Shown here: piece after piece, positions 1 to 46,136 of the stretch
Numbering within the stretch: position 1 is the first letter of the stretch
How the letters are laid out: each line of letters starts with the position of its first letter
Origin: a virus
Strand: one strand, 5' to 3'
Virus record (IMG/VR): IMGVR_UViG_3300020195_000045
Span: 1 to 46,136 of that record
DNA: 46,136 nt
Made by a program: the position numbers and the translations under genes
The notes under the pieces: generated by a model
Told to the model about the DNA's origin: nothing
The model's input: only the letters and a program-made list of their open reading frames with translations
The model's database searches: none

Positions 1-8
1 GGGAGGCT
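1..8. other. Fold-back artefact at contig end
   Basis: Bases 1-8 are the reverse complement of 33-40 and extend a natural 9-bp inverted repeat into a perfect 17-bp hairpin arm. The matching place at the other end of the contig (46003-46010) reads differently and keeps the terminase frame intact. These eight bases therefore look like an assembly or library fold-back, not phage sequence. Confidence 0.8.
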
Positions 9-1265
9 CTTCGTCCAGTCGTGGTGGACGAAGAGCCTCCCCTTAGCATCGGTGTAGCCGGTGAGGAGTGAAGAGAAGTCGCCAAGCTTCCCGCTCTTTG
101 CCTTAGTCTGGCCGGTTGCGGGGTCGAGCGCGCCGAGTGCTGGCGAAAGGTGTGCATGGGGAATCAGAACGCCGGTCTTCTCGATCAGGAAGCCCTCGGC
201 TGTCTCCGTATACCAGTGGAAGGTATCAAAAAGGGCCTCGTCGTTCGCAACGGGATCGTTCTGCATTTCCTTCAGGAAAGCCTTCTTCCCGACCTCAATC
301 AGCTCTTCCATCAGCGCGTAGTACGTGTAACGCCCTGGCCAAAGTATCTCCGTGCCGGCCGTCATCGCAGCTTCGTGCGCCTTGTAGTAGGCGAGAGCTT
401 CCGTGTGTCGTTCGGGGTTGTCGAGGTTGACGTAGGTTGCGCGCCACTTACCCCAAAGGTCCTCCCGGTCTGACCAGGAAACAATGGCCTTATAGGTGCG
501 CGCGCTGTAGCGGGGATTGACGAGCAGGTTCGCAAGCATTGACTGGCGATGTAACTTGGTGCCCACTACCTCAATGTTAGTGTTCTCGTCACCAAGCTTA
601 CTGATAACTTGCTTGAGCCAATCTTCCCTCTTCGACCGTAGCTCTTCGTTGTGAACTTCGTCACTGTTTTCGCCATCGTCGATGATGATCTTTGACGGTC
701 GCGATTCCTTGTAACGAATCCCTCGGATCTCAGAGCCCGCACCATACGCCTCGAACTTGCACCGATGGTCGCCCGAGCGCGCGACATATGACGTCTCAGC
801 CACGCGCTTACTATCAAAGAATGGACCGAAATGAGCGCAGAGAACCACGTTCTCCAGAAGCTCACTCCGAATGTCCTTGAGTTTGCCAGATGCTTGGCCA
901 GCGGTGTCAGAGACGATGATGATGAAACTTTCGAGCGCATAACAGACATCGTGAATGGGTTTGATAAGCGTCTTGATTGTCGACTTTGCGTGACCGCGAG
1001 GTGCAGCGTCAACTTGGCGAACTGCGCGCGCAGGAAATCGCCAGTCCGCAAACATAGCACGGTGGAATTCGTTGAAAGGGTGTTTGCAGTAGTGCGGAAA
1101 AAACGCCAGCGCAAACATTTCAACGTCATTCCGACACCTTTCGATCAGAAGCAGGGCGGCTGCTTCCTCGTCGTCACTCGCTACGTGGCTTTCGTAAGCT
1201 GTCAAGAACTCGTCGCGCGACAGGCTTTTGACCGTCTCCGTCAGCACTATCTTGTAGCATTCCAT
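1..1265 (-). CDS. terL: Terminase large subunit, N-terminal and central part (gene split by contig ends)
   Basis: ATPase-nuclease motor that packages DNA into the procapsid. The frame is read from ATG at 1265, with GGAG five bases upstream. Near residue 60 it shows FALAFFPHYCKH, a typical large-terminase segment. Walker A PRGHAKST follows at about residues 89-96 and a Walker B-type KIIIDDGEN near 192. The start of the RNase H-like nuclease (LDPATG...GDFSSLLTGY, with its Asp) comes before base 1. The gene continues at 46010 and stops at 45585, giving 560 residues in the circular genome, a normal length. It overlaps the small terminase gene by about 90 bases. Longer open frames on the other strand and other frames here lack these motifs. 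Confidence 0.95.
   Translation of the reverse strand, partial: MECYKIVLTETVKSLSRDEFLTAYESHVASDDEEAAALLLIERCRNDVEMFALAFFPHYCKHPFNEFHRAMFADWRFPARAVRQVDAAPRGHAKSTIKTLIKPIHDVCYALESFIIIVSDTAGQASGKLKDIRSELLENVVLCAHFGPFFDSKRVAETSYVARSGDHRCKFEAYGAGSEIRGIRYKESRPSKIIIDDGENSDEVHNEELRSKREDWLKQVISKLGDENTNIEVVGTKLHRQSMLANLLVNPRYSARTYKAIVSWSDREDLWGKWRATYVNLDNPERHTEALAYYKAHEAAMTAGTEILWPGRYTYYALMEELIEVGKKAFLKEMQNDPVANDEALFDTFHWYTETAEGFLIEKTGVLIPHAHLSPALGALDPATGQTKAKSGKLGDFSSLLTGYTDAKGRLFVHHDWTKSL
9..134. repeat. Terminal direct repeat, left copy (circular contig overlap)
   Basis: Identical over 126 bases to 46011-46136. It lies inside the large terminase gene, and the reading frame continues correctly when the copies are merged, so this is the overlap of a circular assembly. 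A length near 127 is typical of a k-mer overlap, not of a biological terminal repeat. Confidence 0.9.
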
Positions 1266-1560
1266 CCTCACTCCACTTGTGCTGGCATTTGAGGCGGAAA
1301 ATTAGCGCGATCTTGTCACCGTTGCGCGCAAGGATGCCGAGCGCGCGCGCGTCTTCCTCGTGTCCTTGTGCTCTTCCTTCTTTTAAAGCTTCACCCAACG
1401 CTGGATATTTTTGCTTCAACGCAACAAATGAGCTGGGGTGCAGACCGATGCATCGTGCGATGTCTTTTTCCCAAACGCCATCACGCGCAAGCATCCGAAT
1501 GCGCTGCAACACTTCTTCATCCACCTCGAAGGGTGGGCGCCCTGGCTTGCCATGACTCAT
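1174..1560 (-). CDS. terS: Terminase small subunit
   Basis: DNA-recognition subunit of the packaging motor, 128 residues. It begins MSHGKPGRPPFEVDEE. Residues 12-45 form a helix-turn-helix-like segment (EEVLQRIRMLARDGVWEKDIARC, then IGLHPSSFVALK). The central EALKEGRAQGHEEDARAL resembles the oligomerising helix of small terminases, and the tail is charged. The ATG at 1560 overlaps the stop of the upstream small membrane gene as ATGA, so translation is probably coupled. Position immediately before the large terminase supports the assignment. The family call rests on fold pattern and position, not on a signature motif. Confidence 0.85.
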   Translation of the reverse strand: MSHGKPGRPPFEVDEEVLQRIRMLARDGVWEKDIARCIGLHPSSFVALKQKYPALGEALKEGRAQGHEEDARALGILARNGDKIALIFRLKCQHKWSEDGMLQDSADGDGQKPVARRVLDSLRKPRSE

Positions 1561-1697
1561 TCTGCACCTACCACCCAGCGCAGCGCCTCTAGGACGAACA
1601 CGCCGAGCCAAGTTTGTTGGAAATCAAGAGTCTTTAGAATCAGCGTAACAGCTAGCGCTAAAAACGCAATCAGTAGGCGCTTTGATCGTGCAGTCAT
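1557..1697 (-). CDS. Small membrane protein, first gene of the late operon
   Basis: A 46-residue frame starting ATG at 1697 with GGAG eight bases upstream. After a basic start (MTARSKR) it has one hydrophobic helix (LLIAFLALAVTLIL), then an amphipathic tail with two Trp residues. Its TGA overlaps the small terminase ATG (ATGA), and a GTTTAAAC palindrome lies 22 bases upstream. I do not recognise the family. A holin or antiholin role is possible for a one-helix peptide, but nothing in the sequence proves it. The good ribosome site and tight coupling make it a credible gene. Confidence 0.7.
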   Translation of the reverse strand: MTARSKRLLIAFLALAVTLILKTLDFQQTWLGVFVLEALRWVVGAE

Positions 1698-1718
1698 TTC
1701 TGACTCTCCATGCGATGC

Positions 1719-1726
1719 GTTTAAAC
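1719..1726. repeat. GTTTAAAC palindrome, copy 1
   Basis: CGTTTAAACG 22 bases upstream of the small membrane gene that leads the late operon. Confidence 0.95.
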
Positions 1727-1740
1727 GGTGTGGACGCGGC

Positions 1741-2190
1741 TGCCAGGAAGGGATTTGTCCTATTCTAACACACTGCGAAGTAGGGCTAATTTTGGCCAGT
1801 CACTTACCACTTACCATGGCTAAAACTAACCACGCCAGGGAGCCAGGAGCCCCTCTCTACCTTCATTACGTGGGTGGTAGGCAGATCAATGGGTTACATT
1901 TTCGTTTCTATTTCTCTTGGAGCCAGGATGGAATAAATAACATCCTGGCTCTACAGACCTTTTTGACCCAACTGTATAATTTTCGTACTGGCTCCGTCCT
2001 GGCGCAGGGTTTCGTCATGGCTCCAGATTAGGTGCCCCACCAGGACGCGGCCAGCACGCCTGCGCCAGCACTTTCCTGGCCCGTAGCCACTGAGCCACCG
2101 CCCGCTCCGAGCATGGTACAATGGCACTCTAGGCCGTTGAGCGGGGCATTACTGTCGGGGGGCTGGACAGCTCCGCTCCGGTTGAGCGGG
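1741..2190. other. Non-coding repeat-rich region upstream of the terminase genes
   Basis: About 450 bases without a convincing gene. It is richer in A and T than its surroundings and carries repeated GGAGCCAGG / CCTGGCTCC blocks (near 1847, 1919, 1943, 1988 and 2016), a tandem ACTTACC pair near 1803, and an 11-bp hairpin. Lying just upstream of the terminase genes, it could hold the late promoter, a packaging start site or a replication origin. A 36-codon frame (about 2017-1910, minus strand) runs through the hairpin and is weak. Confidence 0.5.
1920..1951. repeat. Perfect 11-bp inverted repeat with AT-rich loop
   Basis: GAGCCAGGATG, a ten-base AT-rich loop, then CATCCTGGCTC. Each arm contains the genome-wide CCAGGA-type word. 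On the plus strand TTTTT follows nine bases later. It may be a terminator or a protein-binding site in the control region upstream of the late operon. Confidence 0.6.
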
Positions 2191-2215
2191 CGGCGCGTGG
2201 GGTTACCACGCGCCG
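2191..2215. terminator. Hairpin after the left minus-strand operon
   Basis: Perfect 10-bp stem (CGGCGCGTGG / CCACGCGCCG) with a five-base loop, starting 18 bases beyond the stop of the zinc-knuckle gene on the minus strand. There is no T-run, so it is a weak or Rho-assisted terminator candidate separating the early minus operon from the late operon. Confidence 0.45.
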
Positions 2216-2233
2216 CGTTGCGCTGTCGCCTGC

Positions 2234-2557
2234 CTAAACTGTGCCCACCGCACATGTCGCCGCGTTGTGGCCCCGCTCACCGCAGAGCCCGCAAGCGTAC
2301 TTCCGCACGGTCCCTGCCCGCGCCTGGTACCGCGACTTTGAGTAGACGAGCATTGCCTTGCGGCAGGGCTCGCAAAACCGCTTCCCCTCGCGTCCGGGTC
2401 CGAGCGGTGCTGGGCAGTTGGTGCAGAGCCCGAGAGCCAGCCGCCTGGCTCTCCAAGCCGCCTGGCTCGCGGCACGGGCGTTCACGAGCTCCTCCGTAAG
2501 CCGCACGATTTCCTGGCGCGCGGCTGCCAGCTCGTCACACACGCATGGGTCGCTCAT
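2234..2557 (-). CDS. Zinc-knuckle protein
   Basis: A 107-residue protein. An N-terminal coiled coil (residues 7-40, rich in Arg, Glu and Ala) is followed by a four-Cys ribbon (CTNC...CEPC). The extreme C terminus holds CGLCGERGHNAATC, which fits the CX2CX4HX4C zinc-knuckle pattern of single-stranded nucleic-acid binding proteins. The start overlaps the stop of the preceding coiled-coil gene (ATGA). It is the last gene of the early minus-strand operon. Binding of RNA or ssDNA is an inference from the knuckle; the exact role is unknown. Confidence 0.75.
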   Translation of the reverse strand: MSDPCVCDELAAARQEIVRLTEELVNARAASQAAWRARRLALGLCTNCPAPLGPGREGKRFCEPCRKAMLVYSKSRYQARAGTVRKYACGLCGERGHNAATCAVGTV

Positions 2558-2991
2558 GGCTTCTCCTCGGCCTTCATCGCGTTATCGATCTGGGTCCAGG
2601 ACGCGCGAGCGTGCTCCCGCATGGCGATCTCCAGCGCCACGCGCAGCCGGTCACGTTCAGCCTGCGCCGCGTTGCGCTCACTGACGAGGTCCATTCTTTG
2701 GTTTTCCCAGCCGCGCTGATAGCTCGCTAGCAGGGTCTTCGCCTTCTCCGCCCTCGTCACGGCCGCGTTGCGCTCTGCCAGCGCAGAGTTACGTTGCTCT
2801 GCCAGCGCAGAGTTACGTTGCTCTGCGACCGTGTAGAGACTTTCTCGCGCCGTCGATAAGTCTTGCTCCAGACTTTTGACCTTAGATAGCGCAGCATCAC
2901 GCTCAGCTTCTAGCTCTTGAATACGTGTCATGTATTTGTAGTCCCTCATGCGCTGGGTGATTACGAAGGAGTCGCTGTGGATTCTTTGCAT
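2554..2991 (-). CDS. Coiled-coil protein with internal 8-residue duplication
   Basis: 145 residues, starting ATG at 2991 with GAGG seven bases upstream. Almost the whole protein is a heptad-like coil (RIQELEAERDAALSKVKSLE onward). Residues EQRNSALA occur twice in a row, encoded by an exact 24-bp tandem duplication. The ELxxERDAAL pattern recurs in two other small genes of this operon (4034-4264 and 4261-4599), suggesting a locally duplicated family. Such Ea22-like or coiled-coil early proteins are common in phages but mostly lack a known function. Confidence 0.7.
   Translation of the reverse strand: MQRIHSDSFVITQRMRDYKYMTRIQELEAERDAALSKVKSLEQDLSTARESLYTVAEQRNSALAEQRNSALAERNAAVTRAEKAKTLLASYQRGWENQRMDLVSERNAAQAERDRLRVALEIAMREHARASWTQIDNAMKAEEKP
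2777..2824. repeat. Two exact tandem copies of a 24-bp unit
   Basis: The unit encodes EQRNSALA on the minus strand within the coiled-coil gene. It looks like a recent in-frame slippage or unequal-crossover duplication. Confidence 0.95.
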
Positions 2992-3004
2992 GGCTTGGCC
3001 TCTT

Positions 3005-3226
3005 TCATTTCTTCTCTCCTGCCAAAGTCCCATATTCCACCGCCACGCAGGTCTCACAGCGCCGCTGAAGACTAGTCTTGGAGTGTCTCGGGTCGTCGAA
3101 GTTCCAAACTGACCAGGTGTGCCTATGCTCGTCTTTTCTAGACGCAGCCTCGGCTTTGATCAGATCGTCGGCTTGTGCGAGACAATTCTCGATAAACTCT
3201 TTGTCGAGCGAGACTGGGGCTCGCAT
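3005..3226 (-). CDS. Hypothetical protein with a Cys pair
   Basis: 73 residues, MRAPVSLDKEFIENCLAQAD at the start, with a helical N-terminal half, a His/Trp-rich middle (HRHTWSVWNF) and RRCETC near the C terminus that may bind metal. It ends 13 bases before the next start, so it sits in the same operon. About 50 untranslated bases separate it from the upstream 253-residue gene. No family recognised. Confidence 0.6.
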   Translation of the reverse strand: MRAPVSLDKEFIENCLAQADDLIKAEAASRKDEHRHTWSVWNFDDPRHSKTSLQRRCETCVAVEYGTLAGEKK

Positions 3227-3275
3227 CTAGTGATCTCTGCACAATAGATCCTCGAAGCTATTTCAAGGCGTGGGT

Positions 3276-4037
3276 TCATGCTGGCCACCTACGCCGTTTG
3301 TCTTGCCCCGTGTCATAAGCACCCAGAGCATCGCAAAGACCAGCGCGATAGTAGATGCCAGATTGTGTTAGATTTTCCCCCGCTGTCATTCCGTACATGT
3401 TGCGGGCAGCATCCACGACCTCCCGTGCAGCCTTCAGCTCGTCCTCAGACATCTTAAGCCTCGCCCGAATAGCCAGATAATCAGCGTCACAGAACTTCAG
3501 GCTGTTCGATGAGCACTTGGAATACCAACTATCTAGTTCGGCTAGTTTCTCGTCTGTGATCGGCTTTTTGAGTCTCTCAAGATACTCGGCGTCTGTTGGA
3601 ATGTTAGTCATATTTTCTCCCCCAAACGTCCGCTCCGCGAACGCATTCGCTTCCACAAAGCCGCGTTTCAAACACTCAGGGCAGTCAACTCCGTCCCACC
3701 TAAATTGGGCGTCAGTGACCATCTCGGCGGGTGCTCCGCAGAGCGTGCGGACGTGCGGCGGACCTTCTAACAGAAGTTCCGAACAAAAGTGCGTCACGTC
3801 CCCTCCCCCTTCTCGTCGCGTGGTAATGCCCTTGCGCTTTTTTGCATTTCGGCTGAGGCGAGCCAGCTTGATAGCTGCGCGTCGTTCATGTCGATTCATG
3901 GGTGCCTGGAGGCTAGCGCGCTCTGCATCGGTGAGGTCGGCGGGGAGTTCTTCCCAGTCTTCTACCTTTTCCTTGCCGGTCTTGTAGAGCTCCTCCAGCA
4001 TTGCTATGTCCTGAATTCTGCCGTCGTTAATGTTCAT
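3276..4037 (-). CDS. Hypothetical protein with zinc-binding and helical regions
   Basis: 253 residues, start ATG 4037 overlapping the upstream stop (ATGA). An acidic N-terminal helix is followed by PMNRHERRAAIKLAR, a short basic motif seen in many phage proteins. A Cys-His cluster then appears (HFCSELL...TLCGAP...DCPECLKRG) that may hold zinc, and the C-terminal half is helical, ending in a basic tail (DKRRRWPA). It is the longest of the accessory genes in this operon. Function unknown. Confidence 0.7.
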   Translation of the reverse strand: MNINDGRIQDIAMLEELYKTGKEKVEDWEELPADLTDAERASLQAPMNRHERRAAIKLARLSRNAKKRKGITTRREGGGDVTHFCSELLLEGPPHVRTLCGAPAEMVTDAQFRWDGVDCPECLKRGFVEANAFAERTFGGENMTNIPTDAEYLERLKKPITDEKLAELDSWYSKCSSNSLKFCDADYLAIRARLKMSEDELKAAREVVDAARNMYGMTAGENLTQSGIYYRAGLCDALGAYDTGQDKRRRWPA

Positions 4038-4264
4038 TTCGTCCCCTCCCCCTTCACGCCGCGCCGTGGCAGGGAGGCGAGTACCGGTCGGGCGATGCGC
4101 ACAGTAACCGGATAATTTGTGTGCTCTGCGATCAGTGTCAGAGCCACACGCAGTCGGTCATTATCAGCCGCACGCAGTCGGTTATTATCGGCCAGCGCAG
4201 CGTCACGCTCGGCAATGAGCCGCTCTAGCTCTTTGACGAGGTCGCATTGCTCTTTGCTGCTCAC
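4034..4264 (-). CDS. Short coiled-coil protein (GTG start)
   Basis: 76 residues. It begins with GTG overlapping the upstream TGA (GTGA). Residues 8-45 form a coil (VKELERLIAERDAAL, then two related DNxRLR blocks encoded by an imperfect 24-bp duplication). Related in pattern to the coils at 2554-2991 and 4261-4599. It is probably an oligomeric accessory factor; nothing indicates an enzyme. Confidence 0.65.
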   Translation of the reverse strand: MSSKEQCDLVKELERLIAERDAALADNNRLRAADNDRLRVALTLIAEHTNYPVTVRIARPVLASLPRRGVKGEGTK

Positions 4265-4599
4265 GTTTCTTCCCCCAGCGCTTCGTCTATCGCGATGTCC
4301 GCAGATAGAGCCGCGTCAGGTGAAAACGGATCTACTTCAAAGTGCTGTCTATAGTCTTTCACAGCAGCTACGAAGGCATCACGCTCTGCAGTGATCCGCG
4401 CTAGCTCTTTGACGAGGTTCTCCGATTCGCATGACGTTTCCATGCGCTTAGGACACGGTCCGCTATACCCGTGGTAATTGAATATCTCCTCACCTGGAGG
4501 CATCAGTTCCCCACAAAGTAGACACTTTGGCTCGGCACGAAGGCGCTCTAGCTCTTTGATGCGGTCGCATTGTGCTTTCATCCTAGGCTTGTCGGTCAT
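4261..4599 (-). CDS. Zinc-ribbon and coiled-coil protein
   Basis: 112 residues starting MTDKPRMKAQCDRIKELERL. CLLCGELMPPGEE and a later GPCPKRMETSC suggest a zinc ribbon in the first half, followed by VKELARITAERDAFVAAVKDY, the same coil pattern as its neighbours. Its start overlaps the pentapeptide gene stop (ATGA). The first codons (MTDKP) and the bases before them are duplicated at 4833, where a 27-codon frame starts the same way. That suggests local gene duplication and decay. Confidence 0.65.
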   Translation of the reverse strand: MTDKPRMKAQCDRIKELERLRAEPKCLLCGELMPPGEEIFNYHGYSGPCPKRMETSCESENLVKELARITAERDAFVAAVKDYRQHFEVDPFSPDAALSADIAIDEALGEET

Positions 4600-4763
4600 G
4601 GTTCCACCCCATCGTTCAGGATCGCTCCGGCTAGGTCCGCCTCGCGCAGGTCCGCCCCACGCAGGTTTGCTCCGGCTAGGTACGCTTCCTCAACCAACGC
4701 CCTCATAGTCGTCGCTGTAGCCGAGGAGAAAAGCAGAACGCCTATGTAGTTACAGAGATTCAT
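4596..4763 (-). CDS. Short pentapeptide-repeat protein
   Basis: About 55 residues from ATG 4763, which has a G-rich ribosome site (CTGGGGGTG) five bases upstream. A hydrophobic start (MNLCNYIGVLLFSS) precedes a run that fits A(D/N)LXX: AYLAG, ANLRG, ADLRE, ADLAG, AIL. Four to five pentapeptides make only about one helical coil turn, far shorter than DNA-mimicking proteins such as Qnr or MfpA. It may be a remnant or a capping fragment. Linked by ATGA overlap to the next gene. Confidence 0.55.
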   Translation of the reverse strand: MNLCNYIGVLLFSSATATTMRALVEEAYLAGANLRGADLREADLAGAILNDGVEP

Positions 4764-4833
4764 GATCACCCCCAGTTTCGTGGTTCCATCCATGCCAGGT
4801 TTCATCACCCTGCCCTCCAGGCTTGTCGGTCAT
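4750..4833 (-). CDS. Possible 27-residue gene
   Basis: Starts MTDKPGGQGDETWHGWNHE, linked by ATGA to the frame before it and overlapping the next gene. Its first codons and upstream bases copy those at 4599. It may be a decayed duplicate kept as a translational relay; a protein product is unproven. Confidence 0.35.
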   Translation of the reverse strand: MTDKPGGQGDETWHGWNHETGGDHESL

Positions 4834-4907
4834 GGTTCCTCCCCTTCCGTTCCCGCGACGTACACGCAGGCGACGCGCATTGCTGCCTTTTGCTCGTCGG
4901 TGGTCAT
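4830..4907 (-). CDS. Possible 25-residue gene
   Basis: Frame MTTDEQKAAMRVACVYVAG plus EEP. It is coupled at both ends by ATGA overlaps with neighbouring genes, which argues that ribosomes pass through it. No homologue recognised. Confidence 0.4.
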   Translation of the reverse strand: MTTDEQKAAMRVACVYVAGTEGEEP

Positions 4908-5122
4908 TTGTAAACCCTGTCCTGATGTAAGTAAGCCCCGGCGAGTGAGTGGCACTCCTCTAGATCGTTTCTGTTGTAGCCATCCAAGTGCGCCAGTCGC
5001 CGTACCTTTGCGATATGTTGGTCACATGCGTAGCGCTCGTACTCATTGTCTCGGCAGAAGAGACGGAACTTAGTCGTGTCTTCGCACCACTCGCACTTGA
5101 TAGCTTCCATCTCGGAGGTCAT
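4904..5122 (-). CDS. Small Cys/His-rich protein
   Basis: 72 residues from ATG 5122, chosen because it overlaps the upstream stop as ATGA, in place of two further in-frame ATGs upstream. CEWCEDTTKFRLFC, then CDQHIAKVRRLAHLD, gives four Cys and two His that could bind zinc, as in B-box-like or ClpX-type fingers. No catalytic motif. Part of the coupled early operon. Confidence 0.6.
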   Translation of the reverse strand: MTSEMEAIKCEWCEDTTKFRLFCRDNEYERYACDQHIAKVRRLAHLDGYNRNDLEECHSLAGAYLHQDRVYK

Positions 5123-5358
5123 ACCCATTTTTCCATCCATTCAAAGAGCGCAGGCGGCGCCAGGTTGAGTAGCCCGAAGAGCACGACGCGGCCCACCACG
5201 TAGAAACCGAGCGCGGCGATAGCGAGGACGACGAGCCCACCGACGAGGACGTTAACCAACTCATACCACCGATGGTAGATGTAGGCGGCGCCCCCCATCA
5301 GGAGCACGGCGAGCACTCCACATCCAAACCGCACCAACTCCGTTGTGGCATTGTCCAT
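5119..5358 (-). CDS. Two-helix membrane protein
   Basis: 79 residues. Two hydrophobic segments (about 11-25, CGVLAVLLMGGAAYIY, and 34-60, VNVLVGGLVVLAIAALGF onward) are joined by a short HRWYE turn. The C terminus is amphipathic and aromatic (LFEWMEKWV). ATG 5358 is preferred; a TTG six bases upstream overlaps the helicase stop as TTGA and could be used instead. Two helices and a short length would fit a class II holin, but the gene lies in the replication operon far from the endolysin, so this stays open. Confidence 0.6.
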   Translation of the reverse strand: MDNATTELVRFGCGVLAVLLMGGAAYIYHRWYELVNVLVGGLVVLAIAALGFYVVGRVVLFGLLNLAPPALFEWMEKWV

Positions 5359-5360
5359 GG

Positions 5361-6629
5361 TCAAAAAGCATCCTTTGGAAAGAGTCCATCGTAGTAACGC
5401 GGTGACGCGCGATCATGCCGCTTGATCTCGATGCCTTTGCGCTTCAGGAAATCTTTGAAGCGTGAGATTTCGTAGTTTTGCGTCATGCGCGCCCGCATCC
5501 GGAGGACACCCACCACTTCGTCAGGGCGCATCCCGGTGTTCGTGCCGGGCTTGTGATTGAAGAACTGCGTGAAAATGTGTTCCATGACTTCCTCAGACGT
5601 CTCAACGGTCGAGTCAATGACTTCCTGGCAAGCGATGATTTCCCCGTGCGCGCGCTTCATGGCAAGCCAAGCGTGCCAGCATTTGTAGAGGATGCCGGCG
5701 CGCTCTTCCCAAAACCGATCCTCGTAGTCACTCTTCTGTCCGTTGAAATACTCGCGTGGCCTCATGGGGCAGATGATGGCGCGGCGACGGTGCGCCTTGC
5801 TGCCCGTGATGTTTGGGAGCAGGTTGCTGCTGAACATGAACATAGTGGACAGCTCTGTCGTGTAGCCGTCTTTGCCCTTCTGCTCTACAAAGACCGGGTC
5901 ACCGCCGGATAACAGCATGAACGTCTCGGACTGCACAAAGCTAGGGTTGTGGCAGTCCTGAAAAATTCCCAGCCGCTTGCCCACCAGGCGCGAGGTAAAG
6001 AACTGGTTGATGTGCTTCGAGTCGCTGTTGCAGGCGACGAAGGCGTTCGCCAGTAGGCGGCGCTGGTAGCGGCACCAAACGCCCTTGCCATCGGCGCCTT
6101 CGCCGAGTAGCCACAGGTAGTATTGACGTTGTGCGGTAAGGTCGAAGACCGATCCATTCCATGCCAGGAACGCCTCGCCGTTGGCGGTCATGTGCCTCAT
6201 GAAGTCGTCGAAGAGCGGCGTGGACACCGCCTTCATGTCGAAGTCGAGCCGGTGGTAGGTGTAGCCGGGCGACGAGAGCTGGAGCACGGGGTGGATGGTT
6301 TCCACGAACTTCGGGCTTTGCATCATCCAGTGACGCGCGGCGCGCTCGGCCCGGCCGGCGTCGATCTTGTAGAAGGGGAAATCTTTCGACGGGAGCGACG
6401 TCGAGAACCGCGTGATGGCTTCCACAACGGCCTCAAGCGGCACCCATTGGACGACGTTGCCAGGCAGGATCTCGGCGACCTGAAACTTACCGCGCTCAGG
6501 CTGCGCGACGACGAATCGATACGGGAACGGGCGCCCGTTGAATACGGCGAGGGAGACGGGCGCACCGTTGATTAGGTCCGCGTAGTCGTCGTAAACCTCT
6601 TGATTACTCGGCTTGGCGCTGCTAGACAT
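5361..6629 (-). CDS. D5/P4-like superfamily 3 replicative helicase
   Basis: 422 residues from ATG 6629 (GGA nine bases upstream; weak site). The central P-loop GEGADGKG fits the SF3 pattern GxxxxGK, followed by RLGIFQDCHN in the Walker B place and FSSNLLPNI, the Asn sensor of D5/P4 helicases. HRRRAIICPM carries candidate Arg fingers. The C terminus (FKDFLKRKGIEIKRHDRAS) resembles a winged-helix DNA-binding end. It follows the prim-pol gene, so the pair likely forms the primase-helicase of the replisome. It lacks the D5_N primase part, which is supplied by the neighbour. Confidence 0.8.
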   Translation of the reverse strand: MSSSAKPSNQEVYDDYADLINGAPVSLAVFNGRPFPYRFVVAQPERGKFQVAEILPGNVVQWVPLEAVVEAITRFSTSLPSKDFPFYKIDAGRAERAARHWMMQSPKFVETIHPVLQLSSPGYTYHRLDFDMKAVSTPLFDDFMRHMTANGEAFLAWNGSVFDLTAQRQYYLWLLGEGADGKGVWCRYQRRLLANAFVACNSDSKHINQFFTSRLVGKRLGIFQDCHNPSFVQSETFMLLSGGDPVFVEQKGKDGYTTELSTMFMFSSNLLPNITGSKAHRRRAIICPMRPREYFNGQKSDYEDRFWEERAGILYKCWHAWLAMKRAHGEIIACQEVIDSTVETSEEVMEHIFTQFFNHKPGTNTGMRPDEVVGVLRMRARMTQNYEISRFKDFLKRKGIEIKRHDRASPRYYDGLFPKDAF

Positions 6630-6677
6630 GGAGTAGTTCCAGTTTGGTGAGGGGCCAAATTCGACAGCGAGAGTGGT

Positions 6678-6714
6678 GCCCCGTTGGTTGCAGCCCAACG
6701 GGGCCTTTTCTTTT
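6678..6714 (+). terminator. Strong hairpin with T-run facing the plus direction
   Basis: Perfect 10-bp stem (GCCCCGTTGG / CCAACGGGGC), seven-base loop, then CTTTTCTTTT on the plus strand. It lies between two minus-strand genes, so the T-run faces opposite to the genes. It would stop antisense transcripts or act only as an mRNA hairpin on the coding strand. Confidence 0.7.
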
Positions 6715-7507
6715 AGAAGTAAGCGGCGCCCACCCGGCGCGCGGCACTCCGGATAGTCGTCTCGATGTTGTCCATGTCGGCGAGATTGTCCATGTCGTGC
6801 GCCATTTTGCGGACGTCCGAGACTTTCCAGCCCTTGACTTGCATCAAAATACAAGCGGCAAAGTAAAGCTCCACATTCCTGGCGCCGAGAGCCACGTTGC
6901 CTTTCAGAAAATCTTTGACGCGCTTCGGAAGCATCCCGCGCTTTTTGAGCTGCACGGTGTAGTCATTGATCTGCAATTGTAGGAAAGCCGTGGTTTCTTC
7001 TAATGGAATTTCGCCTACCACGTCAACGAATTTTCCGAACGGTTGCAGCTCGTCCACGCGGAGACAGGGTTGCCAGACGCGCGCGGCGTCGATGGCTGCT
7101 AGGTCGGCGCCGCAGTCGGTGACGAGGAGCTTCATATTGTACTTGAAGACGTCCATATCAAATATAGGCCGCGAGAACCGCAGCACCAGGCGGAAGCGGT
7201 CGCATGCAGGTTTCGTTTGCCCGGATTTCGTGGTCTTCGCGATGCCGTCTGACTTTGACGGGCCGAGCACAAAAGCGTAGTCACGAAACTTGTCGGCCAT
7301 CTCCCGTTTAGTTGCGCCTTCGTCAAAGTCGAGGACGCACCACATGGCGCCCAGGAAGTGCAGTTCACTCCGGCGACCCCCGGCAAATGCTGGGGCGCAC
7401 CAGACAGAGCTGGTCATATGAGTGCCGACGTCGCGGAGCGTCCAGGCATCGACGAGTTCGTAACCGGATGACGGGAATCCTTCCCGCGCACGGTGAATTG
7501 AGAGCAT
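6713..7507 (-). CDS. Primase-polymerase (AEP prim-pol) domain protein
   Basis: 264 residues from ATG 7507 with GAGG eight bases upstream. GAMWCVLDFDEG gives the metal-binding DxD of archaeo-eukaryotic primases. It is followed by YAFVLGPSKSDGIAKTTKSG and DRFRLVLRF, the usual motif II and III neighbourhood, though the canonical His of SxH is not obvious. The C-terminal half is helical (PriCT-like). First gene of the minus operon, just before the SF3 helicase. Likely makes primers for phage DNA synthesis. Confidence 0.75.
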   Translation of the reverse strand: MLSIHRAREGFPSSGYELVDAWTLRDVGTHMTSSVWCAPAFAGGRRSELHFLGAMWCVLDFDEGATKREMADKFRDYAFVLGPSKSDGIAKTTKSGQTKPACDRFRLVLRFSRPIFDMDVFKYNMKLLVTDCGADLAAIDAARVWQPCLRVDELQPFGKFVDVVGEIPLEETTAFLQLQINDYTVQLKKRGMLPKRVKDFLKGNVALGARNVELYFAACILMQVKGWKVSDVRKMAHDMDNLADMDNIETTIRSAARRVGAAYF

Positions 7508-7596
7508 TCCATTGTCCTCTTGCAAAACTGGTCCGGGGTCTGTAACTTCACTTTACGACTCATTTATAACTTCAGTCAACAGGCAACGGAGTGTCG
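7508..7596. promoter_or_regulatory. Divergent control region between the left operon and csrA arm
   Basis: Two TAACTTCA words (7544-7551 and 7567-7574) lie between divergent genes. On the minus strand TTGACT, 18 bases, TAAAGT resembles a sigma-70 promoter for the prim-pol operon. The 12-base word TTTATAACTTCA at 7563 recurs before the scaffold gene (40709-40720, minus). Likely the main early promoter and operator region. Confidence 0.6.
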
Positions 7597-7791
7597 ATGT
7601 TGATCATCGAGCGAAGCGTCGGCGAGACGATCCAGGTCGGCGCCGACATCGTGATTATGCTTGTGCGCGTCAGCAGGAAAACCGCACGCATTGGTATCAA
7701 GGCACCACGCGATGTGATCGTGCGGCGCAGTGAACTCAAGGAAAAAGAGGTAAGCAGCAATGAATCGCGCGGAGTTCCTGGAATTTCATGA
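7597..7791 (+). CDS. csrA: CsrA/RsmA-type RNA-binding regulator
   Basis: 64 residues from ATG 7597 (GGAG six bases upstream; an earlier in-frame GTG lacks a site). MLIIERSVGETIQVG..IVIMLVRVSRKTARIGIKAPRDV follows the CsrA fold: the first beta strand with its basic residue, the GxxV turn, and the IGIxAPRxVxVxR block with the RNA-contacting Arg. CsrA dimers bind GGA loops in mRNA leaders and block or stabilise messages. As the first gene of the plus arm it could redirect host post-transcriptional control or time phage mRNAs. It overlaps the next gene by 32 bases. Confidence 0.93.
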   Translation: MLIIERSVGETIQVGADIVIMLVRVSRKTARIGIKAPRDVIVRRSELKEKEVSSNESRGVPGIS

Positions 7792-8092
7792 CGAGATGAC
7801 CATTCGTATGCGCGATGTCTGCGAGGCCAAAAACGCCGACTATGCCGGGCCAGGCGGTGACAACCCGTTTGCAAACTTTACTCGCGTTGAGTCGATGGGC
7901 ATTGCGACGACGGTGCAGGGGTTCCTTACGCGCATGACCGACAAGCTATCCCGTCTCGCGTCGTTCTCAGCGGCCGGCGCGCTTCAGGTCAAAGACGAGT
8001 CGGTCGAGGATACCTGTTTGGATCTTGCAAACTATGCGGTGTTACTCGCCGGCTATCTCCGGCAGCAACGCGGGGAGGACGAGCTGGGATGA
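7760..8092 (+). CDS. DUF1599/MazG-like nucleotide-metabolism protein
   Basis: 110 residues, ATG with GAGG nine bases upstream. The pattern KNADYAGPGGDNPFANFTR...GFLTRMTDKLSRLASF...DESVEDTCLDLANYAVLL matches the DUF1599 (nucleotide modification associated domain 1) family, an all-helical relative of MazG/dUTPase-type pyrophosphatases. E, D and K residues on these helices would bind Mg2+ and the nucleotide. Such genes may act on dNTP pools or on modified nucleotides. No DNA hypermodification pathway is visible nearby, so pool control is the simpler reading. Confidence 0.75.
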   Translation: MNRAEFLEFHDEMTIRMRDVCEAKNADYAGPGGDNPFANFTRVESMGIATTVQGFLTRMTDKLSRLASFSAAGALQVKDESVEDTCLDLANYAVLLAGYLRQQRGEDELG

Positions 8093-8292
8093 ACAAATAT
8101 CTCTACGTCTGCCCCGGATGTCGCGGGACAATCATCGTCCTGGCGGAAGCGGGCGCAAGGCTCCCCTTCCTGACACGCTGCCGGGCGACGAAGGGATGCC
8201 GGATCAAGATGCAGCAGGCCATGGCACTCGGCGAGCAGCAGGCGCGCGCCGACTTCATCATGACGCCCGAGGGGATTAGGGGAGTCGTTTAA
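8089..8292 (+). CDS. Small zinc-ribbon protein
   Basis: 67 residues, coupled to the previous gene by ATGA. CPGCRGTIIVL..., then CRATKGCR, suggests a single zinc ribbon. Its TAA stop is embedded in a GTTTAAAC palindrome (GTT TAA ACG). No family recognised. Confidence 0.6.
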   Translation: MNKYLYVCPGCRGTIIVLAEAGARLPFLTRCRATKGCRIKMQQAMALGEQQARADFIMTPEGIRGVV

Positions 8293-8294
8293 AC
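8287..8294. repeat. GTTTAAAC palindrome, copy 2
   Basis: Part of CGTTTAAACG. It contains the TAA stop of the zinc-ribbon gene and lies 70 bases before the next start. Confidence 0.95.
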
Positions 8295-8364
8295 GCCGTT
8301 GCACGCTCACTGAAAGCGTAATAAAGTCACGATTCGCAGAGCCAAACCATTTACGGAGGAACAC

Positions 8365-8586
8365 ATGCAAACGCAATTCAAGCTGACCGCCGCCGAACTG
8401 AACGCCGCCATCACGTCGCACGTCCAAAAGACCTACGGGTTTAAGGGCGTGAGCGTCACCGGCCTTGAGCAAGCGGCGGAAGGCGGCTGTACGATCACGG
8501 GCGAAGTCGCTACGAAGAAGCCCATTACTCGGAAGAGCCCGGCGAAGAAAGAGAACGTCGCAGTCGCGGCGCCGGTCAAGAAGTGA
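8365..8586 (+). CDS. Hypothetical early protein with Lys/Ala tail
   Basis: 73 residues; strong site ACGGAGGAACACATG. N-terminal two-thirds looks like a compact alpha/beta domain (FKLTAAELNAAITSHV...GVSVTGLE..GCTITGEV), and the C terminus is a basic Ala/Pro/Lys tail (RKSPAKKENVAVAAPVKK) of the type found in nucleic-acid-associated proteins. It is followed at once by a conserved small phage gene. Function unknown. Confidence 0.65.
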   Translation: MQTQFKLTAAELNAAITSHVQKTYGFKGVSVTGLEQAAEGGCTITGEVATKKPITRKSPAKKENVAVAAPVKK

Positions 8587-8603
8587 TGGAAAAGGAATTC
8601 CTA

Positions 8604-8780
8604 ATGCAATTCTTCAGCTACGCGCATCTGCCCGAAAAGCTCCAAGCCGTTAGCAAGCCCTTCGGGGAGCTGGCTGCCGTCGTCATGGAGCTGCCGAGGA
8701 ACCCGGAGCGCACCGTTGCCCTTCGGAAGTTGCTAGAAGCCAAAGACTGTGCGGTGCGTGCGTTGGTAGCAGTAGTGTAG
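8604..8780 (+). CDS. Conserved small phage protein
   Basis: 58 residues from ATG 8604, chosen because AAGGAA lies six bases upstream; an ATG at 8586 is an alternative. The segment LPRNPERTVALRKLLEAKDCAVRAL following FSYAHLPEKLQAVSKPF is one I recall as widespread in phages of many hosts, near regulatory or replication genes. The Arg-Lys-rich helix suggests a nucleic-acid or protein contact. No enzymatic motif. Confidence 0.7.
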   Translation: MQFFSYAHLPEKLQAVSKPFGELAAVVMELPRNPERTVALRKLLEAKDCAVRALVAVV

Positions 8781-8803
8781 GTCTCGACGCTGCCGTGCAT
8801 TAC

Positions 8804-8828
8804 CCGAAAAAGCCGCGTATTTCGCGGC
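8804..8828 (-). terminator. Rho-independent terminator for the minus strand
   Basis: GCCGCG, five-base loop, CGCGGC, followed on the minus strand by TTTTTCGGG. It would stop transcripts arriving from the secreted-protease operon. Confidence 0.65.
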
Positions 8829-8944
8829 GGACTAGATGTCCCCAGGGTTCCAAGCCGGTCGCGAGGCAAGGTTAGCAGCCATTCTCCGTGCCGGCTGTCA
8901 AATCTCAGAACGGTGCGCGCTTGCTCCCAGCGCGAAATAAGTCG

Positions 8945-8971
8945 GGAGCCGCTTTCGGCTCCGTTTGGGTT
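8945..8971 (+). terminator. Probable plus-strand terminator
   Basis: GGAGCC, six-base loop, GGCTCC, then GTTTGGGTT. It would end the csrA transcript. Confidence 0.45.
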
Positions 8972-9035
8972 GTCAGGAAAAACGGGCACCATTGGCCACT
9001 CTCTCACGGGGTGGCCTTTGTGTTTCCTGACAAAG

Positions 9036-9064
9036 GAAACCCACGGCGGAATGCTGTGGGTTTC
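9036..9064 (-). terminator. Hairpin just after the 79-residue gene
   Basis: GAAACCCAC / GTGGGTTTC arms with an eleven-base loop; on the minus strand CTTTGTC follows. It begins 29 bases after the stop codon. Confidence 0.45.
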
Positions 9065-9092
9065 GAAGAGCAAGTGTATGAGCACGCTGAGC

Positions 9093-9332
9093 TTACAACT
9101 GTGCGTCGTGTTTCGCAACGGCGGCGCGGCACTCTTTGCGCCAACTGTCGAGGTGCGAGCCGAGCATTGCCATGTCGCCGTGTGTAGTGGCACGGGCAAC
9201 AAAGCCGCTGAGTTTCGCACACTGCTCTTTCCGGGCGCTTGTCGGGAGCTGCTTAATCAGGTTGATCAGCGCCATGAGCAGCTTGACGACGCTCGGCAGG
9301 ATCTCGATCAGCATGATTAGCCAGGTCGCCAT
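9093..9332 (-). CDS. Small membrane-anchored protein after the protease
   Basis: 79 residues. The N terminus is a hydrophobic or amphipathic helix (MATWLIMLIEILPSVVKLLMALINLI) followed by a soluble, basic helical tail with two Cys. Its ATG overlaps the protease stop (TGATG), so the two are made together. It could anchor or modulate the protease, or be a holin-like peptide; neither is shown. No family recognised. Confidence 0.6.
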   Translation of the reverse strand: MATWLIMLIEILPSVVKLLMALINLIKQLPTSARKEQCAKLSGFVARATTHGDMAMLGSHLDSWRKECRAAVAKHDAQL

Positions 9333-10240
9333 CAGTTACCCGTCAAGCATGAGCGCAGTGCGGTTGCTGCGCCGTGCATCTGGGCGTTGGCGGCGCCCAT
9401 GGCCCCGTTGGCACTCATGACAGCGTTGAGCTGGCTGTCACAGTCCGGAGGAACCGGCTGCGGGTCCGGATCGGGGCCGGGGTTGCTACCGCCGCGACAA
9501 GGACCGGAGCCAGGAAAGCCGCAGATGGTTGTGCTGTTGTCGGTCTGCCACTTGGCGAACCAGTCGCGCGCGACCTTCGTAGTCACTGAGCTGAGATACG
9601 ACGTAGTGGAAATGTTGCCGCGCGAGTTGACGCCAAAAACTTCGCGCGAGCCGTCCGCGTTGACGAGGAACGCGGGACCGCCGGAGTCGCCGTAGCAGAG
9701 TGCGGCGCCGCCCTTCGTCACGACATCGTTGTCCCTGGTGGGACAGCTCACCACCGTTGACTTGCCGATCCGGTAGACGCCGTCATTGCCGCCACCGCCA
9801 CCGTTCCTGACGCAGCCGTAGCCGGTGAGTGTGACTTCGACGTCTTTCGCGCACCAAGCGCCGTCCTGGGCGACGACTTCGGGAACCGCGCCTTCGATCT
9901 TACGCGTTGACTTGCAGAGAGCCCAATCAGCGGTCGAGTCTTGGCGGTACTTCGGGTGGTGCGTGCATTTCGCCGTGTAGTTGGCAGAGAGCAGCGAGAA
10001 GGTGATGTCCTTCCCGTTGGCCACGCAATGCGCGGCGATCAGGACGACGTCCTTACCAACGATGGTTGCCGAGCAGGCCGAGCCGTTGGCGCGAGCGTAG
10101 ACGCTCGCCGGCCAATCCTCGGGCTTAGCAGGCACGCCGCCGATCAGAGTCGGCCCCCACCGCTCCGGCGCCTCGTCAGCGGTCGCGATGCCCGGCAAGC
10201 TCGCGCTCGCCATTGCTAGACACAAAAGAAGCTTCCGCAT
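9332..10240 (-). CDS. Secreted trypsin-like serine protease (S1 family)
   Basis: 302 residues from ATG 10240 with GGGGGAA upstream. A Sec signal peptide (MRKLLLCLAMASASLPGIATA) precedes the start of a chymotrypsin fold (LIGGVPAKPEDWPASV). The catalytic triad is complete: AAHC gives His71, STADWALC Asp105, CYGDSGGPA Ser186. Several Cys could form disulfides, which fits export. After the domain comes a Pro/Gly linker (GGSNPGPDPDPQPVPP) and a 40-residue helical tail. Export of an S1 protease is very unusual for a phage. Targets could be envelope proteins, competing phages or host prey. It belongs to a four-gene minus island. Confidence 0.9.
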   Translation of the reverse strand: MRKLLLCLAMASASLPGIATADEAPERWGPTLIGGVPAKPEDWPASVYARANGSACSATIVGKDVVLIAAHCVANGKDITFSLLSANYTAKCTHHPKYRQDSTADWALCKSTRKIEGAVPEVVAQDGAWCAKDVEVTLTGYGCVRNGGGGGNDGVYRIGKSTVVSCPTRDNDVVTKGGAALCYGDSGGPAFLVNADGSREVFGVNSRGNISTTSYLSSVTTKVARDWFAKWQTDNSTTICGFPGSGPCRGGSNPGPDPDPQPVPPDCDSQLNAVMSANGAMGAANAQMHGAATALRSCLTGN

Positions 10241-10279
10241 GCCAATTTCCCCCAATATTTGTATGTCATAAACCATAGA

Positions 10280-10942
10280 CTATTCCGGGCGCCAAAGGAA
10301 CCGCCAGGCTTCGTCAGTCAGCGGCGGCGCGATCCATTTCACGGTGGCGTACTCTGCGAGCATTCCAGCCGGTGTGCAGACAAGAAACCAGCCCGCGCCG
10401 TAGGTCACGATCTCGCAGGCGAGCCAGGTGCTCCAGTACGCGACGATGCCGGCGAACGGCACCCAATGCAGTTTGTATTCTGCCATGTCGATCCCGTCGC
10501 CATCGACCGAATCAAAGTGGAAGACAACGGGCACGGTGTAGTTGAACGTTTTGATGTCGTCCAGGTGCAGGAACGCGCAGAGCGTTTCGCCTAGCGCAAG
10601 CTCAAGAACTTCGTACCAGTCTGCGAGCCACTGCGAGAGCGGCTCATGATCGCCGATGCCGGTCAGCTCGTGCATTGCGACTTGACGCGTCAGGTAGCCG
10701 TCCCACTCACCGGACCACTCCGCGTTGAGCTGGCGCGCAAGGTCGCCGTGTCCGTGCATCCGGAGCGCGCGCGTGGCAGCGCGGACGATGGCGCCCACCG
10801 CACGGTTAGCCTCGGCTGCGATCTTGACGGGGTCTTCTGAGCTGAGAGCACGCTCAGTCGCGCGCAGCGATGGCCGGTGGTTGAACACACCCGCCTGCGC
10901 GGTGCCTGCAAACGCTAAGACGAGACAGAGAAGAAACCTCAT
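10280..10942 (-). CDS. Exported hypothetical protein
   Basis: 220 residues from ATG 10942 with a strong GGAGGT site. Signal peptide MRFLLCLVLAFAGTAQA ends in a classic AQA cleavage site. The mature part is helical, with DLARQLNAEWSGEWDGYLTR and HEPLSQWLADWYEVLELALG. A later region has hydrophobic stretches (FAGIVAYWSTWLACEIVTYG, then AGWFLVCTPAG) that may cross or sit on a membrane. No family recognised. Its place between a 53-residue helper and the secreted protease suggests all act in the envelope. Confidence 0.7.
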   Translation of the reverse strand: MRFLLCLVLAFAGTAQAGVFNHRPSLRATERALSSEDPVKIAAEANRAVGAIVRAATRALRMHGHGDLARQLNAEWSGEWDGYLTRQVAMHELTGIGDHEPLSQWLADWYEVLELALGETLCAFLHLDDIKTFNYTVPVVFHFDSVDGDGIDMAEYKLHWVPFAGIVAYWSTWLACEIVTYGAGWFLVCTPAGMLAEYATVKWIAPPLTDEAWRFLWRPE

Positions 10943-11100
10943 GCGCTTACCTCCAAATGTTTGACGCGAATGACGGCGCGGGCGACGAACTCGGCGAGGT
11001 TGAGAAGAGCGAAGTCGAGCTCCTCCGTGATGTCCTGGCCCTGCTTCAAATAAAACTCTTTCATAGCGTCGTGGATGAGCCGGGTCGCCTCGGAGTGCAT
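10939..11100 (-). CDS. 53-residue helical protein, first gene of the secreted island
   Basis: ATG 11100 has GGAGG six bases upstream and the stop overlaps the next start (ATGA). MHSEATRLIHDAMKEFYLKQ leads into an acidic then hydrophobic helix (EELDFALLNLAEFVARAVIR). It has no signal peptide, unlike its neighbours. It could be a regulator or chaperone of the cassette; no family recognised. Confidence 0.65.
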   Translation of the reverse strand: MHSEATRLIHDAMKEFYLKQGQDITEELDFALLNLAEFVARAVIRVKHLEVSA

Positions 11101-11162
11101 GGTGGGCCTCCATTTCCTGAGTAGCCTCCATTGTACCCTGCCGTTTCCTGGCCCAGTTTTTC

Positions 11163-11190
11163 GACTTCAAATTTAACTTCACTTTCAAAG
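11163..11190. promoter_or_regulatory. TAACTTCA-type element before divergent genes
   Basis: A 22-base block beginning ACTTCAAATTTAACTT recurs with one or two changes at 11618-11639. It lies between the secreted island (minus) and the zinc-finger gene (plus), so it is a likely promoter or operator. Confidence 0.55.
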
Positions 11191-11210
11191 CTGGTTGTGA
11201 GACGCTGAGC

Positions 11211-11218
11211 GTTTAAAC
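11211..11218. repeat. GTTTAAAC palindrome, copy 3
   Basis: Inside CGTTTAAACG, directly followed by the ribosome site GGAGGAA of the gene starting at 11229. Confidence 0.95.
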
Positions 11219-11228
11219 GGAGGAAACT

Positions 11229-11630
11229 ATGGAAAAGACGTGCAAGCTTTGCGGAGTCACAAAACCACTGACGCGCCTCAACTTTGAGGATAACGACGGC
11301 TACCGCGACGGTTTCCAGAACCAGTGCAGGCAGTGCCGGAACGCTGTCCGGCGCGCGCGCTACAGCGCAGCCAGGAAGGGTCTTGCGCTACCGCCGTACA
11401 TCCGTAGCGCCGACATTCTCGGCGAGCGGTTCGGAAGGCTTCTCGTCGTCGGTCGCATTGGCACGACGTGCAACGGACACGCGCTCTGGAGCTGTCGGTG
11501 TGACTGTGGCAGAGCGCACGCCCAGACATGTGGGAAACTCCGGGCTGGGAAGCACGGCGCTTGCGAATGCGTCGGCAACGTGCGCCGGCAAGCCCCTAGA
11601 ACGTCACCGGATTTACAACTTCAAATTTAA
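11229..11630 (+). CDS. Zinc-finger DNA-binding protein (HNH/AP2-associated type)
   Basis: 133 residues. CKLCGVTKPLTRLNFEDNDG..CRQCRN is a four-Cys finger often found at the start of phage HNH proteins. GERFGRLLVVGRIG...LWSCRCDCG..TCGKLRAGKHGACEC matches the GxRFGRLxV...W.CxCDCG...L..G...CxC module typical of AP2/HNH-linked DNA-binding proteins. No HNH catalytic block is present, so it probably binds DNA without cutting. It could be a regulator of nearby TAACTTCA or GTTTAAAC elements. Confidence 0.7.
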   Translation: MEKTCKLCGVTKPLTRLNFEDNDGYRDGFQNQCRQCRNAVRRARYSAARKGLALPPYIRSADILGERFGRLLVVGRIGTTCNGHALWSCRCDCGRAHAQTCGKLRAGKHGACECVGNVRRQAPRTSPDLQLQI

Positions 11631-11646
11631 CTTTACTTTTGAAGTT
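11617..11646. promoter_or_regulatory. TAACTTCA-type inverted repeat
   Basis: AACTTCAAA, twelve bases, TTTGAAGTT. It overlaps the stop of the zinc-finger gene and lies upstream of the SprT-like gene. Likely operator or promoter element, nearly repeating 11164-11186. Confidence 0.55.
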
Positions 11647-11671
11647 ACAACCGCCATACTTGCTTCAGGTC

Positions 11672-11679
11672 GTTTAAAC
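11672..11679. repeat. GTTTAAAC palindrome, copy 4
   Basis: CGTTTAAACG, nine bases before the GGAGGA ribosome site of the SprT-like gene. Confidence 0.95.
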
Positions 11680-11699
11680 GCTCTCTCGGAGGAACCACC

Positions 11700-12974
11700 C
11701 TGTACCAGCTCACTACCCCTAGCCAACCCACCGCCGGCTTCAAGACCTTGGCTCTCGCCATGGCTGAGATCCGCGAGCGCGGTGAGTACCCGGCGACGGT
11801 CGTGCGCGGCACGGAGGTTTCCCTCACCGTGACCGGCCCGGTCGTAGCTGCAAAGACGGTGCGCCGCAAGCGCGCGGAGCTGGCGTTGGTCGAGCGCACC
11901 GACAGGGATGCTCAGTACGACCATGTGTGCGTGGCTGTCGAAGTCCGGGGCATCAACGCGACAGACCCCGGTGGTGTCGAGAAGTGGACGCTGCAGGCTT
12001 GGACGATCATTACTGAGGCACCGCCGGTGGCGAAGGCGATGGGCAACAACGCTGCGGCGCCCATCGCTGAGTGTGATCTCTGCGGCGCGGCTCTCAGAAA
12101 GCGCATGGGCGTCACTATCTGCACTAACATTGACGCCTGCCCGTCAAACGCGGACGTTCGCGCCACCGAGGACGAACGCCAGGAAGTGAAGGCGGCGAAG
12201 AAGGTCCCCGCGAAGAAGGTCCCCGCGAAGAAGGTCCCCGCGAAGAAGGTCCCCGCGAAGAAGGTCCCCGCGAAGCTTGTGGATGCTCCGGCAGCACCGG
12301 AAGCCCCCGCCACGGTGACCATCTGCGAGTCCGGTGCTGTCGTAGTCACTGAGACGCAGCGCACCAGGGAGGACTGGCTGCGCGACATGACCACCGAAAT
12401 GCGCCCGCTCTTTCAGTCACTGGCCGGCGTCGAGATCCCTGCCAAGGTACGCGTGTCCTGTGGCTGGCCATCGCAGAGTGCCATGGGTTCCAAGCGCCGC
12501 GTCGGCGAGTGCTGGGCACCAGAAGCGAGTGCCGACCAAACCTGCGAGATCTTTATTTCCCCCGTCATCGCGGATGGCGTCGAAGCCGCCGGCATCCTGG
12601 CGCACGAGCTGGTGCACGCTGCCGTTGGTAACGAAGCGAAACACGGCCCGATCTTCAAGCGCGCTGCGCTGCTGATCGGACTCGAAGGCAAAATGACCTC
12701 GACGACGGTCGGCGAGACGTTGACGGGCTGGATTACCGGCGCGGTGGCGAAGCTCGGCATTTACCCACACACCAAGCTTGACCGCTCAGGTCGGAAAAAG
12801 GACACCACGCGCCTCCTCAAAGTGGTCTGTCTGAACGATGAATGCGAGTTTCTTCAGGAGAATGACAAACGCTATGTCGTCCGCATGTCAGCGACGACGC
12901 TGGATTACGGGGCGCCTAAGTGCGGTTGCTGTAACGACCGCATGGCGATCGAAGAGAAATCCGACGAGGAATGA
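11700..12974 (+). CDS. SprT-like zinc metalloprotease with Lys/Val/Pro/Ala repeats, probable CTG start
   Basis: About 424 residues. A perfect GGAGGA site sits six bases before CTG at 11700, and the frame from there (YQLTTPSQPTAGFKTLALAMAE) is open. The next starts (TTG 11748, ATG 11760) have no site. Domains: an N-terminal domain (about 1-115), a zinc ribbon (CDLCGAALRKRMGVTICT), five KKVPA repeats, then a SprT-like domain with HELVH at about 302-306 and a downstream HGPIFK His. A C-terminal zinc ribbon (CLNDEC...CGCC) completes the SprT plan. SprT/Spartan proteases cut DNA-protein crosslinks. It is much longer than bacterial SprT. Confidence 0.8.
   Translation: MYQLTTPSQPTAGFKTLALAMAEIRERGEYPATVVRGTEVSLTVTGPVVAAKTVRRKRAELALVERTDRDAQYDHVCVAVEVRGINATDPGGVEKWTLQAWTIITEAPPVAKAMGNNAAAPIAECDLCGAALRKRMGVTICTNIDACPSNADVRATEDERQEVKAAKKVPAKKVPAKKVPAKKVPAKKVPAKLVDAPAAPEAPATVTICESGAVVVTETQRTREDWLRDMTTEMRPLFQSLAGVEIPAKVRVSCGWPSQSAMGSKRRVGECWAPEASADQTCEIFISPVIADGVEAAGILAHELVHAAVGNEAKHGPIFKRAALLIGLEGKMTSTTVGETLTGWITGAVAKLGIYPHTKLDRSGRKKDTTRLLKVVCLNDECEFLQENDKRYVVRMSATTLDYGAPKCGCCNDRMAIEEKSDEE
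12195..12269. repeat. Five tandem 15-bp units encoding KKVPA
   Basis: Exact 15-bp units form a basic flexible linker between two domains of the SprT-like protease. Exact DNA identity points to recent slippage expansion, so copy number may vary between relatives. Confidence 0.95.
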
Positions 12975-12978
12975 GAAC

Positions 12979-12986
12979 GTTTAAAC
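12979..12986. repeat. GTTTAAAC palindrome, copy 5
   Basis: CGTTTAAACG four bases after the SprT-like gene stop and about 50 bases before the next start. Confidence 0.95.
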
Positions 12987-13033
12987 GGGGTGGCGCGTCG
13001 TGCGCCGCTTTCCATCCGGAAGGGAGTCCAGGA

Positions 13034-13315
13034 ATGAAGAGACTGAACAAATCGCAGGCGACGGAGTGGACAGCAATCAGGGCGCATTTTGAGGAAGCTC
13101 ACGCCGCTTACCGGGCCGCGCTCGAAGACGCGCGCAGCTTCCGGGACGGTGTCATCGAGGAAATGGACGAGTACGCGAACGGGAGAGACGAGTTCTGGCC
13201 GGAGAGCCCAGACGGCATCCTGTTCGCAGACTGGCGCACGTTTTGGGATGACCTGGATCTTGACGATCCCGAAGACCCATACCTTGAGGACGTGCCGGAG
13301 GGAGTCCAGCCATGA
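13034..13315 (+). CDS. Acidic hypothetical protein
   Basis: 93 residues from ATG 13034 with GGGAG eight bases upstream; an ATG at 12971 lacks a site. A helical N-terminal half (EWTAIRAHFEEAHAAYRAAL) is followed by a strongly acidic tail (DDLDLDDPEDPYLEDVPEG). The tail could mimic nucleic acid or bind basic partners. The stop overlaps the next start. Function unknown. Confidence 0.65.
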   Translation: MKRLNKSQATEWTAIRAHFEEAHAAYRAALEDARSFRDGVIEEMDEYANGRDEFWPESPDGILFADWRTFWDDLDLDDPEDPYLEDVPEGVQP

Positions 13316-13626
13316 AAACCTGCCCTTTCTGTGGCGGTGATGCTCACCGTGTCCACAAACCCAAGTTCGGTGAGTACAGCGTCGTTTGTAGCTCGTGCGG
13401 TGCTGGCACCGACGATTACCTCTCCGAAGATGCTTGCGTAGCTGCTTGGAATGGGCGCGTTGACTCCGACGATCCGCTAGTGAGCGCAAGACTGCGGAAG
13501 CTTGAAGCGGAGGCGGCGAAGGCAGCCTTTAGCGGGACGCCCGATACGCCCTTTGTCCGCCACGAGCACGCTCACCTGGCAAGCGCATTCGGTAGGGCCT
13601 TGCTCGCGCTGGAGACCAAGGCATGA
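13312..13626 (+). CDS. Lar-like zinc-ribbon protein (restriction alleviation type)
   Basis: 104 residues, coupled by ATGA overlap. MKTCPFCGGDAHRV...YSVVCSSCGAGTD..YLSEDACVAAWNGR matches the Lar-family fingerprint CPFCG...V.C..CGA......AI..WN.R. Lar of the Rac prophage relieves type I restriction; most phage members are untested. The C-terminal 50 residues are helical and unlike Lar. Codons for YLSEDACVA are carried on a 26-bp stretch found again, in the same frame, in the SNF2-like helicase gene. Confidence 0.75.
   Translation: MKTCPFCGGDAHRVHKPKFGEYSVVCSSCGAGTDDYLSEDACVAAWNGRVDSDDPLVSARLRKLEAEAAKAAFSGTPDTPFVRHEHAHLASAFGRALLALETKA
13417..13442. repeat. 26-bp exact repeat, copy A (Lar-like gene)
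   Basis: Identical to 17529-17554 in the SNF2-like helicase gene, same strand and reading frame, encoding YLSEDACVA in both. Confidence 0.95.
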
Positions 13627-13877
13627 TCTCAATTCGTAAAACGCGGGGGAGTCACTTCACCTTTGACATAGTTGTCAACGGCGCGCATTGGGGCCTTCTG
13701 GACAAAGTCCCCGTCCGCAAAACGCACCCACACCCGCATATCAAGCAAACAGTCGTCGTCTACGTTCCTGACATCGGCGTCTTCAAATGCGCCTCGATGC
13801 ATGCCGCGCGCAAACTGATCGCCAACATGACTGCCAAACGGAACCCCATTGAAACCATCCAATCACAGGAGCTTTAG
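13623..13877 (+). CDS. Small basic hypothetical protein
   Basis: 84 residues, linked by ATGA. Mostly beta-like sequence (ISIRKTRGSHFTFDIVVNG) then a His-rich turn (RKTHPHPHIKQTVVVYVPDI) and a basic helix at the end. It has the feel of a small DNA- or RNA-binding domain, but no known fold is clear. Confidence 0.6.
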   Translation: MISIRKTRGSHFTFDIVVNGAHWGLLDKVPVRKTHPHPHIKQTVVVYVPDIGVFKCASMHAARKLIANMTAKRNPIETIQSQEL

Positions 13878-13878
13878 A

Positions 13879-14262
13879 GTGAGAACACCACCACCCGAAC
13901 CGTTCACCCCCGCCGAAGTCGCGCATGTCAGTGAGATCCACGGAAAGCTGTCTGCACTCCTGGCCGAGTCCGACGGGCATCTGAAGCCCCGCGACGCGCT
14001 CGTTGCCTGCTACTACGCGCTAGGCGCCACTGTGGGCACGAACTGCCCGACGCACATGGTCCAAGATTTGTTACAGGAAGCTATTGAGGCTGTACTTATG
14101 GGCATCAACGATTCATTGATCCAGCGCAAGCTGGAAATGGTGGGCGTCGTTGTGGCCATGTCGCGGGGCGATTTCACGGAGACTCTCAGGAAGGCCGCAG
14201 CAGACGCAGCAAACAGTGTCCTTCGGGGCGTTCCCACGGTGCCACATGACCAAGCCCACTGA
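13879..14262 (+). CDS. Helical hypothetical protein (GTG start)
   Basis: 127 residues. GTG 13879 follows AGGAG by seven bases; the upstream ATG at 13849 lies in the previous gene without a site. All-helical sequence (EVAHVSEIHGKLSALLAE, then MVQDLLQEAIEAVLMGIN) with two Cys. It overlaps the next gene by 17 bases. No family recognised. Confidence 0.6.
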   Translation: MRTPPPEPFTPAEVAHVSEIHGKLSALLAESDGHLKPRDALVACYYALGATVGTNCPTHMVQDLLQEAIEAVLMGINDSLIQRKLEMVGVVVAMSRGDFTETLRKAAADAANSVLRGVPTVPHDQAH

Positions 14263-14563
14263 CAAAGCCGTTGCCGCCGGGCGCACGCTGACGGATTGGC
14301 TCGCAAACCGACGCCGGGTGGAAACTCTTACTGAGTTGCGCGAATACCTCCGCATCCGGAGCGTTGGACGCTACCGGATCGAGGAATACCAAAGCGTGCT
14401 GATCATCAGGATTCCTGACGCGCAGGTCCATGTGATGTACGACATCCGTGCGCTGCGCCCGCTCGGGCTCACCTGGCTTGTCGTGCCGCTGCCGTGCTGG
14501 CAGTCGCGCGTTCGGCGCCGGCGTGTGGTACCTGCGCCAGCCCGGCATTGGGCCTTTAGTTGA
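14246..14563 (+). CDS. Hypothetical protein with Arg-rich tail
   Basis: 105 residues from ATG 14246. The N-terminal half is a helical segment (AGRTLTDWLANRRRVETLTE), then alternating strands (YQSVLIIRIPDAQVHVMYDI), and the C terminus is Arg/Val-rich (SRVRRRRVVPAPARHWAFS). It reads like a small nucleic-acid binding protein. Position between two other small genes gives no clearer role. Confidence 0.5.
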   Translation: MTKPTDKAVAAGRTLTDWLANRRRVETLTELREYLRIRSVGRYRIEEYQSVLIIRIPDAQVHVMYDIRALRPLGLTWLVVPLPCWQSRVRRRRVVPAPARHWAFS

Positions 14564-14586
14564 CTTGACAAACGGAGTTAGATACC

Positions 14587-14838
14587 ATGAGCAAAAGCAA
14601 AGTCAAAAAGCGAGCAAAAGTCAGCGCCAGCAAGCGGCGACGGGGGCGGGGGAAAATGACGAATGGACTCCACAAGCCGGAGCCGCGCACGGAACAAAAG
14701 ACTGTGCGCGTTCCAAAGCACATCGTGCGCGCTCTGGAGCAAGATGTCTTGCTCGTCGAGAGCTTGACGGTGCCCAAGGCCATTGTGCAGATCCTTGAGG
14801 AGTGGCACGCGCGGCGCATGGGAGCCGTAGCGTCCTAG
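14587..14838 (+). CDS. Basic protein with ribbon-helix-helix-like segment
   Basis: 83 residues. The first 25 are Lys/Arg-rich (MSKSKVKKRAKVSASKRRRG). Residues 37-75 (EQKTVRVPKHIVRALEQDVL...LTVPKAIVQILEEWHARR) resemble a ribbon-helix-helix DNA-binding domain: a beta strand TVRVP, helix, turn, helix. It is a candidate regulator. It ends convergently with the lipoprotein gene, the two stops sharing CTAG. The ribosome site (GGAG, 11 bases) is spaced rather far. Confidence 0.6.
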   Translation: MSKSKVKKRAKVSASKRRRGRGKMTNGLHKPEPRTEQKTVRVPKHIVRALEQDVLLVESLTVPKAIVQILEEWHARRMGAVAS

Positions 14839-15758
14839 TCGGCGCCGGCCGCGTCGAGCAGCATCCTCGCCACCACCGCCCATTCAGAGCCGGTCCACGT
14901 CACAACGGGGGCCGGCTCTCCGCTTTCCTGGCAAGGCGACCAGCTAGTGCTCCCCTCTTCTTGTTCCCATAGCCACGGCGTGCAGTGCTCAGCCGAGCTG
15001 GGCAAGCGGTCCCTGGGCCAGTGCCGCGCGTCCTGTAATGCTGCGACCACGGGCGCATAGTCGCCGGTCACGTAGCGCGCGGCCAGGAAGGCGTAAAGGG
15101 CATTGCTCGGCTGGGTGTCCGCCTGCTTCCTGAGCCACCAGTGATACCCGTCCTCCATGCCACCGTTTAAACGTGCGCGGAGGTGCAGATGCCACGCTGC
15201 AACATGTCGCTCGTAGCCCGTTTCCGCACCGCTAACAGTGACGGGCACATGCGTTTCGACGCGGGTAAGGCCCGCGATCTTGGCAAAAGTTCCGTAGAGG
15301 GGGGCACGGATCGCCGTTCGCGAAGGCTCTCCCGGTCCCATGACACCACCGTGCGCGTCCGCGTAGAGAACGACATCTCTGGCAACATCTTTCCTGTCGG
15401 TGCGCCAGGCCCACCACGCCACTCCGAGCAGCATGTCACGGCTGACCATAGACGCGCTGTGTCCAGGAAAGCACTCGGGTAACGTGAGGCGCCTCCGGTG
15501 CCACTCGCCGGGAGCTGACTCGGCAAGCTGTAGATTGACCGTAGCCACAAAGCTGGCGCGCAACCCGGTAAAAAGCGTGTCGTCGCACTCGTCGGTGACG
15601 AACCCCTCGCGCACACTGGTGAGATCGGCGCCCCACCGCTCGTAGTCACTGAGCTGCGCCGCGATCCCGGACACATCCACATCCACCGGCAGCTCTTCCT
15701 TCTTCTTACCGCACGAGAGCCCGACACACAGCGTCAGCAGTCCGATCATTCGGCGCAT
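14835..15758 (-). CDS. Predicted lipoprotein
   Basis: 307 residues, ATG 15758 with GGAGG six bases upstream and a sigma-70-like promoter about 40 bases further. MRRMIGLLTLCVGLSCGKKKEE looks like a lipoprotein signal with Cys16, though GLSC is an imperfect lipobox. The mature part is helical and Trp-rich, with a HWWLRKQADTQPSNALYAF region, plus several Cys. A lone minus-strand gene inside the plus arm, it is probably a moron acting at the cell surface, for example in superinfection exclusion; that role is inference. A GTTTAAAC copy lies within its coding sequence. Confidence 0.7.
   Translation of the reverse strand: MRRMIGLLTLCVGLSCGKKKEELPVDVDVSGIAAQLSDYERWGADLTSVREGFVTDECDDTLFTGLRASFVATVNLQLAESAPGEWHRRRLTLPECFPGHSASMVSRDMLLGVAWWAWRTDRKDVARDVVLYADAHGGVMGPGEPSRTAIRAPLYGTFAKIAGLTRVETHVPVTVSGAETGYERHVAAWHLHLRARLNGGMEDGYHWWLRKQADTQPSNALYAFLAARYVTGDYAPVVAALQDARHWPRDRLPSSAEHCTPWLWEQEEGSTSWSPCQESGEPAPVVTWTGSEWAVVARMLLDAAGAD
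15165..15172. repeat. GTTTAAAC palindrome, copy 6
   Basis: CGTTTAAACG inside the lipoprotein gene, encoding RLNG on the minus strand. Confidence 0.95.
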
Positions 15759-15791
15759 AGCCTTCCTCCGTCATAGTTGAGAATCCCTTTG

Positions 15792-15820
15792 ATTTTAGGG
15801 TAGGCCGCTGTTAACGTCAA
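15792..15820 (-). promoter_or_regulatory. Sigma-70-like promoter for the lipoprotein gene
   Basis: Minus strand TTGACG, 17 bases, TAAAAT, ending 34 bases before the lipoprotein start. This is the best host-type promoter I can see in the window. Confidence 0.65.
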
Positions 15821-15834
15821 AGAAGCAACCAAAA

Positions 15835-15844
15835 TTAACTTCAA
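15835..15844. promoter_or_regulatory. TAACTTCA-type element before the endolysin
   Basis: TTAACTTCAA lies 14 bases upstream of the endolysin ATG. The endolysin has no recognisable Shine-Dalgarno site, so the message may be leaderless or use another signal. Confidence 0.5.
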
Positions 15845-15858
15845 TCGAGACTCGCAAA

Positions 15859-16218
15859 ATGGCTTCACAGCATTTCACTGACGTGGAACTGGCGTGCCGG
15901 TGTGGGCTGCAAGATTGCAACGCCCTGCCCATCCAGCCACGCGCGCTTGCTGGCCTTGAAGCCGTGCGCGTGGCCTACGGGCGCCCACTCGTCATTCGGA
16001 GCGCGGCGCGCTGCCAAGGGTGGAATACGACGGTAGGCGGCGCCCCCGGCTCGCGCCATCTTCACGGGGACGCCTTCGACGTCGAGGCATGGACGGGCAG
16101 CGAAAAGTACCACATCGTGCGATCTGCGCTGCTGGCTGGCGCAGCAGGCATTGGCATCGGTAAGAGCTTCGTCCACTTCGACTGGCGCCCACGTACGCCG
16201 TCGGCCTGGTGCTATTGA
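15859..16218 (+). CDS. M15-type peptidase endolysin
   Basis: 119 residues. VIRSAARCQGWNTTVGGAPGSRHLHGDAFDVE and FVHFDWR carry the zinc site of the D-Ala-D-Ala carboxypeptidase / M15 family (SxHxxGxAxD and the HxD-type final motif). Such single-domain enzymes cut peptide bonds of peptidoglycan at lysis. Two CxC-type pairs (ELACRCGLQDC) at the N terminus match the M15_3 layout. No holin is adjacent. No ribosome site precedes its ATG. The next gene starts on its stop codon (TGATG). Confidence 0.88.
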   Translation: MASQHFTDVELACRCGLQDCNALPIQPRALAGLEAVRVAYGRPLVIRSAARCQGWNTTVGGAPGSRHLHGDAFDVEAWTGSEKYHIVRSALLAGAAGIGIGKSFVHFDWRPRTPSAWCY

Positions 16219-16418
16219 TGTCCGTGAACTTCTCGTTTCGGAAGGTGCGCCATGCGCGCGCTGTCTACCACGGTGAGCAACGCTTCTGCGTTTGCGTGCC
16301 GAACGAGCTGACTAAGGAATACTGGGTCTGCACGGCAAACCTTGCGCGCGTGACCTGCCCCGTTTGCGTCCGTGTCCTCAACGAACTGAAGGAATCCCGC
16401 CGTGAGAGAAGCCCGTAA
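16218..16418 (+). CDS. Small Cys-rich protein after endolysin
   Basis: 66 residues, start overlapping the endolysin stop (TGATG). FRKVRHARAVYHGEQRFCVC begins a beta-like region. WVCTANLARVTCPVCVRVLN holds three Cys, so with the earlier CVC it could form a zinc ribbon. The basic C terminus runs into the next gene. A lysis role is possible only from position. Confidence 0.5.
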   Translation: MSVNFSFRKVRHARAVYHGEQRFCVCVPNELTKEYWVCTANLARVTCPVCVRVLNELKESRRERSP

Positions 16419-16677
16419 GCCGAAGGAAGCTCAATTTGTCGTCTACTGCGCCATCGACATTCCGGCTGCCCACTCCGGCCAGGTGCTCTGGAAGCGCAAC
16501 GCGGTTACGGGACTGCCCGAGGCATACGTCCCGAAGCTTGGCGAGGACCAGGAGGTTTGTCAGTTTGCGAGCGAGGTTCCTAAAAAGCCGCTGACCGAAC
16601 GCGCTTTCAAGGCAATTATGGACCAGATGACCCAGGCTATGATGGAAAAGGCGCGCGCGGCGGGTCTGGTCATATGA
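16402..16677 (+). CDS. Hypothetical protein (GTG start)
   Basis: 91 residues; GTG 16402 overlaps the previous gene by 17 bases. Two short beta-like segments (QFVVYCAIDIPAAHSGQVLW) are followed by a C-terminal helix (AFKAIMDQMTQAMMEKARAA). The stop overlaps the helicase start (ATGA), so it is probably co-expressed with it. No family recognised. Confidence 0.55.
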   Translation: MREARKPKEAQFVVYCAIDIPAAHSGQVLWKRNAVTGLPEAYVPKLGEDQEVCQFASEVPKKPLTERAFKAIMDQMTQAMMEKARAAGLVI

Positions 16678-18128
16678 CGGAGCTGCGAGCCCTCTGGGCG
16701 CATCAGCAGCGCGAGGCAGACCGCGCGCTCGAAGACGGTCGGACACACTACGGTCTGTTGATGGAGCAGGGTACCGGCAAGACGGGCGCCATGATCGACA
16801 TACTACGGCGCCTCTATACCAGGCATGGGCGCCCGCTCAAAACGCTGATCATTTGCCCGCAGATCGTCATCAAGAATTGGGAAGAGGAGTTCGGGTATTT
16901 TTCGAACTGTCAGAAGTACGTGCAGACGCTGACCGGGACGACGCCGCGCCGCATCGCGCAGATCCAAACGCCGGGAAAGCATATCTTTGTCACAAACTTT
17001 GAAGCGCTGCACTCTTGCAAAGATCTACTCTGGACGACGAAAACGCGCGGTAAGGAAGAAATCCGCGTGCCCGTGCCACACGGCTGGGAAGTCATCATTG
17101 TAGACGAGAGCCACCGGATATCGAGCCCCAGCGCGCAAAGCACCAAGATGGCCTGGAAGCTTGGTGACAAGGCACATTACCGCTACATCTTGTCAGGAAC
17201 CCCAGTGCTCGACGGCGTTGGTGGGGATATCTTCGCGCAGTTTCGTTTCCTGGATCTCGGCACGACGTTCGGTACATACATCGGCGCTTTCAAACGTGAG
17301 TGGATGGTGGACATGAACGCGGGAATGCCCAGCGTGCGGTACTTCCCGGACTGGAAGCTCAAGCCGGGCGGTGATGTGCAGCTCAATGAGCTGATCTACA
17401 GGAAGGCCGGGCGCGTCGAAAAGAAAGACTGCCTGACCTTGCCGCCGCTAGTCATGAAGCAGATCAAGATCGAGCTGTCGTCTGAGCAGCGTCGGCATTA
17501 CGACGAGATGAAGCACGCGCTGATTACCTACCTCTCCGAAGATGCTTGCGTAGCGCAGACTGCTATGACGAAGGCACTCCGGCTGCTGCAAATCACGAGT
17601 GGCTTTATGAAGCTCGAAGACGACGAGGGTACCATCGTATCGTTCAAGGGGAACCCGCGCGCCGCCGCGCTGGCTGACATCCTTGCCGATGCCCGTGGCG
17701 TCAAGACAATCGTTTGGGCAGTGTTCAAAGAGAACTACCGGGCCATCGCCGACGTCTGCACCAAGCTCGGAAGAAAGGCGACGTTCCTCACGGGCGAGCA
17801 AACTCATGACGAGAAGGTCCGGGCTGTGACCGACTTCTGTACGGGCGACCATGACACCCTGATCGCCAATCCGGGAGCTGGCGGGACGGGCGTCAATCTG
17901 GTCGAGGCGCCGCTTGCTGTCTGGTACTCACGGAACCACCGCTTGGAGCACCGTTTACAGGCTCTCGCCAGGAACCACCGGGGCGGTAGTGACATGCATG
18001 ACAAGGTAACAAACATTGATATTGTCGCTGAATCGACCCTTGACGAGCATGTGCTGTCGTGCCTGGACAGGAAGGAAGACGTGGCCCAAGCCATTCTTTC
18101 CTGGCGTGCCCAGCTACTCCGCGAGTAA
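16674..18128 (+). CDS. SNF2-like superfamily 2 DNA helicase/translocase
   Basis: 484 residues, start overlapping the previous stop (ATGA). Motif I LMEQGTGKTG (about 29-38), motif Ia LIICPQIVIKNWEEEF, motif II IVDESH (about 142-147), motif III LSGTP, and in the second RecA domain TLIANPGAGGTGVNL (V) and RLEHRLQALARNHRGG (VI, with its Arg). This is the compact SNF2 plan seen in phages with family A polymerases. It likely removes proteins or remodels forks during phage replication or recombination. Its YLSEDACVA segment carries a 26-bp repeat shared with the Lar-like gene. Confidence 0.9.
   Translation: MTELRALWAHQQREADRALEDGRTHYGLLMEQGTGKTGAMIDILRRLYTRHGRPLKTLIICPQIVIKNWEEEFGYFSNCQKYVQTLTGTTPRRIAQIQTPGKHIFVTNFEALHSCKDLLWTTKTRGKEEIRVPVPHGWEVIIVDESHRISSPSAQSTKMAWKLGDKAHYRYILSGTPVLDGVGGDIFAQFRFLDLGTTFGTYIGAFKREWMVDMNAGMPSVRYFPDWKLKPGGDVQLNELIYRKAGRVEKKDCLTLPPLVMKQIKIELSSEQRRHYDEMKHALITYLSEDACVAQTAMTKALRLLQITSGFMKLEDDEGTIVSFKGNPRAAALADILADARGVKTIVWAVFKENYRAIADVCTKLGRKATFLTGEQTHDEKVRAVTDFCTGDHDTLIANPGAGGTGVNLVEAPLAVWYSRNHRLEHRLQALARNHRGGSDMHDKVTNIDIVAESTLDEHVLSCLDRKEDVAQAILSWRAQLLRE
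17529..17554. repeat. 26-bp exact repeat, copy B (helicase gene)
   Basis: Identical to 13417-13442, same strand and frame. Flanking bases differ at once on both sides. Confidence 0.95.
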
Positions 18129-18158
18129 CTTCAAAAATACTTGCATTTTTGAAGTTAC
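18125..18158. promoter_or_regulatory. Perfect 14-bp inverted repeat of the TAACTTCA family
   Basis: GTAACTTCAAAAAT, six bases, ATTTTTGAAGTTAC. The helicase TAA stop is inside the left arm. It lacks a GC-rich stem, so a protein operator or promoter element for the downstream replication genes is more likely than a terminator. Confidence 0.65.
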
Positions 18159-18206
18159 CGCCCTATCCTCACGAATGATTCCCAACCATTTTTTGAGGAG
18201 TTCGCT

Positions 18207-18713
18207 ATGGAGAGCGAAGAGATCGCACTAGCTCGCGGCATTCACGAGCTGAAGGGGCGCATCGACGAACTGGCCGAAGTTCAGTCGAAACTTTCTGCCG
18301 AGTGCAGCGCGCGGATCGAGGCGTTGATTAAATGGCTTGTGGACAACGGCAAGCAAGGGACGGGGCACATCGACGGTATCGGTACGTTCGGACTCCGGCG
18401 CGAAAACTACCCGAGCGTACCCAAGACGCACATGGCTACCTTCCTTGAGTACGTTAGGAAGGAAGGCCAAGGCGCGCTGATCGAGGAAGTGATCCCGGCG
18501 CCGACGCTCAAAAAGTTCTGCAAGGATCAGATCGAAGCTCTGGCTGAGACGTTCGCGGACGACGTGGACGCCGCCAACGAAGCGCAGACCAGGCTCAACA
18601 TTCCGCTGACGGAAGTGCTCGCGCCGAGCGTGCTCGCAGCGCGCGTGCTCAAAGAAGTGGGCGTACAAACGTTCTCGCAAATCAAACTCAGCATTACTAA
18701 GAAAGGGAAATAG
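18207..18713 (+). CDS. Helical phage protein of the replication cluster
   Basis: 168 residues, GAGGAG eight bases upstream. N-terminal coiled coil (ALARGIHELKGRIDELAEVQ onward), then GHIDGIGTFGLRRENYPSV and a helical C-terminal half ending in basic KKGK. The layout (coil, DGxGxF strand region, acidic helices) recalls phage Gp157-like or host-nuclease-inhibitor-like proteins that precede ssDNA-binding genes, but the match is only by pattern. It lies two bases before the next gene and is surely co-transcribed. Confidence 0.6.
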   Translation: MESEEIALARGIHELKGRIDELAEVQSKLSAECSARIEALIKWLVDNGKQGTGHIDGIGTFGLRRENYPSVPKTHMATFLEYVRKEGQGALIEEVIPAPTLKKFCKDQIEALAETFADDVDAANEAQTRLNIPLTEVLAPSVLAARVLKEVGVQTFSQIKLSITKKGK

Positions 18714-18715
18714 CC

Positions 18716-19687
18716 ATGGCCACGACGAAGAAGGGGAAGACCTGTGAAGCGCCAGCCAAAGAAACCGCGCAAGCGCAGGAAAGCCGAGTCACAGAAGAAG
18801 CTCCGGCTAAAGGACTGTCCGAATCTCAAGAGCAAGCGCGCCCAGGCGGCGGCAGCAGCAGCGTCGGCGAGATTCAACCGGGGCCTCAGAGTGACGGCAC
18901 GTTCGGAAGCCCTCTCCCAGGAATCGACGACTTCCACGCACCCGTAGTCACAAAGCTACCGGCTGTCCGCGCCAAGCTGGAGCCCACTCCTGAGATTGTG
19001 GAGCGCGCTAGCGAGGCCCGCGAAGCCCTCGAAAGTTTTCAGGGGATCACGCTGCCGATCGTGCGGTTCAAGGAAGACTTTGAGTTGGTCGAGGGGGAGG
19101 ATCACGTTGACGACTTCGACGGCGTGATGCTCTACACCAAAGAGTCCAACGTTTTCTATCAGGACCGTTTCAAAATGGGCAGCCGGCAAATGCCGACCTG
19201 CTTCTCGCCGGACGGCAAGACGCCGAGCGTTGCGATGCCGCAGAGCCCGACGTGTGCGACATGCCCCCACAATCAGTTTGGGTCCGCGAAGGAAGGCGAG
19301 GGCAAGGCATGCAAAAACACGCGCCCGGTGTTCATCGCGATCCGACTGACGGACGGCAGTTTTGGCGTGATCCCGAAAGTGCTCCGCGTCCCGCCAACAT
19401 CGCTGACGCTGATCAAAAACTATGTGGTCGCCACCGCCGCCGACTTTGGCAGCTACTACGGCGTAGTCACAAAGTTTCGCGCATACAAGCGGAGCGACGA
19501 TCAGACCCACTACAACATCGGCTTTAACGTCGCTGAGCGGCTGACGGCCCAGGACAAGGCTGACGTGGCTTACCTCCGCAGCGTCTGGCTCCCGGTCATG
19601 TCGAGCGGGAACTTTGGGGTCGAGGAGGAAGAACTGCGCGGACCGCCGCCCCCGTCCACGGCGGACTACTCCAAGGAAGCGTTCTAG
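18716..19687 (+). CDS. Probable ssDNA-binding protein
   Basis: 323 residues. The first 90 are low-complexity and charged (Lys/Ala/Glu, Gly/Ser). The globular part contains SPTCATCPHNQFGSAKEGEG and KACKNTRPVFIAI, a Cys4 zinc site, then strands (FGVIPKVLRVPPTSLTLIKN) of a probable OB-fold and an acidic, aromatic C-terminal tail (STADYSKEAF), as in SSBs. I have seen this Cys-x2-Cys ... GKxCK pattern in phage proteins beside polymerase genes, usually unannotated or called SSB. Position between helicase and polymerase supports it. Confidence 0.6.
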   Translation: MATTKKGKTCEAPAKETAQAQESRVTEEAPAKGLSESQEQARPGGGSSSVGEIQPGPQSDGTFGSPLPGIDDFHAPVVTKLPAVRAKLEPTPEIVERASEAREALESFQGITLPIVRFKEDFELVEGEDHVDDFDGVMLYTKESNVFYQDRFKMGSRQMPTCFSPDGKTPSVAMPQSPTCATCPHNQFGSAKEGEGKACKNTRPVFIAIRLTDGSFGVIPKVLRVPPTSLTLIKNYVVATAADFGSYYGVVTKFRAYKRSDDQTHYNIGFNVAERLTAQDKADVAYLRSVWLPVMSSGNFGVEEEELRGPPPPSTADYSKEAF

Positions 19688-19699
19688 TAAGCATGGTGC

Positions 19700-19707
19700 G
19701 TTTAAAC
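19700..19707. repeat. GTTTAAAC palindrome, copy 7
   Basis: CGTTTAAACG immediately upstream of the terminator hairpin that follows the SSB-like gene. Confidence 0.95.
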
Positions 19708-19709
19708 GA

Positions 19710-19736
19710 GGCGGGGCAGGTCCCCGCCTTTCTTTT
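19710..19736 (+). terminator. Rho-independent terminator after the SSB-like gene
   Basis: GGCGGGG, loop CAGGT, CCCCGCC, then TTTCTTTT. A strong textbook terminator or attenuator before the polymerase genes. Confidence 0.85.
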
Positions 19737-19747
19737 GGGAGCCCGCT

Positions 19748-19936
19748 ATGTACGTCGTCCCTACCAGCGTCATTCGTCAGCAGCTTCGCAAAGTCCGCGC
19801 CCAGGCCATTGCGGCGAGACGACGGAAAGAGGACGTGATCAAATGGCTGATCAATGATGCTAAGGTCGAGGCGCTGGAAGAGCTGTTGCGCGCTGAAACG
19901 TTCGTGCCGGCGCAGGAGGTAGGGAAGTGCTTGTAA
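19748..19936 (+). CDS. Small basic helical protein before polymerase
   Basis: 62 residues, GGGAG about seven bases upstream. MYVVPTSVIRQQLRKVRAQA, then an Arg/Lys-rich helix and an amphipathic helix (KVEALEELLRAETF). It overlaps the polymerase start by ten bases, so it may set polymerase translation. No family recognised. Confidence 0.6.
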   Translation: MYVVPTSVIRQQLRKVRAQAIAARRRKEDVIKWLINDAKVEALEELLRAETFVPAQEVGKCL

Positions 19937-21753
19937 CGCGCTCAAATTTCGACGCCGTGCTTCGTCGGCTCGCAGAGCCCGGCTGGTACGGTCTCGACAC
20001 AGAGACGACGGGACTCTCCCCATACAAGGGAGATCGACCTTTCGCCGTCATCATCGCGCAGGACCAGGAAGCCTGGTACTTCAATCTGCAACCATATCCG
20101 AACATGCCGCCCGACGAGTGGCTGTTGCAAGGGCACCTGGACGAACTACAGAAAGACGTCCTCTCACAGACGTCCCACTCCTGGTACATCCACAACGCCA
20201 AGTTTGATATGCATCACCTGGGGCAGCTGGGTCTGTCGATGGCCGGCGAGATTTACTGTACCTACGGGCACGCGCGGCTGATCCACAACGATCTCTTTGG
20301 ATACGGCCTCGACGCCTGCGCCGAACGTTGGCTAGGCGAACGCAAGTCCGACGCTGTCAAAGACTACATGGACGAGCACAAGCTTTTCGCGCAGAAGCCC
20401 GCGACGGAGGGTAAGAAAGAGAAGCGCAAAAACTACTGCTTCTGGAAAGTCCCGCTCGACGTCATGCAGCCCTACGGCGAGCAGGACACCAAGCTACACT
20501 GGCGCCTTGGCGAGTGGATGCGCGCCCATATCGCTGCCCTCGACGCGACCCGTAACACCAACATGCCGCCCCTGGCGCAGGTCGAAGCGAACGAAACGAC
20601 GCTGACCAGGACGCTTTTCGAGATCGAGCGTGTGGGTATCCAGATTGACCGCGCCTACACTGAGCGCGCGCTGACCCAGGAAAGCGCGGTGTACCAGAAC
20701 GCTACGGCGACCTTTAAGCAGCTCGTCGGCTTCGACTTTGAGGACTCGCCGACGTGCATCGGTAAGGTGTTCAAGCAAATCGGTATCGAGCCACCACGCG
20801 GGCCGTCGAAGCGCATCCTGACCAACGCCGACGTGCTCGCGCAAGTAGAGCACCCTGCAATCAAGTCGATCCTCGATTACCGCCGTAGCCACAAGCTCAC
20901 AGGCACCTATTACTCCAACTTCCTGGCCATGGCTGACGCGGACGGCGTGTTACATCCCGACTTCCATCAGAACGGCGCGAAGACCGGGCGCCAGTCGTGT
21001 CGTGACCCAAACCTCCAAAACCTCCCCCGTCTCGACGAGGACGCTGACGACACCGTTGCCCAGGTCCGCCGCTGCTTCACACCGCGCGAGGGTTTCGTCT
21101 TCTTCGCACCCGACTACGATCAGATCGAGTACCGGGTCATGCTCTGCTACGCCGACGAAACGGAGGTGATCGCCGCCGTGCTCGCTGGCCTGGACGTCCA
21201 CTCGGCAACCGCTGAGATCCTGGGGATTGGCCGCTACGATGCGAAGCAGATCAATTTCATGCTGATCTACGGTGGCGGCGACGGGAAGCTGGCCGCGATG
21301 CTCCGCTGTACTGTCCAGGAGGCCAAGTCAAAGCGCCTCCACTACTTCGCCAAGCTCCCGAAGATTGCGAGCTTCGTGCAGAGGGTCCGCGCCAAGGCGA
21401 GCGACACGCTGACACTCTTCAATTGGTACGGGCGCAGATATACGTTCGCCCATCCTGACATGACCTACACGACGGCACCAAACTGGCTTATCCAAGGCGG
21501 CTGTGCCGAGGTACTAAAGATCGCCCTCAACCGCTGCCTGGCGTTCCTACAAGCCAGGAAGGCGCGCTCACGGATCGTGCTGAATGTCCACGACGAGATC
21601 GTTTTTGAGATCCACCACGCAGAGTTCGAGCTGGCCCCGCTGCTGGTCGAGATCATGGAGGCAGCCTACGTGCCGCGCCAGCTCACGCTGACTGCCGGCC
21701 CGAGCTGGTCGGCCAAAAGCCTCGCGGACAAGATCAAGGGGTTCCCGTGCTAG
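19927..21753 (+). CDS. Family A DNA polymerase with 3'-5' exonuclease domain
   Basis: 608 residues, GTG start with GGAGGTAGGGAA upstream. N-terminal exonuclease: Exo I WYGLDTETTGL, Exo II WYIHNAKFDMHHL, Exo III-like MQPYGEQDTKLHWRL. Polymerase motif A DYDQIEYR at about 396, O-helix RYDAKQINFMLIYGGG with Lys440, Phe444 and Tyr448, motif C NVHDEIVFEI at about 553-562. There is no 5' nuclease domain, as usual in phages. Phe sits at the E. coli 762 equivalent, linked in viral surveys to fast, virulent phages. It replicates the phage genome with the SF3 helicase and prim-pol. Confidence 0.96.
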   Translation: MLVTRSNFDAVLRRLAEPGWYGLDTETTGLSPYKGDRPFAVIIAQDQEAWYFNLQPYPNMPPDEWLLQGHLDELQKDVLSQTSHSWYIHNAKFDMHHLGQLGLSMAGEIYCTYGHARLIHNDLFGYGLDACAERWLGERKSDAVKDYMDEHKLFAQKPATEGKKEKRKNYCFWKVPLDVMQPYGEQDTKLHWRLGEWMRAHIAALDATRNTNMPPLAQVEANETTLTRTLFEIERVGIQIDRAYTERALTQESAVYQNATATFKQLVGFDFEDSPTCIGKVFKQIGIEPPRGPSKRILTNADVLAQVEHPAIKSILDYRRSHKLTGTYYSNFLAMADADGVLHPDFHQNGAKTGRQSCRDPNLQNLPRLDEDADDTVAQVRRCFTPREGFVFFAPDYDQIEYRVMLCYADETEVIAAVLAGLDVHSATAEILGIGRYDAKQINFMLIYGGGDGKLAAMLRCTVQEAKSKRLHYFAKLPKIASFVQRVRAKASDTLTLFNWYGRRYTFAHPDMTYTTAPNWLIQGGCAEVLKIALNRCLAFLQARKARSRIVLNVHDEIVFEIHHAEFELAPLLVEIMEAAYVPRQLTLTAGPSWSAKSLADKIKGFPC

Positions 21754-21788
21754 CCTTGAGGGATACCCTCAATCGTAGGAGTCCCGCT

Positions 21789-22049
21789 GTGAGTGACAAA
21801 AAGCGCCCTGGGAGCCTCGTGGCCTTGTCAGCCGGCCCGACGCCAAACCCGGAAGTCCAACGGCTTCTGGCGCGCGCTAGCGAGCTGGCGGCCACGGGCC
21901 AGATTCAGAGTATCGCGCTCGTCTACACATGTGAGGATGGGAGCGTCAGGAACGCGTTCCACGCACGCCCTGACATGACGGTTGCGCTCTTGGGGTGTCT
22001 CGAAGTGGCGAAGCAGCGCATCATCTATCACACCGTGGAACTTGATTGA
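21789..22049 (+). CDS. Small hypothetical protein (GTG start)
   Basis: 86 residues from GTG 21789, AGGAG seven bases upstream; an upstream GTG at 21747 overlaps the polymerase but has no site. ELAATGQIQSIALVYTCEDG and VRNAFHARPDMTVALLGCLE suggest a small alpha/beta domain. The pattern recalls short proteins found beside phage polymerases, without known function. Confidence 0.6.
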   Translation: MSDKKRPGSLVALSAGPTPNPEVQRLLARASELAATGQIQSIALVYTCEDGSVRNAFHARPDMTVALLGCLEVAKQRIIYHTVELD

Positions 22050-22050
22050 C

Positions 22051-22350
22051 ATGCAGCCAGAAACCCGGTTCAAGGTCCAGGTCCTGAAAGACCTGCGAAT
22101 GATTCCCCGGTCATGGTGGGTCAAGGTGCAGCAGGTCGCTCTGGTCGGGACGCCAGACATCCTGGGTTGCATCGGCCGGCGCTTCGTCGCGCTGGAGCTG
22201 AAGCGCGCTGCAACCGAGGCGCCCGACCCCATGCAGCTCTACAATCTGAATCTGATCGTGGATTGCGGGGGCCTGGCGATGTCGGCGAACCCGGACAGTT
22301 GGCCTGGCATCCGTGATTACCTCCGGGGCCTGGCCATCGCCGCCGTTTAA
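22051..22350 (+). CDS. VRR-NUC domain nuclease
   Basis: 99 residues from ATG 22051. GTPDILGCIGRRFVALELKRAA gives the D...ExK of PD-(D/E)xK nucleases in the VRR-NUC arrangement (GxPD...ELK), with an N-terminal E...Q helix and a C-terminal GGLAMSAN segment. Stand-alone phage VRR-NUC proteins cut branched DNA and act like Holliday-junction resolvases before packaging. Last gene of the plus arm; its TAA lies in a GTTTAAAC palindrome. Confidence 0.85.
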   Translation: MQPETRFKVQVLKDLRMIPRSWWVKVQQVALVGTPDILGCIGRRFVALELKRAATEAPDPMQLYNLNLIVDCGGLAMSANPDSWPGIRDYLRGLAIAAV

Positions 22351-22352
22351 AC
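22345..22352. repeat. GTTTAAAC palindrome, copy 8
   Basis: CGTTTAAACG containing the TAA stop of the VRR-NUC gene, 24 bases before a terminator hairpin. Confidence 0.95.
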
Positions 22353-22375
22353 GAGGTGCCACTGCCAATGGGTGG

Positions 22376-22403
22376 GAAGCACGCGCAGCTCAGCGCGTGC
22401 TTC
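22376..22403. terminator. Bidirectional terminator between convergent arms
   Basis: Perfect 11-bp stem GAAGCACGCGC / GCGCGTGCTTC with a six-base loop, where the plus replication arm meets the minus late operon. The last minus-strand gene has its TGA inside the loop. T-runs are poor (TTCTTCG). Confidence 0.7.
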
Positions 22404-22656
22404 TTCGTTGGGTAGGCTTCAGTGACTGAAGTTGCAGCGAGTGGTCTAAGAGGAGTTCGTCGCGGCGGGTGTTCTGTGATTCCTGGCGTACCTGCTTCTC
22501 AATGACTGTGCCGACTCTCTCGTTCAATATTACGACACTGCCGTTGAGATGCCAAAGAACGCCGACCAGCGCAGAAGACGCGGCGCCAAAGAGCACGGTG
22601 ACGACGCCAACCAGTTGCCAGAACGCTTTTTGGATGAACTCTGTGGTTTCAGACAT
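22390..22656 (-). CDS. XhlA-like small membrane protein (holin-complex candidate)
   Basis: 88 residues. One hydrophobic helix (about 12-33, FWQLVGVVTVLFGAASSALVG), then LNERVGTVIEKQVRQESQ, a coil-forming soluble tail with a basic C terminus. This layout resembles haemolysin XhlA-type proteins, which work with holins, though XhlA usually has the helix at its C terminus. Last gene of the late operon, so expression is late. It is one of four lysis-helper candidates, none next to the endolysin. Confidence 0.6.
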   Translation of the reverse strand: MSETTEFIQKAFWQLVGVVTVLFGAASSALVGVLWHLNGSVVILNERVGTVIEKQVRQESQNTRRDELLLDHSLQLQSLKPTQRRSTR

Positions 22657-22702
22657 GGCCGGAAGCCTCCCGGTCTTGGTGGGGTTTGTCCCCTAAATCA
22701 TA

Positions 22703-22741
22703 CACCAAAAACAGAGCCCCCAGGGCCGAAGCCCTGGGGGG
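22703..22741 (-). terminator. Terminator with UUCG tetraloop
   Basis: On the minus strand CCCCCAGGGC-TTCG-GCCCTGGGGG, then CTCTGTTTTTGG. It lies between the 126-residue gene and the last late gene, so the final gene may depend on read-through. Confidence 0.85.
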
Positions 22742-22799
22742 TGTACGGAGGAGACAACCGCAGAGCCAAGCGAAACTGCGGACTGTCACGTTGTGGAGG

Positions 22800-23180
22800 T
22801 TACGCCGCGACGGTGCGACGGAACGGGACGGCGGTGCCGCCAGGAAGGAAGATACCGATCGCCTGGATGGCCAGAAGCAGGTATCCGATGCCGGCCTCAA
22901 CGATCTCTTCGTGGGTCTTCAGGGAGGACGGGAGGACGAACACCTGAGCGAAGAGTGCCGACAGCTCTTCGCGCTCAGCGTCGTCCAGGTCCTTCGACTC
23001 AGGAAGCAGCTCCAGATAGCTGACGGCCTTGAGTTTCTTGAGCGCGACGAGCACGCCGCGCAGATGCCGCACGTCGCCAATCGTCACGTCGCCGTCTTCG
23101 AAAATGAGCCCGCCCACGGTGGCGGCTTGGCCGAGTGCTGCCGTCAAAAGTGTGAGGTTCACTACGCCGAGCTTTGCCAT
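22800..23180 (-). CDS. Late hypothetical protein, membrane-associated
   Basis: 126 residues from ATG 23180, AAGGAG eight bases upstream. An N-terminal hydrophobic stretch (VVNLTLLTAALGQAATVGGL) precedes a charged central helix with EREELSALFAQVFVLPSS. A second hydrophobic stretch (AGIGYLLLAIQAIGIFLPGG) lies near the C terminus. It could be a holin-like or tail-tip helper protein. Not recognised. Confidence 0.6.
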   Translation of the reverse strand: MAKLGVVNLTLLTAALGQAATVGGLIFEDGDVTIGDVRHLRGVLVALKKLKAVSYLELLPESKDLDDAEREELSALFAQVFVLPSSLKTHEEIVEAGIGYLLLAIQAIGIFLPGGTAVPFRRTVAA

Positions 23181-23224
23181 GATTCTTGTCTCCTTCGTAG
23201 CACGCTGGATTGCGCGCATTTGTT

Positions 23225-23278
23225 TCAGTTACAGAAGCTGACGGTTACGGCGTGACCGTTCATGGCGGGCCTCTTCAT
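23225..23278 (-). CDS. Possible 17-residue peptide after the fibre gene
   Basis: MKRPAMNGHAVTVSFCN, its ATG overlapping the fibre stop (ATGA). Tiny but translationally coupled; real expression is unproven. Confidence 0.25.
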   Translation of the reverse strand: MKRPAMNGHAVTVSFCN

Positions 23279-24948
23279 GGAGCTGTTGTCGTATGTACCC
23301 AGGTGACACCAGTCCCGGTCATGTCCAGGTATTTGTAGCGAACAGTCCCCGCGTCATTGAATTGGAAAATCAGTTTGTCGCCCTTCACGTAGACGCGCCC
23401 CTCGCTCCCCGACGTCGGGTTTGCCGGCGTTGCCGATTGCTCCTGAAGCGTCACGGCGCCGGAGACGCCGGCCGCAAACACGCCTGCTGGCGCGAGCCCC
23501 GGCGCCGTGCTCGTCGCGAGGCCGAAGGCGACGGGTTGACCGCCTGAGAACTTCTTGACGCGCCACCTGTTGTTAGTTGGCCACCCAATGCCCACGGCGC
23601 CGTAGGTACTGTTGTTCCAGGCATACGTGCCGAATGCCACATCAACTTGCGTTGTCGAGCCCGAAACACGACCCAAGCGCATCCCGTAAGAAACCACGTT
23701 TTGAACCATGTAGGAGCCAATATCTGCGCCGGTGTCTGCCGCGACGACAGGAAGCCAGGGATTACCGGCGCCGCTCGGTTGGTACTCAAGAATGAGGGTA
23801 TCGGTCGATTGTATCGGTGTCTGAAACTGCACCCGGCGCACGCCGGCAGCAGTAATCGCATACATCTGAGCTCCGCCGGGTCCATAACCAAACAGCGCCG
23901 TGTCATTTCCCGTGGTGGCGGTCGAAGTATTGAACGCGTATTCAACCTGGTTATCACCAAGCGCGGTGCCGCCGGCCCACTCGGCGATGGGGATTGTATA
24001 GTTCAAATGGACGAAGTCACCAGCGCCGAAGGTGAACGGCGCGGCATTCGAGACAACTCCGATGTTGCCCGTGCTCTCGCTGTTGACGACGTTGACGGTA
24101 GTCGTGGACACGTACCCGACCGCAGCGCTGTAGTAGAGAGCCACGCTATCCTTGAGCGCGGCCGATCCTAAAACCGTTGTCGCCGTCGTCGCCGGCAGCT
24201 TCGTCGTGTCTGTCGTGAGGCCGGTAGGATTGTTGACCGTCAGGTCGGACGCCGTCGGTGCGCCACTGGTTGCCACCTGCACCTGGATCTGAGCAGAGTC
24301 ACCCACGCGGCGGTAGCGCCCAGCGTAGGTCGTGTTTGCGACCCAAGACCCAGTCGGCGTGAACGTGATCCACTCACCGACCTGCGATACCATTGCAGGC
24401 GCACCGGCCATACCAACAAAAGCGTTGTCCAGATAAACAACGGCAGCGTTAGCGCCCGCGCTAACACGCAGCGCCATCGTCCCCGATGTTGGGCAGACGA
24501 ACCGCACCGGGTACGTCTGCGTCCATGCTGCCGCTGTGGTGAGCGCGACGGAGCCGAGCACGGCGGAGCCGTCCCAGACCTGCAAGGTCAGGTTGGAGTC
24601 CCCGCCTTTGTACCAAACGGAGGCATAGCACATCGACGAGCCCGACGTGAGCCCGGTGGGCACCGCCACGGCCGAGCTGGTCAGCGTCTCAGCCGCCGCC
24701 GTTGCGTCCCAAGCTCCCGACGAACGCCCGAAACCGACGTTTGCGGCCGGCGTGGTGGTAAGCACCAGGGTCGAGCTTCCTGTCTTCGTCCACTTGGTGA
24801 GGCCGGCCTCAAAGCCGGGATTGACTACGGTTTGGATCGGACCCAGGAAGGGCTTTTGCTGCTCAGAGAATTGGCCGGAAGCGTGCGGCGAGAACACCGC
24901 GAGCAGTCCGAGCAGGGTAATCAGGCACCGTTTAAACGTCATCGTCAT
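23275..24948 (-). CDS. Tail fibre / receptor-binding protein with N-terminal signal peptide
   Basis: 557 residues. The N terminus MTMTFKRCLITLLGLLAVFS then PHASG reads as a Sec signal peptide, which is odd for a structural protein assembled in the cytoplasm. A carbohydrate-binding-module-like domain follows (VVNPGFEAGLTKWTKTGSS ... VVYLDNAFVG, about 35-180). Beta-rich Thr/Ala/Val repeats make up the rest, with a C-terminal EGRVYVKGDKLIFQFND segment. Its place at the end of the tail genes and the domain type suggest host recognition. A GTTTAAAC copy encodes codons 5-6 (FK) at its start. Confidence 0.7.
   Translation of the reverse strand: MTMTFKRCLITLLGLLAVFSPHASGQFSEQQKPFLGPIQTVVNPGFEAGLTKWTKTGSSTLVLTTTPAANVGFGRSSGAWDATAAAETLTSSAVAVPTGLTSGSSMCYASVWYKGGDSNLTLQVWDGSAVLGSVALTTAAAWTQTYPVRFVCPTSGTMALRVSAGANAAVVYLDNAFVGMAGAPAMVSQVGEWITFTPTGSWVANTTYAGRYRRVGDSAQIQVQVATSGAPTASDLTVNNPTGLTTDTTKLPATTATTVLGSAALKDSVALYYSAAVGYVSTTTVNVVNSESTGNIGVVSNAAPFTFGAGDFVHLNYTIPIAEWAGGTALGDNQVEYAFNTSTATTGNDTALFGYGPGGAQMYAITAAGVRRVQFQTPIQSTDTLILEYQPSGAGNPWLPVVAADTGADIGSYMVQNVVSYGMRLGRVSGSTTQVDVAFGTYAWNNSTYGAVGIGWPTNNRWRVKKFSGGQPVAFGLATSTAPGLAPAGVFAAGVSGAVTLQEQSATPANPTSGSEGRVYVKGDKLIFQFNDAGTVRYKYLDMTGTGVTWVHTTTAP
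24930..24937. repeat. GTTTAAAC palindrome, copy 9
   Basis: CGTTTAAACG inside codons 4-7 of the fibre gene (TFKR), next to its start. Confidence 0.95.
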
Positions 24949-24971
24949 TGCACTATCCTCCGTGGATTGGT

Positions 24972-26150
24972 TTAGGAAAGTTTGGGTTCCGTGGCGCTCG
25001 GAATGAACCGCACATCATCGGTGTCCGTGTCGCCGGCGTCCGCGTAGCTGCGGGTCAGGTCGATCTTCAGAAGGTCCCCGGCGGTGACGGCCACACCGTT
25101 GACCAGGCCCGTCGCGCCGGTCAGCTCAAACTGGACCCGGCGCATCATAGAGGCCACCGTGTTGACGAGAGCTGCTGGCTCGTAGGCGTTCTGGTTCGCG
25201 ACTGACGTGATGGCGTCCAGGTTCTTCCGGACGAGGCTCGTCGTCGTCTTCATGCGCCAGCCGGTTGCTGCTGTGGGCGAGTAGAAGGCCAGGAAAAGGG
25301 ATATCTGCTTGCCTGTGACGTAGCCGTTCGGCACCATGAAGAAGACCGTGGTGCGCGCGTCAACGTCGGTCGGGAAGAGGAACACGACTTCCCCGTTTTC
25401 CTCGGACTCGACAGCACCGTCTGCGCTCTTGTTGGTCCAGCGCATCCCGCCGCCGCCACCGCCGCCGCCCGTCAGCGCGGTGTCGATCTCAAGCATCATC
25501 TGGTCGAGTGTGCGCTCAGCCGCCGCCGTCAACTTCGTGAAGCCGAGGGTGGAGAGAAGGATCTTCCCGGCGACGGGCATGATGGCGCGCTCGTCGGTGA
25601 CGCCGGCAATGCCGAGGCCCGTGGCCGCAGTGATCGCCAGGGCCGCAATCCGGATGTATCCAGCCGGGGTCGCCGGAGCGGCTGGCGAGCCGGCAGCCGT
25701 GCCGGCGACGACCAGAACGTCGGCATCCCAATCGGTTTCAAGCACCAGGGTTTCGTTGGTGACGACACCCGTGGTAGGCGCCTTGTACTTCCGGATACCG
25801 CTGGCGCTCGTTGCACGGTTGGAGCGTATGCAGACGATGTCAATGCGCGCCAGGGTAGCATGGGCGCCGTCGAGATCCGCTGTTACCGCCGCCGCGTTGT
25901 AGATCAACCGCTTCTGAGGCTCAGGTGTCACCTGAGTAGCGTCTTCCTGAAAGCCAACACCGGCAGCCACGGAAATCTGCGTGCCGCTCAGGCGCGAGAC
26001 GAGGAAGCCAGAGCCAAAGAAGCGGTCTGTTTTGAGTTGCAGCATCTCGTAAAAGACGCGGTCAAAAAGCATCCGCTCCACACCAGCCGGGATCTTGTTT
26101 AGATCCCCGAAGGTAATTTCCATCCCGTCTGCGTAATTGCGTCTTGGCAT
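24972..26150 (-). CDS. Baseplate-attached fibre protein
   Basis: 392 residues from ATG 26150. The N-terminal 150 residues (MPRRNYADGMEITFGDLNKI ... ISVAAGVGFQEDATQ) have the layout of proteins that join fibres to the baseplate after the I gene. VTDERAIM is a common fibre signature. An eight-Gly hinge then leads to a beta-rich C-terminal half (VFLFPTDVDARTTVFFMVPN). It most likely forms the base of the fibre, with the next gene as the tip. Confidence 0.65.
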   Translation of the reverse strand: MPRRNYADGMEITFGDLNKIPAGVERMLFDRVFYEMLQLKTDRFFGSGFLVSRLSGTQISVAAGVGFQEDATQVTPEPQKRLIYNAAAVTADLDGAHATLARIDIVCIRSNRATSASGIRKYKAPTTGVVTNETLVLETDWDADVLVVAGTAAGSPAAPATPAGYIRIAALAITAATGLGIAGVTDERAIMPVAGKILLSTLGFTKLTAAAERTLDQMMLEIDTALTGGGGGGGGMRWTNKSADGAVESEENGEVVFLFPTDVDARTTVFFMVPNGYVTGKQISLFLAFYSPTAATGWRMKTTTSLVRKNLDAITSVANQNAYEPAALVNTVASMMRRVQFELTGATGLVNGVAVTAGDLLKIDLTRSYADAGDTDTDDVRFIPSATEPKLS

Positions 26151-26157
26151 TTGTCGG

Positions 26158-26781
26158 TCACTCCAAAAGTTCGATGATGCGGTACATGGTCCCCAGCGCC
26201 TTGTTGTCGCCCACAATTTTCAGAATCAGCGTGAACACCCGGTCAAGCGACTCCGCTGTACCGATGAAGTCTTCACGGTCGGCGAAATACTCGCGGTCGC
26301 AGTAGGAGAACGGCGCGTGGGTCTGCTTATCGACGACAACCGAAAAGGTATTCGTCGCGGGCAGGGAGAGGAAGAGCGCGGCGCGGTTGCAGAAGTATTC
26401 ACGGTCCAGGAAAGGGGTCGAATCAAAGTCTTCCTGGATACGCGCGGTACCGGCGACGAGCACCTTGTTGATGAACAAAATCAGGTCAGGAACGTTTGAC
26501 TGGTTGAAGAGGTTTTGGACGCGCAGCCGGTAGTCTGCGTCGATCTCTTCCGTCAAGCGGTCCACACGACGCTCACCGCCGTGCGTGTCGAGCACACCGA
26601 GGTTGGCGACGAGTATGCGCGTGTCATCAACATGGTCTTGCACCATTACCTGTGACTCAGCCACCGCCTGCGCCAGCGCCTGGAAATACGCTTGGACATA
26701 CGCTTCCTTTGCCCACACCCACGACGGCACCATGGTCTTGATCTTGGCGTACCACTGCGCTTTTGTGAGTTGCATTGCCAC
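26158..26781 (-). CDS. Baseplate I-like / tail wedge protein
   Basis: 207 residues; GTG 26781 directly follows the J gene, with ATG 26775 as the alternative. YVQAYFQALAQAVAESQVMV, ERRVDRLTEEIDADYRLRVQ and the later LDREYFCNRAALF / CDREYFADREDF pair suggest a two-domain wedge protein. Position after the J-like gene is the standard I (YmfQ/DUF2313) place. The sequence itself is divergent, so the call is mainly positional. Confidence 0.65.
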   Translation of the reverse strand: MAMQLTKAQWYAKIKTMVPSWVWAKEAYVQAYFQALAQAVAESQVMVQDHVDDTRILVANLGVLDTHGGERRVDRLTEEIDADYRLRVQNLFNQSNVPDLILFINKVLVAGTARIQEDFDSTPFLDREYFCNRAALFLSLPATNTFSVVVDKQTHAPFSYCDREYFADREDFIGTAESLDRVFTLILKIVGDNKALGTMYRIIELLE

Positions 26782-27975
26782 TTAGACGATCTCCACCGTG
26801 CCGGGGATCAACTTTTCATTGGCTGCTGCATCGACGTCGCCGACTGGCGTAGCGTGCGTGAAGGTCGTGATGTCGTTGGTTCCGGCTGGTCCCCACACAG
26901 CGAGGATCGCCGCCGCTGCCGTCGAGCGCACGAAGTCGGTCCCAATGCCGAGATCTTGGATGTAATCGGACATCGTAGATTCAATCGGTGCCGGGTTGGC
27001 TGATAGCGCAGCGAAGTTGGGGCCGGCGGGGTTGAGCGTGATCGCTGCCGTCCAGTCCACTTCCTGAGCGATGGCAGCGAGCACTTCCACCAGGACGCCG
27101 GCAGCGCGCACCAGGTCAATCGCGTCCTGTGTGTCATCGACGAGCGTCGAACTGGCTGCACCGTTGACATCAGCAATGTAGATCTTGGCGTAGGGTATCC
27201 GGAAGTAGTCCGCACCGACGACAGGAAGGCTCGTGCCGATGTCATACTCAATGGCCACAATCTGATTCTCGATGGCCGTTGCCGTGGTGACGCCGGGCAC
27301 CGTCAGGGCTTTGGCTTGGAGAGCTGAGAGGGTCGCGCCCTTGAGCGACTGGAGCAGGCTCCGGATCGTTCCCCGGTACGTGGCGTCCAGCTCGGCATCC
27401 TCGCCGCCCGACATGGCAGCAGCGTTGGTGACGACCACGCTCGAATCGGTCAGCGTCGTGCCAATGGTCACGATCTTCGCAGCGAGCACGTTACCGGCGG
27501 CGCCGGCCGTCTCAGCGGCGACGGTGGCATTGATCGTTAGGATGCCGATGTCCAGCTCTACATCGGCGAGCGTTACGAATCTGGTCTTGACGCCCGAAGC
27601 GTTGGCTGCCGTCTCGACAACGGTCCCCGCTGCGATCGTGCAAAGCCCCGCCGTTGCGGCTGCGCGTGAGAAGGTGACGGTGCCACCCGACTTAGACGCC
27701 GCCGGCCGCGCGAACGCATCCCCGAAGTGATCCACGGCAAGGGTCTGGAGATCATCGGCGCCGCCAGTCACTTCCGGGCCGTGCGCGGAGTCGAAGAAGG
27801 TTTTGGAGAATTCATCGGCGGCGAGCAGTGACACGGTGGATAGGAGCTGCGCGGTAACGCCAGCCATGATGTCAATGACGGAGCCCTCCGACGTATCGGT
27901 CAGGGTCGCCTGGACGCTTTGCAGCTCCGTAATGAACATGTCGTAAAACTGCTGACGGCTAATGATTTCCGCCAT
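26782..27975 (-). CDS. Baseplate J-like wedge protein
   Basis: 397 residues. The run AEIISRQQFYDMFITELQSV, SVIDIMAGVTAQLLSTVSLL, DHFGDAFARPAASKSGGTVTFSR and AETAGAAGNVLAAKI follows the classic J / gp47-like pattern, including the R.AA..S.G.V.F strand and the G..GNV.A. turn. Later GGEDAELDATYRGTIRSLLQ and TATAIEN continue it. It forms the wedge of a contractile-tail baseplate between the gp25-like and I-like proteins. Start overlaps the gp25-like stop. Confidence 0.88.
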   Translation of the reverse strand: MAEIISRQQFYDMFITELQSVQATLTDTSEGSVIDIMAGVTAQLLSTVSLLAADEFSKTFFDSAHGPEVTGGADDLQTLAVDHFGDAFARPAASKSGGTVTFSRAAATAGLCTIAAGTVVETAANASGVKTRFVTLADVELDIGILTINATVAAETAGAAGNVLAAKIVTIGTTLTDSSVVVTNAAAMSGGEDAELDATYRGTIRSLLQSLKGATLSALQAKALTVPGVTTATAIENQIVAIEYDIGTSLPVVGADYFRIPYAKIYIADVNGAASSTLVDDTQDAIDLVRAAGVLVEVLAAIAQEVDWTAAITLNPAGPNFAALSANPAPIESTMSDYIQDLGIGTDFVRSTAAAAILAVWGPAGTNDITTFTHATPVGDVDAAANEKLIPGTVEIV

Positions 27976-28379
27976 TAGATGGATACCTCGCTGAAGGGTT
28001 CAAGCGTGAACACGGTTTCGCCGATGCCCACTGCTAGAACTTTGACAATGACTGTGATGCGTCCTGGCGTAGCGTCGTCGGATTCGACCGACAGCGCAAC
28101 AACTTTCGTGACGCGCGGGTCTTGCGGAAGCTGCTGCGCCAGGCGGTTGGCGAGCTGGCGCTTGACCGAAAGTGTCATGGGCGCGTTCTGCATTTCGAGC
28201 AGACCACACCCATAGAGCGGTCGGTGAACGAGCGAGCCAGGAACCGTCAGGATGCGCCGGAGGATGGCGTTCCTGAGATTGGCAAGCCCTGACACTGTGG
28301 CAATGTCCCCGGTGTCGGACACGCCGAGATCGTCGGTGAAGGAAATATCTGTCATAAGCACTTCGTCGATGGAAGCCAT
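27975..28379 (-). CDS. gp25-like (W) baseplate protein
   Basis: 134 residues. DISFTDDLGVSDTGDIATVSGLANLRNAILRRILTVPGSLVHRPLYG matches the gp25/lysozyme-like wedge family (nLrnaI.rRL.T..G.l...p.YG). It nucleates the sheath end at the baseplate. Overlaps its neighbours by single bases on both sides, typical for this module. Confidence 0.85.
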   Translation of the reverse strand: MASIDEVLMTDISFTDDLGVSDTGDIATVSGLANLRNAILRRILTVPGSLVHRPLYGCGLLEMQNAPMTLSVKRQLANRLAQQLPQDPRVTKVVALSVESDDATPGRITVIVKVLAVGIGETVFTLEPFSEVSI

Positions 28380-28612
28380 TAGGTGATTGTCCCCGTTCCC
28401 GTGCCGGGGCCGGATACACCGGGGCCGGCCGTTACGCCTGCAACGCTCGTCACGGTCACGACGATGGCGCCGTTTGCTTTGATGTAGTCAATGACGGCTG
28501 TGCTAATGGCGGTCACGAGTTTATCGCGCTTGGTCGCATCCTCGGCGGCGCCGAGCTGCGCGGTCATTTGCGTAAGCATTGCGGCCTTGAGCCCTGCGGC
28601 TGTCAGTGCCAT
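28379..28612 (-). CDS. Small baseplate-cluster protein
   Basis: 77 residues: helical N-terminal part (AAGLKAAMLTQMTAQLGAAE ... LVTAISTAVIDYIKANG), a short strand region (AIVVTVTSVAGV) and a Gly/Pro/Thr tail. Found between spike and gp25-like genes in several myophages as a conserved hypothetical. The Gly/Pro-rich tail could cap the spike, but it lacks the PAAR motif. Confidence 0.6.
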   Translation of the reverse strand: MALTAAGLKAAMLTQMTAQLGAAEDATKRDKLVTAISTAVIDYIKANGAIVVTVTSVAGVTAGPGVSGPGTGTGTIT

Positions 28613-28617
28613 GCGCG

Positions 28618-29307
28618 TTACCTCTCGATGAAGACTCTTTCGGATAGTATACCGGACGCTGCCGAATCCAGATAGAACGCCTTCATGGTCGCCATTTCGG
28701 CCTTGGTTGCCGTCAAGGTCGCAACAAGCGTGGGGTGCGGGATCACCTGGCCCCCAACGCTATCGACGCCTGTTGGTGCAGTCTTGAGCGTGTCAATGAT
28801 GCTGTCGAGCTTGGTGAATATGTCGGTGAACAAGCTGACGAGCACGGTCCCAAGCACGCCCGGCTGATCCGGGTAGATGCCTGGGTACTCGCCACCACCT
28901 AGGTAGACGAGTCCGTTACCAATGAGCTGCAAGTTTGCCGGCGCCGACACGATAACGTCTTTCCCAGCCAAGCCACGAATGACCCGGTGGCCGTTCGCGA
29001 CGTCGGCGGGGATCTTGTCCTCATTGCTGCTCAGTCGCCCAATGATGTAGACCTCGCCGTCCGCGCTGTCGGTCGCGACGAGGACTAGGTCACCTTTTAC
29101 CGGGAGCTGGAAGCCGCCGGCTGACGGGCCGGTGCCGTCCCAGCACACTTCTGCGATGGCTTCCGTTTCGTCAGGAAGGATGCGGACAAGGGCGCGCGCC
29201 TTGCTCCGGTCCACCGTTACCTCCACTTCGTCGACGAGAGCACGCGCAATGACGATGCGCTTGTCCATCAGCACGTCGCGGAGTAGCTCAATATCAACGG
29301 CCTTCAA
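28618..29307 (-). CDS. Baseplate spike (gpV/gp5 OB-fold) protein
   Basis: 229 residues. The N-terminal half (VDRSKARALVRILPDE ... FQLPVKGDLVLVATDSADGE) fits the OB-fold of gpV-type spikes. RGLAGKDVIVSAPANLQLIG then follows, a short beta-helix-like segment of the spike shaft. The C terminus is helical. It is short for a full spike and has no lysozyme domain. The hub gene is next upstream, with a four-base overlap. Confidence 0.75.
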   Translation of the reverse strand: MKAVDIELLRDVLMDKRIVIARALVDEVEVTVDRSKARALVRILPDETEAIAEVCWDGTGPSAGGFQLPVKGDLVLVATDSADGEVYIIGRLSSNEDKIPADVANGHRVIRGLAGKDVIVSAPANLQLIGNGLVYLGGGEYPGIYPDQPGVLGTVLVSLFTDIFTKLDSIIDTLKTAPTGVDSVGGQVIPHPTLVATLTATKAEMATMKAFYLDSAASGILSERVFIER

Positions 29308-30677
29308 ATGCCAAGCCCCTTCCCGGATGTCTCGATGAAGTTGAGAAACTCCACCTCACAGACGAAACCGTTTTGTGCGTCCATGGTGAAGCTCACGGCC
29401 TTGGTGTAGAAGGGCATCGCCTTTTTACCAAGCTGCTGGGCGAAGACGTTGGCCACCTGGGATTGCCATTTCCGGTCGATCAGGTACTTCAGTCGCTCAG
29501 CCGCGTCAGCCTTTTCCTGGATCTTTTCCAAGTCGTCGATGCCAATGACGATGCTGACTGGCGTCCCCACCCGGAGTTGCAAAAGGTTGAAGTCGGCGTT
29601 GTCCTTGGTCGGCGCGCACATGTCGGCTGTCTTGAAGCGGCCTTCAATCTGCTGGCGCCCAAGTTCCTCGAAGATCTTTTCTCCAATCTCGATCAGATGC
29701 GCCTTGTCGCGCACGTTGGCCACTGCAAAGGCCAGGAAGGGCGCTAGGCTCTCTTCCTTGCTTTTGTCAATGACGACGCCGCCCGCTGACTGCTTGGCGA
29801 TCCTGACAGGCTCCCCGCCTTCGGGAAGGTTGGTCGAGTCTTTCGGGATCTCGACTTTAACAACTTCCTTTTGGATGACCGAGCGCACCACGACGTTAAA
29901 GCCCTTCTGGCGCCCCATCTTGCGCGTCATTTGTAGATCCGTGACGTTCCGACCGTAGACGAACTTGACCGCCTTCGACGAGTCGTAGAGGGTCCGAGGC
30001 TTCGTCAGGATCAGCTTGTCAAGTTCGATGTACGCAATCAATCCGGCCTTGCTGACAATGTCCTGAATGACATCCCAATATGTCTCGCGCTGCTTTGCGT
30101 TGCGCTTACCGGAGAGCTTCCCGAAGTCCGGAAAGAACTTGGCAAGGATCGGTAGGACAGGGAGGCCCGTGCGGTTCTCGACGAAAATATCCTGTGTGGC
30201 TTGAAGCGACTGGAGGATTTCGTTGAGCACCGTCATCACCGTTTTGTCGAGCGACACTAGGCGTCCAGGCCATTTGGCGTCGATCAGCAATCCGGTGAAG
30301 TCGCGGCCCTTGAGTTTGACCGAACGGGCGTTGTCATTGAATGTCATTTCGTCTTCGTCAGCGAAGCCCATGAACATGCGGTTATCGTCGGTCGGCTGGA
30401 TCTTCTTTGGTGCGCCGTCTTCCTCAAGGCGTTCCATGTCTTCCATGTGGATAGACACTTGGAGGGAGCGGATTGCGCGCGGGTCAAACGGGAACACCTT
30501 ATAGTCAAGCTCCAACTCGAAGGTGTCTGCTTCAGCATACGAATTTATGTTTACGTTGACGCGATTACCCTGCACCGGGACGGTATAAATCGCCTTCAGA
30601 AGCGGGTTCACGTCGTCGCCGAAGTTCTCCCAAACAACGCGGAGTGTGGCAGCTACTTGTGGGAAGAAAATCGCCAT
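29304..30677 (-). CDS. Baseplate hub protein (gpD / gp27-like)
   Basis: 457 residues. VNVNINSYAEADTFELELDY is the first strand of a tube-like hub domain. AIRSLQVSIHMEDMERL, SVKLKGRDFTGLLIDAK, LNEILQSL and TYWDVIQDIVSKAGLIAYIE, then KLILTKPRTLY and FVYGRNVTDLQMTRKMGRQKGFNVVV follow the late-control D order, where the protein forms the ring linking tube to spike. Its TAA/ATG overlaps the LysM gene. Confidence 0.8.
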   Translation of the reverse strand: MAIFFPQVAATLRVVWENFGDDVNPLLKAIYTVPVQGNRVNVNINSYAEADTFELELDYKVFPFDPRAIRSLQVSIHMEDMERLEEDGAPKKIQPTDDNRMFMGFADEDEMTFNDNARSVKLKGRDFTGLLIDAKWPGRLVSLDKTVMTVLNEILQSLQATQDIFVENRTGLPVLPILAKFFPDFGKLSGKRNAKQRETYWDVIQDIVSKAGLIAYIELDKLILTKPRTLYDSSKAVKFVYGRNVTDLQMTRKMGRQKGFNVVVRSVIQKEVVKVEIPKDSTNLPEGGEPVRIAKQSAGGVVIDKSKEESLAPFLAFAVANVRDKAHLIEIGEKIFEELGRQQIEGRFKTADMCAPTKDNADFNLLQLRVGTPVSIVIGIDDLEKIQEKADAAERLKYLIDRKWQSQVANVFAQQLGKKAMPFYTKAVSFTMDAQNGFVCEVEFLNFIETSGKGLGI

Positions 30678-31969
30678 TATTGTTTTGGAATCTCCAACAC
30701 TGAGCCCACCAACGGGGCAATGTTGCTGTCAGTGAGCTTGTTGTGGTCGTAGATGCTTTTCCACTTGTCCACGGTGGCGAAGTATTTCATAGAGATCGTT
30801 TCGAGCGAGTCACCCGACTTCACCAGATGCCGCGCCTTCGGAATCCCGAGCGACAGGGCCAGGAACGCAAATTGGTTTTTCATTTGGGCGAGGATCTGAT
30901 CAATCGACTTCCCGCCAGACACCGCCGCCGCCTTTTGCGACGTCGATACGTTGACGGCGTAGGCTGCGGTCTTAGCTTGGGCTGCGGCTTGCTGCGCGGC
31001 TGACAGCGTCGGCGCCTTCGACGTCGCGGTCTGCTGCTGCATGACATACTTGGCAGACATGACCGCGTTGGTTTCGCTCCAAGTCGAAGCAAGATCGTCT
31101 TTGAAGCTGTAGGCGTTGAGCGCGCCGACCTGGGCTTTGTACTTTGAGATTTTGGCTTGCGCGTACTTGACGAGCCCCACGGCTTTCTTGGCAAGCTTCT
31201 GCGCGTTCTCGGCGGCGCCAAGAACGCCGTCAACGAACTTGGTGACGACTGACAGCGCGGTAGCTACGTCTCCGATCAGAGCGTTGATCTCAAAGAAAAG
31301 GCCCGGCGAGAATGCTTCAAAGGGCATCAGCGCGTTTGCTTCCATGTCGGCCGCAGCCTTCATCAGCTCGCTATTGAGATCGAGCGGTAGTCCGAACTCT
31401 TCTTCGACAAACTTGCATTCACTAGGTGGCTTGTCGCCGATGATGAAAAGGTCGATGTCATAATCAAAGTCAGCGAGCGTCTTCATCTTGAGATCGGTCT
31501 TTTCGACGAACCCCCAGCGTACCCACTCGCCGAGCGTGAACTTGCAAAGGTTCCCGCGCTTCCTGAGCCCGTCCATTTCGTCGGCCATCATCTGTGGGAT
31601 CGACCGGAACATTTCGCCCATTTGGCCGGGCGGGTTGGCGTAGTGCTTTGCCTGGAAGCGTCCCGTGATCTTGGTGGTGTCCTCGCGGGCGCCAAGCACC
31701 TGGACGGTGGGCTCTGAGTTTCCTGGATACCATTCTTTCACGAGCGCCTGCGTGCCGCCGTAAGCGAACGGCTGGCGCGGTGACATGCGCCCGAGCAGTT
31801 TGATTTCTTTCAGCTCAGCGAGCCCAGGCCCGTACTCCGTGATGACAAAGCCTTCAGGGAAGTCCGGTCCCCGGTAGTCTGGTATGGACCCGAAGATGCT
31901 ATTGAACGGCGCCAGGAAGTTGGCAGCTTCCGCCGACAGGGGATTGGATGGATTGTTGATCAGCGGCAT
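30677..31969 (-). CDS. LysM-containing tail protein
   Basis: 430 residues. The C terminus HLVKSGDSLETISMKYFATV .. WKSIYDHNKLTDS...GSVLEIP is a clear LysM domain, as in myophage tail proteins between tape measure and hub (gp53-like / gpX-like). The N-terminal part (FPEGFVITEYGPGLAELKEI, PRQPFAYGGTQALVKEWYPG) is the structural domain, and an Ala/Lys-rich helical linker lies between. LysM here likely acts in baseplate assembly or contact with peptidoglycan. Confidence 0.8.
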   Translation of the reverse strand: MPLINNPSNPLSAEAANFLAPFNSIFGSIPDYRGPDFPEGFVITEYGPGLAELKEIKLLGRMSPRQPFAYGGTQALVKEWYPGNSEPTVQVLGAREDTTKITGRFQAKHYANPPGQMGEMFRSIPQMMADEMDGLRKRGNLCKFTLGEWVRWGFVEKTDLKMKTLADFDYDIDLFIIGDKPPSECKFVEEEFGLPLDLNSELMKAAADMEANALMPFEAFSPGLFFEINALIGDVATALSVVTKFVDGVLGAAENAQKLAKKAVGLVKYAQAKISKYKAQVGALNAYSFKDDLASTWSETNAVMSAKYVMQQQTATSKAPTLSAAQQAAAQAKTAAYAVNVSTSQKAAAVSGGKSIDQILAQMKNQFAFLALSLGIPKARHLVKSGDSLETISMKYFATVDKWKSIYDHNKLTDSNIAPLVGSVLEIPKQ

Positions 31970-31973
31970 TGCG

Positions 31974-33917
31974 TTACCTCACGAGCCCACCGGAGAAGCT
32001 CCGGCCACTCGCTTGCGTGGGGTTCTTGCCCAGCTCTCCGATGACCTTGACGAACGACGCCGCGATGCGGTCAGGCTCCATGTTCTCTTTGAAGTCCTGG
32101 CGCACTTCGACTTTACCAATATTGGTGACGTGCGATGACGTGTTGTTGACGCTACCGTCCTCGCCGGGCTTGCCCATGAGCGATGCCTTGGAGAGATAGC
32201 GCGAGTATTCTTCTTTGAATCCGTCCGTGAAAGCGCCTTGAAAGTCGGCCTTGCCCGTGAGGATGTCGGCGAAGCTGAAGTCAGCGATGCGCTGTGCGAC
32301 GTTTAGGAAGCCTTCCATCAGTCCGGAGATTGCCGCGAAGACGTAGGTGAGCACGGTGGCTACTACCTTGAGCGCGTCGGACAGTAGGTAGAGCGCATCA
32401 GCAATAAGGCTGATCCAGCCACTTGTTTCAAATAGAGGGGCGATCAGATGTGCCAGCGTGTCGAACATTTCGGTAAAGGGCGCAATCAGCGGCGCGACAG
32501 CTTCCGACAGTTTGAGCGCAGCGTCGGTGATCTTCGCTACCATGCTGGGAAGCGCCTCGGCATCGTTGAGTTGGGCGATTCCGACAGCGCGACTGATCAG
32601 TTGGAAGATAGCGAATAGGATCAAGAACGGCACGAGTACCGCGTTGAAGATAAAGACGAGCGCGGCGCCGAGCACGCCGAACTTGGCGAGAATCAAAGCG
32701 ATAGCGCCGATGATAAGCGCCCACTTGAGCATTTTGGCAATCAGGTTGACGACGGGGTTGTTCACGCGCCCGAGAACGTCGGTGATGACTGAGAAGCCCA
32801 TAGCAAGCATGGCAAAGATCGGGTTGGCGAAAAGCGCAATGCGCGTGATCTTGGAAAGTACCCATCCGATGCCCATGAGCGCGCCACCAATGCCGAGTGT
32901 GCTCTCTGTCCTCTTGATGTCGTTCCCAAGCTGCCGGAGCTGAAGAAGCGACACGATCAGCTTGCGCGGGTCTTCCAGGAAAGGCTTCATCAGCTTGGCA
33001 ACGCTGGCGCCGATCTGCCGGCCGCTAGTTTCCAGCGTGGCGTTGACGTGCAGCAGGACGCCCACGATGGTTGTGCGAATCACCTGCCCGATCGGAATTA
33101 GGATACCGCGCAAGCCCGTGAGCTTGTCCTTGAGAATCTGCACCTGGTTCCCAATGGAATTGAAACGCGCACTCAGCACGTCGCTGTCCGCCGTGAACTG
33201 TCCGAGCGCCTTCCTGAGAAGGTCGATGCGCGTAGCGGCATCCTTGGTGTTGAATTCCTTCGTGCCGCCTGCCTTCGCAAAAGGCGACATGGCATCGGTG
33301 TCCTGGGCAAGTCGGCGGAAGAGCGTGTCGCCCATCGACGCGGCGCCTTCCATCAGGCGCATGAGCTGGCCTTCGATCTCGCCCGTGTGGAGGCCCATCG
33401 ACGGCGCTGCTTTGAGAAGGTTCCGGCTAATGTCGATGCCCGTTTCGAAGTTCTCGCCGGCCAGGCCCTTGTTGACGAGAGGCACCGTGATCAGCTTCGT
33501 CATCTGGAGTAGCTCTTGCTCAGGAAGACCGAACTTGGCTGCTTGATCGACGATCCTCCCAATGATCTTCTCGGAAATCCCCATCCTCTGATTGAAGGTG
33601 TCGATGGGGCCAGTCAGCTTGTCCCGGTTGGCTGACATGATGTTGGCGAAGGTCGCGGCGGTGTCGTTCAACTTCTCGGCAGAGCTTACCGCCATGCCGA
33701 GAAAGCCGAGCAGACTACCGCCGAGGCCAGGAAGGGAAATCCCCATGGATGCCGCGAACGAAGCGCCCATATACTGGACCGACGACATCGCGTTGTCGGC
33801 AGCCAGCGATATCGCGTTGATGCTGTCCACCATAGCGCTGCTGCCGGCAACGGCGGAACCCACATCGAAGCGAAACTCTGTCAATACCTCGAACGCTTTG
33901 ACCGCTGCCCCTGTCAT
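31974..33917 (-). CDS. Tape measure protein
   Basis: 647 residues, ATG overlapping the stop of the frameshifted chaperone (ATGA). N terminus AFEVLTEFRFDVGSAVAGSS, then long helices, Gly/Ala-rich membrane-like segments (about 395-465, IIGAIALILAKFGVLGAALV and neighbours) and more hydrophobic segments near 510-560, as in tape measures that enter the inner membrane. By the usual 1.5 angstroms per residue it predicts a tail near 95 nm. Position after the chaperone fixes the call. Confidence 0.9.
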   Translation of the reverse strand: MTGAAVKAFEVLTEFRFDVGSAVAGSSAMVDSINAISLAADNAMSSVQYMGASFAASMGISLPGLGGSLLGFLGMAVSSAEKLNDTAATFANIMSANRDKLTGPIDTFNQRMGISEKIIGRIVDQAAKFGLPEQELLQMTKLITVPLVNKGLAGENFETGIDISRNLLKAAPSMGLHTGEIEGQLMRLMEGAASMGDTLFRRLAQDTDAMSPFAKAGGTKEFNTKDAATRIDLLRKALGQFTADSDVLSARFNSIGNQVQILKDKLTGLRGILIPIGQVIRTTIVGVLLHVNATLETSGRQIGASVAKLMKPFLEDPRKLIVSLLQLRQLGNDIKRTESTLGIGGALMGIGWVLSKITRIALFANPIFAMLAMGFSVITDVLGRVNNPVVNLIAKMLKWALIIGAIALILAKFGVLGAALVFIFNAVLVPFLILFAIFQLISRAVGIAQLNDAEALPSMVAKITDAALKLSEAVAPLIAPFTEMFDTLAHLIAPLFETSGWISLIADALYLLSDALKVVATVLTYVFAAISGLMEGFLNVAQRIADFSFADILTGKADFQGAFTDGFKEEYSRYLSKASLMGKPGEDGSVNNTSSHVTNIGKVEVRQDFKENMEPDRIAASFVKVIGELGKNPTQASGRSFSGGLVR

Positions 33918-34368
33918 TGGTCGCCCCCATTCTCGGCTTTCAGGATTTCGCTGAGCGCGTCACAGAACGTCGTGAACTGATCCCAGCTTAGATCCATCAT
34001 ATCCTGGGGCCGCATCGACGAGTAGCGCGCGACCCATGCAAACTGCTTCCAAAGCAATTTGTTTAGGTCGGCAACATCTCCACCGTAGGCTTTTGCGCGT
34101 TTCCCAGGCTCTCCTCAATGAAGCCCCGGAGTTGCACGTACTCGGCTACGGTCATGAGGGAATCGAGGACTTCCTTGTCCTGTGGCTTGAGCACCTTCGC
34201 GTCAACGCTGACGATGATCATTTTCATCAGCTCGTTGGTGAGCTGCATCGAAACTGCGGTGTTGTTCCCTGCCTTTCCTGCGATCTCAGCGGCAAGGTTG
34301 AAGTCGCGAATCTGCATTTCGCGGACTACGATTACCTTCCCCGTCATCAGTGTCAGCTTGTAGTTCAT
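33914..34368 (-). CDS. Tail assembly chaperone, full-length frameshift product
   Basis: A -1 slip at GGGAAAC (34105-34099) joins the 101-codon first frame to a second frame giving about 151 residues. The extension reads RAKAYGGDVADLNKLLWKQF, then AWVARYSSMRPQDMMDLSWD, ending ENGGDQ just before the tape measure, whose ATG overlaps the stop. The heptamer is in phase as G GGA AAC, a canonical slippery form close to that of lambda G-GT. The long form would bind the tape measure during tail assembly. Confidence 0.85.
34063..34368 (-). CDS. Tail assembly chaperone, short form (G-like)
   Basis: 101 residues: MNYKLTLMTGKVIVVREMQI, an N-terminal strand region, then helices (TNELMKMIIVSVDAKVLKPQ). The normal translation stops soon after the slippery site. 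It is the first part of the two-frame chaperone, made in excess over the fused form. A GTTTAAAC palindrome and a ribosome site GGAGGAAACAAACG precede the ATG. Confidence 0.85.
   Translation of the reverse strand: MNYKLTLMTGKVIVVREMQIRDFNLAAEIAGKAGNNTAVSMQLTNELMKMIIVSVDAKVLKPQDKEVLDSLMTVAEYVQLRGFIEESLGNAQKPTVEMLPT
34099..34105 (-). promoter_or_regulatory. Programmed -1 ribosomal frameshift site GGGAAAC
   Basis: Phase is G GGA AAC (codons CTG GGA AAC). Reading shifts into the frame that runs to the tape measure start. A downstream stimulatory structure was not worked out. Confidence 0.8.
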
Positions 34369-34382
34369 CGTTTGTTTCCTCC

Positions 34383-34390
34383 GTTTAAAC
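34383..34390. repeat. GTTTAAAC palindrome, copy 10
   Basis: CGTTTAAACG 14 bases upstream of the chaperone start, between it and a terminator hairpin. Confidence 0.95.
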
Positions 34391-34413
34391 GTTGTCTAAC
34401 CTAGGTCTATGGC

Positions 34414-34442
34414 AAAGCGGGAAGCACCAGGCTTCCCGCTTT
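34414..34442. terminator. Hairpin between tube and chaperone genes
   Basis: Perfect 12-bp stem AAAGCGGGAAGC / GCTTCCCGCTTT, five-base loop, TTT end. Likely partial terminator that lowers chaperone and tape measure expression relative to the tube. Confidence 0.75.
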
Positions 34443-34498
34443 CATACCGGGAAAGAAACCGCGCAGTTGGGGTTGGACCAAGCTGCGCGGCGGTAGCA

Positions 34499-34921
34499 TC
34501 AGAGCATCTTGCGCCCGGAGCATTGAAACTCCATGCGCTTGGTGATCTTCTCGTTCAGGCCCGAAGCCTTGCGCCCCATCTTCCATTGGCAGTCGTAGTA
34601 GATCCACGACGCGGTAGTGCCGTCCGCGTAGTTCTCAGTGACGAGGAACGTGTAATCAGCAACGCCGATTCCGTTCAGGTTGTTGTTGATCAGGCCGTCG
34701 ATGAAGAAATCAACTTCCTTGTCTTTAACTTCCATCTCGACAGAGCCCGAAAAGCCCTCAATCGTTTGGTCGCCTTCAGGCTCAGCGGCGCCGACGTAGT
34801 AGCTTCGCGAGAAGCTAGAATCTTGGTTGATGTCAACGCTCGTGCAGTGAAGGATATTCGCCAGCGCGCCGTTCTCAAAGATTTTGAATTGGCCTTGGTG
34901 GCCCCGGATACTTGCCGTCAT
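34499..34921 (-). CDS. Tail tube protein
   Basis: 140 residues. IRGHQGQFKIFENGALANIL ... DINQDSSFSRSYYVGAAEPEGDQTIEGFSGSVEME follows the myophage tube pattern (start strand, then GD.tieGfsGsiE..v). Directly downstream of the sheath gene, as usual. It forms the inner tube inside the sheath. A GTTTAAAC palindrome lies 20 bases upstream of the start. Confidence 0.88.
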   Translation of the reverse strand: MTASIRGHQGQFKIFENGALANILHCTSVDINQDSSFSRSYYVGAAEPEGDQTIEGFSGSVEMEVKDKEVDFFIDGLINNNLNGIGVADYTFLVTENYADGTTASWIYYDCQWKMGRKASGLNEKITKRMEFQCSGRKML

Positions 34922-34941
34922 CTAAATCCCCTTGTGACCCC

Positions 34942-34949
34942 GTTTAAAC
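34942..34949. repeat. GTTTAAAC palindrome, copy 11
   Basis: CGTTTAAACG in the 38-base gap between sheath stop and tube start. Confidence 0.95.
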
Positions 34950-34959
34950 GGCGGCGTTA

Positions 34960-36420
34960 TTAGGCTTCCGTGACCGTGACCGTCTCGCCGATCTCCGCTT
35001 GCAGGATGATGTACCGCATGGAGCTGTAGATCCGCTGCTTGTAGAGGACATAGAAGAAGCCGAGGCCAATGGAATCGTCGGTGTTGAGCGAGTCAGTGTC
35101 GACGAGCTTCGCAACTCCGGTTTTGACTTCGACGTCCTTCGGAAGGACACCATCCCGCTCTTGCTGGGCAATGAAGGTCAGGAAGGCAGCCTTGACGGCA
35201 TTCCTGTTGCCCACGTTGTTGGTCGCGTTCTGGTAGTTCTTGAGGAACCGGCCAGTGCTCTGAGTCAGGAAGTCGGCCATCCGGCGGCGCAGGATCGAGA
35301 TCTTCGACGTGTCGAGGATCTGCGTGGTGATGCCCGACTTCAGCTTGAAGCCGATGTCGCTGTCGTACTCGAAGGCGCAGATGCCGGCGTTCTTGAGCGC
35401 AATGTAGTGCGTGCGCGTCAAGGTGTACTTGAGGCCGGTGACGCCCGCGAGGTACTGCGTGTTCTTTGCGAAGGCAGGGTCCACGGAGGGATGTGTGAGG
35501 GAGAGAATCGACGCGATCCAGGAGGCCGGATCAGTCGTCACTTCGACGCCCGCGATGACAGTCTTGACCGGGTTGAAGGCGTAAATCAGGCGCCCGTCGC
35601 TGTCGCGCTTGGTAGCCACCGCGACGATGGCAGCAGCGTTTGCGGTCGCGGCGACGTCGGTCGCGGGGACGCCGTCCGACATGACGCCAACTTTGTCCTG
35701 CATGTCGGCGCAATGGGTCTTGATGTACCCGTTGCGGGTGGCGTTGTTTTCGTCGAAGAAGATGATGCTACCGGCGCCCTCGACGCCGGCCTTGTCGATG
35801 GCCGTCTGGTAGTCCGCATCGGCAACGGTGCCGTCCGTGCCGGCTGCGAGAGCCGCAGCCACCGCAATGGTCGGCTCTTCGTCTTCCTGGACGAGCACCA
35901 CGGTCACCAGTTTGGAGTTGGCGAAGGGGAGAGCCGCCGCCGCCGTTGCGGTCGAGACGTCGTCGTAGATTTCGGTGGGTAGGGTCGCGTCGGCGTGCGT
36001 GTCTTTGATCGTGTACTTACGGCCGCTCGTCGTGGCTGCGGCAATGGTGACGGTGATCGAGTTGCCGCGCGCGCCGAAGTATTTGGCGGTGAAGGTGACG
36101 CAAGCGCCGCTGGCGCCGTCGACAGTCAGGAGAGCCTTGACGGCATCGGCGGCCACGACCCGGATCAGCTTCAGCGCGCCGAACTTCTTGTTTTTAAGCG
36201 CGATGCTCCCCTTGTAGGTGTTGCTCTTCCCGTACAGGTCTTGCAGCTCGCCCGTGCTTCCGATCTCCGTCAGGGTGGTCGGACCCGACGGGAACTGCCC
36301 GCACATGATAACGGTGTTGGTGGAAGCGCCCTGAATGGCCGATGGCGGCGCCGACTCCGACACCACGATTCCGTCGATGTCGTCGAAGTCCGCCGGGTTC
36401 GTGCTTCTGAAGATGGACAT
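34960..36420 (-). CDS. Tail sheath protein
   Basis: 486 residues. AIQGASTNTVIMCGQFPSGP ... DLYGKSNTYKGSIALKNKKF is the N-terminal surface domain. Later YILxQAEIGETVTVTEA-type C-terminal strand and FLTQSTGRFLKNYQNATNNV match the sheath core, which wraps the tube and contracts. The C-terminal 130 residues contain ISILRRRMADFL and GVLPKDVEVKTG, typical of the sheath subdomain. This gene shows the phage is a myovirus. Confidence 0.92.
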   Translation of the reverse strand: MSIFRSTNPADFDDIDGIVVSESAPPSAIQGASTNTVIMCGQFPSGPTTLTEIGSTGELQDLYGKSNTYKGSIALKNKKFGALKLIRVVAADAVKALLTVDGASGACVTFTAKYFGARGNSITVTIAAATTSGRKYTIKDTHADATLPTEIYDDVSTATAAAALPFANSKLVTVVLVQEDEEPTIAVAAALAAGTDGTVADADYQTAIDKAGVEGAGSIIFFDENNATRNGYIKTHCADMQDKVGVMSDGVPATDVAATANAAAIVAVATKRDSDGRLIYAFNPVKTVIAGVEVTTDPASWIASILSLTHPSVDPAFAKNTQYLAGVTGLKYTLTRTHYIALKNAGICAFEYDSDIGFKLKSGITTQILDTSKISILRRRMADFLTQSTGRFLKNYQNATNNVGNRNAVKAAFLTFIAQQERDGVLPKDVEVKTGVAKLVDTDSLNTDDSIGLGFFYVLYKQRIYSSMRYIILQAEIGETVTVTEA

Positions 36421-36432
36421 GCGCTGTCTCCT

Positions 36433-36993
36433 TTACGGAATAATTTCGTTGGGAGTCGTGAACACTAGTTCTGGCTCGTTGGTTATGACGTACTCAGTCG
36501 TCGTGCGGAGCGCCTTGCAATTCACTTCCATCTGAATCGTTGCACGCCACTCCTGCGTTGACGGCGCTTTCTCGTCGTCAATCCAGCGGTAGCCGAGCAT
36601 AGAGAACGCGGTCCAAACGTTGTGGTAATCGGTGAGCTGGAGGCAGAGCCCCTTGAGCGCGATTGGCTGTACCACCTGAATGAAGCGGTCCAGAATCGTA
36701 GCACGCTCAGGCTTGTTTCTGGCCCAGATATCCACCTGGACAGGAACGTCGTAATGGCCAATGACGTAGGTGTTGAGCGATGTGGCGGTTCCAGGGATCA
36801 GCACGCCCTGCGAGTGCATGTAGGGCGCGCACCGTTTGAAGCGGGGTTCCTGGGAAAGCAGGCTGATCGAAGGGAAGAGCAGAGCTTGGTTCTTGTCAGG
36901 CCACTCTTTGTAGACCGCAGCAACCCCCGACACGCCAGACAAAAGGTGTGTGGCGAGTGCGTTGACGACTGCCCTGGTGAACTCCTCAGCCAT
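36433..36993 (-). CDS. Tail terminator-like protein
   Basis: 186 residues from ATG 36993, which overlaps the upstream stop by eight bases. MAEEFTRAVVNALATHLLSG opens a helix. FPSISLLSQEPRFKRCAPYM, YVIGHYDVPVQVDIWARNKP and ERATILDRFIQVVQPIALKG follow, an alpha/beta pattern of tail-terminator proteins that cap the tube. Position before the sheath gene agrees. Sequence is divergent. Confidence 0.65.
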   Translation of the reverse strand: MAEEFTRAVVNALATHLLSGVSGVAAVYKEWPDKNQALLFPSISLLSQEPRFKRCAPYMHSQGVLIPGTATSLNTYVIGHYDVPVQVDIWARNKPERATILDRFIQVVQPIALKGLCLQLTDYHNVWTAFSMLGYRWIDDEKAPSTQEWRATIQMEVNCKALRTTTEYVITNEPELVFTTPNEIIP

Positions 36994-37450
36994 TGAACCG
37001 CTCAAATTCTAGTTTGATATTGTGCAGTATATCAGGAAGCGCGCCCGTCAGGACATGCTTAGGGGCCATGCCTTGTGCGCGGATCTTGTTTTGCGTGCCC
37101 CTGGCGAGCTCCCAGACGCGCGGGGAGTAGTCCGGCGGCTGGCTCCCATCTTGAAGGATGCGCTTAGCCCAGGCGAGGAGCGGGCCAATGGGTGGGGTGA
37201 ACGGCCGCGCGCCGTACTCGATGATGGGCGCGTGTGGGGCAAAGTTGCCAATCGACACACTCTCAGCACCTTCCTCAACCGCCCAGCTTGCCGCGTACTG
37301 GCCTTGATCGACCGGGCTGCGCTCTGCGAGCAGGGGCAGCGACCGATAGAGCCCACGAACCACTGCGGCCTTCTGGTCCTCAACGTGCGCGTCGGCGAAG
37401 CCCTTGATGGCGTCGGCCAGGTCGCTCAGGTTGACGGTCTGTCTCGTCAA
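36986..37450 (-). CDS. HK97 gp10-like head-tail protein
   Basis: 154 residues. RGLYRSLPLLAERSPVDQGQYAASW followed by SVSIGNFAPHAPIIEYGARPF has the usual gp10 pattern (sPVdtG...sW......v.N..pYa..iEyG). The protein works at the neck or in tail completion. Overlaps both neighbours by a few bases. Confidence 0.85.
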   Translation of the reverse strand: MTRQTVNLSDLADAIKGFADAHVEDQKAAVVRGLYRSLPLLAERSPVDQGQYAASWAVEEGAESVSIGNFAPHAPIIEYGARPFTPPIGPLLAWAKRILQDGSQPPDYSPRVWELARGTQNKIRAQGMAPKHVLTGALPDILHNIKLEFERFNG

Positions 37451-37857
37451 GTGTGAGCCACCTTCCTGATTTGCACGTTCCAGTAAATGTACTTCTCAGT
37501 GACGCTGACAACCGAGTAGAAGTGTGCGTTGATCTTGTAGAACTTCTCGACGCTGCGCGTAGTGCTCGCCAAACGCACGGTTGATTCGAGGGGATACGCG
37601 CCTTTGGATATGTACTTGAGGAGCAGGTCCCCCTGCTGCACGTTACCACCGGCCAGGTCCTGCCACTTGTGGGAGAAATCCTGAACGGCTGGCGTCGGCA
37701 CCATCAACACCGCAACGTCCACGGCGGTCCCCAGGCCGGGCTCAGCGCCGCTCCATGTCCGCGTCACAATGTAGATCGGATAGAGGTTGGCGCCCACGGT
37801 ATCGCGAACACCAAGGATGTCGTCGGCCACGGCGGTAAGGTCGCTGATCAAACTCAT
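37447..37857 (-). CDS. Head-closure-like protein
   Basis: 136 residues. LGVRDTVGANLYPIYIVTRT, then GDLLLKYISKGAYPLESTVR and VVSVTEKYIYWNVQIRKV form a beta-rich small protein, like head-tail stoppers. It lies between the connector and the gp10-like gene. No diagnostic motif. Confidence 0.6.
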   Translation of the reverse strand: MSLISDLTAVADDILGVRDTVGANLYPIYIVTRTWSGAEPGLGTAVDVAVLMVPTPAVQDFSHKWQDLAGGNVQQGDLLLKYISKGAYPLESTVRLASTTRSVEKFYKINAHFYSVVSVTEKYIYWNVQIRKVAHT

Positions 37858-38210
37858 ATGACGATCCCGATGTTTCGCGACTGCCCACCGACAACGGGAA
37901 TGTCGAGGATTCCCGACAGAAGGCGCTGCTGCCGACGATGCTCTTTGTTGAGCTGCGGGTGCTCTTCGCTGTTGAGTTCGATGTCACCGACCTTCTTGAC
38001 GAGAGCACGCGCGGTCGCCGCCGTGAACTTCAGCGCGAGCGCGTCCAGCGCCGTCAGGCACGCTACGGCGTTCGTCTCGATGTCACTAGTCAGGAGGGTC
38101 AGGCGCGCTGCAACGGTTGCTGAGTAGTGCGTGGACGTGGAAACCAGCGTCTTTCCTGGCCAGCCAAGATAGAGAAGCACCTTCTGCTTTTGCGTGTCAG
38201 TCAGCGCCAT
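37854..38210 (-). CDS. Head-tail connector-like protein
   Basis: 118 residues from ATG 38210. MALTDTQKQKVLLYLGWPGK, then helices (LLTSDIETNAVACLTALDAL) and VKKVGDIELN. The all-helical N-terminal part is typical of gp6/gp15-like adaptors that sit below the portal. Its start overlaps the 44-residue basic gene upstream by 14 bases. Confidence 0.65.
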   Translation of the reverse strand: MALTDTQKQKVLLYLGWPGKTLVSTSTHYSATVAARLTLLTSDIETNAVACLTALDALALKFTAATARALVKKVGDIELNSEEHPQLNKEHRRQQRLLSGILDIPVVGGQSRNIGIVI

Positions 38211-38331
38211 CGTTGTCGCCTTTCGGCTTCTTCTTCTTCGTTTGCTTCTTGGGTGCCGGAGCACTCACGGTAGCAAGGTCTTGGGCCTTCTGCTTCGTAG
38301 CGCGTTGGCGGCGCCGGGACATGATGCTCAT
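38197..38331 (-). CDS. Basic 44-residue protein
   Basis: Starts ATG 38331 with GGAGG five bases upstream, so it is well supported. MSIMSRRRQRATKQKAQDLA is followed by a Pro/Ala stretch and KKQTKKKKPKGD. Strongly basic; it could be a DNA-binding internal head peptide or simply an expression leader for the next gene. Not recognised. Confidence 0.6.
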   Translation of the reverse strand: MSIMSRRRQRATKQKAQDLATVSAPAPKKQTKKKKPKGDNDGAD

Positions 38332-38354
38332 TTGATCCTCCGTTGCGTGGGAAA

Positions 38355-38384
38355 CCGGGGAGCCCCGTCTAAAGAGCTCCCCGG
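38355..38384. terminator. Hairpin after the decoration gene
   Basis: Perfect CCGGGGAGC / GCTCCCCGG stem with a twelve-base loop, about 60 bases after the decoration-like stop. Probable terminator between capsid and connector genes. Confidence 0.6.
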
Positions 38385-38443
38385 CCCACCTGACTAACAG
38401 GACATCTGCTCAAGCTCGCGCCTAGCAGAGCGCCCGTGAGGGC

Positions 38444-38836
38444 TTACTTCCAGTACCCGCAGAGCTGGAGAACGGCGGCCGTCGTGGTGCCGGTACCGCC
38501 TTCAGCGTAGGTCAGCGTGTAGTCGCCGGCCGGAAGCGGCTCGGCTTCTTCGCCGTTGTAAGCGGCGTCGAGCGTGAACGCCTTGGCGACGACGGCGGTA
38601 ACGGCACCGTTGTTCGCGGCGCGCGTGTCGAGCACGGCGATGCTGGTCGCGCCGGTCTTCAGCGTGAGCGTGACGTAGTTGGTGTTATCCGCCGCGATGC
38701 CGGCCTGGTCGAGGAGCTTGACAGACTCCATAACAAAACGCTTCGGGAGGTTGAACACAGGGAACACGCCAGCGTCGGAGATCGTACCAAGGTACGCGGT
38801 CACGACGGCGGGACTGTTGTGGTTGCCTTTGGCCAT
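38444..38836 (-). CDS. Head decoration-like protein
   Basis: 130 residues, next to the major capsid gene. Beta-rich and Thr/Ala-rich: FPVFNLPKRFVMESVKLLDQ, NYVTLTLKTGATSIAVLDTR, GDYTLTYAEGGTGTTTAAVL. This recalls small beta-sandwich decoration proteins that cover capsid hexamers, though a fibre- or Ig-like surface protein is also possible. A GTTTAAAC palindrome and hairpin precede it. Confidence 0.6.
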   Translation of the reverse strand: MAKGNHNSPAVVTAYLGTISDAGVFPVFNLPKRFVMESVKLLDQAGIAADNTNYVTLTLKTGATSIAVLDTRAANNGAVTAVVAKAFTLDAAYNGEEAEPLPAGDYTLTYAEGGTGTTTAAVLQLCGYWK

Positions 38837-38859
38837 GGTCAGAACTCCTATGAGGGTGC

Positions 38860-38867
38860 GTTTAAAC
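38860..38867. repeat. GTTTAAAC palindrome, copy 12
   Basis: CGTTTAAACG 24 bases before the decoration gene start. Confidence 0.95.
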
Positions 38868-38939
38868 GGTGTCTGTCAGGAAGCCAGGAAGGGAGAGGCC
38901 CAGGGACGCGCGTGGTCCCCAGGCCAGCTCTGCGCCGCG

Positions 38940-39830
38940 TTACGGCGTGACGGTCGTGATGATTTCGACGGTGCGGTAGTTGGCAGCGTCGATCTTCGCG
39001 TGGAACGACTTGACGGCGTACCACTGCGTGCCGGCGACGACCCACTCACGCATGAGGATGTCGTAGTCGTCTTCGACATCCATGTCCACCTTCACGCAGA
39101 CGCCGTAAGGCTCAGCGGTGTGGATGAACGCGCGGTAAGCGTCAACGCCGTCGATGTCCGCGTTCTGTGGCACGGTGTCCACGACGACGATGGCCATGCC
39201 GAGGATGCGTCCGACGAAGCCCTTGACCATGGCCATCGGGTCATTGGCGTCGGCCTTCAGGAAGCCGGCGGTGGTGTCGTTCACCAGGTCAAGGTACTGG
39301 AGGGAGTGCATGTAGCAAACCTGGGCCTCGTCGGCGCGGTCGCCGAGCCCAACGATGCGTGCCTTGTTGAGCGTCCGCACGTTCATCGTGTGGAGATCGT
39401 CAGTAGCCGTGTAGCCGTTGACGAAGTTCCCGGCGGTCCCGAACTCAGTGACGAGATCGCGGTCCACTTTCTCGGCGTGAACGCGACCGATCTGGCCTTG
39501 CGCTTCCTGCTGAAGACGCTCGGCAGAGGCAGCGCTCTTGATGAACGCCTTCTTCTTGATGCCGACAGCCTTCGCGACTTCCTTGACGGTCGCCGAGAAG
39601 CTGTTGTCGGAGAGGTTATCGACGCTCAGACCTTCCGTCTCAAGTGGCTCTTCCGCATCGCCGATCTTGGTGAAGTACGGGAAATTGATCGTCTCGCCCG
39701 GCTGCGCGGCAAGCGTGCGGTCGATGACAGCCATCGCGCCGAACACAAGCTTGTGGTCGAAGTACGCCGAGATGTGATCTTTCCAGACCTTCGGGGCAAA
39801 GTTCCAGTCAGTCGAAGCGGTCGCGCCCAT
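38940..39830 (-). CDS. Major capsid protein (HK97-fold, N4 gp56-like)
   Basis: 296 residues, AAGGAG seven bases upstream of the ATG. WNFAPKVWKDHISAYFDHKL, GETINFPYFTKIGDAEEPLE and VKEVAKAVGIKKKAFIKSAA follow the phage N4 gp56-type pattern (the V.iPy...G.a..l.Eg.....l......vtv...gka..itd motif). It lacks the long delta domain, since a separate scaffold is present upstream. It makes the icosahedral shell. Confidence 0.88.
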   Translation of the reverse strand: MGATASTDWNFAPKVWKDHISAYFDHKLVFGAMAVIDRTLAAQPGETINFPYFTKIGDAEEPLETEGLSVDNLSDNSFSATVKEVAKAVGIKKKAFIKSAASAERLQQEAQGQIGRVHAEKVDRDLVTEFGTAGNFVNGYTATDDLHTMNVRTLNKARIVGLGDRADEAQVCYMHSLQYLDLVNDTTAGFLKADANDPMAMVKGFVGRILGMAIVVVDTVPQNADIDGVDAYRAFIHTAEPYGVCVKVDMDVEDDYDILMREWVVAGTQWYAVKSFHAKIDAANYRTVEIITTVTP

Positions 39831-39856
39831 TGATAACTCCTTGGTGGTTTAGTTGC

Positions 39857-40600
39857 TTAAACCAACATCCGCTTTGACTTGGCCTCTGCGTGCAGAGCCT
39901 CGTACACAGCCGGTTGCTTGGTGTAGAGCGTGGATTTCTCGGACATCGTCATCTTGCAGAACTGCTCTAGCGTCACTGCGCCCTTGTCGCCGTCTGGCTT
40001 CTTGTCGCCGTCTCCGTCGCCGGTCACGCTGGTCTTCGTCTTCTTGGTGGTGATGCCGCCACCCTTCGCTTGAGCTTCAGAGACGATGGCCGCCATGGCT
40101 TCGTCGTCCAGCTCTTCCCCGTCTTCGAGTCCCTCGACGGCTTTGCTTACAAGGTACTCAAAGTATTCGTAACCGCCCTTGCCGATGCCATTCTCGATGG
40201 CCACGGAGAGACAAGCATTCCGGAATGCGAGCGCGCTGTTACCAGCTTCAAGCTGGCTGACACGCTCTTCCGGGGTTTCGGTCTCTTCATCTCCACCTGC
40301 GAGCTTCTTGAGTCGATCGTTGATGGCTGCTAGGTCTTGCTCAGACTTGTTTGCCTTGGTGCGATACTTCGCGTTCTCTTTGCGAATATCTTTGATGTGC
40401 TTCTGGACGCTTTCCGGGAGTGTGGCCAGGTCGATAACGTCCTTGCCGTCTTCCTTCTTCTCGTCTTTGCCACCCGCACCACCGCCACCTTTGCCACCGT
40501 CTTCGGTGTCGTCGGTCTTGGTATCGTCGTCACTCTGCTCACCAGGAGCTTCGTTGTCGGTGTTGCCAGAACCCGACTTGCTTTCGACCTTACCTGCCAT
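39857..40600 (-). CDS. Scaffold protein
   Basis: 247 residues. Very acidic and Gly-rich N-terminal 60 residues (NTDNEAPGEQSDDDTKTDDT, GGKGGGGAGGKDEKKED). A coiled-coil segment follows (VQKHIKDIRKENAKYRTKAN), then a helical C-terminal half ending in basic HAEAKSKRMLV. This is the usual plan for capsid scaffolds, and the gene directly precedes the major capsid gene. No protease motif is visible, so removal is by exit or by a host or other protease. Confidence 0.85.
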   Translation of the reverse strand: MAGKVESKSGSGNTDNEAPGEQSDDDTKTDDTEDGGKGGGGAGGKDEKKEDGKDVIDLATLPESVQKHIKDIRKENAKYRTKANKSEQDLAAINDRLKKLAGGDEETETPEERVSQLEAGNSALAFRNACLSVAIENGIGKGGYEYFEYLVSKAVEGLEDGEELDDEAMAAIVSEAQAKGGGITTKKTKTSVTGDGDGDKKPDGDKGAVTLEQFCKMTMSEKSTLYTKQPAVYEALHAEAKSKRMLV

Positions 40601-40670
40601 TGTACTACACCTCTGGAAGAGTTGGTTACGGGTCGCGTAGTGAATTGATTTGTAACTCTTGTCTCACATG

Positions 40671-40710
40671 CAAAAACAAAGCGCAACGAAACCGCTGCGC
40701 CTTTATTTTG
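40671..40710. terminator. Bidirectional terminator between MuF-like and scaffold genes
   Basis: Stem GCGCAACG / CGCTGCGC (one G-U pair), loop AAAC. On the minus strand the run TTTGTTTTTG follows, and on the plus strand CTTTATTTT. Confidence 0.85.
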
Positions 40711-40720
40711 AAGTTATAAA
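40709..40720 (-). promoter_or_regulatory. TAACTTCA-type element near the end of the MuF-like gene
   Basis: Minus strand TTTATAACTTCA, the same 12 bases as at 7563-7574 before csrA. It may be part of a promoter for scaffold and capsid genes, lying next to the terminator. Confidence 0.5.
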
Positions 40721-40730
40721 GCGAGTTAGT

Positions 40731-41615
40731 TTAGCGGCGCTGCCAGGAAGGGTGGTACGGGAGAAGGATGGCGCGGTCGTTCGGGCGGTCTGGCGGTGTC
40801 ATGAACGTGCGCTTGTAGGATTTGCCCGTGGGCTTACCGCTCTTGTCACGCGGTTGCCATGTGTAGACGAAGGGCTCGTCCACCTTCGGGCGCAGGTTGA
40901 GCGTTGCCGCATACGCGGAGTCATCGCCCGTGCGGTGGTCGCGTGGGTGATAGAGCGTCTTCCTGATTGCGTCGTCCTGCTCTTCGATGCGCTCTAGTCC
41001 GTTGAGCTTGGCAATGCCGTACATGTTGTGCAGCTCCGTGCGGACGATGCGGCGCAGTCGCCAAGCTTCGCCCTCAAAGAAGCGCCCAAGCGTATCCTTC
41101 TCAAGCATCTGGCGGTGGATCTCTTCGGATGGTAGTCGCTGGATGATCATGTCTTGCAGACCGCTAGCAATCGTGCGGCGCAGCGCCTGGCCATACGTAT
41201 CAAGCGATATCTGGTAGCGGTTGATCAGAAGATTCTTGGCGTCGGTCGCGGCGACGTTCAAGTCTACGCTGGCGAGCTGAAGCGAACCCTTGAAGTAGTC
41301 GTTATAGGCGTTCACTTCGTCGCGAAGATCGGAGATACCCTGATCAGCCAGGAGGGAAGCGCCAAAGTCTGTCTCTTCTGCAAGTTCCTTCTCGAAGGTG
41401 ATCAGTGACACTTCGAGCTGTAAGAGGGTGACGCGAAGCTGCTGCGCGGTGAATGAATCCGTTGGTAAATTGCGAAGGCGTTGACGCATCACAGCAGCTA
41501 CGCGCTGGTAGACGCGCAGAAGCTTCTCGGCTTGGCGGTTCTCCAGCTCAAGCACGTTCCTGGCGTGGTCCTCCGCTACGTCAAGCGCGTCGATCTCTTC
41601 GTGGAAGATGCTCAC
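40731..41615 (-). CDS. MuF-like minor head protein
   Basis: 294 residues. The N-terminal two-thirds is helical (EEIDALDVAEDHARNVLELE and others). The C-terminal RLRRIVRTELHNMYGIAKLN plus KTLYHPRDHRTGDDSAYAAT matches the SPP1 gp7 / Mu F head-morphogenesis domain (R.i.rTE....n......h....D.Rt...). It begins with GTG at 41615 without a good ribosome site. A nine-codon mini-frame (MALGTIKS) from the previous gene ends on it (GTGA), so reinitiation is likely. Confidence 0.88.
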   Translation of the reverse strand: MSIFHEEIDALDVAEDHARNVLELENRQAEKLLRVYQRVAAVMRQRLRNLPTDSFTAQQLRVTLLQLEVSLITFEKELAEETDFGASLLADQGISDLRDEVNAYNDYFKGSLQLASVDLNVAATDAKNLLINRYQISLDTYGQALRRTIASGLQDMIIQRLPSEEIHRQMLEKDTLGRFFEGEAWRLRRIVRTELHNMYGIAKLNGLERIEEQDDAIRKTLYHPRDHRTGDDSAYAATLNLRPKVDEPFVYTWQPRDKSGKPTGKSYKRTFMTPPDRPNDRAILLPYHPSWQRR

Positions 41616-41637
41616 GATTTAATGGTGCCGAGTGCCA

Positions 41638-42117
41638 TCAATCACCCTTCAGGAGGTTCGTGAGCTTCGACACCTTGCTACCTTTGGTCGCGGCCTTGAG
41701 CGCGGCGCTGCTCCGATGCATCTTCCCCAGGAAAGCGAGCTTCTTCGCTGCGAGTGCAAATCCGACAGTCATCGCGCCGCCGGCTACCTCGTCCCAATGG
41801 TCGTTGAACTCAATGCCCATAGCCTTGGGTAGTGCCGAGCCGAGCACGCCCGCGACGAGCAAGTGCGTCTTGCCGGAAATGAGCGCGGCCTTGTAGTTGG
41901 GCATTCCCTTTGCCAGCCGGAAGATGCTGGCCTTCCTGAGCCTCGGAGTCGCCGCGACCATCCCGCCCGGAGGAACAAAGCGCCCGGCAGCGTAGGCGCT
42001 ACCAGCGAAAACACTGAGCGCGCCAAAGCCCTTCACCTTGTCGCTCGTCGAGCTGGACGTGCGGCGGATCGGGATGATGCGGCCACGGATGCGGCGGAAC
42101 CCTATGACTTCGCTCAC
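41638..42117 (-). CDS. RGRIxPI-family membrane-like protein 4
   Basis: 159 residues; GTG 42117 has GGAGG six bases upstream. IGFRRIRGRIIPIRRTSSST begins the protein with the shared motif. Two hydrophobic Gly/Ala-rich stretches (FGALSVFAGSAYAAGRF, and HLLVAGVLGSALPKAMG) follow, then AGGAMTVGFALAAKKLAFLG and a basic C terminus (KAATKGSKVSKLTNLLKGD). It is the last of four adjacent genes with this layout, just before the MuF-like gene. They may be ejected head proteins that act on membranes; no known family recognised. Confidence 0.7.
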   Translation of the reverse strand: MSEVIGFRRIRGRIIPIRRTSSSTSDKVKGFGALSVFAGSAYAAGRFVPPGGMVAATPRLRKASIFRLAKGMPNYKAALISGKTHLLVAGVLGSALPKAMGIEFNDHWDEVAGGAMTVGFALAAKKLAFLGKMHRSSAALKAATKGSKVSKLTNLLKGD

Positions 42118-42128
42118 GCTCGCCTCCC

Positions 42129-42719
42129 TCAGATGTCTTTCAGCTTCCATGGGAACTTACCACCGCGCAGGCCCCACTTCTCGAACCGCTTCCCGTAGCG
42201 CATGTACCCGTAGGCGCCGGCAGCGAGCACGGCGAGCTTGAGCGGATCAGAGCGACCACCGGCGGCGCCCGCCGACGCGAAGCGCGCGCCTTCGTCAGCC
42301 GCCGTGCCCCGGTCCATCCTCGCGACCTGTGTACCGATCAGCGCACCAACGCCGTACTTGCTCGCGAACTTGGTGAGCTTCGCGGCGCGGTTGAGGAGTC
42401 CGCCGACACGCGCTACCTTCGCGCCCTCGACCATCATCAGCGGCTTGCCCGCTGCGGTCATGACGGTGTTGTGGAAGGCAGACCGTTTAAACATCGCCTG
42501 GCTATGTCGCTCCAAGCGGCCGGCGGCAAAGAGTCCGCCAAGGCCCACGCCCACGAGTCCGGCGATACTGGCGAGTGCGCCCGTGCGGATGCCCGAGCTG
42601 GCGAGCCCCTGCACGGCGCGCGCTTCCCGCTGCGCCCCTTGCTTGAGGCGCACCGGGACAATGCGGCCTCGGATGCGACGGAAGACGGTGCGGTCTGACT
42701 GCGGTTGGCTGGCCATCAT
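42129..42719 (-). CDS. RGRIxPI-family membrane-like protein 3
   Basis: 196 residues, start overlapping the upstream stop (ATGA). TVFRRIRGRIVPVRLKQG begins near residue 11. LASIAGLVGVGLGGLFAAGR is a Gly-rich hydrophobic segment, and a helical, basic part (AMFKRSAFHNTVMTAAGKPL) with further hydrophobic stretches follows. Its middle codons MFKR carry a GTTTAAAC copy. Same plan as its three neighbours. Confidence 0.7.
   Translation of the reverse strand: MMASQPQSDRTVFRRIRGRIVPVRLKQGAQREARAVQGLASSGIRTGALASIAGLVGVGLGGLFAAGRLERHSQAMFKRSAFHNTVMTAAGKPLMMVEGAKVARVGGLLNRAAKLTKFASKYGVGALIGTQVARMDRGTAADEGARFASAGAAGGRSDPLKLAVLAAGAYGYMRYGKRFEKWGLRGGKFPWKLKDI
42485..42492. repeat. GTTTAAAC palindrome, copy 13
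   Basis: In frame inside RGRIxPI gene 3; the only copy whose 3' flank is not G. Confidence 0.95.
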
Positions 42720-43216
42720 TCGCCCCCAAGGATGTCTTTACCAAATTGGCTTTCCATTTCAAGCCGAGTGCCGATCGAAGTGGCCAAGAGGCCCATGCCG
42801 GCGGCGAGGAGACCAAGCTTTCCGGGATTCCTGACCACGGTGCGGACGGTCTTGAAACTGGCGCGGGCCAGGAAGCCGCCGACCTTGTGCGGAATGGTTG
42901 CCTTGGTGCGCGGAACCATGCGCCAGATCTTCGCGGCGCCCTTCGACGCTACGCGCATGCTGCTGCGCGGCAACGCGGCGCTAACAGCCTTCGCGGCCTT
43001 CGTGCGCTTGATCGCAGTCGCGGCGGCGGCGGCTGCGAGAGCTGCGGCGCCAGCCATCGTCAACGTTTGGCCGGTGGCGGTGACGCCTTGGCCTACGCGT
43101 TTCTTGTTGACAATGGGAATGATCCGCCCGTTGATACGACGGAACCGCACCACCGGATTGGTGAACTGGCGTTCCTCAACAACGCTGTATTCCCGCGACT
43201 CACCAATGATGCTCAT
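42716..43216 (-). CDS. RGRIxPI-family membrane-like protein 2
   Basis: 166 residues. VVRFRRINGRIIPIVNKKRV sits at residues 22-41 after an acidic start. TLTMAGAAALAAAAAATAIK is a strongly hydrophobic Ala segment, and LGLLAAGMGLLATSIGTRLE closes with a second one. The part between is basic (RTKATIPHKVGGFLARASFK). Start GGAG-like site with a GTTTAAAC palindrome upstream. Same plan as neighbours. Confidence 0.7.
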   Translation of the reverse strand: MSIIGESREYSVVEERQFTNPVVRFRRINGRIIPIVNKKRVGQGVTATGQTLTMAGAAALAAAAAATAIKRTKAAKAVSAALPRSSMRVASKGAAKIWRMVPRTKATIPHKVGGFLARASFKTVRTVVRNPGKLGLLAAGMGLLATSIGTRLEMESQFGKDILGGE

Positions 43217-43226
43217 GGCACGCTCC

Positions 43227-43234
43227 GTTTAAAC
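43227..43234. repeat. GTTTAAAC palindrome, copy 14
   Basis: CGTTTAAACG containing the TAA stop of RGRIxPI gene 1 and 10 bases before the gene 2 start. Confidence 0.95.
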
Positions 43235-43600
43235 GCTGCTGCCCTTCTTCTTTTTACCCCGGAAGCCGGCGGCATGCGCGCCAGCTCCGATACCCATGCC
43301 GACCAAACCGCCGATTGCGGCGTTGACAGCGGTGCCCAGGCCGAGCCCCAGCGCCACGCCCACCACGGCGCCGACCTTGTTGCGTTTAAACGCGTTCTTG
43401 AATGTGCTGCGCCCTGTCTGGCTCAATCCACTGACAATACCGCCGGCAGCACCCATGGTGGCGCCGAGCTTACTACCAACGTTGCCACCGCGAGACGCGG
43501 ACTCACCAACGGTGCGCTGCTTGCGCTCGCCGCCGCCCTTCTTACCACGGATCGGAACGATGCGCCCACGAACCCGCATGAAACGAACGCCTTCGCTCAT
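43229..43600 (-). CDS. RGRIxPI-family membrane-like protein 1
   Basis: 123 residues from ATG 43600. MSEGVRFMRVRGRIVPIRGK opens with the shared motif. The rest is Gly/Ala-rich: GATMGAAGGIVSGLSQTGRS and VGAVVGVALGLGLGTAVNAA, then AIGGLVGMGIGAGAHAAGF, a glycine-zipper pattern seen in membrane-inserting or pore-forming peptides. The end is basic (RGKKKKGSS). First of four tandem relatives between portal and MuF-like genes. A GTTTAAAC copy encodes its FK in NAFKRNK. Confidence 0.7.
   Translation of the reverse strand: MSEGVRFMRVRGRIVPIRGKKGGGERKQRTVGESASRGGNVGSKLGATMGAAGGIVSGLSQTGRSTFKNAFKRNKVGAVVGVALGLGLGTAVNAAIGGLVGMGIGAGAHAAGFRGKKKKGSSV
43384..43391. repeat. GTTTAAAC palindrome, copy 15
   Basis: In frame inside RGRIxPI gene 1. 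Confidence 0.95.
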
Positions 43601-43663
43601 TTTAGAATGCTCCGAAAGGGTTGATAGTTGACGCATACCGTTTCATGCGGGTACACATAGCCC

Positions 43664-44092
43664 ATGAATTACAAACATGGTCATAAGTGCGCAAATGGCG
43701 CGTCGAAACTCTACCGTGTGCATCATAACATCGCGCAGCGCTGTACAAGGCACCACTGCCCCGCCTGGCGAGACTATGGGGGACGCGGCATAACTATTCA
43801 TAAAAGCTGGTTGGACTTCGCGACCTTCGCAGCGGAGATACCGGCTTGCCCAGGTCCTGACTTCACCCTTGAGCGCATCGACAACAATCTTGGTTACCAG
43901 CCGGGCAACATTCGTTGGGCAACCCGCATGGAGCAGGCTAACAACAAACGAAACAACCGTGTAATCACATACAACGGGAAAAGCCAGAGCCTTGCGCTTT
44001 GGGCGCGCGAACTCGGTATCAACTACAACACTTTGAAATCGCGTATAAACCAAGCGCATAAATCTCCCGAAGAAGCTTTCATAGTGTCCTAA
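43664..44092 (+). CDS. HNH endonuclease, probably selfish, inserted beside the portal gene
   Basis: 142 residues on the strand opposite to all structural neighbours. YRVHHNIAQRCTRHHCPAWR, DYGGRGITIHKSW, FTLERIDNNLGYQPGNIRWAT, and EQANNKRNNR form the usual phage HNH fingerprint (DYGGRGI..., LeRiDN..gYep.NiRWat..eQ..Nkr.N). A C-terminal segment (KSQSLALWARELGINYNTLK) is the helix-turn-helix often attached. Stop overlaps the portal stop. It could be a homing endonuclease or aid packaging, as HNH proteins beside terminases can do. Confidence 0.88.
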   Translation: MNYKHGHKCANGASKLYRVHHNIAQRCTRHHCPAWRDYGGRGITIHKSWLDFATFAAEIPACPGPDFTLERIDNNLGYQPGNIRWATRMEQANNKRNNRVITYNGKSQSLALWARELGINYNTLKSRINQAHKSPEEAFIVS

Positions 44093-45585
44093 AAAGCCCC
44101 GAACGGATTTAAAACTGGTTGCGCGGCGAGCTTCGCCTTCTCTTCCTCGATGTTCTCAATCCCGAAGTCTGCCGCCAGCCAAAGCATCATAGTCTCACGA
44201 CTGACGAGCGTAGCGTTGGCGACCTGGACGGCAACACCGACCTTTTTCTGTAGGTCTTCCATCGTCATAGCGAAGATAGGTGGCCAGGAAACCGAGAGAT
44301 CCATGCTCTGTGGTTGCCAGCCGGGCGGCATCGTAACTACTTCGTTCTCGCTGCGACCGTTGAGGATCAGGAGCGTTACCGCCATCTTCGTCAGAAGGGA
44401 CGAAAGGATCTTCTCCACCATGGGGCGCAGCTCTGTCACAAGGTCAACAAGCGGCCCGTGCAACACTTCCATGGCCTTCGCGCTCTGCGCCGAGCCAACG
44501 ATCTTCTCAGGGTCGAGCATTACAACGCGCGCGATCTCTGCGATGCTACGCTGCATCCTGTCGCGAAGGTCGCCCGCGCGCTCAACGCCGCTCAGATCGG
44601 CCTCGACGAACTTAGCTTCACCCTCGCGCCCCAGGTTCCATGCCTTGGTGGACGACTTGACGAGTGAATCAATCTCGTCCACATCCATTCCAGCGATGGC
44701 AAGCTGCGGCTCTTGCGCGTAGGCAACGGCTTGGTCACTCTGTGACAGCGAGTAGTTGATGGAGTCAATGAAGCAGCGAACGCCTTCGTCACCGATCAGC
44801 GACTCACCATCCGGAGAGTGCTTGTCTTCCGTCGTGCGGAACCACTCACCTTGGACGAAGCCGAGCGCATGATCGGCGCGGCTGACTTCCGTAAAAACAG
44901 GAAGGGCGCCGCTTGGCTCAAAGTCCGGGTTGTCATAGAGGATATCGGTCTGCTGACTGAGCAGCATCCGGAACCACTTGTCACGAGGCCGGCCACGCTC
45001 GTCGATGTCCTGTGGGTCGGAGTAGACGTATCGGATCTCCACTTCCGTCAGCTCGCCGGCATCGTCGAACGCGGGGTAACAATGCTTGGCGTTGTACTGC
45101 TCCATGCGAAGAGCGGCGCCAGTGACGAAGAACCGCACGAAGTGCGCGCCCATGCCAAGCATCCGACGTACCGCATAGACACCATGCGTCTGCAAGTTGG
45201 CTGCCTTCGCCACAAGCTTGAAGAACATTTCGGTGTCCGGATCGTCTTCCACGCGGAACTGCGGAAACGTCTGCTCACCAACAAGCTTCGACGCCACGCG
45301 CTCGCAGAGCGTCTTGGCGAAGTTGTAGACGATGCGAGGCTTGCGCTTCCTGATCGGGATGTAGGTGTCCGCATCGCCCGCGTCCCAATCCATTAGATGA
45401 TCGTACTGCGTCCCGCTCAGATACTTGTCGAGCAAGTCTAGATCTTCCGTGCGGTAGCGCCGGAAGCGCCCCAGCGCGCCGCCGTGGACGACGCCAAGCT
45501 TGCTGTCGATGCGCTGCTGCGTGCGAGACTTCCCGGTCAGGCCGCGCTTGCTGTCCATGTTGCGCTTCAGCGACTCTAATGCCAT
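44089..45585 (-). CDS. Portal protein
   Basis: 498 residues. The start overlaps the terminase stop (TAATG). The SPP1/phi29-like portal features are ADTYIPIRKRKPRIVYNFAK, NAKHCYPAFDDAGELTEVEI, IRYVYSDPQDID, and the helical stem region with LVKSSTKAWNLGREGEAKFV and EIARVVMLDPEKIVG. The protein forms the dodecameric ring through which DNA enters and leaves, and joins terminase to the tail. Length is typical for the SPP1 gp6 group. Confidence 0.92.
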   Translation of the reverse strand: MALESLKRNMDSKRGLTGKSRTQQRIDSKLGVVHGGALGRFRRYRTEDLDLLDKYLSGTQYDHLMDWDAGDADTYIPIRKRKPRIVYNFAKTLCERVASKLVGEQTFPQFRVEDDPDTEMFFKLVAKAANLQTHGVYAVRRMLGMGAHFVRFFVTGAALRMEQYNAKHCYPAFDDAGELTEVEIRYVYSDPQDIDERGRPRDKWFRMLLSQQTDILYDNPDFEPSGALPVFTEVSRADHALGFVQGEWFRTTEDKHSPDGESLIGDEGVRCFIDSINYSLSQSDQAVAYAQEPQLAIAGMDVDEIDSLVKSSTKAWNLGREGEAKFVEADLSGVERAGDLRDRMQRSIAEIARVVMLDPEKIVGSAQSAKAMEVLHGPLVDLVTELRPMVEKILSSLLTKMAVTLLILNGRSENEVVTMPPGWQPQSMDLSVSWPPIFAMTMEDLQKKVGVAVQVANATLVSRETMMLWLAADFGIENIEEEKAKLAAQPVLNPFGAF

Positions 45586-46136
45586 TACCTACCCCGCTGT
45601 GCTTGGATCGACAAACCGCCCATTTGGTAACGTCCGTTTGCCAGTGACCATAGCATTTCTAGGGCATCAGGCCCGTCGTCGTGCTCCCCTAGGGGGAATG
45701 TTTCCATTTGGTTTTTAAATTCGCCGGAGAGAGCCTTGTTAAATAGTATATACCCGTTCTCCACTTTTGGCTCTAGGGTGTAAATCCGCTTGATCTTGTT
45801 ATCGACGTTCACGACATCATAGAACTTGATATTAATTCCCCAGCTCGGCACCTTGTTCCGGCGCCGTTCCTTCTCGCGCTCTTTCTTCGCCGTCTCGATG
45901 TTCGGGAGCAGCAGGTCGCGGTACAGGTTCGTCTCCACCGCCAGCTTCTCAGTCCCGAACCGCTCGTGCAGGTCGAAGATCGCGGCAATCCACTTCGTGG
46001 GTGGCGCCCGCTTCGTCCAGTCGTGGTGGACGAAGAGCCTCCCCTTAGCATCGGTGTAGCCGGTGAGGAGTGAAGAGAAGTCGCCAAGCTTCCCGCTCTT
46101 TGCCTTAGTCTGGCCGGTTGCGGGGTCGAGCGCGCC
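45585..46136 (-). CDS. terL: Terminase large subunit, C-terminal nuclease part
   Basis: Continuation of the gene at the other contig end; its first 42 codons duplicate the overlap at 134-9. It carries the nuclease domain: HHDWTKRAPPTKWIAAIFDL, then LAVETNLYRDLLLPNIETAK with the second acidic residue, and LGEHDDGPDALEML with the third Asp pair. The basic tail ends RGR. Intact residues at all three nuclease positions indicate a working headful or site-cutting nuclease. Confidence 0.93.
   Translation of the reverse strand, partial: GALDPATGQTKAKSGKLGDFSSLLTGYTDAKGRLFVHHDWTKRAPPTKWIAAIFDLHERFGTEKLAVETNLYRDLLLPNIETAKKEREKERRRNKVPSWGINIKFYDVVNVDNKIKRIYTLEPKVENGYILFNKALSGEFKNQMETFPLGEHDDGPDALEMLWSLANGRYQMGGLSIQAQRGR
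46011..46136. repeat. Terminal direct repeat, right copy
   Basis: Exact copy of 9-134; see the left copy. The true circular unit is about 46002 bp. Confidence 0.9.

What the first reader, a model, noticed from the sequence alone, without database searches (positions are those of the whole stretch)
41638..43600. Four tandem RGRIxPI-motif proteins between portal and MuF-like genes
Four adjacent genes each carry near the N terminus a motif of the form [VI]xFxRxxGRIxP[IV] (RFMRVRGRIVPIR, RFRRINGRIIPI, VFRRIRGRIVPVR, GFRRIRGRIIPIR). Each then has Gly/Ala-rich hydrophobic segments and basic ends; the first has a glycine-zipper stretch. Outside the motif they look unrelated. I do not know a named family for them. 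Their position suggests head-associated proteins. A shared short tag plus variable membrane-active body would suit a targeting signal (for example to the portal or capsid lumen) on ejected proteins that form a channel or counter host defence.
Basis: partly seen in the sequence, partly recalled or inferred. Interest (0 to 1): 0.86.

Follow-up and report, generated by a model that had tools for sequence, protein, structure and literature searches.

The report
Shared terminal tag on phage head-cargo proteins
A group of uncultivated contractile-tailed phages puts the same short peptide tag on the start or end of many otherwise unrelated small proteins encoded beside the portal gene, and the tag most likely loads them into the virus head so that they can be injected into the host with the DNA.

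Summary
Four adjacent minus-strand genes between portal and MuF (41638-43600) each carry [VI]xF[RIV]RxxGR[IV][IV]P[IV][RK] near the N terminus. The window is a circularly permuted, probably complete 46 kb contractile-tailed phage, and these four are its only copies.

The tag recurs in over 60 IMG/VR contigs of one clade. In loci chosen by portal homology, not by the motif, 182 of 223 genes between portal and MuF carry it, against 11 of 380 elsewhere (10 of them still near head genes) and 0 of 58 on the other strand. It sits at a protein terminus: N-terminal mostly, C-terminal often, sometimes both. One GNAT acetyltransferase family carries it at either end. Synonymous sites vary, so selection is on the peptide. 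AlphaFold2 draws it as a beta-hairpin.

Tagged bodies are all basic. They include three-segment membrane proteins, two ADP-ribosyltransferases of the polyvalent-protein family, GNAT acetyltransferases and HExxH proteins. Lysins and an HNH gene in the same slot are untagged.

Best explanation: a head-loading tag for ejected proteins, working like the T4 capsid targeting sequence but unrelated in sequence. No named family matched. Packaging and ejection are inferred, not shown; tag receptor and host are unknown.

The parts
43229..43600 (-). P1, 123 aa tagged protein, Gly-rich, two hydrophobic segments
   Evidence: ORF, DNA; ATG 43600 preceded by GGAG; longer ORF to 43636 is less likely
43547..43588 (-). 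tag of P1 (VRFMRVRGRIVPIR)
42716..43216 (-). P2, 166 aa tagged protein; relatives in L011, L030 and by eye L016
43112..43150 (-). tag of P2 (VRFRRINGRIIPI)
42129..42719 (-). P3, 196 aa tagged protein of the widespread MuF-proximal three-segment membrane family
   Evidence: tag modelled as beta-hairpin
42648..42689 (-). tag of P3 (TVFRRIRGRIVPVR)
41638..42117 (-). P4, 159 aa from GTG 42117 (170 aa if ATG 42150), tagged, hydrophobic segments
42064..42105 (-). tag of P4 (IGFRRIRGRIIPIR)
44089..45585 (-). portal protein (SPP1 gp6-like), upstream border of the slot
   Evidence: PF05133 E 2.3e-13; phrog_64 E 3.9e-14
40731..41615 (-). MuF-like minor head protein, downstream border of the slot
   Evidence: window copy weak alone; 24 of 31 clade members match phrog_1657 head morphogenesis and 18 match phrog_115 minor head protein, best E 1.8e-13
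43664..44092 (+). HNH endonuclease gene in the slot, opposite strand, untagged
   Evidence: phrog_3377 E 3.5e-42; most of it absent in L002
39857..40600 (-). scaffold-like protein, candidate tag receptor
   Evidence: phrog_4866 head scaffolding, weak, E 0.0044; position
38940..39830 (-). major capsid protein, candidate tag receptor
   Evidence: phrog_544 E 3.5e-36

Best explanation
The four proteins are a cargo cassette of a contractile-tailed phage. A 13-15 residue tag (predicted beta-hairpin, hydrophobic-F-x-R-x-[NRG]-G-R-[IV]-[IV]-P-[IV]-[RK]) at one terminus binds a component of the assembling procapsid (portal, MuF, scaffold or inner capsid face) and brings unrelated basic proteins into the head before DNA packaging. 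At infection they leave through the tail with the DNA. The membrane-type proteins (P3 and probably P1, P2, P4) then insert in or disturb the host membrane, perhaps helping DNA entry; in related phages the same tag carries enzymes (ADP-ribosyltransferase, acetyltransferase, metalloprotease-like, kinase-like) that would act on host targets or defences. Shown: the tag, its terminal placement, modularity, gene-slot restriction, selection on the peptide, cargo classes. Inferred: head loading, ejection, membrane and effector action, the receptor.
For: Terminal only: 127 N, 17 C and 4 that are 16-18 residues from the C end among 148 proteins; 74 N, 12 C, 0 internal in an independent set, after one primase false positive was dropped. 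N-tags begin a median of 8 residues from the start; C-tags end 2-18, mostly 3-4, from the stop. Some proteins are tagged at both ends. One GNAT family is tagged N in L045 and L054 and C in L024 and L040. Slot restriction: 182/223 genes in portal>MuF, 21/42 in hd>neck, 20/45 in terL>portal, 11/380 elsewhere (10 of them next to head genes whose neighbours were unlabelled), 0/58 on the other strand, in portal-chosen loci; whole records show matches only in the head region. Order terL-portal-cargo-MuF-scaffold-MCP-connectors-cargo-neck-sheath is conserved. Cargo: ART-PolyVal E 2.6e-14 and 1.6e-17, GNAT to 3e-7. All tagged proteins are net positive, +0.154 per residue against -0.024 in structural controls; 60% have a membrane-like segment against 14%. 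CHAP and SLT lysins in the slot lack the tag. Selection on the peptide: identity 78% at codon positions 1+2, 39% at position 3. Hairpin models. Precedents: T4 CTS (PMC3012670), P1 DarB N-terminal 30 aa (PMC9024508), injected ART Alt and polyvalent proteins (PMC5512222).
Against: No proteomics, no isolate, no host. The receptor is unknown and docking could not be run. About half of the genes in hd>neck and terL>portal are untagged. 7 of 76 portal-chosen loci show no tag in the slot; at least two of them (L006, L090) have a different N-terminal stretch on the MuF-proximal protein. AlphaFold2 alignments were shallow (5 and 10 sequences; P3 tag pLDDT about 50-60). The basic character of the cargo would also fit DNA binding.
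Confidence: 0.72

Rival explanations
1. The tagged proteins enter the head by the tag but stay as internal core or portal-associated structural proteins and are not delivered to the host.
For: Head-module location and basic charge; a conserved membrane-type protein directly before MuF in 42 of 55 loci.
Against: Enzyme bodies (ART, GNAT, HExxH) have no evident use inside a head; bodies differ widely among close relatives.
Confidence: 0.1
2. The basic hairpin is a DNA- or nucleoprotein-binding module; the proteins coat phage DNA or are carried in with it.
For: Tag and bodies are strongly basic.
Against: Packaging motors are expected to strip bound proteins (general knowledge); the invariant F, G, P and paired hydrophobic residues suggest a protein-binding surface; the tag is confined to head-gene slots.
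Confidence: 0.08
3. The tag binds a host component during late infection; the proteins are membrane-active or host-takeover factors such as lysis or superinfection-exclusion proteins and never enter the virion.
For: 60% have membrane-like segments; lysins occur in the same slot in a few contigs.
Against: Those lysins lack the tag; tags are not found beside tail, baseplate or early genes.
Confidence: 0.06
4. The tag loads cargo into the tail-tube lumen, as leader peptides do in extracellular contractile injection systems.
For: Contractile tail (sheath phrog_279 E 3.3e-24); a second slot lies between connector and neck genes.
Against: Main slot is between portal and MuF; no tagged genes near tube or tape-measure genes; eCIS leaders are N-terminal (general knowledge).
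Confidence: 0.04

Closest known systems
Capsid targeting sequence (CTS) of T4 internal proteins IPI-III and Alt
   Same: Short shared terminal sequence on a diverse set of basic internal proteins that are injected, including an ADP-ribosyltransferase (Alt); variable bodies with a conserved tag (PMC3012670, PMC5512222)
   Different: The tag here is a GR/P hairpin (from general knowledge the T4 CTS is an N-terminal sequence cut by a prohead protease), occurs at either terminus, and no prohead protease gene was recognised between portal and capsid genes; scaffold and capsid type differ (SPP1-like)
N-terminal packaging signal of phage P1 DarB
   Same: About 30 N-terminal residues suffice to bring a foreign protein into the head (PMC9024508)
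   Different: There the signal was shown for one large antirestriction protein; here it is shared by up to six adjacent small proteins and can be C-terminal
Phage polyvalent proteins (Iyer et al. 2017)
   Same: Same or related effector domains (ART-PolyVal, weak Kinase-PolyVal and metallopeptidase matches) next to portal and MuF genes, predicted to be packaged
   Different: Here the domains are separate small proteins, each with its own tag, instead of one long multidomain chain
Encapsulin cargo-loading peptides
   Same: Short terminal peptides load unrelated enzymes into an HK97-fold shell (general knowledge)
   Different: Host nanocompartments, no ejection; not compared by sequence here
Ejection proteins of P22 and T7 (gp7/gp16/gp20; gp14/gp15/gp16)
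   Same: Head-internal proteins that form a membrane conduit, as proposed for the membrane-type tagged proteins (PMC8402733 abstract for P22)
   Different: No shared tag known, larger proteins, short-tailed phages

Membership tests
Phage head cargo with a targeting tag (T4 CTS-like system) | one short sequence shared by otherwise unrelated proteins | tested here: met
   79 body clusters in 139 proteins at BLASTP E 1e-3
Phage head cargo with a targeting tag (T4 CTS-like system) | tag at a protein terminus | tested here: met
Phage head cargo with a targeting tag (T4 CTS-like system) | genes in the late head block | tested here: met
Phage head cargo with a targeting tag (T4 CTS-like system) | tag necessary and sufficient for packaging | not testable with these tools
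   needs virion or procapsid experiments
T4 CTS itself | removal by a prohead protease | tested here: inconclusive
   no protease recognised between portal and MCP; C-terminal tags would need another cut; a trypsin-family gene of unknown role lies at 9332-10276
T4 CTS itself | sequence homology to the T4 CTS | not tested
   no alignment to the T4 sequence was made; judged different from general knowledge
Polyvalent-protein effectors | domain of the catalogue above curated cut-off | tested here: met
   ART-PolyVal 54.6 and 65.0 bits, cut-off 31.2, in related phages L024 and L110; not in the window's own four proteins
Polyvalent-protein effectors | several domains fused in one long chain | tested here: not met
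   tagged proteins are small, median 170 aa
Glycine-zipper 2TM families (PF13441, PF05433) | match above gathering score | tested here: not met
   P1 12.3 bits against cut-off 28.9
Any named family for the tag | Pfam, PHROGs, NCBIfam or PDB match to the tag | tested here: not met
   no shared family across members; no PDB match at E 10

The most novel reading that the evidence does not exclude
A previously undescribed, bi-terminal beta-hairpin cargo tag by which a whole clade of contractile-tailed phages loads an exchangeable cassette of single-domain effectors and membrane proteins into the head for injection, in effect an unbundled form of polyvalent proteins.
Probability: 0.6. Interest if true: 0.87.

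Novelty: new variant of a known kind. Interest (0 to 1): 0.78.

Why it matters
If the tag loads heads, it is a sequence handle for finding injected phage proteins in metagenomes: each tagged open reading frame in this clade becomes a candidate ejected protein, most of them without any annotation. It would also be a head-loading signal that works at either end of a protein, useful for delivering proteins into bacteria, and would show how phages can swap counter-defence cargo by attaching a 14-residue peptide.

Tried and rejected
A DNA-level repeat or recombination site: rejected, synonymous positions are only 39% identical within genomes. A known domain: no match in Pfam, PHROGs, NCBIfam or PDB. 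Isolated phages: tblastn of the tag found nothing convincing in 50,697 phage records, but so short a query is near the limit of sensitivity; portal tblastn found only two Komagataeibacter phages at 25% identity. Prophages in about 85,000 genomes: the tag scan gave one contig, filed as Pacearchaeota but identical to viral contig L013, so the host stays open; a search of that phylum was not possible. Correlation of tag subtype with genome: none (p 0.44). Foldseek with the dual-tag model: no significant match. ATP-grasp for L129 and L045 rests on eye and matches at E 0.07-0.1; a kinase for L139 at E 0.007 is below the curated cut-off. No paper prints any of the seven tag strings searched; searches for a comparable published signal gave only T4 and P1.

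Full report
What is there. Four minus-strand ORFs between a portal gene (44089-45585; PF05133, E 2.3e-13) and a MuF-like gene (40731-41615) carry the motif near their N terminus. The first is best read from ATG 43600 and the fourth from GTG 42117, each behind a Shine-Dalgarno-like stretch. The window is a virus record whose ends overlap by 126 bases (9-134 = 46011-46136), so it is a circularly permuted, probably complete genome of about 46.0 kb. It has a tail sheath, tape measure and baseplate genes. A strict motif scan finds only these four copies in it.

More than chance. A regular expression for the motif found 187 hits in 908,014 aa of ORFs from the window and 58 loci, against a mean of 0.2 in shuffled ORFs. 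Because those loci had partly been found through the motif, I repeated the count on loci found through an alignment of portal proteins. There 182 of 223 genes of 60 aa or more between portal and MuF are tagged, 21 of 42 between connector and neck genes, 20 of 45 between terminase and portal, 11 of 380 elsewhere and 0 of 58 on the opposite strand. Of the 11, ten are clear tags on contigs where a bordering head gene was cut off or unlabelled, and one is a chance match in a primase-like ORF. The gene caller was a greedy one of my own, and some contigs occur twice in the 80 loci, so these numbers are approximate.

The tag. Over 133 distinct instances the pattern is [VIM]-[RKVI]-F-[RIV]-[RK]-[IKV]-[RNGKH]-G-[RK]-[IV]-[IV]-P-[IVM]-[RK]. 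Two subtypes are coupled: hydrophobic at -1, R at +1, hydrophobic at +3 (64 cases), or basic at -1, hydrophobic at +1, K/R or hydrophobic at +3 (63 cases), with 4 exceptions. Both occur in one genome without preference (p 0.44), but the second type dominates the connector-neck slot (26 of 29 against 73 of 170; Fisher p 1.6e-6). Identity within genomes is 78% at codon positions 1 and 2 and 39% at position 3, so selection acts on the peptide. AlphaFold2 draws the tag of P3 as strands 11-16 and 19-24 (low confidence), and both tags of a ten-member dual-tagged family as hairpins (pLDDT about 88 for the N-terminal one, about 66 for the C-terminal one).

Placement. Among 148 proteins the motif lies near the N terminus in 127 and near the C terminus in the rest; in a second, independent set 74 N, 12 C and none inside. 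Several proteins have it at both ends. A GNAT family in which C-tagged (L024, L040) and N-tagged (L045, L054) members are related by sequence shows that the tag moves between ends. This is what a portable sorting signal does, and not what a domain of fixed architecture does.

Cargo. BLASTP at E 1e-3 splits 139 tagged proteins, tag masked, into 79 clusters. Recognised bodies: ART-PolyVal in L024 and L110 (E 2.6e-14 and 1.6e-17); GNAT acetyltransferases (best E 3.1e-7); HExxH proteins L021, L051, L085 and L121 (Tox-MPTase4 E 0.0026 for L085); a kinase-like pair L139 and L014 (Kinase-PolyVal E 0.007, below cut-off). A large family of tagged proteins with three hydrophobic segments stands directly before MuF in 42 of 55 loci and includes the window's P3 (E 6.1e-20). 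It is Gly/Ala-rich, and three reversed sequences also matched at E below 1e-3, so its outer limits are uncertain. All tagged proteins are net positive, and 60% have a membrane-like segment against 14% of structural controls. Genes in the same slots with other evident roles, namely lysins with CHAP or SLT domains, secreted proteins and the HNH gene of the window, lack the tag. These serve as an internal negative control.

Reading. [quoted passage not shown] T4 Alt, an injected ADP-ribosyltransferase, is the nearest parallel to the tagged ART proteins, and polyvalent proteins are the nearest parallel to the cargo list (PMC5512222). I therefore consider head loading for ejection the most likely function. 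It works like the T4 and P1 systems; it is not shown to be homologous to either.

Limits. There is no isolate, host or proteome. The tag receptor is unknown; portal, MuF, scaffold and capsid protein are all present in each clade member and could not be told apart. The tag is not seen in the held isolate phages, though short queries are weakly sensitive. Seven of 76 portal-chosen loci show no tag in the slot; in L006 (with its near-identical contig L012) and L090 the MuF-proximal protein starts with another stretch, GSRGGHIIxxTxxGxPVYG, which recurs inside larger proteins of unrelated phage contigs.

Noticed in passing
window 9-134 and 46011-46136: 126-base identical overlap of the ends; terminase large subunit gene is split over them, so the record is a circularly permuted, probably complete genome.
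   Followed up: yes
window 43603-44092; L002 6501-6720: HNH gene (+ strand) between portal and P1; the near-identical phage L002 lacks window bases 43626-44033. Codons for the portal C-terminal NPFGAF recur just before P1, as if the HNH had entered the 3' end of the portal gene and duplicated it.
   Followed up: partly
window 9332-10276 (-): Trypsin-family protease gene in a phage genome (PF00089, E 4.5e-19), role unknown.
   Followed up: no
L006 4270-4971, L090 4111-4686, L148-L168: A different recurrent stretch GEGSRGGH[IV][IV]GHTKSGKPIY, N-terminal in this clade but mostly internal in large proteins of unrelated phage contigs; possibly another cargo or processing module.
   Followed up: partly
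L059 (JAFCCX010000028.1): Contig filed in a Pacearchaeota MAG is identical to IMG/VR viral contig L013; misbinned virus or weak host hint.
   Followed up: partly
tagged proteins, all loci: Two tag subtypes with tight covariation at -1/+1/+3; the second is strongly enriched in the connector-neck slot (26 of 29).
   Followed up: partly
L123:1616-2731, L099:10615-11334: Lysin-like genes (CHAP, SLT) inserted untagged among the tagged genes.
   Followed up: yes
L129:4662-5702, L045:4422-5318: Tagged proteins that look ATP-grasp-like by eye (VDINPNPGT in L129); only sub-threshold Pfam matches (E 0.07-0.1) for L129.
   Followed up: partly
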